Positions 1 through 35,149 of a DNA stretch of 35,149 nucleotides are shown here, in pieces. The position numbers were made by a program, and so were the translations under genes. This DNA is from a virus. The DNA lies in IMG/VR virus record IMGVR_UViG_3300038552_000116, positions 1 through 35,149 of that record. One strand, given 5' to 3'. Under the pieces are notes generated by a model that was not told where the DNA came from, searched no databases, and saw nothing but the letters and a program-made list of their open reading frames with translations. Positions within the stretch are counted from its first letter, which is position 1, and every line of letters starts with the position of its first letter.

Positions 1-3
1 CGG

Positions 4-201
4 ATGAAAGCGCAACGTATTCCCAAAGAAGCCTTGCACTTGTTGACGGAGATTGATCGCTTTCAGGCTTTGGCGCCAAACGTGCGTGAGTTGCGCTTGA
101 CGCCTACGCAGTTCGATTTGTTGAAAACTACCGGCCAGGGGATCATCCGCGAGGATCGTATCTTTTTGCGCGGTCTTACGATTCAACGGTTGCACGCATG
201 A
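4..201 (+). CDS. Small hypothetical phage protein
   Basis: A 65-residue, charged, soluble-looking protein with no motif I recognise. The ATG lies three bases from the window edge, so no ribosome site can be judged and the true start could lie further upstream. Its stop overlaps the start of the next gene in an ATGA junction, so it belongs to the same rightward early operon as the HNH nuclease, the VRR-NUC-like protein and Q. That position, just before the nuclease genes, is where many lambdoid phages carry nin-type small genes; a recombination or replication accessory role is inference only. Confidence 0.6.
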   Translation: MKAQRIPKEALHLLTEIDRFQALAPNVRELRLTPTQFDLLKTTGQGIIREDRIFLRGLTIQRLHA

Positions 202-824
202 GCGATGCCGTTATCGTCACCGTCGATGCCGTGCGCTCCCGAGCGAGCACGCAAGAGGCGTTGCTGACCCTCGCCGTCCCACAAGAATACGCCGCCTTGA
301 TCGCGACTTTCCTGCCGCGTATCGGCGAGCAAGTCGCCGTCGCTTTCTCCATTGTCAACCAAAAGCCGCTCGGTCAATACGGCGCGCAAGCCGCGTTACT
401 GCGCAAGTCGGGCTTTTTCCGCATCCCGGTTATCTGGCCGAAAGTCGGCGACGATCGCCAATTTCTCGATTGGCTCGCGCAACAGCGCTGCGCGGTGCGC
501 CATGAGCAGGCCGGGCCGCACGGCGGGGACGTGGTGGCCGCGCATGTGCGCCGCATCGCCGAGGGCGCGGGGACCGGCATTAAGCCGAGCTACAGCGCCA
601 TTCCCCTATGCGACTCGCACCACCGCCTGCAACACGACAAGGGCGAGAGCGCGCTGGCGCTCGATATGGAACAAGAGCGCGTCAATCAAATTGAAGATTG
701 GTGTTGGCAAACCGTCAAACACCAATTGGGCTTTGAGCACTGGAACCAAATCGAGCCGAGCCGGTTTCGCGATTGGGCCAAGGCCGAGCATGTCGATCAT
801 CTGCTGCCCATGGCCTACCAATGA
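198..824 (+). CDS. HNH-type nuclease, DUF968/YbcO-like
   Basis: A 208-residue protein. Residues about 98-146 carry the pattern of the phage DUF968/YbcO nuclease family: Cys98, the AAH motif at 114-116, GIKP at 127-130 and PLCDSHHRLQH at 136-146, which together form a zinc-stabilised beta-beta-alpha HNH fold. The N-terminal 90 residues are a separate domain that I do not recognise; similar two-part architectures occur in lambdoid nin regions. It starts in an ATGA overlap with the previous gene and ends in another with the next one. These nucleases are thought to act on branched or single-stranded recombination intermediates; the exact substrate here is not known. Confidence 0.8.
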   Translation: MSDAVIVTVDAVRSRASTQEALLTLAVPQEYAALIATFLPRIGEQVAVAFSIVNQKPLGQYGAQAALLRKSGFFRIPVIWPKVGDDRQFLDWLAQQRCAVRHEQAGPHGGDVVAAHVRRIAEGAGTGIKPSYSAIPLCDSHHRLQHDKGESALALDMEQERVNQIEDWCWQTVKHQLGFEHWNQIEPSRFRDWAKAEHVDHLLPMAYQ

Positions 825-1129
825 GACACCGCGCCGATCACAACCAAGCGGCCATTGTGCGCGATCTGCGCGAGCTTGGCGTGAGCGTTGCGGTGACATC
901 CAGTGTGGGTTTCGGCTTTGTCGATTTAGTGACCGGCTTTCGCGGCCGAAATGAGTTGCTCGAAATCAAGAACGCCAGTCCGGTAGGATGGAAGTACACG
1001 CCGGCGCAACGGCGCTTTCACGATACTTGGCAGGGCACCATCCTAACCTTTGACAACGCCCAAGCCGCGCTCGATTACTTCGCGCGGTTTCACGGGAAAC
1101 AAAATGAATTGCGCGCGGCTTGCCGCTAG
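821..1129 (+). CDS. VRR-NUC-like PD-(D/E)xK nuclease
   Basis: A 102-residue protein starting at the ATG that overlaps the previous stop (ATGA). Asp35 followed by Glu48-x-Lys50 (ELLEIKN) and Gln63 gives the compact D...ExK...Q core of the VRR-NUC branch of the PD-(D/E)xK nucleases. Stand-alone VRR-NUC domains are common in phage early operons beside an HNH protein and Q, where they are thought to process recombination or replication junctions. An open frame extends further upstream, but it would run into the HNH gene and looks non-coding. It overlaps the next gene by 26 bases. Confidence 0.72.
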   Translation: MRHRADHNQAAIVRDLRELGVSVAVTSSVGFGFVDLVTGFRGRNELLEIKNASPVGWKYTPAQRRFHDTWQGTILTFDNAQAALDYFARFHGKQNELRAACR

Positions 1130-1655
1130 GATCAATCCCAAGGTCTCGGGCTGGACGGTCGGGCTCGGGCCGCCGGTGCTGAGCAACGAGGATGTCTTAC
1201 TCGCGCTCGCGCTCATATCCAGTGCCGGTGCGCGCTTGTTGGCGCGCGTTATGTATGCCGGCCAGGATATCTATCGCCGCGATCTGATTTTTTGCCTACA
1301 ACTTGAATTAAATTCCAAAAACCGCACGCCACGAGACGCCGACGGCGAAGAGTTGTTTCGCGTCTGCCGCACCGGTGTACGGGAATACACTCGCGTCAAA
1401 CAGTGCGCGACGTGCCGAGGGCAAGAAGGCATCCCCGATCCCGAACGGCCTGAGTTGATCGTTGTCTGCCCGGAGTGCCAAGGCATGGGGCCGCGTTCCT
1501 GGGGCGAGGCCACGCGCGCCCGATCGAGCGGCATGGGCCGAAAGTATTGGGCCAACCGGTGGGCGGGCTTCTACGCCGATTGGGTCTTTCCGCAGCTTGG
1601 CCTATACGATGAGCTTTTTTGGCGCGGCTTTTCGCACCGCCTGCGCGATTCCTGA
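1104..1655 (+). CDS. Phage late antiterminator, lambda Q-like
   Basis: A 183-residue protein. Four cysteines in two pairs, CATC at 101-104 and CPEC at 122-125, each followed by a Gly-rich turn, match the zinc ribbon of lambda-type Q proteins (DnaJ-like CxxCxGxG pairs). The helical N-terminal part (VLLALALISSAGARLLARV) and the basic C-terminal tail also fit. It is the last gene of the rightward early operon and lies just before a strong promoter and an intrinsic terminator, exactly where Q lies relative to PR'-tR'. The family assignment rests on motif and context, not on an alignment. The start at 1104 leaves a 26-base overlap with the previous gene. Confidence 0.7.
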   Translation: MNCARLAARINPKVSGWTVGLGPPVLSNEDVLLALALISSAGARLLARVMYAGQDIYRRDLIFCLQLELNSKNRTPRDADGEELFRVCRTGVREYTRVKQCATCRGQEGIPDPERPELIVVCPECQGMGPRSWGEATRARSSGMGRKYWANRWAGFYADWVFPQLGLYDELFWRGFSHRLRDS

Positions 1656-1678
1656 TTCGTCGCCTTACGCAGGTTTTT
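1651..1678 (+). repeat. 28-bp direct repeat, copy 1
   Basis: A 28-bp segment beginning at the Q stop codon and ending in TTACGCAGGTTTTT. It recurs with one mismatch at 1855-1882. The two copies flank the promoter and terminator block. Confidence 0.85.
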
Positions 1679-1706
1679 GGGTTTTGGCCGCAAACGCCTG
1701 TATCTA

Positions 1707-1735
1707 TTGACAGGAACAGCGAAAAGGGCATAAAT
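1707..1735 (+). promoter_or_regulatory. Strong sigma70-like promoter, candidate late promoter PR'
   Basis: TTGACA at 1707-1712 and ATAAAT at 1730-1735 with a 17-bp spacer, reading to the right. It lies 52 bases after the Q-like gene and its transcript, starting near 1742, would reach the hairpin terminator at 1784-1809 after about 65 bases. That is the arrangement of a Q-dependent late promoter. No gene lies between promoter and terminator. Confidence 0.7.
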
Positions 1736-1783
1736 TCCCATCATCCCGTAGTGTTCCCATGACAACCCTCGTGTGGCTTGAAA

Positions 1784-1809
1784 GCCCGCCTCGCGCGGGC
1801 TTTTCTTTT
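1784..1809 (+). terminator. Rho-independent terminator, candidate tR'
   Basis: GCCCGC (1784-1789), a five-base loop and GCGGGC (1795-1800), followed by TTTTCTTTT. It would stop the short transcript from the promoter at 1707 unless antitermination occurs. Read on the other strand there is no comparable T tract, so it works best rightward. Confidence 0.85.
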
Positions 1810-1840
1810 GGGATTTCGGATTTCGAATTTCCGATTTTAG

Positions 1841-1882
1841 TTACGCAAGTTTTTCCTGATTCGTCGGCTTACGCAGGTTTTT
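1841..1882 (+). repeat. 28-bp direct repeat, copy 2, with an extra half copy
   Basis: TTACGCAAGTTTTT (1841-1854) is followed by the 28-bp unit (1855-1882) ending in TTACGCAGGTTTTT. With copy 1 this makes three TTACGCA-R-GTTTTT elements. On the minus strand they encode the last residues (LRKPTNQEKLA) of the helix-turn-helix protein, so the tail of that protein was probably created by the duplication. Confidence 0.8.
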
Positions 1883-2086
1883 CGAAAACGCCTCGGCCAG
1901 CCGGTAGGCCAACAGGTCCAGATCGTTGCGCCGCAGTCCGCGCGAATAGTAACCCTGAACGGATGTCTGAGACACGCGCAACAAGTCGGCCACCATGGCA
2001 CTGGCGGGGTTGCCGCGTAGCCCGTAGCGTTCAAGCAGCGCGCGCAGTTCTTCGCCGGTCGCGTGTTTGGTCTTGCATCTAGGCAT
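1841..2086 (-). CDS. Small helix-turn-helix DNA-binding protein
   Basis: An 81-residue protein. Residues about 10-65 read as a phage-type helix-turn-helix: TGEELRALLERYGL, then helices around ASAMVADLLRVSQTSVQGYY and a following LDLLAYRLAEAF helix. The ATG at 2086 is preceded by GAGG eight bases upstream. It is the last gene of the minus-strand operon and overlaps the previous gene by 8 bases. Its last residues come from the 28-bp repeat. It could regulate the nearby promoter at 1707 or the operon's own promoter; neither can be read from sequence. A different frame at 1837-2163 lacks such a motif and is rejected. Confidence 0.65.
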   Translation of the reverse strand: MPRCKTKHATGEELRALLERYGLRGNPASAMVADLLRVSQTSVQGYYSRGLRRNDLDLLAYRLAEAFSKNLRKPTNQEKLA

Positions 2087-2189
2087 GCCGGCGCCTCGCG
2101 ATAGCTAGGCCGACACTGCCGGCCGTCCATGGGGCGCCCAGGAACAGCGCCAGGGTATAGCAAGCCCGCAGCCTTGCCCTGTGTGTCAT
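2079..2189 (-). CDS. 36-residue membrane-type peptide
   Basis: A 36-residue peptide with a hydrophobic stretch (YTLALFLGAPWTAGSVGLAI) and an Arg-rich end. The ATG overlaps the TGA of the gene before it (ATGA), and its stop overlaps the start of the helix-turn-helix gene, which is the translational coupling seen through this operon. Function unknown. The frame stays open further upstream, but that part would overlap the membrane gene at 2186-2341 and reads as non-coding. Coupling is the main evidence that it is real. Confidence 0.45.
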   Translation of the reverse strand: MTHRARLRACYTLALFLGAPWTAGSVGLAIARRRHA

Positions 2190-2341
2190 TTTGGCCATAG
2201 CGCCGCCCATAGAAGCGTAACGGCCGCGCCTAGCTGGACATCGAACGCGAACGCAGCGAACGGCACCGACAAGAACAGCAACCACGATAATCCGTAAAGG
2301 ATCGCGCCCACGCGGCGCGCGGCAGTGTCTAGGGCTTTCAT
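2186..2341 (-). CDS. 51-residue membrane protein
   Basis: A 51-residue protein with two hydrophobic segments, about residues 12-33 and 37-49, after a short basic N-terminus (MKALDTAARR). The start is an ATGA overlap with the stop of the preceding gene (2338-2538), and its own TGA overlaps the next ATG, so it sits in a continuous coupled chain. Membrane localisation is inferred from hydrophobicity. No family recognised; small two-helix proteins of this type occur in phage early operons. Confidence 0.55.
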   Translation of the reverse strand: MKALDTAARRVGAILYGLSWLLFLSVPFAAFAFDVQLGAAVTLLWAALWPK

Positions 2342-2538
2342 CGGTTGCTACCATAGGCCAGATAATGGGCGGGCTTGGCGCCCGATAAAACGCGATTGAT
2401 ACAGGCATCTAGTTCGGCGCGATTGTCACGGATAAAGGCGCGTTTGGATTGCCGCGAAGAGCGCCACCAGTTATATAGCCCCTCGTCGTTGTCGATCCAC
2501 TGCGCGCGCTCGGTGTCGTTTAGCGTTTGTCTCGCCAT
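2338..2538 (-). CDS. Conserved small phage protein (NDEGLYNWWR type)
   Basis: A 66-residue protein of a type I know from many phages of proteobacteria, with WIDNDEGLYNWWRSSRQS, then FIRDNRAELD and an end in PAHYLAYG. No function is known for it. The ATG at 2538 has GAGGG seven bases upstream; the frame continues to an earlier ATG at 2595, but that part lies inside the hairpin region and is not conserved in style. Its stop overlaps the start of the 51-residue membrane protein gene. It is the first gene after a 200-base stretch that holds a palindrome and hairpins, so it may have its own promoter. Confidence 0.75.
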   Translation of the reverse strand: MARQTLNDTERAQWIDNDEGLYNWWRSSRQSKRAFIRDNRAELDACINRVLSGAKPAHYLAYGSNR

Positions 2539-2554
2539 TGGTAATCCCTCGTAG

Positions 2555-2596
2555 TTGGCACAATTGCCACAATGCCCACTGTTGCCAATGGGCATT
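2555..2596. promoter_or_regulatory. Two overlapping alternative hairpins upstream of 2338-2538
   Basis: AATGCCCA (2571-2578) can pair with TGGGCATT (2589-2596), an 8-bp stem. TTGGCA (2555-2560) can pair with TGCCAA (2583-2588), which lies in the loop of the first stem, so the region can form either a pseudoknot or competing hairpins. It lies in the leader of the minus-strand gene starting at 2538. A regulatory role is inference. Confidence 0.45.
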
Positions 2597-2613
2597 AAGG
2601 CAACGCGCGAATA

Positions 2614-2626
2614 TTACACCTTGCAA
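2614..2626. promoter_or_regulatory. Imperfect palindrome TTACA-CCT-TGCAA, candidate operator
   Basis: One of four sites of the form TTACA-N3-TGTAA in control regions of the window. This copy has one changed base in the right half (TGCAA). It lies in the 200-base spacer between two minus-strand genes, upstream of 2338-2538, and overlaps the TAA that closes the reading-frame continuation at 2614-2739. Confidence 0.45.
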
Positions 2627-2739
2627 TAGTGTCGCGCGCGCAAAGTGGGCCTTATGTCCGTGCGCGTGCTATCACTGCATGGCCACTGTTCGCCACACTC
2701 GGCGCAATGTGCGACCTGTCGTTTGGCGCGCGCTTCCCA
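2614..2739 (-). other. In-frame continuation after the TGA of the 2740-2928 gene
   Basis: The frame of the upstream gene stays open for about 41 codons past its TGA (2740-2742) to a TAA at 2614-2616. The continuation begins WEARAKRQ and holds HCAECGEQWPC, a plausible zinc-binding pattern. It has no start codon of its own near its beginning. Either the TGA is a recent nonsense change, it is read through, or this is chance. See the finding for this site. Confidence 0.4.
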
Positions 2740-2928
2740 TCAAGGGATATAGGCAAATGGGACATCGAGCCATTGCCCGCCTTCTACTTGGTTGATAAAC
2801 GGTTGCGCCGTTCGATTGTGGGCCGCGAGCAATGCGCGCACTTCTGGCGTGTCCGGTAAGTAAAGGTCGGACTCATGCGAAGCGTAAGGAATGGCGCGGG
2901 CTTTTACGTCATCAAATAGGCTGGACAT
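2740..2928 (-). CDS. Conserved small phage protein, possibly truncated by TGA
   Basis: A 62-residue protein with DLYLPDTPEVRALLAAHN and then QPFINQVEGGQWLDVPFAYIP. The ATG at 2928 is preceded by GAGGGA with good spacing; an earlier ATG at 2964 lies inside the previous gene and is less likely. It overlaps that gene by 17 bases. The protein stops abruptly after FAYIP, and the next in-frame codons continue as WEARAKR, which reads as a natural extension. The gene may therefore be a shortened form of a roughly 104-residue protein. Function unknown. Confidence 0.6.
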   Translation of the reverse strand: MSSLFDDVKARAIPYASHESDLYLPDTPEVRALLAAHNRTAQPFINQVEGGQWLDVPFAYIP

Positions 2929-3202
2929 GTTTGCTTCCCTCATCCTTGGCGATGATGCGCCCATACCGAATGCGCCTATAACCGCCAGTAAGCGAAACGC
3001 GAAACGATCCGCCCAACCAACGGCGGAAATCGCGGACCGAATGAAAGGCGCAATACGATATCGCCCCGTCTGTAATTAGGATTTTGTAGGGAGTCCAACC
3101 GATGCCGACGCCAGGCGGGACGTTGTAAGCGCGCCGCTCGTGTTCATACGCGGCGGCTTGTGTGCGAATCAAAAAGCTTAACCCGTGCTTAGGCTGGAAC
3201 AT
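2912..3202 (-). CDS. Hypothetical phage protein
   Basis: A 96-residue basic protein (FHSVRDFRRWLGGSFRVSLTGGYRRIRYGRII). The ATG at 3202 has a strong purine-rich GAGGGGGG site just upstream. It overlaps the upstream gene by 14 bases and the downstream gene by 17, as expected in this compressed minus-strand operon. I do not recognise a family. The dense Arg and aromatic content could suit nucleic-acid or protein binding, but nothing specific can be claimed. Confidence 0.6.
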   Translation of the reverse strand: MFQPKHGLSFLIRTQAAAYEHERRAYNVPPGVGIGWTPYKILITDGAISYCAFHSVRDFRRWLGGSFRVSLTGGYRRIRYGRIIAKDEGSKHVQPI

Positions 3203-3473
3203 TGGCCCCCCTCGCGCGAAACTCGCGCACTGTCAAATAACGCGCCTTGAACCGGTCGCGGCCGACTTGCGCAAAACACGCATAAACGGCTTCGCCGTTG
3301 TTGTTGTACGTGTAGGGTTCACCGACCAAAAACGCGCCGGCGCCCATCGCGCGCGGCGGAAGAGCGTTTAACATTTCGTCATACATCGCGGCCGTCGTTT
3401 CGATCCATGCGCTAGGTTCGTTTTCCATCGCGGACCATAGCGCGGCCCATTCCAAGGGTTCAGGATTTTGCAT
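3189..3473 (-). CDS. Hypothetical phage protein
   Basis: A 94-residue protein beginning MQNPEPLEWAALWSAMENEP. The start at 3473 is supported by a GGAG eight bases upstream. The C-terminal half (YTYNNNGEAVYACFAQVGRD and then VREFRARGANVPA) looks like a small alpha/beta fold, but no family comes to mind. It belongs to the minus-strand operon between the 232-residue gene and the gene at 2912-3202, with which it overlaps. Confidence 0.6.
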   Translation of the reverse strand: MQNPEPLEWAALWSAMENEPSAWIETTAAMYDEMLNALPPRAMGAGAFLVGEPYTYNNNGEAVYACFAQVGRDRFKARYLTVREFRARGANVPA

Positions 3474-3538
3474 TGTGTGTCTCCGTGTCTCGGCAGGATT
3501 GCCGACAGTGCGCCCTAACAGCTAGGGCGCACTAGCAG

Positions 3539-4237
3539 TTATCCCGCGTAGGTCTCGCAGCGCTCGCGCATCTGCTTAGCCGCGCGTAACTTGGCCAAGC
3601 ATGCGCGACGCTGCGCGCGCTCTTCCGCTTTGCGTTCGCGTACTACTTCCGCCCATTGTTCCGGCACCGACCGGCACCACTCGGCGACGTACCGATTAAA
3701 CGATTCGACGATTTGAATTAATCGCACGCAAGCGGCGATTGAGATTTCCTCGGCGTAATCCTCGCGAATGCCCCAAGACATACCGCGCGAGCGCACTAGA
3801 TCATCTGGCGCTAGAGTGCGCCCGCCGCGCCCATATTGGTAAAGCTTCCCGTATTCGCCGATGAATTCCCAAAGGGCGTTATTGCGTTTTGGCGTGCGGT
3901 TTCTGAAAATCCGTTTTAGAGCGCGCGCTAGTGTTTTGTTACCGGCCGCGAGTTCTACCATGTGCCAGCCTTGCAACGCGCCGCAGTCGTCGCGCTCTTC
4001 GCGCATCTTGCGCATGCCGCGCTCGATGTAATAGGCGCGCGCCTTTTCCGACTGATAGCGTCCGGCGTTGCATGGTGCCGCTAGGGTCTTGCGGTAGTCG
4101 GTGCCGTATGCCCCGCCATCGCGTAAATAGTCAATTTCAGATTCGGCGGCATCCTCGAACCACGCCTGAAACTCGGCGCCCTCTTTATCGTCGAGGGATG
4201 GATAGTTAGGGGTTGCGTTGTGGTATAGATCGCGCAA
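3539..4237 (-). CDS. Hypothetical phage protein with uncertain start
   Basis: A 232-residue protein from a TTG at 4237. It is hydrophilic and rich in charged helices, with an Arg/Glu-rich C-terminal helix (ERKAEERAQRRACLAKLRAA). The frame stays open upstream for more than 20 further codons with coding-like content (THNKRKHREAIRERAADAL), but that stretch has no ATG, GTG or TTG. A GGAG lies about ten bases before an in-frame ATA near the beginning of it. The real protein is therefore probably about 20 residues longer than the TTG start implies. Function unknown. Confidence 0.6.
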   Translation of the reverse strand: MRDLYHNATPNYPSLDDKEGAEFQAWFEDAAESEIDYLRDGGAYGTDYRKTLAAPCNAGRYQSEKARAYYIERGMRKMREERDDCGALQGWHMVELAAGNKTLARALKRIFRNRTPKRNNALWEFIGEYGKLYQYGRGGRTLAPDDLVRSRGMSWGIREDYAEEISIAACVRLIQIVESFNRYVAEWCRSVPEQWAEVVRERKAEERAQRRACLAKLRAAKQMRERCETYAG

Positions 4238-4340
4238 CGCATCGGCCGCGCGTTCGCGGATTGCTTCACGGTGTTTGCGTTTGTTGTGTGTTATTGGGTT
4301 ATTTCTCCATGGTTTGCAGTTTGGCCGCGCAGATACCTAA

Positions 4341-4577
4341 TTAGTCGCTGCCGTTTGCGGATAGCTCGCCGTGCAATTTCCGCGCTTTGAATCCTTCGCG
4401 GGGTAATTTCTTCCGATCTGTGCAATCTCCCTCGAAAACATCGCACTGGGCCGAAGAGAAAGACGCGCCAGACACCGTTCCGGTTTCAAGGTCTGCCGCT
4501 ATCCGGTCGGCAAGTGCCTTTAAGTCTGCCGGTTGACGCCCGCTAAGGGTTATTAATACTGTGTAGGTCTTGCTCAC
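4341..4577 (-). CDS. Hypothetical small phage protein
   Basis: A 78-residue protein starting with GTG at 4577, supported by AGGAG about seven bases upstream. Its N-terminal half (TYTVLITLSGRQPADLKALADRIAADLE) looks like one beta strand followed by an amphipathic helix. It sits between the DUF932 gene and the 232-residue gene in the minus-strand operon. No family recognised. Similar short beta-alpha proteins in phage early operons are often inhibitors of host proteins, but there is no direct evidence of that here. Confidence 0.6.
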   Translation of the reverse strand: MSKTYTVLITLSGRQPADLKALADRIAADLETGTVSGASFSSAQCDVFEGDCTDRKKLPREGFKARKLHGELSANGSD

Positions 4578-4650
4578 GTTTTGCTCTCCTGTTCAATGGA
4601 TTTAGTGTTTCCCGGTAGGCGCCCGATTGCTCAGACGCCTAACGCGAACA

Positions 4651-5481
4651 CTAAGCCGCCAGTTTGTGGCCTTTCAGTTCGGCCATTTTCTCGGCGAGCG
4701 ACCAAAGGGCTTTATTTAGTTTGGTGTCCTCGTTGATTGACGTAACCGCGCGCGTGCTGGCGCGCCGTCCGGTTGCACTGCGCGACCGTAAACCGCCACG
4801 GATTAGGTTTTCTTGCACTGTGTTGAACGTCGCCCACAAGTCGCGGCCGTTGTCCGCGTAACGACGCGGGCGCAATACTTGGTTAGGGTCAAGGGGTAAC
4901 GTCGAATCGCGAAGGACCAAAGCAGAATCAGCGAAAGCCACCCGTTCGTTATCTGTCAGTGCAATCGCTTGCATTTCCTGCACTTGGCTGGTTATGCGCG
5001 GTACTTCGCGGATAATCTCGGCAGTCGCATCAATGACGCGGCCGATAACGTCGCCCGAGTGCTTTATACTGATTTTCGAGAAAGTCGAGTCTGCGACTAC
5101 TAGGCCATTAGAGCAGACTAAACGGAAAAGACCGGCGTGCATCTGATAGGCGCTCGTGCCGTCGTGCGAGTTCAATAGCACCAATTCAGGAATGCTATCG
5201 TTGACCACGGACAACGCCTTAGCGTCGGCATGCTGAAAGCGTACAAGATGCCGGGTAAATCCCTTGCGATCCTCAAGGCGCACGCGCTGGTCGCTCGCTT
5301 GTACCGGTTGCCAGCCCGCGGCGCGCAAAGCCTCAACAACGCGAATCGTAGGAATGAAGCCGTACCGGTCAGACATGCGCGAGTGTTCGTGTTCGGCGAA
5401 TATCGACGGGGAATAGCGGCGCAATTCAACGTCGCTAAGCGGGGCGCGCTGGGTTTTCACATTGTAGGATGAATGAAACAT
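4651..5481 (-). CDS. DUF932 family protein
   Basis: A 276-residue protein with the conserved features of DUF932: RYGFIPTIRVVEALRAAGW near residue 40, RHLVRFQ, ELVLLNSHDGTSAYQ, GLFRLVCSNGLVV, and DLWATFNTVQENLIRGG near the C-terminus. Length and motif order match the full family. DUF932 proteins are common on phages and plasmids and are often annotated as plasmid-related or antirestriction-associated, but their biochemistry is not established. The ATG at 5481 has a GGAG nine bases upstream. It is the first large gene of the minus-strand operon, following only a tiny membrane peptide. Confidence 0.88.
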   Translation of the reverse strand: MFHSSYNVKTQRAPLSDVELRRYSPSIFAEHEHSRMSDRYGFIPTIRVVEALRAAGWQPVQASDQRVRLEDRKGFTRHLVRFQHADAKALSVVNDSIPELVLLNSHDGTSAYQMHAGLFRLVCSNGLVVADSTFSKISIKHSGDVIGRVIDATAEIIREVPRITSQVQEMQAIALTDNERVAFADSALVLRDSTLPLDPNQVLRPRRYADNGRDLWATFNTVQENLIRGGLRSRSATGRRASTRAVTSINEDTKLNKALWSLAEKMAELKGHKLAA

Positions 5482-5506
5482 GGTTCTATTACTCCAAGAG
5501 TTGGGG

Positions 5507-5581
5507 TTAAAACAAGACGGCTACAGCAAGAACAGCGCCGAAACCGTAGAAAAAAAAGCGATTCATGGTGTAGGTGTGCAT
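5507..5581 (-). CDS. 24-residue membrane peptide leading the DUF932 operon
   Basis: MHTYTMNRFFFYGFGAVLAV continues as a hydrophobic helix to residue 24. The ATG at 5581 has a GGAG eight bases upstream, as good as any site in the operon, and the gene ends 25 bases before the DUF932 start. It lies about 35 bases from the predicted transcription start. It may be a real single-pass membrane peptide or a leader whose translation controls the operon. The start site and the uninterrupted hydrophobic stretch are the evidence; conservation is unknown. Confidence 0.5.
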   Translation of the reverse strand: MHTYTMNRFFFYGFGAVLAVAVLF

Positions 5582-5617
5582 GGTGTGTGCTCCGGATGTG
5601 TTGAGTGACTAGCTACA

Positions 5618-5651
5618 CTACACATTGTAATGTCTGCTTGCAGTAATGCAA
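5618..5651 (-). promoter_or_regulatory. Promoter of the minus-strand operon with two overlapping palindromes
   Basis: On the minus strand, TTGCAT (5646-5651) and TACAAT (5624-5629) stand 16 bp apart, a good sigma70-like promoter for the DUF932 operon. CTACA-CAT-TGTAA (5618-5630), one of the repeated palindromes in this window, covers the -10 box. A second palindrome, CTTGCA-GTAA-TGCAAG (5636-5651), covers the -35 box. A repressor bound at either would block the promoter. The divergent late genes begin at 5702. Confidence 0.65.
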
Positions 5652-5701
5652 GGTATATCTAGAACTATCCGACCAACGGTTTAAGCTATTGATTTGAATT
5701 A

Positions 5702-6304
5702 ATGAAAGTTGCGCAGAATGAACGACGGAAAGCGGCTATAAATGCCAGACTTGAACGCGTAAGAGCGGACGCGCTTAAAACGTGGCGCGGGTTCGAGCTT
5801 CACGATTTGCGCAATGCTCTAGAAGCATGGCCAGGATCGGGCGCCAAGATCAACGCGCTACAGTTTGCGCAAGTCATGGCGATGCACGCGGAAGGAATAC
5901 CGCTACAAAAAGCTTGCGATGCTGCAAAAGTTAAGTACTCAACTTTGCTTCGTAAATCAATAGCTTCTGACGTTCTTTCAGACGTTTTTCACCGTGCGCG
6001 CGCTTGCTACATTCAGGCGCGAGTCGATGCCATGGAACAAATCGTCGAGGAAGCAGGAAAACAGTACGACAATCATAAGCTTAGGAACGTTGAGATTAAC
6101 CGCGCGCGTCTGCACTGCGATAACATCAAATGGCTAGCTGAGCGCGTGTTGCGCCGAGTCTATGGCCATTACCTTGAAGTGAACGCACGGTCAGACGTTG
6201 CCGTTCAATTCCAGGTTGTGGGTCTGTCATCGGGGCCAGGTTTGCCCCGCAGTGACCCCAACGACACGCAAATGCTTGAATCGTCGGAAACTACGGAGGG
6301 TTAA
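5702..6304 (+). CDS. Terminase small subunit, Sf6-like
   Basis: A 200-residue protein. After a basic N-terminus, residues about 58-75 (FAQVMAMHAEGIPLQKACDA and on) look like the helix-turn-helix that recognises the packaging site. From about residue 95 the family-typical stretch follows: FHRARACYIQARVDAMEQIV, then NRARLHCDNIKWLAERVL and RVYGHYLEV. It would bind phage DNA and direct the large subunit to begin packaging. The start is the first ATG; it has no good ribosome site. It is unusual that the large subunit lies 3.6 kb downstream, after many small genes. Confidence 0.78.
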   Translation: MKVAQNERRKAAINARLERVRADALKTWRGFELHDLRNALEAWPGSGAKINALQFAQVMAMHAEGIPLQKACDAAKVKYSTLLRKSIASDVLSDVFHRARACYIQARVDAMEQIVEEAGKQYDNHKLRNVEINRARLHCDNIKWLAERVLRRVYGHYLEVNARSDVAVQFQVVGLSSGPGLPRSDPNDTQMLESSETTEG

Positions 6305-6495
6305 CAACCCAACGCCGGCGCGATCGAGTAGGAATCACGCGCGACCCTCCCCCTAGCTAAGCCCCCACCCCCGACCGGGGGATGGTCCGGCGAGGGGGGC
6401 CGGCCTTCGTGATCGCGTGCTAGTACCGTGTCCAATTCTGTACACTTCCCCTATCCCGGATTACATGCTGTAATCCATCCGCTGAGCCGCCCCCC
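6305..6495. other. Intergenic region after terS with a perfect palindrome
   Basis: 191 bases without a gene. It holds a GC hairpin (CCCCC-gacc-GGGGG near 6369-6382, with no T tract, so not a clear terminator) and, at 6458-6476, the perfect palindrome GGATTACATGCTGTAATCC. The palindrome is 20 bases before the next gene and probably acts as an operator or as part of a promoter for the small-gene block. Packaging-site function next to terS is possible but cannot be read from sequence. Confidence 0.5.
6458..6476. promoter_or_regulatory. Perfect palindrome with TTACA-TGC-TGTAA core, candidate operator
   Basis: Eight-base arms (GGATTACA / TGTAATCC) around TGC. It is the best copy of the TTACA-N3-TGTAA element also found at 2614, 5618 and 34064. 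It lies directly upstream of the gene at 6496. Confidence 0.6.
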
Positions 6496-6699
6496 ATGCT
6501 TAATGAAACGGACTCGGACGCGGAACGAAGCACGGGGGCGGTGTTCAGCATCGATGCCCCGCACTTCAACGCCGGGGTGATCGTGAAGGGGAAGGTGACA
6601 AAGGCCGCACCGATCCTGCGCTACATGATGGGTTGGCCGGAAAGCAAGGTTCGCGCTTACGCAGCAAAGAAAGGATGGTCTGTTACCGCTACATCTTGA
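6496..6699 (+). CDS. Conserved small phage protein
   Basis: A 67-residue protein with HFNAGVIVKGKVTKAAPILR and then MMGWPESKVRAYAAKKGW. Proteins with a similar ending (IGWP..KV..Y...KGW) occur in many proteobacterial phages, beside the gene type that follows here, and have no known function. The region upstream of the ATG is C-rich with no clear ribosome site, so the start is less certain than the frame. It overlaps the next gene by 25 bases. Confidence 0.65.
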   Translation: MLNETDSDAERSTGAVFSIDAPHFNAGVIVKGKVTKAAPILRYMMGWPESKVRAYAAKKGWSVTATS

Positions 6700-7001
6700 A
6701 GGGACACGAAGCGGTTCAGGAGCCGGACTTGTTCAAGTGGGCGCAGTGGTTAGAAACCGCCGATCGCGTCATAAGGCAAGAAGAGATTGAGCGCAACGGC
6801 AAGCGGTACATCGTGAGCACGGTCTTTCTCGGGGTCGATCATCAATGGGGCAGTGGGCCGCCGTTGCTGTTCGAAACGGGGGTCTTTGATCGCGGTGAGA
6901 TGATCGAGTGCAAGCGGTGTCCGACGTGGGATGAAGCCGAAAGGATGCACCGCCACATGAAGAACCGATACAAGGGAACGCTAAGGGTTGTCGGGACATG
7001 A
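6675..7001 (+). CDS. Conserved small phage protein
   Basis: A 108-residue protein beginning MVCYRYILKGHEAVQEPDL. The pattern YRYIL.GH.AV.EPDL..WA.W.ETADR, then STVFLGVDHQWG and GPPLLFETGVF, is a frequent conserved phage gene of unknown role; I recognise the type but no function. The ATG at 6675 is chosen because the conserved part begins directly after it; it overlaps the previous gene. The stop overlaps the next ATG (ATGA), placing it in the small-gene operon between the two terminase genes. Confidence 0.75.
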   Translation: MVCYRYILKGHEAVQEPDLFKWAQWLETADRVIRQEEIERNGKRYIVSTVFLGVDHQWGSGPPLLFETGVFDRGEMIECKRCPTWDEAERMHRHMKNRYKGTLRVVGT

Positions 7002-7228
7002 CAGACGAAAAGCGACAAGCCGAAACGACGTTCCCCGGCGGCGAGATTTCGGAGAATGGCGAAGGCGCGATTAACTTGGGATTCACCACGACGGGCAAGC
7101 GTGTCGTGATCGACTTCGGCAAGAAGATCGCATGGCTCACCTTCGATGAGGAAGGCGCGCGCGAGTTTGGCCAACGCATGATCGAGCTTGCCGCGAGCCT
7201 GAAGGCGCAACGCCTCGCCGGGCTATGA
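6998..7228 (+). CDS. Conserved small phage protein
   Basis: A 76-residue acidic protein with TTTGKRVVIDFGKKIAWLTF followed by a helix, EEGAREFGQRMIELAASLK. Short proteins with this strand-strand-helix layout are common between the terminase genes of related phages, and the next gene (7225-7437) has a similar layout, so the two may be distant relatives. It begins in an ATGA overlap and ends in one. No function known. Confidence 0.65.
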   Translation: MTDEKRQAETTFPGGEISENGEGAINLGFTTTGKRVVIDFGKKIAWLTFDEEGAREFGQRMIELAASLKAQRLAGL

Positions 7229-7437
7229 AGGGGGCGGGGCGGTACGACGACGAATGCAGCGCCGTGAGGCTCGCCACCGACGCCGAAGGTGCGATTGTGA
7301 TCGTGATCGACGGTAAAAAGGGTAGTGGGTTCTCGGTACAAACCAGCGAAGCCCTGGCGTTGAACCTGCCGCAGCTATTGCGCAGACTCGCCGACATCAT
7401 TGAAACGGATGTGGAAACACCAGCCGGGCATGCGTGA
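7225..7437 (+). CDS. Hypothetical small phage protein
   Basis: A 70-residue protein with strands around SAVRLATDAEGAIVIVIDGK and a helix, LALNLPQLLRRLADIIE. Its layout resembles the preceding protein. It begins with the ATG overlapping the previous TGA and ends exactly one base before the next ATG. Function unknown. The coupled arrangement and the even spacing of the whole block are the main support for translation. Confidence 0.62.
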   Translation: MKGAGRYDDECSAVRLATDAEGAIVIVIDGKKGSGFSVQTSEALALNLPQLLRRLADIIETDVETPAGHA

Positions 7438-7674
7438 ATGATCCGCGCCCGTTTGAGCAATGGCGTTTTCCTGCTTGGCATTGATAGCGAGAACGTCAAA
7501 CGTCTCAAAGAGGGAAAGCCGATCGTGCTGTCGTTGGCGGAACTCGGTGGCACGGATGACGTGATGATCGTATACGGGGAAACGCTCAAGGATATCGTTG
7601 AAGCTTTGGAAGCGGCGACCGGGCAACCACTGCCAGCGCCGAAGAAGTTGAAAGATATACGCAACGAGCAATAG
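7438..7674 (+). CDS. Conserved small phage protein (SNGVFLLGIDSENVKRL type)
   Basis: A 78-residue protein beginning MIRARLSNGVFLLGIDSENV and continuing with PIVLSLAELGGTDDVMIVYG. I recognise the sequence style from many phages, always as a short protein of unknown function near the packaging genes. The ATG directly follows the previous stop. The fold is likely a small alpha/beta domain. Confidence 0.75.
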   Translation: MIRARLSNGVFLLGIDSENVKRLKEGKPIVLSLAELGGTDDVMIVYGETLKDIVEALEAATGQPLPAPKKLKDIRNEQ

Positions 7675-7679
7675 CACGC

Positions 7680-8030
7680 ATGAGCGATCGGATCGACAGG
7701 GACGTGGCCATCGTGGAAAGAACCGAGTGGGCGGTGAAGTTGCCACCGATGCTGCGGGAGATTGGCGCACGGGTTTACAGCATGGAAGCCTGTCGAATCA
7801 TCGTGTCGCGCGATCCACCGCAAGCGGAACGGCCCGGTTGGCATCTGTCCATAAGCCGCCGCGACAGCGATCCGACGTGGAACGAAATCGCCACCGCCCG
7901 CTATCGATTGTTACCCGACGTTAGGGAAATGGCCATGTACTTACCGAGCCTCGCGGAGTACGTGAACCTGCACCCGTATACGTTTCATCTGCACGAAGTC
8001 GAACCCTCGCGAATCGTGATCGCGCGCTGA
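7680..8030 (+). CDS. Conserved phage protein, DUF7694-like
   Basis: A 116-residue protein. The order WHLSISRRDSDPTWNEIATA, then RYRLLPDVREMAMYLPS and YVNLHPYTFHLHEVE, is that of a widespread phage protein of unknown function; I believe it corresponds to DUF7694 but could not check. It lies five bases after the previous stop in the small-gene operon. His and Trp residues are frequent in the C-terminal half, but no catalytic site is evident. Confidence 0.7.
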   Translation: MSDRIDRDVAIVERTEWAVKLPPMLREIGARVYSMEACRIIVSRDPPQAERPGWHLSISRRDSDPTWNEIATARYRLLPDVREMAMYLPSLAEYVNLHPYTFHLHEVEPSRIVIAR

Positions 8031-8033
8031 GTC

Positions 8034-8237
8034 ATGCCGCGCCAGAAGGTATTTCCAGTTTACGGCGCGGCGATGCGCCAACAATTGCGTTGGCTTGCCC
8101 GTATGGTGTCGGTGCGAGTAAAGACCAACGTTCGCTTCCGTGAAGGCAAGTGCCGTATCGTGTGGGCGTCGATGCACAAAACGGCGCTTGGCCTTCGATA
8201 CAATCGTCTGGTGCGATTGCGTCAGCGCCTACGGTGA
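8034..8237 (+). CDS. Small basic phage protein
   Basis: A 67-residue very basic protein (many Arg and Lys, for example RQQLRWLARMVSVRVKTNVR and NRLVRLRQRLR). Its stop overlaps the GTG start of the AP2-like gene (GTGA). The charge suggests nucleic-acid binding, but no motif is present. Two other frames are also open here, so confidence is limited; the coupling to the next gene and the position three bases after the previous stop favour this one. Confidence 0.5.
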   Translation: MPRQKVFPVYGAAMRQQLRWLARMVSVRVKTNVRFREGKCRIVWASMHKTALGLRYNRLVRLRQRLR

Positions 8238-8719
8238 AACGCCGGCAAAAAAGGTTGAACGATCCACTGCGCGGCATTACGCGCATGGACTACAAGCGCG
8301 CTCAAGGCTGGTTCTACCGTTATCAGCGCAACGGTAAGAGCATTGCACAGTTTTTCGCGGCGAAGAAGCATGGCGGTTGGGCGAAAGCATTGGAACGCAC
8401 TAAGCGTTATCGCGCCAAGATCGAAAAACAGCATGGCGAATTTCCCTACTTATGGGTTGTTCGACAAAAGGACAAGCGCAGTCGCACCGGCGTCGTTGGT
8501 GTGACCTATCTGGAATACTGGAAATGCAACACCATCAACCGTCAACGCTATTGCTATCGTTGGCGCGGCTATGTCGCGAAGTGGGGAAGCCCAATCACGA
8601 AGTATGTTCGCCGCCAATTCAGCATCGACCGGCTCGGCAAGGGCGAGGCGTTCAAGCAAGCTTGTCGGGCGCGCCGCCAAGGGACAGCCGCACACGTGCG
8701 CTATTGGAAAGCGCGATGA
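8234..8719 (+). CDS. AP2-like DNA-binding protein
   Basis: A 161-residue basic protein from a GTG that overlaps the previous stop. Two stretches resemble AP2/integrase-type DNA-binding modules: residues about 15-55 (GITRMDYKRAQGWFYRYQRN, then SIAQFFAAKKHGG) and about 80-145 (RTGVVGVTYLEYWK, RYCYRWRGYVAKWG, QFSIDRLGKGEAFKQACRAR). The G-V-x-G...W.A...FS...G...A pattern is typical of AP2 domains found in phage HNH endonucleases. No nuclease motif is visible here, so it may be a DNA-binding protein or a homing endonuclease that has lost its catalytic part. Confidence 0.6.
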   Translation: MKRRQKRLNDPLRGITRMDYKRAQGWFYRYQRNGKSIAQFFAAKKHGGWAKALERTKRYRAKIEKQHGEFPYLWVVRQKDKRSRTGVVGVTYLEYWKCNTINRQRYCYRWRGYVAKWGSPITKYVRRQFSIDRLGKGEAFKQACRARRQGTAAHVRYWKAR

Positions 8720-8982
8720 CGGAGCAAGAATGCTTGTTCGTCGTGTACTACACGCGCGCAACGAGACTTCGCCGCCTCGGTTGGTCCGGGCTGGCGGTCG
8801 GTTGTGTCACGATGCTGGTTGGTTTGCCCGGCGACGGCGTTTCCGTGATGCTCGCCGGTGATGTGGTAATCCTGGCGGCGACCGTCGTTCACGCACGCGC
8901 CGGTTGGTTGGCGAATAAAGCGTTGAAACTATGGAGTGCGATTGAACAAAGCCGTGTACGAACGCCTCGCCGCTCAAGTTAG
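8716..8982 (+). CDS. Small membrane protein with two transmembrane helices
   Basis: An 88-residue protein starting at the ATG that overlaps the previous TGA. Hydrophobic segments at about 22-40 (GWSGLAVGCVTMLVGLPG) and 44-62 (VSVMLAGDVVILAATVV) are joined by a short loop, followed by a positively charged tail. The layout could suit a holin or pinholin, but it lies far from the lysis cluster at 20844-21554, between packaging genes, so this is only a possibility. Confidence 0.55.
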   Translation: MTEQECLFVVYYTRATRLRRLGWSGLAVGCVTMLVGLPGDGVSVMLAGDVVILAATVVHARAGWLANKALKLWSAIEQSRVRTPRRSS

Positions 8983-9172
8983 CCGTGACGATCTGGTGCA
9001 AGCCGTCACGCACGCCCGGCCGGTGCAAGTGAATACCTTGGAAACGGACTTGCGTGAAGCGCTGCGCAAGCCAACCGGCGGCAACTTGGAACTGTTGGGC
9101 GCCGGTCTCCTGCATATCATGCAAAGACATCTGCAATCGCGCGCCGCGCGCGAGTGCGATGAAGGCGATTAA
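8942..9172 (+). CDS. Hypothetical small phage protein
   Basis: A 76-residue protein from a TTG at 8942 that has GGAG five bases upstream; a GTG at 8936 in the same frame is also possible but lies within that GGAG. Mostly helical (KAVYERLAAQVSRDDLVQAV, then LETDLREALRK and LELLGAGLLHIMQRHLQS). It overlaps the membrane-protein gene by 41 bases. No family recognised. Confidence 0.55.
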   Translation: MNKAVYERLAAQVSRDDLVQAVTHARPVQVNTLETDLREALRKPTGGNLELLGAGLLHIMQRHLQSRAARECDEGD

Positions 9173-9179
9173 CCCGGCA

Positions 9180-9242
9180 ACACCGACTCGTCTCCGGTGT
9201 CACGCTGATCGCGCCCGTCCGGTCACGCCGGCGTAGACGGGC
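9180..9242 (+). promoter_or_regulatory. Two successive hairpins before 9267
   Basis: ACACCG (9180-9185) pairs with CGGTGT (9195-9200), and GCCCGTC (9213-9219) pairs with GACGGGC (9236-9242). They fill most of the 94-base gap between coupled gene groups and are followed by a ribosome site (TAGGAG) for 9267. Without a T tract they look like mRNA structure or processing sites more than a terminator. Confidence 0.5.
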
Positions 9243-9266
9243 AACCCCACTTCTTTAGGAGTCTCC

Positions 9267-9437
9267 ATGTCCAAGCCCAAACTTGGCAGTGGTAAACGCT
9301 TTGCCCGTTTGAAGGCGAGCATTGCCCGTCGCGGTGGTGTACGCGATCCCGGTGCGGTCGCCGCCGCCATCGGGCGGGCGAAGTACGGCAAGACAAGATT
9401 TCAAAAGCTCGCGGCCAGTGGCCGAAGGAAAAAATGA
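9267..9437 (+). CDS. Conserved 56-residue phage protein (KLGSGKRFARLKASIA type)
   Basis: A short basic protein: KLGSGKRFARLKASIARRGG, then VRDPGAVAAAIGRAKYGK and FQKLAASGR. This is a very frequent small phage gene with the pattern GSGxRFxxLKxxxAxxGGVxDPxALAAxIGRxKYG, found close to packaging and structural genes; its role is unknown. The ATG at 9267 has TAGGAG at a good distance. It follows the hairpin region and begins a new coupled group that leads into the large terminase. Confidence 0.8.
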   Translation: MSKPKLGSGKRFARLKASIARRGGVRDPGAVAAAIGRAKYGKTRFQKLAASGRRKK

Positions 9438-9490
9438 ACCGCAAAGGCAAGACGAAGCGCGGCCGTCCCGTCAAAGGGCCGCGCTATTGA
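9434..9490 (+). CDS. Possible 18-residue basic peptide
   Basis: MNRKGKTKRGRPVKGPRY, starting in an ATGA overlap with the previous gene and ending in a TTGA overlap with the next. It is very basic. Its only support is position: it bridges two real genes and would keep ribosomes coupled. It may be a relic or a translational link. Confidence 0.3.
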   Translation: MNRKGKTKRGRPVKGPRY

Positions 9491-9714
9491 GCATCATTCG
9501 GTTGATCGAGCGCAGCGACAACGCCGCGCATTGGTCGCCACGCGATGCTTGGGAAGAGATGGGCAAACGGCTCGATCGAGACAAGCCCAAGTGTCTGTTG
9601 ATCGCGTATCTCGATGAACAAGATGCGGTCAAATACGTGTGGGCCGGGCAAAGCATGTTACAGCGCATCGGCTTGACAACGATCTTGCAGCAAAAATCTT
9701 GTGAGCACTTGTAA
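9487..9714 (+). CDS. Hypothetical small phage protein
   Basis: A 75-residue protein from a TTG that overlaps the preceding TGA. It has a helical N-terminus (LSIIRLIERSDNAAHWSPRD) and then KCLLIAYLDEQDAVKYVWAG. The frame extends further upstream, but that part overlaps the 56-residue gene and is not coding-like. It overlaps the next gene by 14 bases. No function recognised. Confidence 0.55.
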   Translation: MSIIRLIERSDNAAHWSPRDAWEEMGKRLDRDKPKCLLIAYLDEQDAVKYVWAGQSMLQRIGLTTILQQKSCEHL

Positions 9715-9946
9715 CGTCGAAGCGACGACTAATCTCGAAGCGGCAACGGAATCCTGGCCCAATCAAGAAAAGCTCGTTTGTCTGCAACGCCTGCGTAACG
9801 TGCGCACGGCCTTGGCCGATGCCTACCGCAAGCAAGCGCTCGCGAACACGGTTTGGACCGCGCAAGAGTGGGAGTTTCTTTTCCGCATCGGCGTGACCGA
9901 CGCGGCGACCTACCAAATGGGTCGGCATGGCAACCCTCACGATTAA
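9701..9946 (+). CDS. Hypothetical small phage protein before terL
   Basis: An 81-residue protein from a GTG at 9701. The middle (NQEKLVCLQRLRNVRTALAD) is helical, and the C-terminal part (TAQEWEFLFRIGVTD) looks like a small packed domain. It overlaps the terminase large subunit gene by 20 bases, which suggests co-translation. No family is known to me. Confidence 0.55.
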   Translation: MSTCNVEATTNLEAATESWPNQEKLVCLQRLRNVRTALADAYRKQALANTVWTAQEWEFLFRIGVTDAATYQMGRHGNPHD

Positions 9947-11339
9947 GTACGATTACAAAGACGTTCCCACGATCGCGAAGTTCGCCGAGGACAATACCTT
10001 TATCCGTGGCTTGATGGGACCGTTTGGTTCCGGCAAATCCTCCGGTTGCGTGATGGAGATTATTCGCCGGGGACATCTGCAAACCAAGAGCACGAGCGAC
10101 AAGATTCGCCATACACGTTGGGCGGTCATCCGCAACACCTACCGCCAACTGCACGACACCACGATCAAGACCTTTCACGACTGGTTGCCGCCGAAGTTCT
10201 TCGGTCGGTGGCGCGAAACCGATCACGATTACATCATCGATGGCTTTCACGGCGTCGAAATCGAAGTGATGTTCCGGGCGCTCGATCGCCCCGATCAAGT
10301 CGCCAACCTGTTGTCGCTGGAACTGACCGGTGCGTGGATCAACGAGGCGCGCGAAGTGCCGAAGGCGATCTTCGAGGCGTTGCAGGGTCGCATCAATCGC
10401 TTTCCGGCGGTGAAAGACGGCGGTTGCGCTTGGGCCGGCATCATTATGGATACCAACCCGCCCGACACCGATCATTGGTGGTATCGGCTGTTCGAGGAAA
10501 CGAAGCCGGAGAACATGAAGCTTTTTCGTCAACCCTCCGGCTTGAGCGAAGAGGCCGAAAACCTCACGCATCTGCAAAAGATCGGCGACAAGAGCTATTA
10601 CGAAAATCTTGCCATCGGCAAAGAAGCGGATTTCGTTCGCGTCTATGTCCACGGCGATTACGGCTATGTGCAAGAAGGCAAGCCGATCTATCCCGAGTAC
10701 AACGACTTGACGCACTGCCAGGAATTCGAAGCATTGCCGAGCCTGCCGATCTATCGCGGTTGGGACTTCGGACTAACGCCGGCTTGCGTCTTGACGCAAC
10801 TCGACGCCTTCGGCAAATGGTTGATCCTCGATGAGTTGGTGTCCGAGGACATGGGCATCGATCGGTTCTCGGATAAGGTGTTGCAACACGCGCAGCTTTT
10901 CTATCCGAACATGAAATTCATCGACTACGGCGATCCGGCCGGTAGTCAGCGCGCACAGACCGACGAAAAGACCTGCTTTCAGATTCTTTACTCGAAGAAC
11001 ATTCCCATTGAACCGGCGGAACAAGAGTTGACCTTGCGTATCGAGTCGGTGAAGAAACCGCTCGCCACCATGGTCAACGGCAAGCCCGGTTTGCTCATTC
11101 ACCCGCGCTGCAAGGTGCTGCGCAAAGGTTTTCAAGGCGGCTATCAATACCGCCGACTGCATACGAGCTTGGAACGCTACACGGAGACGCCCGACAAAAA
11201 TATGTATTCGCATCCGCACGATGCCCTGCAATACATCGCCACGCGTCTGTTCGCCAACACCTTGCGTCTGCAACAACCGTACGCCCCGCCGCCGCGCTAT
11301 CGTCGGCGCGCACGCGCGCGAAGCTGGAAAACCGCGTGA
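9927..11339 (+). CDS. Terminase large subunit
   Basis: A 470-residue packaging motor with an ATPase followed by a nuclease. Walker A is GPFGSGKS at 31-38, and LTGAWINEA, in the position of the Walker B motif, follows around residue 135. The RNase H-like nuclease has acidic residues in WDFGLTP (Asp280), IDYGDP (Asp333 and Asp336) and HPHDALQY (Asp432). Length and order fit the P22/Sf6-like family. It translocates DNA into the procapsid through the portal and cuts the concatemer. Its start overlaps the preceding gene and its TGA overlaps the GTG of the portal gene. Confidence 0.92.
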   Translation: MATLTIKYDYKDVPTIAKFAEDNTFIRGLMGPFGSGKSSGCVMEIIRRGHLQTKSTSDKIRHTRWAVIRNTYRQLHDTTIKTFHDWLPPKFFGRWRETDHDYIIDGFHGVEIEVMFRALDRPDQVANLLSLELTGAWINEAREVPKAIFEALQGRINRFPAVKDGGCAWAGIIMDTNPPDTDHWWYRLFEETKPENMKLFRQPSGLSEEAENLTHLQKIGDKSYYENLAIGKEADFVRVYVHGDYGYVQEGKPIYPEYNDLTHCQEFEALPSLPIYRGWDFGLTPACVLTQLDAFGKWLILDELVSEDMGIDRFSDKVLQHAQLFYPNMKFIDYGDPAGSQRAQTDEKTCFQILYSKNIPIEPAEQELTLRIESVKKPLATMVNGKPGLLIHPRCKVLRKGFQGGYQYRRLHTSLERYTETPDKNMYSHPHDALQYIATRLFANTLRLQQPYAPPPRYRRRARARSWKTA

Positions 11340-13336
11340 AGCTTTACAAGCTCGATGAAGATGAATTTGTCGAAAAGGTAATCGCGAAATATCGCGAGGG
11401 CCGGCGCTTTCATGCCGCGTGGCGCAAAGAGGCGCGGGAACTGTACGAGTTTCGCGCCGGCCACCAATGGACGGCAGAAGAAATCGCGATGTTGGAAGAT
11501 CAACGCCGCCCACCGGTCACGTTCAACCGCGCCGGCACCATCATCGACGCGATCGTGGGCAACGAGATTGGCAATCGTGAAGAGATTCGCTTTCTGCCTC
11601 GCACCTTCGATGATGCGAACTTAAACGAGACCGCCACCAACGCCATACGATGGGTACGTGACCGGGGCAACGTCGAAGATGAAGAGTCCGATGCCTTCGA
11701 GGACATGCTGATATGCGGCGTCGGCGTCACCGACACGCGCATGGACTATGACACCAACCCGGACGGCGAAATCGTCACCGAACGCATCGATCCGTTGGAA
11801 ATGGTTTGGGATACCGACGCGCGCAAGCATAACTTGGAAGATCGCGGTTGGGACGTGCGCGAGAAATGGCTGGAACGCGAGGAACTTCGCGCCTTGTGGC
11901 CGGACGCCGAGGACATCGCGCCGATCCCCGACAACGTGCCCGACGTACTCGACGGCGAGCCGCATAACGCCGATCCGCCGTACTACGAACGCGATTTCTT
12001 CGGGGTCGATCGCAAGACGCAACAGATTCGCGTGCTCGAATTCCAGTGGTTCGAGAAAAGCCCCTGGTATCGCATCCTATTGGACGGGCAGATTCAAGCC
12101 GTCGATCAAGATCAGTTTCGCAAGCTCGTAAAACAAGTGCCGGGCTTGAAGTCGATCCGCCAAGAGAAACGCCTGTACTACCGCGCTTTCATTGCCGGGG
12201 GCACGCTGTTGGAGCGCAAGCGCAATCCGGTCGATGGTTTCACCCGTCAATTCATCACCGGCAAGCGCGACCGTCAGCGCGAACAGTGGTACGCCATCAT
12301 GCGGTCGGTGAAAGAGCCGCAGGAATGGGCCAATAAGTTCTTCTCGCAAATCCTGCACGTCATCAACTCCAATCCAAAGGGCGGCTTCTTCTACGAAGTC
12401 GGCGCCCTGGTCAACGAGCAGCAAGCTAGAGAGGACTTAGCCAAGCCCGAGGGCATGGTGGCGCTGAACGCCGGGCGCTTGAATTCCGTGCGCGAACGGC
12501 AAATGTTCCCGTTGCCGGCGTCGATCGATCAAATGATGAACTTCGCGATCGGCTCGATCCGCGACGTGTCCGGCGTGAACCTGGAACTGTTGGGCCTGAC
12601 CAACCGCGATCAGCCGGGCGTCATCGAGACGCAGCGCCAGCGCCAAGCGCTCGCGGTGTTGGCGCCGTTGTTCTCCAACCTGCGTCGTTACCGCAAGAAC
12701 CAAGGGCGGTTGTTGCTGCAATTCGTGCGCGAGTTTATCGCCGATGGCCGTTTGATTCGTGTCGTCGGGGAATCGGGCGCGCAAATGGTGCCGTTGGTGA
12801 AAGACCCGATGGCGCAAGAATACGACATTATCGTCGATCAGGCGCCGACCTCGCCCAACGTCAAGACCGAAGCTTGGTGGGCGCTGACGCAAGTCTTGCC
12901 GATGATGCAGGCCGCCGGCATTCAACCGCCGGCAGACTTGCTCGACGTGTTGCCGTTACCCGATTCGTTGATCGGCAAGTGGAAAGAGAAAATCAAAGGC
13001 GGCGCACAACTGCCGCCAGAAGTGCAAGCGCAAATGCAGCAACTACAGCAGCAAGTGCAATTCATGGCGGCGGAAAATATGCGTCTGCAATCGAAGCAGC
13101 AAATTACGCTCGCCGAAATCGAGGCAAAGCGGGAATTGGCGAATGCCGAAATCCAATTGTCGCGCGAGAAATGGAATGCCGACATGCAACTCAGGCGCGA
13201 CCAACTTCGACAAGAGCGGGAAATCGAGCAATGGAAACTTCTACAGGACACCAAGATTCGGCGCGAGGAAATGGCTACGCAAAAAGAAATTGCCGAAGAA
13301 AAGGAAAGCGAAAAGCCGTCGATGGATGCCGCGTAG
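11336..13336 (+). CDS. Portal protein, P22-like
   Basis: A 666-residue protein from a GTG overlapping the terL stop. The N-terminal region (FRAGHQWTAEEIAMLEDQRR, PPVTFNRAG, IIDAIVGNEIGNREEI) is typical of P22-like portals, and the length matches. Residues about 560-660 are rich in Gln, Glu and Arg and form a long coiled coil (QAQMQQLQQQVQFMAAEN and on), like the helical barrel that P22 portals push into the capsid. It forms the ring through which DNA enters and leaves, and binds the gp4-like adaptor encoded further on. Confidence 0.88.
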   Translation: MKLYKLDEDEFVEKVIAKYREGRRFHAAWRKEARELYEFRAGHQWTAEEIAMLEDQRRPPVTFNRAGTIIDAIVGNEIGNREEIRFLPRTFDDANLNETATNAIRWVRDRGNVEDEESDAFEDMLICGVGVTDTRMDYDTNPDGEIVTERIDPLEMVWDTDARKHNLEDRGWDVREKWLEREELRALWPDAEDIAPIPDNVPDVLDGEPHNADPPYYERDFFGVDRKTQQIRVLEFQWFEKSPWYRILLDGQIQAVDQDQFRKLVKQVPGLKSIRQEKRLYYRAFIAGGTLLERKRNPVDGFTRQFITGKRDRQREQWYAIMRSVKEPQEWANKFFSQILHVINSNPKGGFFYEVGALVNEQQAREDLAKPEGMVALNAGRLNSVRERQMFPLPASIDQMMNFAIGSIRDVSGVNLELLGLTNRDQPGVIETQRQRQALAVLAPLFSNLRRYRKNQGRLLLQFVREFIADGRLIRVVGESGAQMVPLVKDPMAQEYDIIVDQAPTSPNVKTEAWWALTQVLPMMQAAGIQPPADLLDVLPLPDSLIGKWKEKIKGGAQLPPEVQAQMQQLQQQVQFMAAENMRLQSKQQITLAEIEAKRELANAEIQLSREKWNADMQLRRDQLRQEREIEQWKLLQDTKIRREEMATQKEIAEEKESEKPSMDAA

Positions 13337-13418
13337 CTGGTGCGTGATCTTGCTCGCGGGCGCTTTGGAAGCAGTGAACTAGGTTCTATTGCGGCTAACC
13401 CCCGTTAAAGGTGCAACG

Positions 13419-14288
13419 ATGGAAATCGAAAAATTGAGCCCTGAAGAAGAAAAGCAACTGGCCGGCGAAGAAACGCCGGCAACACCCGACGAAAAGCCCA
13501 GCGAAGGCGAACAGGCGCAAGCCGAAAAAGGCCCGGAAGCGGACAAGCCTCCCGAGGCCGAAGGCAAGGCCGAAAAGGACAAACCGCCGAAAGGCTATGT
13601 CGAGCACGGCGCCTTTCACGAAGAACGCAAGCGGCGCAAGGAAACCGAGCAACGACTTGCCGAGTTGCAAGAGAAATGGGTGCGGCTCGATGAACGCGTG
13701 CGCGCGAGCACGGAAAAACCGCAGGCGATCCCGAACCCGGAAGAGGACCCGATTGGCTATCAGCACTACCAACAGCAAGAGCTACGGCAAAACCTCGAAA
13801 AGACGACCAGAAATCTCGACGAGCGCTTTCAGCAACAGGCCAATGAACTGCAAGCGCTGCGGTTACGCGCCTTCATCGATTCGCAAGAGCGCGCGTTTTC
13901 ATCCAAGACCCCAGACTATCAACAGGCGTTGGAGTTTTTCGCCAAGACGCGCGGGGAAATGCTCGAAGAAATGGGCATGGAACACGAAGAGCGCAACGCC
14001 GTGGTGCAACAAGAGTTGCAGCATTTCGTGACGCAAGCCCTGCGCGCGCAGCGCAACCCCGCCGAATCGGTCTACAACATGGCGAAGCGCATGGGTTACA
14101 AGCAATCGAGCAAAGACCCGGGCGAAAAGCTCGATACCTTGCAAAAGGGTTTGGATACGGCGAAATCGCTCGGTCAGGCCGGCGGCCACGGCAGCAAGGA
14201 ACTCACCGCCGAGGCGGCGGCCGAACTCACCGATGAGGATTTCAACAAGATTTCGGACAAGGACTTTCGCCGCATGTTCGGCGGATAG
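13419..14288 (+). CDS. Scaffolding protein candidate
   Basis: A 289-residue protein. The first 60 residues are acidic and Pro-rich (EEEKQLAGEETPATPDEKPS), followed by long charged helices (FHEERKRRKETEQRLAELQE) and a C-terminal small domain ending in DKDFRRMFGG. Composition and position, between portal and major capsid protein, are those of scaffolding proteins, whose C-terminus binds the coat protein. The ATG at 13419 has AAAGG upstream; an earlier TTG at 13389 is less likely. A coat-associated protease role is not suggested, since no catalytic motif is visible. Confidence 0.72.
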   Translation: MEIEKLSPEEEKQLAGEETPATPDEKPSEGEQAQAEKGPEADKPPEAEGKAEKDKPPKGYVEHGAFHEERKRRKETEQRLAELQEKWVRLDERVRASTEKPQAIPNPEEDPIGYQHYQQQELRQNLEKTTRNLDERFQQQANELQALRLRAFIDSQERAFSSKTPDYQQALEFFAKTRGEMLEEMGMEHEERNAVVQQELQHFVTQALRAQRNPAESVYNMAKRMGYKQSSKDPGEKLDTLQKGLDTAKSLGQAGGHGSKELTAEAAAELTDEDFNKISDKDFRRMFGG

Positions 14289-14455
14289 CGGGACCATCGC
14301 ACGTTAGTCGATGGGTACGTCGCGATCGGACGTAAAACGATCACTCCGTCGTGCGGACGTTAAGCGCAACGCGTAGCCCCAACGTGATCCGGGGAATTCG
14401 TTAGCCGACGTTACCGGCAAACCATTTCCTTTCATTTTCTACACGGAGTCTGCGC

Positions 14456-15526
14456 ATGGCTACCACTCAATACGGCGTTAATCATCCGCTGGCCGTGAAG
14501 CTATGGAGCAAAAAGCTCTTTCAAGAAGCACTGAAAGAAACTTTTATCTCCCGTTTCATGGGTAGCGGCACTGACGCCCTGATTCAAGTCAAAGACGATC
14601 TTAGCAAGTCAGCCGGCGATCGCATTCGCTGCGGTCTGCGCATGCAACTTAGCGGGGCCGGTGTCGCCGGGGATGACACCCTGGAAGGCCAAGAAGAGGC
14701 GCTTACCACGTACTCGGACAACATCTTCATCGATCAACTTCGCCATGCGGTTCGCAGCGACGGCAAGATGAGCGAGCAACGCGTACCGTTCTCGGTGCGC
14801 GAAGAGGCGATGATGGGTCTGCGTGACTGGTGGGCCGACCGTATGGACACGGCGTTTTTCAATCAGATCGCCGGCAACACCGGGCAGGCCGACACGCGCT
14901 ACACCGGTTCGCAGGCGACCACTGCGCCAACCTCTAACACCGGCAACATGCGCATCATTTACGGCGTCACCGAAACGACGGAAAACTCGCTGTCCGCGTC
15001 GGCCTCGGCGAGCAACAACTTTCAACTGACGTTGATCGACCGCGCTATCGTTACGGCCAAGACGGCCACGCCGTTGATTCGCCCGCTGCGCATCGGTGGC
15101 AACGAGCGCTATGTGTTGTTCTTGCATCCGCATCAAGTCTATTCGCTGCGCACCGACGCCACCGCCGGGCGCGTGACTTGGTACGACACGCAGAAAGCGC
15201 GTGTGCAGGGCGGGGAAATGGACAACCCCATTTTTAGCGGCGCCTTGGGCGAGTACAACGGCGTCATCATCCACCAAGCCACCCGCATTCCGCTCGCGCC
15301 CAACACCACTACGGTACGGCGCGCGGTGTTCTGCGGCGCGCAAGCGGCATCGATGGCGACCGGACGCGAACACGGCGAAGGCCGCATGACGTACTACGAA
15401 GAGTTGTTTGACTATGGCAACCAATTGGGCGTCGAAGCGGGAATGATCTGGGGACTTAAGAAGCTGGTGTTTAACAACATCGACTTCGGCACGATCGTCA
15501 TTTCCACCCACGCCGAAGCGCCGTAA
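14456..15526 (+). CDS. Major capsid protein, N4-gp56 family
   Basis: A 356-residue protein with the N-terminal signature of N4-gp56-type coat proteins: MATTQYGVNHPLAVKLWSKK, then LFQEALKETFISRFMGSGTD, GDRIRCGLRMQLSG and TLEGQEEALTTYSD. The length suits an HK97-like fold, and later strands (RYVLFLHPHQVYSLR) also fit. A CGGAG lies seven bases before the ATG. The 167 bases upstream (14289-14455) carry no gene and probably separate its expression from the scaffold gene. Confidence 0.88.
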   Translation: MATTQYGVNHPLAVKLWSKKLFQEALKETFISRFMGSGTDALIQVKDDLSKSAGDRIRCGLRMQLSGAGVAGDDTLEGQEEALTTYSDNIFIDQLRHAVRSDGKMSEQRVPFSVREEAMMGLRDWWADRMDTAFFNQIAGNTGQADTRYTGSQATTAPTSNTGNMRIIYGVTETTENSLSASASASNNFQLTLIDRAIVTAKTATPLIRPLRIGGNERYVLFLHPHQVYSLRTDATAGRVTWYDTQKARVQGGEMDNPIFSGALGEYNGVIIHQATRIPLAPNTTTVRRAVFCGAQAASMATGREHGEGRMTYYEELFDYGNQLGVEAGMIWGLKKLVFNNIDFGTIVISTHAEAP

Positions 15527-15539
15527 GGAGAAAACAGAC

Positions 15540-15977
15540 ATGAGCACATTTACCGCTTCGGAGTGGACTTCGAACGTCAAAGCCGTTCATGCGGGCGTGC
15601 AAAGCAAGAGCGCGGTTGCCGCCGTTACCGTCACTGGTACGGCGTCGAGCGTGTTCAAGCTGTGCCGCATCCCGAATGGCGCGACGATCGTTGATTTTCT
15701 GTGGTACGTGAAAGATGCCGGGACCGATCAAAGCTACGAGTTGGGGATTCGCTATCCGTCCTCGGATACCTATACCGTCTCGGAATCGGCATTGTCGGCG
15801 GCTGTCTCGACGACGCTCGGTGTCCTGACGCGCGGCAGTGCCAAACTGCCGTACAAGGTTTCAATCTCGGATGACGCGGTGCAAAGCGAAATCTGGATCG
15901 AGGCCAAGGCGGTCGTCGCGATTTCGGCATCGGCCGATCACCGCTTTACGGTGTTCTACACCATGGACGGTAGCTAG
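15540..15977 (+). CDS. Capsid-associated protein, possible decoration protein
   Basis: A 145-residue protein, Thr/Ser-rich and beta-structured, with IPNGATIVDFLWYVKDAG and DQSYELGIRYPSSDTYT. It follows the major capsid gene after 13 bases with a GGAG site, the place where head-decoration or head-fibre proteins are encoded in N4-gp56-type phages. No enzymatic motif. The assignment is positional, supported by composition. Confidence 0.55.
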   Translation: MSTFTASEWTSNVKAVHAGVQSKSAVAAVTVTGTASSVFKLCRIPNGATIVDFLWYVKDAGTDQSYELGIRYPSSDTYTVSESALSAAVSTTLGVLTRGSAKLPYKVSISDDAVQSEIWIEAKAVVAISASADHRFTVFYTMDGS

Positions 15978-16005
15978 TTTGCAGTTAGTCAAAGCGGAAG
16001 CGTTG

Positions 16006-17427
16006 ATGGCGGAAGCTCAACGGTTGCACGAAGCCGGCAACCTAGTGGCCGCCGAGCCGATCTACCATCAACTGCTTTCGAAAAATCCGGGCAATCCCAA
16101 TCTGTTGTATCTAATGGGCACGCTCTTCATGCAGCGCGGTTGCAATGGCCTGGCCATTCAACTGTTGAGCGATTGCTTGAAGAGCAAGCCCGACTTCGGC
16201 GAGGCATGGAACCAACTGGCGATTTGTCTGCGCCATGAACACTTTAACGAAAGTGCCGAGTCCGCCTACGAAGAGGCACAACGTTGCATGCCGACCAACC
16301 CCGATATCCGCGCCAACCGCGCCGGGGGCTACGTCAATACCGGACGCCCGGAAAAGGTGATGGAGTACGCGGAACAGGCGTTACGCCTCGATCCCAATCA
16401 TGTGCTTGCCCGTTGGCACAAGGCGTTGGCCCTGTTGGAAAAGCAACGCTTCGGCGAGGCGTGGCCATACCACGAAGCGCGGCTTGATCCGGCCTCGAAC
16501 AACGGCACGGCGCTGCGCAACTACGCCAAGGATGGAATGACGCCTTGGTGGAACGGCGAGCCGGGGCGCGTGGTGATTCACGGCGAGCAAGGCTTGGGCG
16601 ACGAAATCATGTTTAGTTCCTGCCTGCCCAAGCTCAAGGACTTCGACAACGAGTTTATTGTCGAATGCGCGCCGCGCTTGGCGGCGTTGTTTCGCCGTTC
16701 CTTTCCGTTTCTGCGCGTTGTCGGCACGCATCACACCGATGGGCGCGATTGGTTGAACGGCGAGACAGTCGATTACAAATGCGGCTTGGGCAGCTTGCCG
16801 CGCTTGCTTGGGTTTAACGAAGAGCAAGATTTCACCGGCAAGCCGTTTCTCGTTGCCGATCCGCAACAGCGCGAATTTTACCGTTACCGATTGGCGGAAC
16901 TGAGTGAGCGGCCCAAGGTCGGCATCGCCTGGCAGGGCGGGGTGCAAAAAACCGCCGTGCATTTGCGCTCGATCCCACTCGATGAATGGTTGCCGATCCT
17001 GCGCCAGCCGGCGACATGGGTTTCCTTACAGTATACCGACGCCGCGCCCGGCGAAATCTGCGCGTTCAGCGCGCGCCATGACATCGCGATTCATCATTTT
17101 GTGCAGGCCGCGCGCGGTGAGGACATGGACGAACAAGCCGCTTTGATCGCCGAACTTGATCTGGTGATTACCGTATGCCAAACCGCTTACCACGTCGCCG
17201 GCGGGTTGGGTGTGCCGTGTTGGGTATTAACGCCCTCGCAACCGTCCTGGCGCGAAGGCGTCACCGGCGACATGCCTTGGTACGAGTCGGTCGCACTCAT
17301 TCGCCAAGGCAAAGATGAACCCTGGTCGCAAGCGATCGGACACGCCGCGCATCTTCTGCAACGCACCTTGACTAATTTCGATGCTTATCAGCGAAGGCTA
17401 CCGGAAACTCAATCGCGAATTGCATAA
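16006..17427 (+). CDS. TPR protein fused to a GT9-like glycosyltransferase domain
   Basis: About 473 residues. The first 150 form tetratricopeptide repeats (AQRLHEAGNLVAAEPIYHQL, AYEEAQRCMPTNPDIRANRA, YAEQALRLDPNHVLARWHKA). The rest resembles the heptosyltransferase/GT9-like domain seen after TPRs in bacterial and phage proteins: VVIHGEQGLGDEIMFSSCLP, then RPKVGIAWQGG and DLVITVCQTAYHVAGGLGVP. The probable role is transfer of a sugar to a protein or a surface glycan. The ATG at 16006 follows GCGGAAG; a TTG at 15979 is an alternative. It overlaps the methyltransferase gene by 47 bases. Confidence 0.75.
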   Translation: MAEAQRLHEAGNLVAAEPIYHQLLSKNPGNPNLLYLMGTLFMQRGCNGLAIQLLSDCLKSKPDFGEAWNQLAICLRHEHFNESAESAYEEAQRCMPTNPDIRANRAGGYVNTGRPEKVMEYAEQALRLDPNHVLARWHKALALLEKQRFGEAWPYHEARLDPASNNGTALRNYAKDGMTPWWNGEPGRVVIHGEQGLGDEIMFSSCLPKLKDFDNEFIVECAPRLAALFRRSFPFLRVVGTHHTDGRDWLNGETVDYKCGLGSLPRLLGFNEEQDFTGKPFLVADPQQREFYRYRLAELSERPKVGIAWQGGVQKTAVHLRSIPLDEWLPILRQPATWVSLQYTDAAPGEICAFSARHDIAIHHFVQAARGEDMDEQAALIAELDLVITVCQTAYHVAGGLGVPCWVLTPSQPSWREGVTGDMPWYESVALIRQGKDEPWSQAIGHAAHLLQRTLTNFDAYQRRLPETQSRIA

Positions 17428-17899
17428 CACCAATCGGGCCTATGGCACGTCGAGCGGCAAACATGTGCCGATCGTGCGCGAACTCGCCCAAAGCATCGGT
17501 GCGAAAGACGTGCTCGATTACGGATCGGGCAAGGGCTTGCTAAAAGAAGGCATCGGCGAGGGGTTGACCGTTCGCGAATACGATCCCGCGATCGACGGCA
17601 AGGAGACGCCGCCCGAGCCGTGCGACTTGGTGATCTGCACCGATGTCTTGGAGCACATCGAGCCCGAATGTCTCGATGACGTGCTGAGCGACCTCGCGCG
17701 CGTTACCCGCAAGCTCGGCTTCTTCACCATCGCCACGCGCGCGGCCATGAAAACCCTGGCGGATGGACGCAACGCGCATCTGATTCAAGAGCCGGGTAAC
17801 TGGTGGCTCGCGCGACTCGGCAAGCATTTCAGGCTGAGCAGCTTCGTCGAAACCATCAAAGAAGAAATCTGGGTGATCGTGCGCCCGAAGGCGGCATGA
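17381..17899 (+). CDS. Class I SAM-dependent methyltransferase
   Basis: A 172-residue protein. Motif I is VLDYGSGKG (44-52), the acidic strand-2 residue lies in EYDPA, and CDLVICTDVLEHIEP (81-95) is the post-motif; GRNAHLIQEPGNWW is a substrate-side feature shared by phage proteins of this type. It lies between two glycosyltransferases with overlapping ends, which suggests a joint pathway, such as methylation of a sugar nucleotide or of the glycan being made. Substrate unknown. It overlaps the previous gene by 47 bases and the next by four. Confidence 0.78.
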   Translation: MLISEGYRKLNRELHNTNRAYGTSSGKHVPIVRELAQSIGAKDVLDYGSGKGLLKEGIGEGLTVREYDPAIDGKETPPEPCDLVICTDVLEHIEPECLDDVLSDLARVTRKLGFFTIATRAAMKTLADGRNAHLIQEPGNWWLARLGKHFRLSSFVETIKEEIWVIVRPKAA

Positions 17900-18570
17900 T
17901 GTTGCGCATCTTCATCGGCTACGATCCGCGCCAACCGATCGCGTTCACGGTACTGACGCAAAGCATTTTGTCGCGTTCCTCGGCACCGGTGGCGATCACG
18001 CCGTTGGTGATCGAGCAATTGGAATTCTCGCGACAGGGCTTGACGCCGTTTACCTTCACGCGCTTTTTGGTGCCGTTCCTTTGCGACTATCAGGGTTGGG
18101 CGCTGTTCCTCGACATCGATATGTTGGTGTGCGAGGACATCGCCAAACTCTTCGCGCTCGCCGACGATCGCTATGCCGTGATGGTGTCGAAAAACCCGGT
18201 CAAGTTCGAACGCGCCTCGGCCATGCTGTTCAACTGTTCCAAGTGCCGCGTGCTCACGCCGGCTTACGTGGAAACGGCGAAGGGCCTGCACACCATCGAT
18301 TGGCTCGCCCCGGAGTTGATTGGCGACCTGCCGCGCGCGTGGAATCATCTGGTCGGTTACGATGCGCCCGATCCCGATGCCAAGCTCGTTCACTACACGC
18401 AAGGCGTGCCGGCGTTCGAGGAAACGCGCGATTGCGAACACGCCAAGGCGTGGCTCGACATGGCCGGCTTTGCCATGTCTTATGAACCGTGGGCGAAGCT
18501 TATGGGTCCATCGGTACACGCCACCGTCATCGACGGCAAGCCGATGCCGAAATACAAGGCGCGCGCATGA
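17896..18570 (+). CDS. Glycosyltransferase, GT8-like with DxD
   Basis: A 224-residue protein from an ATG overlapping the previous TGA. It begins MMLRIFIGYDPRQPIAFTVL, a nucleotide-sugar fold. FTFTRFLVP and FLDIDMLV give the DxD motif (Asp73, Asp75) that binds metal and the sugar nucleotide, and KLVHYTQGVPAFEE near the C-terminus is a conserved His-bearing motif of such phage enzymes. With the TPR-GT and the methyltransferase it forms a three-gene modification unit inside the structural operon. Acceptor unknown: virion protein, host LPS or something else. Confidence 0.75.
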   Translation: MMLRIFIGYDPRQPIAFTVLTQSILSRSSAPVAITPLVIEQLEFSRQGLTPFTFTRFLVPFLCDYQGWALFLDIDMLVCEDIAKLFALADDRYAVMVSKNPVKFERASAMLFNCSKCRVLTPAYVETAKGLHTIDWLAPELIGDLPRAWNHLVGYDAPDPDAKLVHYTQGVPAFEETRDCEHAKAWLDMAGFAMSYEPWAKLMGPSVHATVIDGKPMPKYKARA

Positions 18571-18788
18571 GACGCCGGCAAGTGTTTGCCAAAGCCGCCG
18601 CCATTCCCATCCCATCGCCGCCGAAGCTCCTAACCCCATCGCATCACAAGATGGAGGCAATGCAATTCAAGAACGCAGCCGTTGAAAAGGGCGTTTGCCC
18701 GCATTGTAAAAAGTACATCGGCCGTGGCGTCTATACGCATTGGCGCGGTTGCCGCAATACCGTGACGACAAATGGCGACATCGGGTAG
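18567..18788 (+). CDS. Small zinc-finger-like protein
   Basis: A 73-residue protein from an ATG overlapping the previous TGA. The C-terminal part, VCPHCKKYIGRGVYTHWRGC, has Cys-x2-Cys followed by His-x3-Cys, able to bind one zinc ion. The N-terminal part is short, Pro-rich and basic. It overlaps the gp4-like gene by 17 bases. It could be a DNA- or protein-binding adaptor. No known family assigned. Confidence 0.55.
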   Translation: MRRRQVFAKAAAIPIPSPPKLLTPSHHKMEAMQFKNAAVEKGVCPHCKKYIGRGVYTHWRGCRNTVTTNGDIG

Positions 18789-19695
18789 CTATAACTTTAG
18801 CGTCTCCCGAAACGATATTTGCTATGCCTCGTTGCGCGTCGTGGGCGCGCTTGCGTCCGGCGAAACGCCGGAGGCGTCCGAACTCACCGAGGCGATTCAA
18901 GCGCTCAACATGATGGTAAAAAGCTGGCAAGGTAGCGGCTTGGAAGTGTGGGCGGCGAAACGCGCGACGTTGTTTCTGCAACTCAACCAAAGCGAATACG
19001 CCCTTGGCCCAAGCGGCGATCACGCCACGCACAGCTACGTGGAAACGGCGATCCGCGTGGCCGGGATCGCCACCGATACCACGATCGAAGTGGACTCGAC
19101 CACGGGCATGACGGTCGCCGATAACGTCGGCATCGTGCTCGATAGCGGTTCGATTCACTGGACGACGATCGCCACGATTCCCGACGCCGATACCATCACC
19201 ATCGCGACCGGGCTGCCGTCCGGTGTGGCGGTGGACAAAGCCGTGTACGCCTATACGAGCAAAATTCCGCGCCCGGTGCGCATTATCCAAGCCTTCACGC
19301 GCAACACCAGCGATCAGGACTATACGGTCTACCCCTGGCATCGCGACGAACATTGGTCGATGTATGACAAGACCTTGATTTCGCCGCCGACGCGCTATTT
19401 CTACGAGGCGCACATTCCGAACGGCACGCTCTACACCAACTATCGGCCGCTCGATGTCACCGAAACGCTCGAATTGGTCTACCACCGCCCGTTTGAGGAT
19501 TTCGACGCCGCCGGTGATGAGCCGGACTTTCCGCAAGAGTGGTTCGAAGCGCTCAAGTACGGCTTGGCGCTGCGCTTGGCGCCGGAGTACGGGCGCATGA
19601 GCCAAGACCTGGTGATGTTGGCCGAGGCGTCGAAGGCGAACGCCGAGGCCGCCTACCGCGATCAACCGCGCGCAGTGATTCCGACGGCTTTCTAA
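18772..19695 (+). CDS. Head-to-tail adaptor, P22 gp4-like with an inserted domain
   Basis: A 307-residue protein. Residues 1-50 (YASLRVVGALASGETPEASE, then LTEAIQALNMMVKSWQ) and the C-terminal part (FEALKYGLALRLAPEYGRMS) match P22-type gp4 adaptors. Gp4 alone is about 166 residues, so the middle, about residues 80-190, is an extra beta-rich domain (ATDTTIEVDSTTGMTVADNV). It should bind the portal ring after packaging and carry the tail. Its stop overlaps the next start. Confidence 0.8.
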   Translation: MATSGSYNFSVSRNDICYASLRVVGALASGETPEASELTEAIQALNMMVKSWQGSGLEVWAAKRATLFLQLNQSEYALGPSGDHATHSYVETAIRVAGIATDTTIEVDSTTGMTVADNVGIVLDSGSIHWTTIATIPDADTITIATGLPSGVAVDKAVYAYTSKIPRPVRIIQAFTRNTSDQDYTVYPWHRDEHWSMYDKTLISPPTRYFYEAHIPNGTLYTNYRPLDVTETLELVYHRPFEDFDAAGDEPDFPQEWFEALKYGLALRLAPEYGRMSQDLVMLAEASKANAEAAYRDQPRAVIPTAF

Positions 19696-20258
19696 TGAGT
19701 ACGGCACGCGTAAATCCTCCGAGCGAATCGGAAGTTCTGGCCGCCGGCAATCGGCTCATTGTCCGTTTCCCGCTAATCCGCTTTCTCGATACCAACGGTG
19801 ACGGCACCGGCACCAAAAACGCGATTGGAAACTATTCGGGCGCGGCTACACCTTTTTACATCGCGCCGCCCGCCGATCAGGTTTACAGCGTCACGGAACT
19901 GCTTATTCAGCTTTCCGACAATGGCGCGTTCGGGCAAAGCGTATGGGGTAGCATGGCGTCGGCGCTGACCAATGGGCTTTTGATCCGCGCCAAACGCAAT
20001 ACCACGGTAGTTTTGGATATCCTTGATGGTATTCCGATCAAAACCAACGACCAACTTTCGCATTTAACCTCGCGCGTGACGCTTTTAACTTGGTCAGGCT
20101 CAACCAACACCTTGCAGGCGAGTTTTACCACGGCGGAATTCGGCACCCCGCTCTATCTCAACGGTGCCTTGGACGAATCACTAGAAATCGTGTGCAACGA
20201 CGATTTTAGCGGTCTCATCGATCAAACCTTTGTAGTGCATGGTTACGTCCTTTCCTGA
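19695..20258 (+). CDS. Structural protein candidate A with a VNPP N-terminal motif
   Basis: A 187-residue beta-rich protein. It starts MSTARVNPPSESEVLAAG, closely matching the start of the next protein (MSNAQVNPPQIDELIAAG), after which the two differ. The C-terminal part (DESLEIVCNDDFSGLIDQTF) is typical of beta-sandwich virion proteins. Both have 187 residues. The shared start may be a docking motif for the same partner on the virion, with different exposed domains. The start is the ATG overlapping the gp4-like stop. Confidence 0.55.
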   Translation: MSTARVNPPSESEVLAAGNRLIVRFPLIRFLDTNGDGTGTKNAIGNYSGAATPFYIAPPADQVYSVTELLIQLSDNGAFGQSVWGSMASALTNGLLIRAKRNTTVVLDILDGIPIKTNDQLSHLTSRVTLLTWSGSTNTLQASFTTAEFGTPLYLNGALDESLEIVCNDDFSGLIDQTFVVHGYVLS

Positions 20259-20261
20259 GAT

Positions 20262-20825
20262 ATGAGTAACGCGCAAGTCAACCCGCCACAAATAGACGAA
20301 CTCATTGCCGCCGGGCGCGATACCGACGACTTAACGCGTTCGCCGCCTGCGCTCGATGTCATTCACAGCCGCATACACCGCGCGCACTGCTTTAGCTTTT
20401 CGCCGATCGTCGATATCGCCGGTGTCGATGAAGTGCGTTATTTGGGCATCTGCGGGGAGTTTCCCATTCATGTGAACGGCTACAACTTCACCGCGACCGC
20501 CGATCGCTGGTTGGTGGAACTCTACGAGCAACCGACAGTCTCGGCGAACGGCACGCCCGCAAGCTATCTCAATCGCAATCGCGCGCGCGAGACGATCATC
20601 CCGACGTTTCAACTTTTTGGATCACCCACGATTAGCGATTTGGGCTTGCGCCTGGAATCGCTCGCGGTGTTTCCGAGTGGTAACGGCAGCACGCCGGCTG
20701 TCCAATGGCCGCACGAATGGGTTTTGAAATCCTATACCACATACGCCATGCGTATCGCCAAGCTTCAAGCCGGCTCGCAAACACTCTACGGAACCTTTCT
20801 CTGGTACGAACAGCGATTTGGTTAG
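20262..20825 (+). CDS. Structural protein candidate B with a VNPP N-terminal motif
   Basis: A 187-residue protein sharing the N-terminal motif of the preceding one and of equal length. The body includes VDEVRYLGICGEFPIHVNGY and then TADRWLVELYEQPTVSANGT; it looks like a compact beta-structured virion domain. It starts three bases after the previous stop and is followed by the lysis genes. Likely a head or tail surface protein; no enzyme motif is seen. Confidence 0.55.
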   Translation: MSNAQVNPPQIDELIAAGRDTDDLTRSPPALDVIHSRIHRAHCFSFSPIVDIAGVDEVRYLGICGEFPIHVNGYNFTATADRWLVELYEQPTVSANGTPASYLNRNRARETIIPTFQLFGSPTISDLGLRLESLAVFPSGNGSTPAVQWPHEWVLKSYTTYAMRIAKLQAGSQTLYGTFLWYEQRFG

Positions 20826-20843
20826 ATCGCGAAGGAAGAACTC

Positions 20844-21137
20844 ATGAATGGCGCGATTGTCCAGCTTATCAACGAACTGGTGCCGCTCACGATCATCGTT
20901 GTAGTCCCGGTCATCATCGAATGGCTCAAACGCCTAATACCGAAGGTGCCGAAGGTCTGGATGCCCATCGCCGCGCCGATGATCGGCATCGTCGGCGCTT
21001 TCGCGCTCAATTTGGTCGGGCTGTTGCCCGGCGACGGCACCAATACAACCGTGGTCGGCGCCATCACCGGCGGTCTCGGCGTGTTCCTGCGCGAGTTGAT
21101 CGATCAGTCGCGCAAGGTGTTCATTACTGCCAAGTAA
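20844..21137 (+). CDS. Holin-like membrane protein
   Basis: A 97-residue protein with hydrophobic segments at about 8-27 (LINELVPLTIIVVVPVIIEW) and 42-62 (AAPMIGIVGAFALNLVGL), a weaker third at 68-84 and a charged tail. A GGAAG precedes the ATG. It is followed by a small lipoprotein gene, the usual arrangement of holin and spanin-like genes. It would form the hole in the inner membrane at lysis. The class is not certain, and no endolysin is next to it. Confidence 0.6.
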   Translation: MNGAIVQLINELVPLTIIVVVPVIIEWLKRLIPKVPKVWMPIAAPMIGIVGAFALNLVGLLPGDGTNTTVVGAITGGLGVFLRELIDQSRKVFITAK

Positions 21138-21146
21138 GGAGGCTTT

Positions 21147-21554
21147 ATGTTTGAACGGCAAGCGAGGGTATATGCCCTGTTCGCCTTGTGGGCGCTCGTG
21201 TTGTGCGCCTGCGCGACGACACCCAAGACCACGGAAGAACGGTTGTACTACGCCGATGCGTTGATCCGCGCCGCGCGCGACACGGCGAGCAATTTGCTCG
21301 ATCGAGGACAGCTTAGCTCGAAGGATGCGCGCCAAGTGCAAACGTACGCGGATAACGCGAAGTGCGCCGTGGAAAGCGGTAAGTACGCGCTCGGCAAAAT
21401 CCCGGTGCAACCGACCTGCGACTTGGCCGCCTTCGGCAAATATCTGCCGGACATCACCAAGCCGCCCAAGACCGCCGAGGGATGGTTGGCGCTGACCACA
21501 CGCGTTCTGACCGATGCCGAAGAGTATCTTAACAGCAAGAAGAGGGCGCCATGA
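21147..21554 (+). CDS. Small lipoprotein of the lysis region
   Basis: A 135-residue protein with a signal peptide: basic residues (MFERQAR), a hydrophobic core (YALFALWALVL) and a lipobox LCAC, whose second Cys would be lipidated. The mature part is helical, with two further Cys residues. A strong GGAGG precedes the ATG. Its place after the holin suggests an outer-membrane spanin-like or lysis-timing role, but at 135 residues it is longer than most o-spanins, and it has no clear inner-membrane partner. Confidence 0.6.
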   Translation: MFERQARVYALFALWALVLCACATTPKTTEERLYYADALIRAARDTASNLLDRGQLSSKDARQVQTYADNAKCAVESGKYALGKIPVQPTCDLAAFGKYLPDITKPPKTAEGWLALTTRVLTDAEEYLNSKKRAP

Positions 21555-21778
21555 GTACCACGGTCACCGCCGAAAACATCAGCAAGATTCTAAGCGCGCT
21601 CAATGCCGCACTGATCTTCATGGAGCAGTCACGCCAAGCGTTAACTGTGATCGCCAAAGCGCAAGCCGAAAACCGCCAACTCACGCAGGCCGAATGGGAC
21701 GAAGCAACCCGTCTCGACACGGAATCGAGCGATCGGTTGGCGGCGGCCATCGCCAAGGCCGAAGCGGAGGGCCGCTAG
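21551..21778 (+). CDS. Small coiled-coil phage protein
   Basis: A 75-residue, almost fully helical protein (ENISKILSALNAALIFMEQS, QAENRQLTQAEWDEATRLD). It begins in an ATGA overlap with the lipoprotein gene and ends where the next small gene begins. Similar short helical proteins follow holin genes in several phages, but the role is unknown. Confidence 0.6.
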   Translation: MSTTVTAENISKILSALNAALIFMEQSRQALTVIAKAQAENRQLTQAEWDEATRLDTESSDRLAAAIAKAEAEGR

Positions 21779-21919
21779 ATGCCACTGACCAAGAAAGGCG
21801 AAAAGATCATGGCCGCGATGCGCAAACAATACGGTGCCGAGCGCGCCAAGCGCGTGTTTTACGCTTCCGTCAACGCCGGCAAGATCAAAGGCGCGCATCG
21901 CAAGCGAGGAAAGCGCTGA
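21779..21919 (+). CDS. 46-residue basic conserved phage protein (KKGEKIMAAM type)
   Basis: MPLTKKGEKIMAAMRKQYGA then ERAKRVFYASVNAGKIKG and a basic tail. This is a well-known small phage pattern, KKGxKIMxxMxxxYGxxxGxxVFYAxxNxGxIxG, common in structural operons of several phage groups. It starts directly after the previous stop and ends just before the tailspike-type gene. Function is not known; the basic charge suggests DNA or capsid contact. Confidence 0.75.
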   Translation: MPLTKKGEKIMAAMRKQYGAERAKRVFYASVNAGKIKGAHRKRGKR

Positions 21920-21922
21920 TTA

Positions 21923-22885
21923 ATGGCCATTCTCGTTCCCGGTCCTAAATTCCAAAATTTCGACAGCAACGGTGATCCCCTAGTTGGCGGTCGGCTGTAT
22001 ACCTATGCCGCCGGAACAACGACATCACAGGCGACCTATACCGATTCGACGGGCAGCGCTGCCAACACGAACCCCATAATCTTGGACGCACGCGGCGAGG
22101 CCAACGTATGGATCGATCCCGGCCTTAGCTACAAATATGTACTCAAAGACGCCAACGACGTGACCATCTGGACGGTGGACAACATTCGCGACATTAACGA
22201 AAGTGTCGCGAGTTGGTGCGGCACGGCCGGCGGATCAGCGAATGCGTTGGTACTTACGCCCAATATCGTCGCGACTTCCTATTTCGCCGGACAAACCTTT
22301 CGATTTCTCGCTTCCGCAGCGAATACGGGCGCGACAACCGTTGATGTCTCCGGCTTAGGTGCCAAGAACATCCAATTTTACGGAACAGCCTTGACTGCCG
22401 ATTGTATCGGTGCCGGTGACATGATTGTGATCGTTTACGACGGCGCGCAATTTCAAATGACCGGCGCCCTGGTGGCTTTGCCCTTTGCGATTCGCAAGCA
22501 AATCGGCAATGCCGTTACTGGTGTCACGGTAACGGCCGTTTCCACGACGATGTTCACCTTGAATTTAGGTAGCGTAGTCGCCGGCGACATTGTTTTGTTT
22601 CACGGCCAATTTGGTGGAACCAAAGGCGGCACCGCCGGCACTGTGGGTTGGGATATTCAGAAAACCGCCGGCACAGCGACCATGGTTTTCAATAACAATT
22701 TCACCTATCTCGCTAATTTGAATCCGGCACTGCCCGCTGCGGCTATTGCCGGTGGTCCGATTGGTGGTTTTGGCCGCATAACCGGTTCCGGCACATGCAC
22801 AGTAACTTTCTCGGCGGATTCGGCGGGATCAAACGTCACATCGGCTTTTGCCGATTGTTGGGCAATCGTTTTTCGTGGCACCTAA
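21923..22885 (+). CDS. Tailspike-like protein with P22-type head-binding start
   Basis: A 320-residue protein. The N-terminal 95 residues (FQNFDSNGDPLVGGRLYTYA, AGTTTSQATYTDSTGS, NPIILDARGEANVWI, YKYVLKDAND) match the domain that attaches many tail fibres and spikes to the tail. After that come beta-rich, Gly/Thr-rich segments with no catalytic motif. It is short for a full spike, so it may be an adaptor or a short receptor-binding protein. The start follows the 46-residue gene after three bases. Confidence 0.75.
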   Translation: MAILVPGPKFQNFDSNGDPLVGGRLYTYAAGTTTSQATYTDSTGSAANTNPIILDARGEANVWIDPGLSYKYVLKDANDVTIWTVDNIRDINESVASWCGTAGGSANALVLTPNIVATSYFAGQTFRFLASAANTGATTVDVSGLGAKNIQFYGTALTADCIGAGDMIVIVYDGAQFQMTGALVALPFAIRKQIGNAVTGVTVTAVSTTMFTLNLGSVVAGDIVLFHGQFGGTKGGTAGTVGWDIQKTAGTATMVFNNNFTYLANLNPALPAAAIAGGPIGGFGRITGSGTCTVTFSADSAGSNVTSAFADCWAIVFRGT

Positions 22886-24289
22886 ATGAAACTTGATTTT
22901 TTTGCGCACGCCGTTCCATCGCGTTCCGTCACGATCAACTCGCAACAATTAATCAACTGGTATCCGCTTGTCGATGAAACCTCGCGCGGAAAAATCGCGC
23001 TATATCCAACGCCGGGACTCATTGATTTCGCGGTCTTGCTCAGTGATGCAGAAGGCCGGGGCATGGTGGGCGCAAACGGCATGCTGTATGCCGTGGTCGC
23101 GGATCGATTTTACGAAGTAGATAGTGCCGGTACTGCCACGCATCGCGGTTCGCTCAACACGGATAGCGGGCGCGTGAGCATGGCGGATAGTGGCGTTGAA
23201 TTGATGATTGTCGATGGCGCAAATGGGTATATTTTTAATTATGCCACGGCGACATTTTCGCAGATCACCGATCCGGATTTTCCGGGTGCTGATATTGTCG
23301 TCTATAAGGACACGTATTTTGCCTTTAACGTGCCGGACAGCAACCAATGGATGATTACCGGGTCATTCGATGGCGGTTCGGTCGATGCGCTCGATATTGC
23401 CGCATCGGAGGAATCGCCTGATAACATCGTTGGCCTTGCGCGACACCGTTCGGAACTTTGGATTTTCAACGCAACTTCAATTGAAGTCGATTACAACTCC
23501 GGCGAGGCGGCATTTCCCTTCGCGCGAATCAATGGCGCAACCATGGAAGTCGGTTGTGTGGCGCCACATTCGATCGCGGAGACGGAGGGCTTTGTCGCTT
23601 GGCTTGGCCAGGATCGCCATGGCAAACGGCAAATCTATGCCGCCAGCGGGTATTCGCCGCAGGTTATATCCGATCAATATTTGGATCGTGTTATCCAATC
23701 CTACGGCGGCATCGATGATGCCTACGCGTATATCTATGGCCAAGACGGACACACGTTCTACGTGCTGACCTTTCCCCGTGGACCGGGTACTTTCGCCTTT
23801 GATCTGCAAACCAAGCTTTGGCATCAACGTTCAAGCTTCGGTATCGGCCGTTCGCGAATCGCTGCGCATGCGTTTTTCAATGATCGCGACTATGTGTTGG
23901 ATTACGCGGATGGGCATATTTACGAACTTTCGCCAACGGCGCGCAGCGAAGCGGGGATAAGCGTGCGCCGCGAGGCAATGTCGCAGCATTTGCATAGCGA
24001 CGGAAAAATGCTTCGCCATCACGAACTAGAGATTTTCTTTCAGCCGGGAGTAGGCCGCGTGACGGTATTCACCGATCCGCAAGTTATGTTGCGCTGGTCG
24101 GATGACGGCGGCAACACATGGAGCAATGAGCATTGGCGTTCTCTCGGCCGTCGCGGCGAATACAAAGCGCGCACCGTTTGGCGCAAGCTCGGGACCGCGC
24201 GCGATCGGGTTTACCACGTCGCCATCACCGATCAAATTCGCGCCGTATTGGTCGATTCGAATCTGCGCGCAAGCGAGGCGCAGCACTAA
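22886..24289 (+). CDS. Packaged-DNA stabilisation protein, P22 gp10-like
   Basis: A 467-residue protein, the length of P22 gp10. It begins with the family signature SRSVTINSQQLINWYPLVDE and LYPTPGLIDF, continues with blade-like repeats (GMVGANGMLYAVVADRFYEV) and ends in beta-strands. Gp10 forms the ring below gp4 that closes the DNA channel and carries the tail needle. The ATG directly follows the previous TAA, and its own stop overlaps the next start by one base. Confidence 0.85.
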   Translation: MKLDFFAHAVPSRSVTINSQQLINWYPLVDETSRGKIALYPTPGLIDFAVLLSDAEGRGMVGANGMLYAVVADRFYEVDSAGTATHRGSLNTDSGRVSMADSGVELMIVDGANGYIFNYATATFSQITDPDFPGADIVVYKDTYFAFNVPDSNQWMITGSFDGGSVDALDIAASEESPDNIVGLARHRSELWIFNATSIEVDYNSGEAAFPFARINGATMEVGCVAPHSIAETEGFVAWLGQDRHGKRQIYAASGYSPQVISDQYLDRVIQSYGGIDDAYAYIYGQDGHTFYVLTFPRGPGTFAFDLQTKLWHQRSSFGIGRSRIAAHAFFNDRDYVLDYADGHIYELSPTARSEAGISVRREAMSQHLHSDGKMLRHHELEIFFQPGVGRVTVFTDPQVMLRWSDDGGNTWSNEHWRSLGRRGEYKARTVWRKLGTARDRVYHVAITDQIRAVLVDSNLRASEAQH

Positions 24290-25080
24290 TGGCTTTGGGC
24301 ATACCGCCGCCGATTCAAGAACCGCTCGATTATGGGACCAATCTTCGCATCACCTCGCCATTGTGGGTGAGATGGTTCGAAGAATTTCGTACCGGTGAAG
24401 GCTTGCCCGACGCCAGCGAAAGCGCCAAAGGCATCGTGGAACTCGCGACCTCGGCCGAGACGATTACCGGCACGGATACCGAAAGGGCGGTTACACCAGC
24501 CGGTTTGCAATCCAAGGCCGCCTCGACGACCGCGAAAGGCATCGTGGAACTCGCGACCTCGGCCGAGACAATCACCGGCACGGACAATACCCGCGCGGTC
24601 ACGCCGGCCGGCTTGCAAGCAAAAATCGCGAGCGAAACCGCGCAAGGCATCGTGGAACTCGCGACCTCGACCGAGACAGAAACCGGTACGGACACCACGC
24701 GCGCCGTAACACCGGCCGGATTGGCAAGTGTTATCGCTTGGGGAACGTATACGCCGACGCTTACTAATATTGCGAACTTGGACGGTTCGACAACACAGGT
24801 TTGCCAGTGGATGCGAGTAGGCGATGTAGTTACGGTATCCGGCTTTTTTTCCGTTAATCCAACTGCCGCCGGAACCGTTTATTCTCTGCGCGCATCGTTG
24901 CCGGTTGCCAGTAATTTCGGTGGCAGCAATCAAGGAGGCGGAACTTTTGCCTATGCCGATGCCACAGAATGCGGAATCATTCGTTCCGATGCGGCAACGG
25001 ATGAAGTCATTTTCGCCGGTGTTGCAGTTTCAACGGCAAGTCACAATATCTGGTTTACGTTCACATACTTAATTATTTGA
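24289..25080 (+). CDS. Tail fibre protein with three 36-residue repeats
   Basis: A 263-residue protein. After an N-terminal segment (MALGIPPPIQEPLDYGTNLR), three copies of a 36-residue repeat (AKGIVELATSAETITGTDT, then RAVTPAGLQ) occupy about residues 44-150. These are the repeats of the Phage_fiber_2 type found in tail fibres. The C-terminal 110 residues, with Thr/Val-rich strands (CQWMRVGDVVTVSGFFSV), form a beta domain typical of fibre tips. It likely makes receptor contact or supports the spike. Confidence 0.8.
   Translation: MALGIPPPIQEPLDYGTNLRITSPLWVRWFEEFRTGEGLPDASESAKGIVELATSAETITGTDTERAVTPAGLQSKAASTTAKGIVELATSAETITGTDNTRAVTPAGLQAKIASETAQGIVELATSTETETGTDTTRAVTPAGLASVIAWGTYTPTLTNIANLDGSTTQVCQWMRVGDVVTVSGFFSVNPTAAGTVYSLRASLPVASNFGGSNQGGGTFAYADATECGIIRSDAATDEVIFAGVAVSTASHNIWFTFTYLII
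24430..24735 (+). repeat. Three tandem 108-bp repeats within the fibre gene
   Basis: Units begin at 24430, 24538 and 24646, each with GGCATCGTGGAACTCGCGAC. The period is exactly 108 bp (36 codons), so the frame is kept. Such repeats allow fibre length to change by recombination. Confidence 0.9.
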
Positions 25081-25111
25081 ACGATGGCCACAATTTTGGC
25101 TATTTCATTAC

Positions 25112-25669
25112 GTGATTAATTTCCATCGCCTCGCGGCCGGTTTCGACACGCGCGATTTGCTCGATGCCGTGTCGCATGACATGCGCCTTTGGAATGTCTA
25201 CGAAGCGCGGCGACTAGCCGGCCCGCATGTCGAGGCCGAGGATATCTGGTTGCGCTTCAACGACTGGCGCAAGCCCTACCGCCCCGATGACTATGAAGTG
25301 GTGAACTATCCGGCTTGGGATTGTTTGCCGAGTGCGCGCGAAACGGTCGAAGCACTTGCGCGCGAGCTAGGCGCTACGCGCATCGGGCGCAGCCTTATCA
25401 CGCGGCTTCGCCCGAACAAACGCATCGGCGCGCATTGCGATGAACCGGAACAAACTGCGTACTACGACCGCTTTCATGTCGTGTTGCAATCCAACCCGGC
25501 GGTGTCGTTTCGTTGCGGGGTGGAATGCGTGAGCATGCAAGCGGGCGATATCTGGTGGTTCAACAACGCTTTGGAACATGATGTGTTCAACGGCGGCACC
25601 ACGCCGCGCGTGCATTTGATTATCGATCTGCATTTCGATGGTGACGTACCAAGCCGAAAAACTCAGTGA
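25112..25669 (+). CDS. 2-oxoglutarate/Fe(II) oxygenase, Asp/Asn hydroxylase-like
   Basis: A 185-residue protein from a GTG. RLRPNKRIGAHCDEP gives the iron ligands His108 and Asp110, ALEHDVFNGG gives His156, and Arg166 in TPRVHLIID would bind 2-oxoglutarate: an HxD...H...R set. AGDIWWFNN is the usual strand before the last His. Phage enzymes of this type may hydroxylate an amino acid in a protein or a small molecule. It overlaps the GNAT gene by 32 bases and lies inside the tail and ejection gene block, so a virion protein is a candidate substrate; this is inference. Confidence 0.78.
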   Translation: MINFHRLAAGFDTRDLLDAVSHDMRLWNVYEARRLAGPHVEAEDIWLRFNDWRKPYRPDDYEVVNYPAWDCLPSARETVEALARELGATRIGRSLITRLRPNKRIGAHCDEPEQTAYYDRFHVVLQSNPAVSFRCGVECVSMQAGDIWWFNNALEHDVFNGGTTPRVHLIIDLHFDGDVPSRKTQ

Positions 25670-26090
25670 CATCCTAGAACAACTCAAGTCTCTTCTTCCC
25701 GTTCATTGGGAAGAAATCGCCCGCAATAAAAATAAAGTTCCGCTCGATCCCGATTATCAACAGTACCTAGCGATCGAGCGCGTCGGGTGCCTGCATATCG
25801 TCACCGCGCGCGATGACGGCACGTTGATCGGCTACATCATCAACTTTGTCTCCCCGCATCTGCACTACAAGGCGCACAAGTTCGCCAACAACGACATTCT
25901 GTATCTCGCGCCCAAGTATCGCGGGCGCGGAGTCGGCATCAAACTCATCAAGTTCAACGAAACGAGTTTGTTCGCCATGGGCGTAAGCGTGGTGCATATC
26001 CACATGAAGCTTGCGCACGATTTCGGCTGTTTACTCGAACGTCTCGGTTACACGGAGATTGAACGCATGTACGAAAAGGTGAATTTCTAA
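25638..26090 (+). CDS. GNAT-family acetyltransferase
   Basis: A 150-residue protein. DGTLIGYIINFVSPHLHYKA and the motif A region ILYLAPKYRGRGVGIKLIKF (R-G-x-G-x-G/I) form the acetyl-CoA binding site, with a conserved C-terminal strand (LERLGYTEIERMYEKV). Phage GNATs of this size are often located beside ejection-protein genes. It overlaps the hydroxylase gene. Substrate unknown; it could be a virion protein or a host target. Confidence 0.8.
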   Translation: MVTYQAEKLSDILEQLKSLLPVHWEEIARNKNKVPLDPDYQQYLAIERVGCLHIVTARDDGTLIGYIINFVSPHLHYKAHKFANNDILYLAPKYRGRGVGIKLIKFNETSLFAMGVSVVHIHMKLAHDFGCLLERLGYTEIERMYEKVNF

Positions 26091-26091
26091 C

Positions 26092-27078
26092 ATGGGCGTC
26101 GGAGCAGCAATCGGCGGCACCGCCGTTCTAGGTGGCGGACTTGGCTATCTTGGCGCGCGGGAAAGTTCGCAGGCGCAACAAGCCGGGCTTGAGGCCCAAA
26201 TAGCCGAATTGCGCCGGCAATATGACCTTTCGCGCGCCGACATTGCGCCTTATCGTGCCGCCGGCCAAGCCGGTCTTTCGCAAATGCTTGGTTTGCTCGG
26301 GATTCAAGCCGGTTTCGATCCACGCACCGGTAATGTCCTTCAACGCGTACCAACGAAACAAATTGGGCCAGGTAGCCCGCTCGGTCTATCCGGCGCTTAC
26401 GTGCCCGGTGGTGCCGGCCCGACCATGATGCCCGGCACGCTCGACTATCAAACTGCCGGAGCAGGTGGGCCGCCCGATATGGGATTGCCGGGCGGTTTCG
26501 CGCCCGGTGGTGGTGCCCCGACCATGATGCCCGGCACTTTGGACTATCAAACTGCCGGAGCAGGTAGTCCGCCCGGTCTATCCGGCGGCTTAGGCGCTGC
26601 AATTACGGATGTTTCCCAGGCGGGGGTTTCCCAAGCGGGGGTTTCCCCGGGGCAAGTCGCGCCGACAATTCTCGGCGGCGGTTTTGATCCCAGTATCATC
26701 ACGCGAACGCCCGGCTATCAATTTCGTTTGCAACAGGGGCAGCAAGCTCTTGAGCGATCCGCCGCCGCACGCGGTCGGGCTTTGTCCGGTCAGCAGCTTC
26801 AAGCGCTTTCAGGCTACGGCCAAGGCATGGCCGCACAGGAATTTGGCGATTACTTCAATCGCCTTGCCGCCCTGAGCGGCGTCGGCCAAACCGCAACCCA
26901 AGGCTTGGGCGGTATAGGTTCTCAACTCGCGAGCGGCATCGGTGGGGCTTACGGCAACATCGGCGCGGCACAGGGGCAAGGTATATCAGGGCAATATGGT
27001 GCTTTAGGTGGTGCCCTGGGCGGTGGTTTGTCAAATTGGTTATTCGCCCGTCAAGCGGGGATCATACCACGTGGCTAA
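26092..27078 (+). CDS. DNA ejection (internal virion) protein candidate
   Basis: A 328-residue Gly-rich protein. It begins with a hydrophobic Gly segment (MGVGAAIGGTAVLGGGLGYL), has a helical region and a low-complexity middle with repeated PTMMPGTLDYQTAGAG, and ends with GYQFRLQQGQQALERSAAA then RGRALSGQQLQALSGYGQGM, typical of podoviral DNA transfer proteins such as those of P22-like phages. It would be ejected into the cell and help form the DNA channel. The gene starts two bases after the GNAT stop. Confidence 0.72.
   Translation: MGVGAAIGGTAVLGGGLGYLGARESSQAQQAGLEAQIAELRRQYDLSRADIAPYRAAGQAGLSQMLGLLGIQAGFDPRTGNVLQRVPTKQIGPGSPLGLSGAYVPGGAGPTMMPGTLDYQTAGAGGPPDMGLPGGFAPGGGAPTMMPGTLDYQTAGAGSPPGLSGGLGAAITDVSQAGVSQAGVSPGQVAPTILGGGFDPSIITRTPGYQFRLQQGQQALERSAAARGRALSGQQLQALSGYGQGMAAQEFGDYFNRLAALSGVGQTATQGLGGIGSQLASGIGGAYGNIGAAQGQGISGQYGALGGALGGGLSNWLFARQAGIIPRG
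26419..26565 (+). repeat. Direct repeat inside the ejection-protein gene
   Basis: A 48-bp segment (26419-26466) recurs at 26518-26565, 99 bp apart, and encodes PTMMPGTLDYQTAGAG twice. Just downstream, GTTTCCCAGGCGGGG and a near copy form a 15-bp tandem at 26611-26640. Both periods preserve the frame. Confidence 0.85.
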
Positions 27079-28336
27079 CGGTTTCGGTTTTGTTCCCAAT
27101 CTCGCGGATGCCTATATTAAGGGTTTGCAATTTCGCCGCATGCAACAAGAAATTGCCGCGCAAGAGAACGAAATTGCGCGCCAAAAGCGTTTTGAAAACA
27201 TCTTTGCGCGCAATGTCATCGGCGATGAAGCGGCACCGGATTTCACGCAAGGCGTGATTCCGCAGATCATGCCGCCCACCGGTGCCCCGCCCGTTGCGAT
27301 TCCGATGGCCGCGCCCGAAGCGCCGAGACTCGCCGACATTGCCACCGCGCCGAGCGGCATGCCACAGGCGCCGATGGTTGGCGGCGTGCCGTTCGCCCCG
27401 CCGCCGGCACGGCCGCGTCAACTCGATTGGCCGACCACGCTCGCCGATCTGTACGGTGGCGGATTTCCGAAAGAAGCCTTCGCGATTGAACAAGCGTTTG
27501 CCACAGTCAACGCGAAAGCCGGCAAACCGGTGGCTGGCTATAAGGATATTAAGACCGGCGTGGGTGGCGTGCCGATCGGGCTTAACGTCTACACGAATCA
27601 ATACGAGCCGGTTCCTATGGCCGCCGGCACGCCGCCAATCTCCGAAGCGCCGATTCCGGTCATGACGCAAGACCCCATTAGTGGTCAGCCAACGGTCACG
27701 TTCTTACCGCGTCCGAGTTTGCAGCAACGGCCGAGTGATCCCGTCGCGGGGGCCGTCGCCGGTGCCAGCGCCGCGTTTCGCCGGCCGTATCAAGACCTAT
27801 CGGCAAAAGAAGTCGAATCGTTGTCGAACCTAAGCGGCCAATTCCAAGGCGTACAGCGATTGATCGGGAATTTCAAAACCGATTTTGTCGGTTTCGGTTC
27901 CGATGTGCTGGGCAACGTCGCCACCGAATATCGTCGCCGTTTCGGCGACGAAAAAGGCATGGTGCGTTGGCATCAAGATTATCGCGACTTCATTGCCGAT
28001 GTACGGCGCGAACGTTTCGGCGCGAGCTTAACCGGCACTGAAAAAGAGGATTTCGAGCGGCTTATCATCACGCCTGCGACCAATCCGCAAGTGGCGCAGG
28101 ACAATCTTGCCCGTCAATTGCAGATCGTCAACGGTGCCGCCGAGCGTCAAAGCCGCTCGACAGTGCGCGGCAATGTCAATCCGTCGCAAGTAGTCGAAGC
28201 ACTGGGGCCGGCAGCGAAGTTGCTCGTTCCCGAAGAGGATTGGATTCACCGCGCAATGCGTGTTAACGGTATCTCGCGCGCGCAAGCAATCAAAGAGGGC
28301 CAACGACTCGGCAAGCTGCCCAAAGGGTTTCGCTAA
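27071..28336 (+). CDS. Internal virion / DNA ejection protein candidate
   Basis: A 421-residue protein from a GTG overlapping the previous stop. It begins with a helical segment (VPNLADAYIKGLQFRRMQQE, EIAAQENEIARQKRFENIF), has a Pro/Ala-rich linker and then a mostly helical C-terminal half with ADVRRERFGASLTGTEKEDF. The last part resembles a family region seen at the ends of ejection proteins. Placement between the DNA-transfer-like gene and the 721-residue gene supports a role inside the head. No catalytic site. Confidence 0.62.
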   Translation: MANGFGFVPNLADAYIKGLQFRRMQQEIAAQENEIARQKRFENIFARNVIGDEAAPDFTQGVIPQIMPPTGAPPVAIPMAAPEAPRLADIATAPSGMPQAPMVGGVPFAPPPARPRQLDWPTTLADLYGGGFPKEAFAIEQAFATVNAKAGKPVAGYKDIKTGVGGVPIGLNVYTNQYEPVPMAAGTPPISEAPIPVMTQDPISGQPTVTFLPRPSLQQRPSDPVAGAVAGASAAFRRPYQDLSAKEVESLSNLSGQFQGVQRLIGNFKTDFVGFGSDVLGNVATEYRRRFGDEKGMVRWHQDYRDFIADVRRERFGASLTGTEKEDFERLIITPATNPQVAQDNLARQLQIVNGAAERQSRSTVRGNVNPSQVVEALGPAAKLLVPEEDWIHRAMRVNGISRAQAIKEGQRLGKLPKGFR

Positions 28337-30502
28337 ATGGCGTTCATTGATCCCGACAATCCGCAAGGCGCACAACCAAGGAATGGCCGGGCGGCTAAGG
28401 CGGCGAACGGTGGTTTTGTCGATCCCGATACGTTGGACGACCAACAGGCGCGTGTAGTTTCCCCGCCACCGGCGGCGCGTATTGCGCCTGGCGAAGTCGA
28501 AGATTTCGCCTTGCGCGCGAAGCTGAGCTTCGCCCAATCGCCGCAGCAAGAAGCGCAAATTCTGGCCGCGCAAGGAATGGAGCCCGCCTATGAAGGCGGT
28601 CGGCTGCACATCCGCCAACCAAGCGGCGAACTCCTGCCCGTTGATCGACCGGGTTTCAGCTTGGCCGACATTGCCGATATTGCGGGCTATGTTCCCGAAT
28701 TCGTCGGAACCGGCATCGGAACCGTCGCGGGCGGAATCGCCGGCACAGGTCTCGGCCCGCCCGGTATGATTGCCGGTGGCGCGGGCGGCGGTGCTATTGG
28801 TGCGACGGGCGGCCGGCAAATACGTCAAAGCCTCGCCGAGTTATTCGGCGCGCAACCGGAGACGGCGCAAGAGTCCTTGCGCCGTGGCGCCGAAGCGGCC
28901 GGTTTCGGCCTTGCTTCAATGTATCCCGAACGCGCCGTTGTTCGCGCGTTACGCCCCGGCACCACGGACGTTTCGCCTGGCGTCACCGAGGCCAACCGGC
29001 TTTTGTCTCAATACACCGACGAAGCCGGACGCCCGTTGGTGCTAACACCGCGCCATTCATTGCAAGAGACCGCACGCCTGCGTCATACCGCCGAAAACGT
29101 CGCGGAAAAATCCTTGTTCGGTGCTGGGCGTCTGTTGGAACGCAAAGCCGCGATTACACGTGCCACGGAAAATTTGGTGGATGATTTCATCGATCAGTAT
29201 GGCGCGCGCCTAACGCCGACCGAGGCCGGCATTCACTTTCAAGAGGCGATTCAAAACAACTCCAAAGCCTTTCGCACATTAGAAGGTAAGGTTTGGAGCA
29301 AAGTAGACGATCTTGCCGGCCAAACCACACCGAGCACGCAGACTGCGTTACGCCCGACCGGTTTGGTTGGTCCGGGCGGCGAAGCGCTCATGCGCCAAGT
29401 AACGCAGACTGTTCGGCAGCCGAACTACATGGTCAATACCACGCAAATCAAGGCGGCGGCGCGCAAGCTGCAAGAGAAACGTTTACGCCTCGCCGAGGCG
29501 ACACCGACGCTTGCACGCAGCGAGGCCGGCAAAGTTACCGATGAATTGCTCAACATGCCGGATCAAATACCGTTTTCAACGGCGATCGAATTGGCTTCCG
29601 AACTTTCCTCCAAAACAAGGATTGGTACGGAAGTCTTGAGCGGCCCGGAAAAGGGTATGTTTAAGTATTTGAGCGGCGCGTTGAATCGTCAAATTGACCA
29701 AGCCGGCTCGCGTGTTGCGGCATCGGGCAATCAGTCGCTTACCCAAGCGTATCGCGAGGCGCAGCAATTCACCAAAGAAGGCCACCGGATTTTCAACTCG
29801 CGCGTAATCCGCAAGGTAGTCGATCAAAACCCGGAATTGGCCGTTGATACACTTATGCGGCGCGGGCAATTGTCGAACATCAAAATCGCCGAAAAGGCGG
29901 TAGGCCCGCAACAGTGGCAAAACTTCCAAAGCCAAGCGGCGATGAAGCTGTTAGCGCCCGACTCGCCGCAAGGATTGGTCGGCACGCGCATCGCGCGCAA
30001 TCTCGCCAATGCCGGCGATGATACCGTGCGCCAAATTTTCAAAGGCCGAACCGATGATTTGAAAACACTCGCGCGCACGATCGAATTGGCGCAGCGTGGC
30101 CCGGCGGCGGGTGTGCCGGGCGGGCAGGCGATTCAATTGGCGCAGCCCGGCGCGCTTCTATACACCACAGGACTCGCAGCGGGACTAGCGCCAGGGGGTC
30201 CGGCGGCTGGCGCCACGGCGGCGGCCGTGCTGTTGGCTCCACCCTTAATGGCGCGGATACTCACCCACCCGCAAGGTATTAAGTGGCTCACGGTCGGCTT
30301 GCAGGCACCGCGCGGCAGTAAAGAAGCGATTCGTGCCGGTACGATTCTGTCGGGCATCATTGGCCGCGAGAAACTTGAATCTTTTATTCAGCCCTTGAGC
30401 GAGGCCGAAGCGCGCGCGCTTTCTCAGCAAGCGGCCGGTATTCGCGAAAACGAAATTCAGGCCGAACTATCGGAAAAGATTCGCGCACTCAACCGCCAAT
30501 GA
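28337..30502 (+). CDS. Large internal virion / DNA ejection protein candidate
   Basis: A 721-residue protein. It starts FIDPDNPQG, includes a membrane-active-looking Gly-rich region around residues 128-160 (GTGIGTVAGGIAGTGLGPPG, MIAGGAGGGAIGATGG), then long amphipathic helices and a second hydrophobic Gly/Ala-rich segment at about 605-640. Large helical proteins with such segments are ejection proteins that cross the envelope. It directly follows the previous stop and precedes a small membrane protein. No lysozyme motif is visible. Confidence 0.65.
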   Translation: MAFIDPDNPQGAQPRNGRAAKAANGGFVDPDTLDDQQARVVSPPPAARIAPGEVEDFALRAKLSFAQSPQQEAQILAAQGMEPAYEGGRLHIRQPSGELLPVDRPGFSLADIADIAGYVPEFVGTGIGTVAGGIAGTGLGPPGMIAGGAGGGAIGATGGRQIRQSLAELFGAQPETAQESLRRGAEAAGFGLASMYPERAVVRALRPGTTDVSPGVTEANRLLSQYTDEAGRPLVLTPRHSLQETARLRHTAENVAEKSLFGAGRLLERKAAITRATENLVDDFIDQYGARLTPTEAGIHFQEAIQNNSKAFRTLEGKVWSKVDDLAGQTTPSTQTALRPTGLVGPGGEALMRQVTQTVRQPNYMVNTTQIKAAARKLQEKRLRLAEATPTLARSEAGKVTDELLNMPDQIPFSTAIELASELSSKTRIGTEVLSGPEKGMFKYLSGALNRQIDQAGSRVAASGNQSLTQAYREAQQFTKEGHRIFNSRVIRKVVDQNPELAVDTLMRRGQLSNIKIAEKAVGPQQWQNFQSQAAMKLLAPDSPQGLVGTRIARNLANAGDDTVRQIFKGRTDDLKTLARTIELAQRGPAAGVPGGQAIQLAQPGALLYTTGLAAGLAPGGPAAGATAAAVLLAPPLMARILTHPQGIKWLTVGLQAPRGSKEAIRAGTILSGIIGREKLESFIQPLSEAEARALSQQAAGIRENEIQAELSEKIRALNRQ

Positions 30503-30789
30503 CGCCGATCCGGCTTATCGTCACTTGTCTGGGGTGTTTGATGATCGGCGCAATCGCCGCCTCAATTGGCAATCAAGCCTTGCTTGGTTCTCGTGCCGAG
30601 GCGGTGCGTGGCCTGTTGGCGATCGCGAAGTGCGACGGTGACAATTGGATCATCATCGAGTTACCGACCGGTGGCATGTTTAGTTGCCATCCCGATCCAT
30701 TTAACGAAACGCCCACCAAACCGACCTACGCGCCAGCACCGACAGGGCGCGATCCCAAGACAAGCCAACACCAGACCCCCGCATCGTAA
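30499..30789 (+). CDS. Small membrane-anchored protein at the end of the late operon
   Basis: A 96-residue protein starting in an ATGA overlap. The N-terminal helix (IRLIVTCLGCLMIGAIAASI) is hydrophobic and could be a signal anchor. The remaining part is a small domain with two Cys residues (AKCDGDNWIIIEL and FSCHPDP) followed by a Pro-rich tail. It is the last late gene, about 80 bases before attP, a place where phages often carry lysogenic conversion or superinfection genes. Function is not known. Confidence 0.6.
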   Translation: MTPIRLIVTCLGCLMIGAIAASIGNQALLGSRAEAVRGLLAIAKCDGDNWIIIELPTGGMFSCHPDPFNETPTKPTYAPAPTGRDPKTSQHQTPAS

Positions 30790-30867
30790 ACGTCCCCAGC
30801 GCCATTCTGCGCGCCCCATTCCTGCCCCCTGAACCTCCAACGCGTTGATATCTAGCGCGATATGGAA

Positions 30868-30892
30868 GGTTCGAATCCCACCCTCTCCGCCA
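30868..30892 (+). other. Phage attachment site core: tRNA-Ser 3' end
   Basis: GGTTCGAATCCCACC followed by CTCTCCGCCA equals the T-loop, the 3' T-stem, the acceptor strand CCTCTCC, the discriminator G and CCA of a tRNA-Ser. The 5' T-stem bases just upstream (GAA) do not pair, and no tRNA body precedes it, so only the 3' end is present. This is what attP of a phage integrating into tRNA-Ser should look like: integration restores the gene. The integrase is 1.9 kb downstream on the minus strand. Confidence 0.85.
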
Positions 30893-30983
30893 AATACCCA
30901 AAAATGCTGCTTTTCGGTTTCTTTTATTATCAGTTAGTTATGTGATGGTCTTTATAACCCTTCTCTGATACGGCTAACCATGC

Positions 30984-31139
30984 TTAAGCACGTTTGAGCA
31001 TGGTTTTGCCCCATTTTTGCCCCATGATCCCACCGTATTTTGCGCACCGCGCTACGATCTTGACAGATTTCCGAAGTGCTCCATCCAATACCTTCTGTTC
31101 GTTTTCGGTCAGGTTGCGCCTGTCTCGTTCGTTGTTCAT
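30984..31139 (-). CDS. 51-residue basic protein of the small-gene block
   Basis: A small protein, MNNERDRRNLTENEQKVLDG followed by a basic helix (ALRKSVKIVARCAKYGG). The ATG at 31139 has ACGGAG eight bases upstream. A larger frame in the same stretch (30952-31164) is open but without such a start. It is the last minus-strand gene before attP. Lys-rich; function unknown. It may be a cassette gene, since a GTTATGT box lies at 30937-30943, beyond its stop. Confidence 0.5.
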   Translation of the reverse strand: MNNERDRRNLTENEQKVLDGALRKSVKIVARCAKYGGIMGQKWGKTMLKRA

Positions 31140-31179
31140 CGTCACTATCTCCGTTAGCGATCAAGCGTCAGAATCAATT

Positions 31180-31228
31180 TCATAACTGGGCAATATCGCC
31201 GCACCAGCCGTATACTCAACTGTTATGT
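31180..31228. repeat. Box-bounded spacer D, weak attC-like site
   Basis: TCATAAC (31180-31186) and GTTATGT (31222-31228) form inverted end boxes 49 bp from end to end. The inner part has only weak pairing. The stop codon (TAA) of the 57-residue gene lies in the second box. Listed because it repeats the box arrangement of sites A to C. Confidence 0.35.
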
Positions 31229-31396
31229 TTCAGTCTCTGAATATGGCGGATCGTATTGCGCTTCAGCAACTCGGACCACATCCTTATCTTCGTTTCGTGC
31301 TATTACCTTGGCTTCATCAAGCGTAACCGCGCTTACCTCGACCCAAGAACAAACCTCTTTCACAACCTTCACATATACCCGTGTACTCGCGCCCAT
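31223..31396 (-). CDS. 57-residue hypothetical protein
   Basis: MGASTRVYVKVVKEVCSWVE then VSAVTLDEAKVIARNE and a tail AQYDPPYSETET. The strand-strand-helix layout (VYVKVVKEV, WVEVSAVTLDEAKVIA) is like small DpnD/PcfM-type domains. The ATG at 31396 has GGAGG five bases upstream, one of the best sites in this region, and the stop TAA lies in an ACATAAC box. Function unknown. Confidence 0.6.
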   Translation of the reverse strand: MGASTRVYVKVVKEVCSWVEVSAVTLDEAKVIARNEDKDVVRVAEAQYDPPYSETET

Positions 31397-31412
31397 TCAT
31401 TCCTCCAATGAA

Positions 31413-31475
31413 ACATAACAACCGCTTCGAGTCCGACGCGCCTAGTCGGCGCGCGGCTCAAGCGGGCCGTTATGT
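31413..31475 (+). repeat. 63-bp attC-like hairpin (site C)
   Basis: The ends are perfect inverted boxes, ACATAAC (31413-31419) and GTTATGT (31469-31475). Inside, after an unpaired spacer (AA against GCC), CCGCTT, GAG, CCG and CGCGCC each have exact partners, with a loop TAGTC. The 5' arm has extra bases C, T and A; the C and A sit where integron attC sites carry their two extrahelical bases, in the plus orientation. The stop codon of the 31470-31730 gene lies in one box. No T tract follows, so it is not a normal terminator. Confidence 0.65.
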
Positions 31476-31730
31476 GTCACATTTAGCCGGTTCGTTGCCG
31501 TGAGTTTCAGCGTTTCGTATATACCGAAGTGCTGTCTCATGCCGGGTTTCATTAGGAAACTTCCTAGCCACACCATAAAGCAGTTCATAGTATTTGGCTT
31601 GCAGTTCTTTTATCTGTGCTCCTACTTCATCCAACAAGTCTTGTTCGGTATCCGCATGTCCGGTAGCAAAACCTAGATCAAGCGCCCACATAACAAGGCG
31701 CTCGTTAGGTTGTGTCGCAGTATCGTTCAT
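31470..31730 (-). CDS. Small hypothetical protein in a box-bounded unit
   Basis: An 86-residue protein from the ATG at 31730, with ACGGAGATTGAAC immediately upstream. A second in-frame ATG (31691) lies in an ACATAAC/GTTATGT box; starting there the protein has 73 residues and fills the unit exactly, with its stop TAA in the other box (31469-31475). The N-terminal 13 residues would then come from the spacer. The core is helical (DTEQDLLDEVGAQIKELQAK, YYELLYGVARKF). No family recognised. Confidence 0.6.
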   Translation of the reverse strand: MNDTATQPNERLVMWALDLGFATGHADTEQDLLDEVGAQIKELQAKYYELLYGVARKFPNETRHETALRYIRNAETHGNEPAKCDT

Positions 31731-31763
31731 GTTCAATCTCCGTCGGTTAAGGCGGCGTTATGG
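31688..31763. repeat. Box-bounded spacer B, attC-like 3' half
   Basis: ACATAAC (31688-31694) and GTTATGG (31757-31763) bound 76 bp. Its right half, CTCCGTCGGTTAAGGCGGCG and the box, almost repeats the right half of site A. The left half pairs poorly. On the minus strand the repeated part supplies a ribosome site for the 31730 gene, so two functions overlap here. Confidence 0.45.
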
Positions 31764-31970
31764 CAACAACCATGCGTCATCTGTTTGTTCGCCACAAGCG
31801 ATTGCCAATTCGGCTTCGATGGCACGAGAAGCAAAAGAATCGTCGCCATGCTTTGCGCGTTTCTTAACCTTCCCGTTTCCGCCGTGCTTGGCGTTAATAT
31901 GCTGTTGGCAGTCATTCGGTTGCCCGAATGGCTTTCTGCATCGCGAGCATTGAAAAGGTTTTGTTGCCAT
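31758..31970 (-). CDS. Small C2H2-type zinc-finger protein
   Basis: A 70-residue protein with CSRCRKPFGQPNDCQQHINA then KH: Cys-x2-Cys-x3-Phe...His-x4-His, the spacing of a single C2H2 zinc finger, rare but known in phages. The C-terminal part is a charged helix. The ATG lies within the CCATAAC/GTTATGG box at 31967-31973, and its TAA stop lies in the next box (31757-31763), so the gene fills the unit from box to box. Another frame (31733-32023) overlaps it but lacks a motif. Confidence 0.65.
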   Translation of the reverse strand: MATKPFQCSRCRKPFGQPNDCQQHINAKHGGNGKVKKRAKHGDDSFASRAIEAELAIACGEQTDDAWLLP

Positions 31971-32050
31971 AACAATTCACTCGTGCCGACGCCGGTTACG
32001 CCGCGCCACTCCGGTCGGTTCAATCTCCGTCGGTTAAAACGGCGTTAGCT
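31967..32050. repeat. Box-bounded spacer A, attC-like site
   Basis: CCATAAC (31967-31973) and GTTAGCT (32044-32050) bound 84 bp. In the plus orientation the left side reads TAACAATTCACTCGTGCCGA and the right side ends GGTTAAAACGGCGTTAGC, both like parts of canonical attC sites. CCGACG pairs with CGTCGG and CCGG with CCGG, but the pairing is not continuous. The zinc-finger gene starts in its first box. Confidence 0.5.
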
Positions 32051-32268
32051 GGCAAATCCCGGTACAGCGTTCCGCATCCCGCCTTACAGCAACGGTTATC
32101 CGCGCCAGGCTGATACCCCGAGCATCCTTCGGTAAGTTCCCACCAGCCTTTATCGTGTTTACAACAGTATTCGCACACTTGGGCGTGGTTGTGGCCATAC
32201 CTGCGCCATCCGGTATCGTTGCACTTCGTGCAGCTAACGATGCCTTGACTCGCTTTCTCATCGCTCAT
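32020..32268 (-). CDS. Small Cys-rich protein, possible zinc ribbon
   Basis: An 82-residue protein from the ATG at 32268, with GGGG upstream. It has several Cys pairs: SCTKCNDTGW, QVCEYCCKH and CCKAGCGTLY. The CxxCxxTG and CxxCC arrangement suggests one or two zinc-binding knuckles, like DnaJ-type or recombination-associated ribbons. It ends within the repeated part of spacer A (LPANAVLTDGD). Function unknown. Confidence 0.6.
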   Translation of the reverse strand: MSDEKASQGIVSCTKCNDTGWRRYGHNHAQVCEYCCKHDKGWWELTEGCSGYQPGADNRCCKAGCGTLYRDLPANAVLTDGD

Positions 32269-32270
32269 CG

Positions 32271-32540
32271 TTACCCCAGCCTCTTGATGCAATCGTTACA
32301 AATCCATTCGCCGGCCTCTTCGGGATGCAAGTTATCCGGCAGCGTCATGTTACCGCAAAAGTCGCACTTGTCCGGTGGGCCGCCGCGCAGTGCGATAATC
32401 AATTCTCGAACCTCCGCGTTGGCGCGCCATCGAGCTAAGCGTATGTCCCGCAGGCACCCTTTCTGCCCCTCGGACGGATAAGCACAAGGGCGGTCGCGGT
32501 CATTGCCACCGCAAGCGGGGCACGCCTTGTCATTCGCCAT
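32271..32540 (-). CDS. Small zinc-binding protein with two CxxC pairs
   Basis: An 89-residue protein: MANDKACPACGGNDRDRPC, then KCDFCGNMTLPDNLHPEEAG and CNDCIKRLG. The second half resembles a treble-clef-like zinc site with Cys-x2-Cys...Cys-x2-Cys. The ATG overlaps the end of the previous gene by 11 bases, and the stop lies two bases before the next start. Possible nucleic-acid binding. Confidence 0.6.
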   Translation of the reverse strand: MANDKACPACGGNDRDRPCAYPSEGQKGCLRDIRLARWRANAEVRELIIALRGGPPDKCDFCGNMTLPDNLHPEEAGEWICNDCIKRLG

Positions 32541-32787
32541 CAATTGCTTCAAGTTTTTCCTTGCTCAATTCCTGAACTTTCCTTCCAATTTCATCGACAC
32601 TTGCCTGTCTGTAACCGGCAACATGATTCCCTCGTTTTGTGTATTCGGTGATCCGAATACGTTGGCATTTCGCGCAGATCGTCCCGTACAAACTCGTGAA
32701 AGCACCTTTGGAAATGCGAAATTCTTTACTGCGCCAAGAATGGCGACCGCCATTCACGCAGTTACCGGCGTGCGCTTCGAGTCTCAT
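32530..32787 (-). CDS. Small Cys-containing phage protein
   Basis: An 85-residue protein (MRLEAHAGNCVNGGRHSWRS) with CVNGGRH and ICAKCQRIRI, which may together bind zinc, and a charged C-terminal helix (SVDEIGRKVQELSKEKLEAI). It starts three bases after the integrase stop, in the same minus-strand transcript, and overlaps the following gene. Confidence 0.6.
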   Translation of the reverse strand: MRLEAHAGNCVNGGRHSWRSKEFRISKGAFTSLYGTICAKCQRIRITEYTKRGNHVAGYRQASVDEIGRKVQELSKEKLEAIDGE

Positions 32788-32790
32788 GGC

Positions 32791-34041
32791 CTACATTATC
32801 CCTTCATCATTAAACATCGAATGAAACTTTTGCCCGGTGGACCGCCCGGCCGCGTCCGCGTAGTCCTTCATAAAGCGGCCGTAGGTGCGGCGGATCATGC
32901 CGACATCGACATGGCCCATTTGCTCGGCAATCCACTCTTCCGGTTCGCCGAACGACAGGCACATCGATGCGAACGTATGCCGTAGCTGGTAGGGGCGGCG
33001 ATAATCGATCTCGGCACGGCGCAAGATCGCCTCCCAATAACCAAGCCGAAACTCTTGATCATCGCGCCAAGGCGTACCCTTGCGCGGGTGCAGGAATACG
33101 AAGCGCAGTTTACCGTGCGCGCCGCAATCAACCGGCGCTTGCATGAAGGTGCGCGCCTTTTGCCGGCGCAACACGGCGAGCGCACGCGGATGCAATTGCA
33201 AGGTGCGCATGCTGCGGCTGATCGAGCGCTGCGAGCGGCGATTGGCCTTGGGCGTACCAAGCACGCCGCCTGTCATGGCGCGGCAAACGTGAACGGTGCC
33301 GCGTGTGAGATTGACCGACTCCCATGCCAGCCCGAATAACTCGCCCACGCGCAGGCCGGTGAACAACCAAAATTCAATGAAGTCTTTGATTTCGGGATCG
33401 TTAGCTGCCTTGAGAATCTTGGCGATTTCATCGAGCTTGAAGGGCCTGATTTCATCGCCCTTGGCCACGCGCTTGATTAGCTCGCTTTCGTCGGGCTTGA
33501 TGTCGCGAATGCGGTCGAGCGGATTGGTGTCGATCAAGTCTTTCTCAAGCGCATGGTTGAGCGTGCCGCGTAGCGGTATGAGATAGTTGCGGATGGTCTT
33601 AACGAAAGTGCCGGCGCTTTGCCATTGGCGAATGACGGTGCGAATGTCGATAGTGGTCAAGTCGGCAACGGCTTTCGTCGGCCATGCGGCCGTCCAGGCG
33701 TTGATCGCGGCGCGGAAACTCTTGGCGGTCGAAGGTTTTAGCGTTTGTAGTGCCATCCACTCGTGCAACAGATTCGGCACGGTTGGCGCGTTGCGTTGCA
33801 TCACCTTGATTTTGCGCGGCGACGGACTCGCCGGGAAATAGCGCTGATAGTCCTCTAGCGTGAACTTGCCGATCGCAATGGCGTTGACGATGGTTGTGCG
33901 CAGTTGCGTGGCGTACTTAATGGTTTCGTCCGTCGCCCGCACGCCGAGGCTAGGTTTACAGCGCTGGCCGTTCCAAGTGAACACGATTCGAATCGAGCCG
34001 GCGCGGACCTCGACGCCGGGTGTGCTGCTTTTCTTTCCCAC
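32791..34041 (-). CDS. int: Phage integrase, tyrosine recombinase with DUF3596-type arm domain
   Basis: 416 residues from the GTG at 34041, which has AAGGGG upstream; a TTG at 34080 is possible but lies across the operator. The N-terminal 70 residues (SIRIVFTWNGQRCKPSLGVR and YFP) fit the DUF3596 arm-binding domain; a core-binding domain follows. Catalytic residues are Arg231 (GLRVGEL), Tyr351-x2-Arg354 (YQLRHTFAS), His377 (GHVDVG) and Tyr387 (RRTYG). The first His of box II is Tyr, a known variant. It should recombine attP at 30868 with a host tRNA-Ser gene. Confidence 0.9.
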   Translation of the reverse strand: MGKKSSTPGVEVRAGSIRIVFTWNGQRCKPSLGVRATDETIKYATQLRTTIVNAIAIGKFTLEDYQRYFPASPSPRKIKVMQRNAPTVPNLLHEWMALQTLKPSTAKSFRAAINAWTAAWPTKAVADLTTIDIRTVIRQWQSAGTFVKTIRNYLIPLRGTLNHALEKDLIDTNPLDRIRDIKPDESELIKRVAKGDEIRPFKLDEIAKILKAANDPEIKDFIEFWLFTGLRVGELFGLAWESVNLTRGTVHVCRAMTGGVLGTPKANRRSQRSISRSMRTLQLHPRALAVLRRQKARTFMQAPVDCGAHGKLRFVFLHPRKGTPWRDDQEFRLGYWEAILRRAEIDYRRPYQLRHTFASMCLSFGEPEEWIAEQMGHVDVGMIRRTYGRFMKDYADAAGRSTGQKFHSMFNDEGIM

Positions 34042-34063
34042 GGTATTATCACCCCTTGGAGTA

Positions 34064-34076
34064 TTACAGTGTGTAA
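34064..34076. promoter_or_regulatory. Palindrome TTACA-GTG-TGTAA upstream of int, candidate operator
   Basis: A perfect 5+5 palindrome, extending to ATTACA/TGTAAT, located 23 bases upstream of the integrase GTG and in the gap after the excisionase-like gene. It matches the elements at 2614, 5618 and 6461. Confidence 0.6.
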
Positions 34077-34105
34077 TCAAATCCTATACGGTGGGATCAA
34101 GTCGG

Positions 34106-34333
34106 TCAAGTGAACGGAAAGACTTCCTCGCGAAAATATTGCACGATGGCGTCATAGTCGAGCAGGATGCGGCCGCGCGTTTGCTTCTGTAAATAGTGTT
34201 TATTTTTCAGTAGCTTACCTCGCCTTATCAGGGCGCGCACGGCATGATCGCTAATGCCCGTGTCCAACTCGAATTGTCGGAGCGTGCAAATACGCCGTGT
34301 ATTGGCGTCCATACGCCGTGTATTGGCGTCCAT
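34106..34333 (-). CDS. Excisionase-like DNA-binding protein
   Basis: A 75-residue protein with CTLRQFELDTGISDHAVRAL and then IRRGKLLKNKHYLQK, the pattern of small winged-helix/MerR-like phage excisionases, which bend DNA in att sites. It lies between the Bet gene and int on the same strand. The N-terminus is MDANTRR repeated twice, due to a 21-bp tandem duplication, so either of two ATGs (34333 or 34312) may be used. The gene is four bases from the Bet stop. Confidence 0.65.
   Translation of the reverse strand: MDANTRRMDANTRRICTLRQFELDTGISDHAVRALIRRGKLLKNKHYLQKQTRGRILLDYDAIVQYFREEVFPFT
34290..34331 (-). repeat. 21-bp tandem duplication at the excisionase start
   Basis: Two identical 21-bp units (34290-34310 and 34311-34331), each with ATACGCCGTGTATTGGCGTC, encode MDANTRR twice. 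The unit itself contains a start codon. Identity of the copies suggests a recent event. Confidence 0.9.
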
Positions 34334-34337
34334 AGGG

Positions 34338-34994
34338 TCATACGGTTGGCTCGGCCGCCGCTGCCGGAGCAGGCTCGGCGGTAAGCTTGGCGCGTAGGTC
34401 GCTCAAGCGTTTTTCGGTCGCTTGCTGGGCGGGCACAATCTCGGCCGCGCCCATTTCAATCATGCGCTCGGCTTCGTCGGGATCGAGGATGCCGGCGAAC
34501 CCGAATGCGTAGCGCCCGCATTGAATGACGGCCTTGTGGCGCAACATGCGAATCGGTTTCTGCTTCCACTGTTCGGTATTACGCACGCACTCGGGATAAT
34601 ACTCGGTGACGCTAGTCGGGTGCTCGCGGTCCTTGCGGTGTATGGTACAGCGCACCCACGCGATCATATCGTCGCCGCTAAAGTGTTCCTCGATTTCCAT
34701 GCCGTCGAACGCCGGATGCGAGTTAATGATTTTAAGCCAACCGTCGATCGGCACCACGGGTTGAATGCCACCATCCTTGGTCGGGAAGGCGTAAATCTCT
34801 TTCGTGAATGGATTCAAATCGTGCTCGCGCGCGACGATTAGAAATGCGGCGATCTGTTCGTTGCCAGTCGCCTGCGGCATGATGGTTTTGCGCAACGTCG
34901 CCTCGAACGCGGTGCGTTCCATGCCGAAGCGTCCAGCCATGTCGGCGATAATCGACTTCGCCGCTTCGCTTTTTGCTATTGCAGTCTCTACCAT
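34338..34994 (-). CDS. bet: Phage recombination protein Bet/RecT-like
   Basis: A 218-residue single-strand annealing protein. Residues about 25-180 carry the Bet signature: TLRKTIMPQATGNEQIAAFL, NPFTKEIYAFPTKDGG, VVPIDGWLKIINSHPAFDGM, EHPTSVTEYYPECVRNTEQW and RMLRHKAVIQCGRYAFGFAG with LDPDEAERM. The C-terminus is Ala/Pro-rich and variable. It anneals complementary strands during phage recombination, usually with an exonuclease encoded nearby, which may lie outside the window. GAGG precedes the ATG. Confidence 0.9.
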   Translation of the reverse strand: MVETAIAKSEAAKSIIADMAGRFGMERTAFEATLRKTIMPQATGNEQIAAFLIVAREHDLNPFTKEIYAFPTKDGGIQPVVPIDGWLKIINSHPAFDGMEIEEHFSGDDMIAWVRCTIHRKDREHPTSVTEYYPECVRNTEQWKQKPIRMLRHKAVIQCGRYAFGFAGILDPDEAERMIEMGAAEIVPAQQATEKRLSDLRAKLTAEPAPAAAAEPTV

Positions 34995-35006
34995 GGTGTA
35001 GTCCTC

Positions 35007-35149
35007 TTATCTGTGTACGGTACTCGCTACCGTGTAGGTCGATTTGGGAACGATCATGTGCTTGTCGTTTGCCCAAGCCGCAAAGCTCGGATTGTCCGTT
35101 TCCGACGCGTACCGCTCCATCGCTTTGGATAGTCGCCCCTGGCTCGCCT
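35007..35149 (-). CDS. C-terminal end of an early phage protein, cut by the window edge
   Basis: An open minus-strand frame entering from the window edge. Its last 46 residues include SKAMERYASETDNPSFAAWA then NDKHMIVPKSTYTVAST, coding-like and ending 12 bases before the Bet start. The other frame in this stretch (34732-35076) is a shadow. It belongs to the recombination operon; function cannot be told from the fragment. Confidence 0.55.
   Translation of the reverse strand, partial: ASQGRLSKAMERYASETDNPSFAAWANDKHMIVPKSTYTVASTVHR

Follow-up and report, generated by a model that had tools for sequence, protein, structure and literature searches.

The window analysed here (35,149 bases) is a linear virus record from IMG/VR. 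In our reading it derives from a temperate P22-like podophage in which a CALIN, a cluster of integron cassettes with no integron integrase, occupies the interval from the phage integrase gene to attP. This CALIN has four cassettes and one site (B) that a host integron integrase (IntI) could recombine; we put the probability of this reading at about 0.83. The window encodes a P22-like head set composed of terminase, portal, head protein, head closure protein Hc3 and DNA ejection functions, together with a match to Cox-like excisionases and a Bet/RecT-like annealing protein. The phage integrase gene (32791–34080, minus strand) specifies a tyrosine recombinase with Arm-DNA-bind_2 and Phage_integrase domains and is not IntI. 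A 25-nt match to the 3′ end of a tRNA-Ser gene (30868–30892, plus strand) constitutes the attP-like site, which is situated ∼330 bp from the array and ∼520 bp from the hairpin at 31413–31475. The hairpin sits amid small minus-strand genes; a preliminary description of this DNA had placed it between small genes near attP. The tRNA-Ser end is found in several gammaproteobacteria, and the portal protein has no more than two weak matches in the Methylocaldum family. Two further repeats were seen in this part of the window: a near-palindrome AACCATGCTTAAGCACGTTTGAGCATGGTT followed by TGCCCCATTTTTGCCCCAT at 30977–31030, beside the attP-like site, which perhaps provides arm-type or excisionase binding sites, and a tandem duplication ATACGCCGTGTATTGGCGTCC at 34300–34333, at the start of the excisionase-like gene, which is possibly an operator or binding-site repeat.

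A second record, IMGVR_UViG_3300038549_000053, contains the same region including site B, with 2 mismatches in 8,356 bases. Because this record reaches beyond the window, the window is a genome fragment. The overhang runs ∼14 kb past the right end of the window and its nearest 4.9 kb are unmatched in the window, so the phage genome must be larger than either record. As there is only one such near-identical record, neither gain or loss of a cassette nor an empty site was seen. The best match to the integron integrase model TIGR02249 in both records scores 12.6 to 15.4 bits against a cut-off of 265. A complete integron is defined by intI and attI, and intI is absent from either record; mobility of the array would therefore need the IntI of a host.

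The hairpin at 31413–31475 (plus strand) is a genuine integron attC site. Its end boxes, R′′ (ACATAAC, 31413–31419) and R′ (GTTATGT, 31469–31475), are complementary at 7/7 positions, and each departs by one base from RYYYAAC/GTTRRRY; the same two boxes are also present in genuine integron arrays that we examined. The spacer pairs AA against GCC and the five-base loop is TAGTC. In all of these points the preliminary description was accurate. It had also assigned two extrahelical bases to the 5′ arm, which is correct as to the arm but not the number, as there are three bulges (C31428, T31432, and A31436). Their placement does resemble that of known attC sites, as had been claimed: a single folding script gives bulges C15/A22 for the aadA1 attC and C15, T19, and A23 for site B, and the C15/T19/A23 pattern is found in genuine attC sites of Methylocaldum and other gammaproteobacterial integrons. 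On the bottom strand, the G, A, and T bulges are confined to one arm, with the spacer AA/GCC. The predicted recombinogenic bottom strand is the minus strand of the window, and the predicted cut falls between G31469 and T31470. Folded as single-stranded DNA, the hairpin reaches −27.2 kcal/mol (z −6.9), and 0 of 200 shuffles folded as well.

In order to score the site, we built two covariance models from integron attC sites, which are distinct from the model of IntegronFinder and include B in neither training set. Model R1 rests on 13 attC sites, for which the structure was assigned manually; three-bulge sites lost their central bulged base and loops were trimmed, so site B is penalised, if anything. 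Model R2 comprises 102 R1 hits from integron and integron-like loci. An initial covariance alignment that mixed two- and three-bulge sites was discarded. Site B scores 52.9 bits with R1 (E 7.5e-12) and 64.4 bits with R2 (E 3.4e-14); the E-values are rough because the calibration was short, but the bit scores are nonetheless far apart. It is the top model match of the window on either strand, with 5.7 bits on the minus strand versus 64.4 on the plus strand, and its R1 score would place it 12th to 13th among the 102 genuine attC hits. The maximum for other phage loci is 15.6 bits (100 loci, 1.06 Mb; one of these loci, L081, comes from elsewhere in the second record). Two counter-indications had been named in the preliminary description. 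The first, lack of a significant attC model match, is contradicted by the scores of B; the second, recurrence of the hairpin as a fixed intergenic structure in unrelated phages, was not found in the related phage loci scanned. A strict attC filter returned site B as the sole match in the window and no match in dinucleotide shuffles of the window totalling 4.2 Mb over the two strands. Applied to 22 integron loci, this filter picked out 24 attC candidates oriented as intI predicts and 0 oriented the other way, and thus also reads attC orientation. A merely accidental likeness to attC, with the hairpin acting as a terminator, processing signal or other common intergenic stem, is highly improbable: the hairpin is intergenic, and attC sites are thought to hold weak terminators (according to work cited in PMC9892861), but neither a T run nor a terminator call is found at the hairpin, and the 64-bit score with its strand preference, the one-sided bulges, and the empty shuffles all argue against this explanation.

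Searches for the origin of the site gave no Rfam family match to the hairpin at gathering scores, no DNA relatives of the hairpin region in phages, and only chance-level matches between the hairpin and plasmids. As a candidate route to a donor lineage, a degenerate pattern of the 5′ arm of B was tried and matched six gammaproteobacterial loci, including a close attC in Methylocaldum sp. 14B; we name no donor because other attC sites are equally close to B. Methylocaldum sp. 14B has two features of separate interest. Its IntI frame (L020/L048, 85330–86520) holds one TGA and adjoins an array with many high-scoring attC sites. Its contig C5 (L050, 8724–8785) carries a long, near-perfect attC-like hairpin (GGCTAAC..GTTAGCC, −31 to −34 kcal/mol), and IntI is partially matched ∼2.5 kb from this hairpin on C5.

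Once a cassette is circular, its R′′ box is paired with its own left edge. Across 63 genuine integron cassettes, R′′ mirrors the left edge perfectly in 49 and the linear R′ in 10; the perfect match extends to four more bases beyond the box in 16 cases for the left edge versus 1 for the linear R′. This mirror rule finds cassettes whose attC stem has decayed. A scan for mirrored GTTA...TAAC pairs of 8 nt or more, separated by 100–700 nt, identified four units in the whole window, at 31222–31419 (11 nt), 31469–31694 (8 nt), 31757–31973 (13 nt), and 32044–32238 (8 nt), and these four form one unbroken chain with attC-sized gaps between them. Among 300 shuffles a chain of two arose once and a longer one never; chains do not exceed 1 in 1.29 Mb of other phages and reach up to 5 in genuine arrays. 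A weight matrix for the ten bases that follow R′′, trained on 91 attC sites, places the arms of C, D, B, and E ahead of all others among the 158 TAAC boxes on both strands, and all four are on the plus strand. The mirrored chain and the top-ranking arms together define an array of four cassettes from G31222/T31223 to approximately G32270/T32271. The preliminary description, which named this one hairpin, had overlooked the array.

All four cassettes are assigned to the plus strand. Cassette 1 (31223–31469, 247 bp) contains ORF1 together with attC B; its G/TT edges are at 31222/31223 and 31469/31470, and its left edge, GTTATGTTTCA, mirrors the R′′ context over 11 nt. Cassette 2 (31470–31757, 288 bp) carries ORF2 and attC C. 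Cassette 3 (31758–32044, 287 bp) contains ORF3 together with attC D, and here the mirroring between left edge and R′′ context spans 13 nt. Cassette 4 (32045–32270, 226 bp, with a less certain right edge) carries ORF4 and attC E. A box pair at 31180–31228 (A) was considered as a further attC and rejected as its arm does not score, and 31222 is therefore taken as the edge of the array. The adjoining phage gene (32271–32552, minus strand, 93 aa) has its TAA stop codon within the right edge box GGGTAAC, and the position of the array is consistent with insertion at this stop codon (..GGG TAA/C..).

A CALIN is defined by at least two attC sites without intI. The canonical stem is kept by B only, and sites C, D, and E (all on the plus strand) are backed by mirrored boxes and 5′ arms rather than by the model, which assigns 14.5 bits to C, 8.4 bits to D, and nothing meaningful to E. 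Site C (31688–31763), which overlaps the start of ORF2, is degenerate and retains R′′ ACATAAC-AA and R′ GGC-GTTATGG with loss of the stem. Site D (31967–32050) is partly degenerate, with the R′′ arm CCATAAC-AA-TTCACTC..GCCGAC kept and R′ GTTAGCT, and site E (32232–32276) is degenerate and short, with R′′ AGCTAAC and R′ GTTACCC. The shared 3′ half of C and D is a 30-nt direct repeat, 93% alike (31731–31760 and 32018–32047, plus strand), that pairs poorly with the 5′ halves of these sites. With boxes and 5′ arms kept and proper stems lost, C, D, and E are probably weak or dead.

The four cassette genes are on the minus strand. ORF1 (31226–31396, 57 aa) has the Shine-Dalgarno-like sequence GGAGG and ends in a TAA (31223–31225) inside the left box; no relatives turned up in searches of phages, plasmids, and 369 gammaproteobacteria. 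ORF2 (31470–31727, 85 aa; P0001 without the first Met) likewise has a Shine-Dalgarno-like sequence and a TAA stop inside its left box, and has relatives in phage MW202713, cyanophage S-CRM01, and IMG/VR contigs, with no attC sites found nearby. A GTTATG inside ORF2 was rejected as its start, as a relative aligns further upstream. ORF3 (31758–31970, 70 aa; P0002) gives a weak C2H2 zinc-finger match, starts in the R′′ box, stops with TAA inside the left box, and has a 58% relative in a 103-kb virus contig. ORF4 (32020–32268, 82 aa; P0003) is cysteine-rich, overruns the cassette edge by ∼8 codons, and has a 54% relative in Rhodococcus phage Weasels2. These phage and virus relatives make the strand certain for ORF2, ORF3, and ORF4; since no attC was found with them, the three may be ordinary phage genes.

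The last point also speaks for another account, in which B is a single stray attC gained with one cassette (31223–31469) and the other boxes are coincidences in a region of small genes. B alone scores as an attC, the relatives of ORF2–4 occur in phages without attC, and the relative of ORF3 also ends in ..WLLP-TAAC with no attC. Such coincidence would nevertheless have to produce four mirrored units in one chain, found nowhere else in the window and never in 300 shuffles, and would have to equip those units with the best four R′′ arms of 158. We regard the stray-site account as unlikely.

A cassette gene usually, although not obligatorily, has the same direction as its attC. All four ORFs in the window are antiparallel to the attC sites, with 0/4 in the usual parallel direction; the preliminary description, silent on gene direction, had missed this layout. 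When cassettes of bacterial integrons are judged by their longest ORF, 7 of 65 clear cases are antiparallel (11 of 74 with unclear cases included), and the comparison with 4/4 in the window gives a Fisher p of 4e-4. The bottom strand of the array is the minus strand of the window and also the sense strand of the cassette genes, and these genes, being on the minus strand and antiparallel to attC, run with the leftward phage operon.

We ran R2 over the full records of phages whose head or small proteins are related to those of the window; most of these are without attC. The published control TJE1 gave three attC sites, parallel to its genes, and the published case P12002L gave no R2 match, which means that R2 is incomplete. 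Two relatives carry arrays. MW202573 (ctTUS972), a distant head-closure relative of the window phage (38%), has five attC hits on the minus strand (MW202573.1, L235 2069–3738), one of which is weak (E 0.058). This array lies directly after the excisionase gene, and all of its annotated genes, including one for a SAM-dependent methyltransferase, are on the plus strand; judged by the longest ORF, two of its four cassettes are antiparallel and the others unclear, and one near-tied cassette was settled by the annotated methyltransferase. IMG/VR contig 3300033067_000593, with a P22-like head protein (58%), has nine attC sites at 17435–21434 (L263 6936–10935). The longest ORF is antiparallel in 7/8 of its cassettes, and the cargo includes a Mom-like DNA modification protein (phrog_1384, E 7e-32). 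Pooled, the three phages have 13 of 14 cassettes antiparallel versus 7 of 65 in bacterial integrons (p 4e-9), which is a lead with strong support rather than a survey: the two further phages came to light once the pattern was known from the window, and cassettes within a single array depend on one another. Integron integrase matches above the cut-off are absent from all three records, of which only MW202573 is annotated as complete, the others being incomplete or possibly so.

The antisense layout need not reflect selection by the phage, as pieces could have been captured from bacterial lineages rich in antisense cassettes. Antiparallel cassettes do occur in bacterial integrons (the 7 of 65 clear cases). 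Yet the genes are phage-like (the Mom-like protein, the methyltransferase, and ORF2–4 with their relatives in phages), and the layout is common to three phages with related head proteins. Capture of this kind is possible, with odds of perhaps one in four. Integron parts in phages could be accidents or could belong to phage biology, and this array bears on the choice. The phage-type cargo across the three phages comprises a methyltransferase, a Mom-like protein, and small cysteine-rich proteins; a layout in which nearly all cassette genes of the three, with such cargo, point the way the phage is read would mean that the phage retains its arrays and filters them.

In established integron biology, the substrate of IntI is the bottom strand of attC in its folded form, which is cut at G/TT (PMC3053210, PMC9892861). 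A mechanism for the phage array can be proposed on this basis, in which the minus strand of B, made single-stranded through replication or transfer, would form its hairpin, and IntI from the host would then recombine it with attI or a different attC site. Cassettes might thereby enter or leave the phage during its passage through an integron-bearing host, with IntI either moving cassette 1 to attI or inserting cassettes at B. At attI, the cassette genes would be in antisense orientation relative to Pc, the usual promoter there; in the phage, they follow the leftward gene run from the integrase. In the simplest account, the attC of every incoming cassette would face the same way, and a cassette that the phage cannot read would be lost. 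The most likely explanation of the layout is that the phage retains only cassettes that can be read from its own transcription. More tentatively, and with a chance of being correct that we set below even, a clade of P22-like temperate phages may keep swappable antisense arrays of small anti-host genes that are shuffled by a host IntI sharing the inducing SOS signal of the prophage; the attC sites would point against the phage operon, which would restrict retention to cassettes that the phage can read.

Integron parts are already documented in phages, which qualifies the statement in the preliminary description that cassettes are rarely reported there: one study describes integron parts in 21 phages, with attC sites that are functional, and IntI1 recombined five of the six phage attC sites assayed there (Qi et al., 2023; PMC9892861). 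The CALIN phages of that study include MW202573 (ctTUS972), TJE1, P12002L, and PH101 (PMC9892861), and they likewise have attC sites in a phage genome with no integron integrase. The array in the window differs from these in that 3/4 of its attC sites are degenerate. The genes of TJE1 are parallel to attC, whereas those of the window are all antiparallel, like those of MW202573. The class 1 aadA1 attC shares with B the placement of bulges and the AA spacer, and its bottom strand carries T and G; B is unlike it in having a third bulge (A in the bottom strand), which by sequence gives T-N7-G, and the attC sites most easily excised by IntI1 are T-N6-G (PMC3053210). The attC sites of chromosomal (sedentary) integrons of Gammaproteobacteria are indistinguishable from B in structure and score, and the rule that R′′ mirrors the left edge holds for both; unlike those integrons, the window array has no intI and no recognised attI, carries antisense genes, and has four short cassettes only. 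Insertion of cassettes into attG and other secondary sites, away from any integron, is also on record (Loot et al., 2024, as cited in PMC12901181). The window cassettes resemble such insertions in lacking an integron platform and in having array edges at G/TT, and differ in being four in tandem and in a phage. We found no statement on antisense arrays in the text of Qi et al. (2023; PMC9892861) or in a further search confined to open-licence papers. Clusters of attC sites in phages are thus known, and the consistently antisense layout is the new part.
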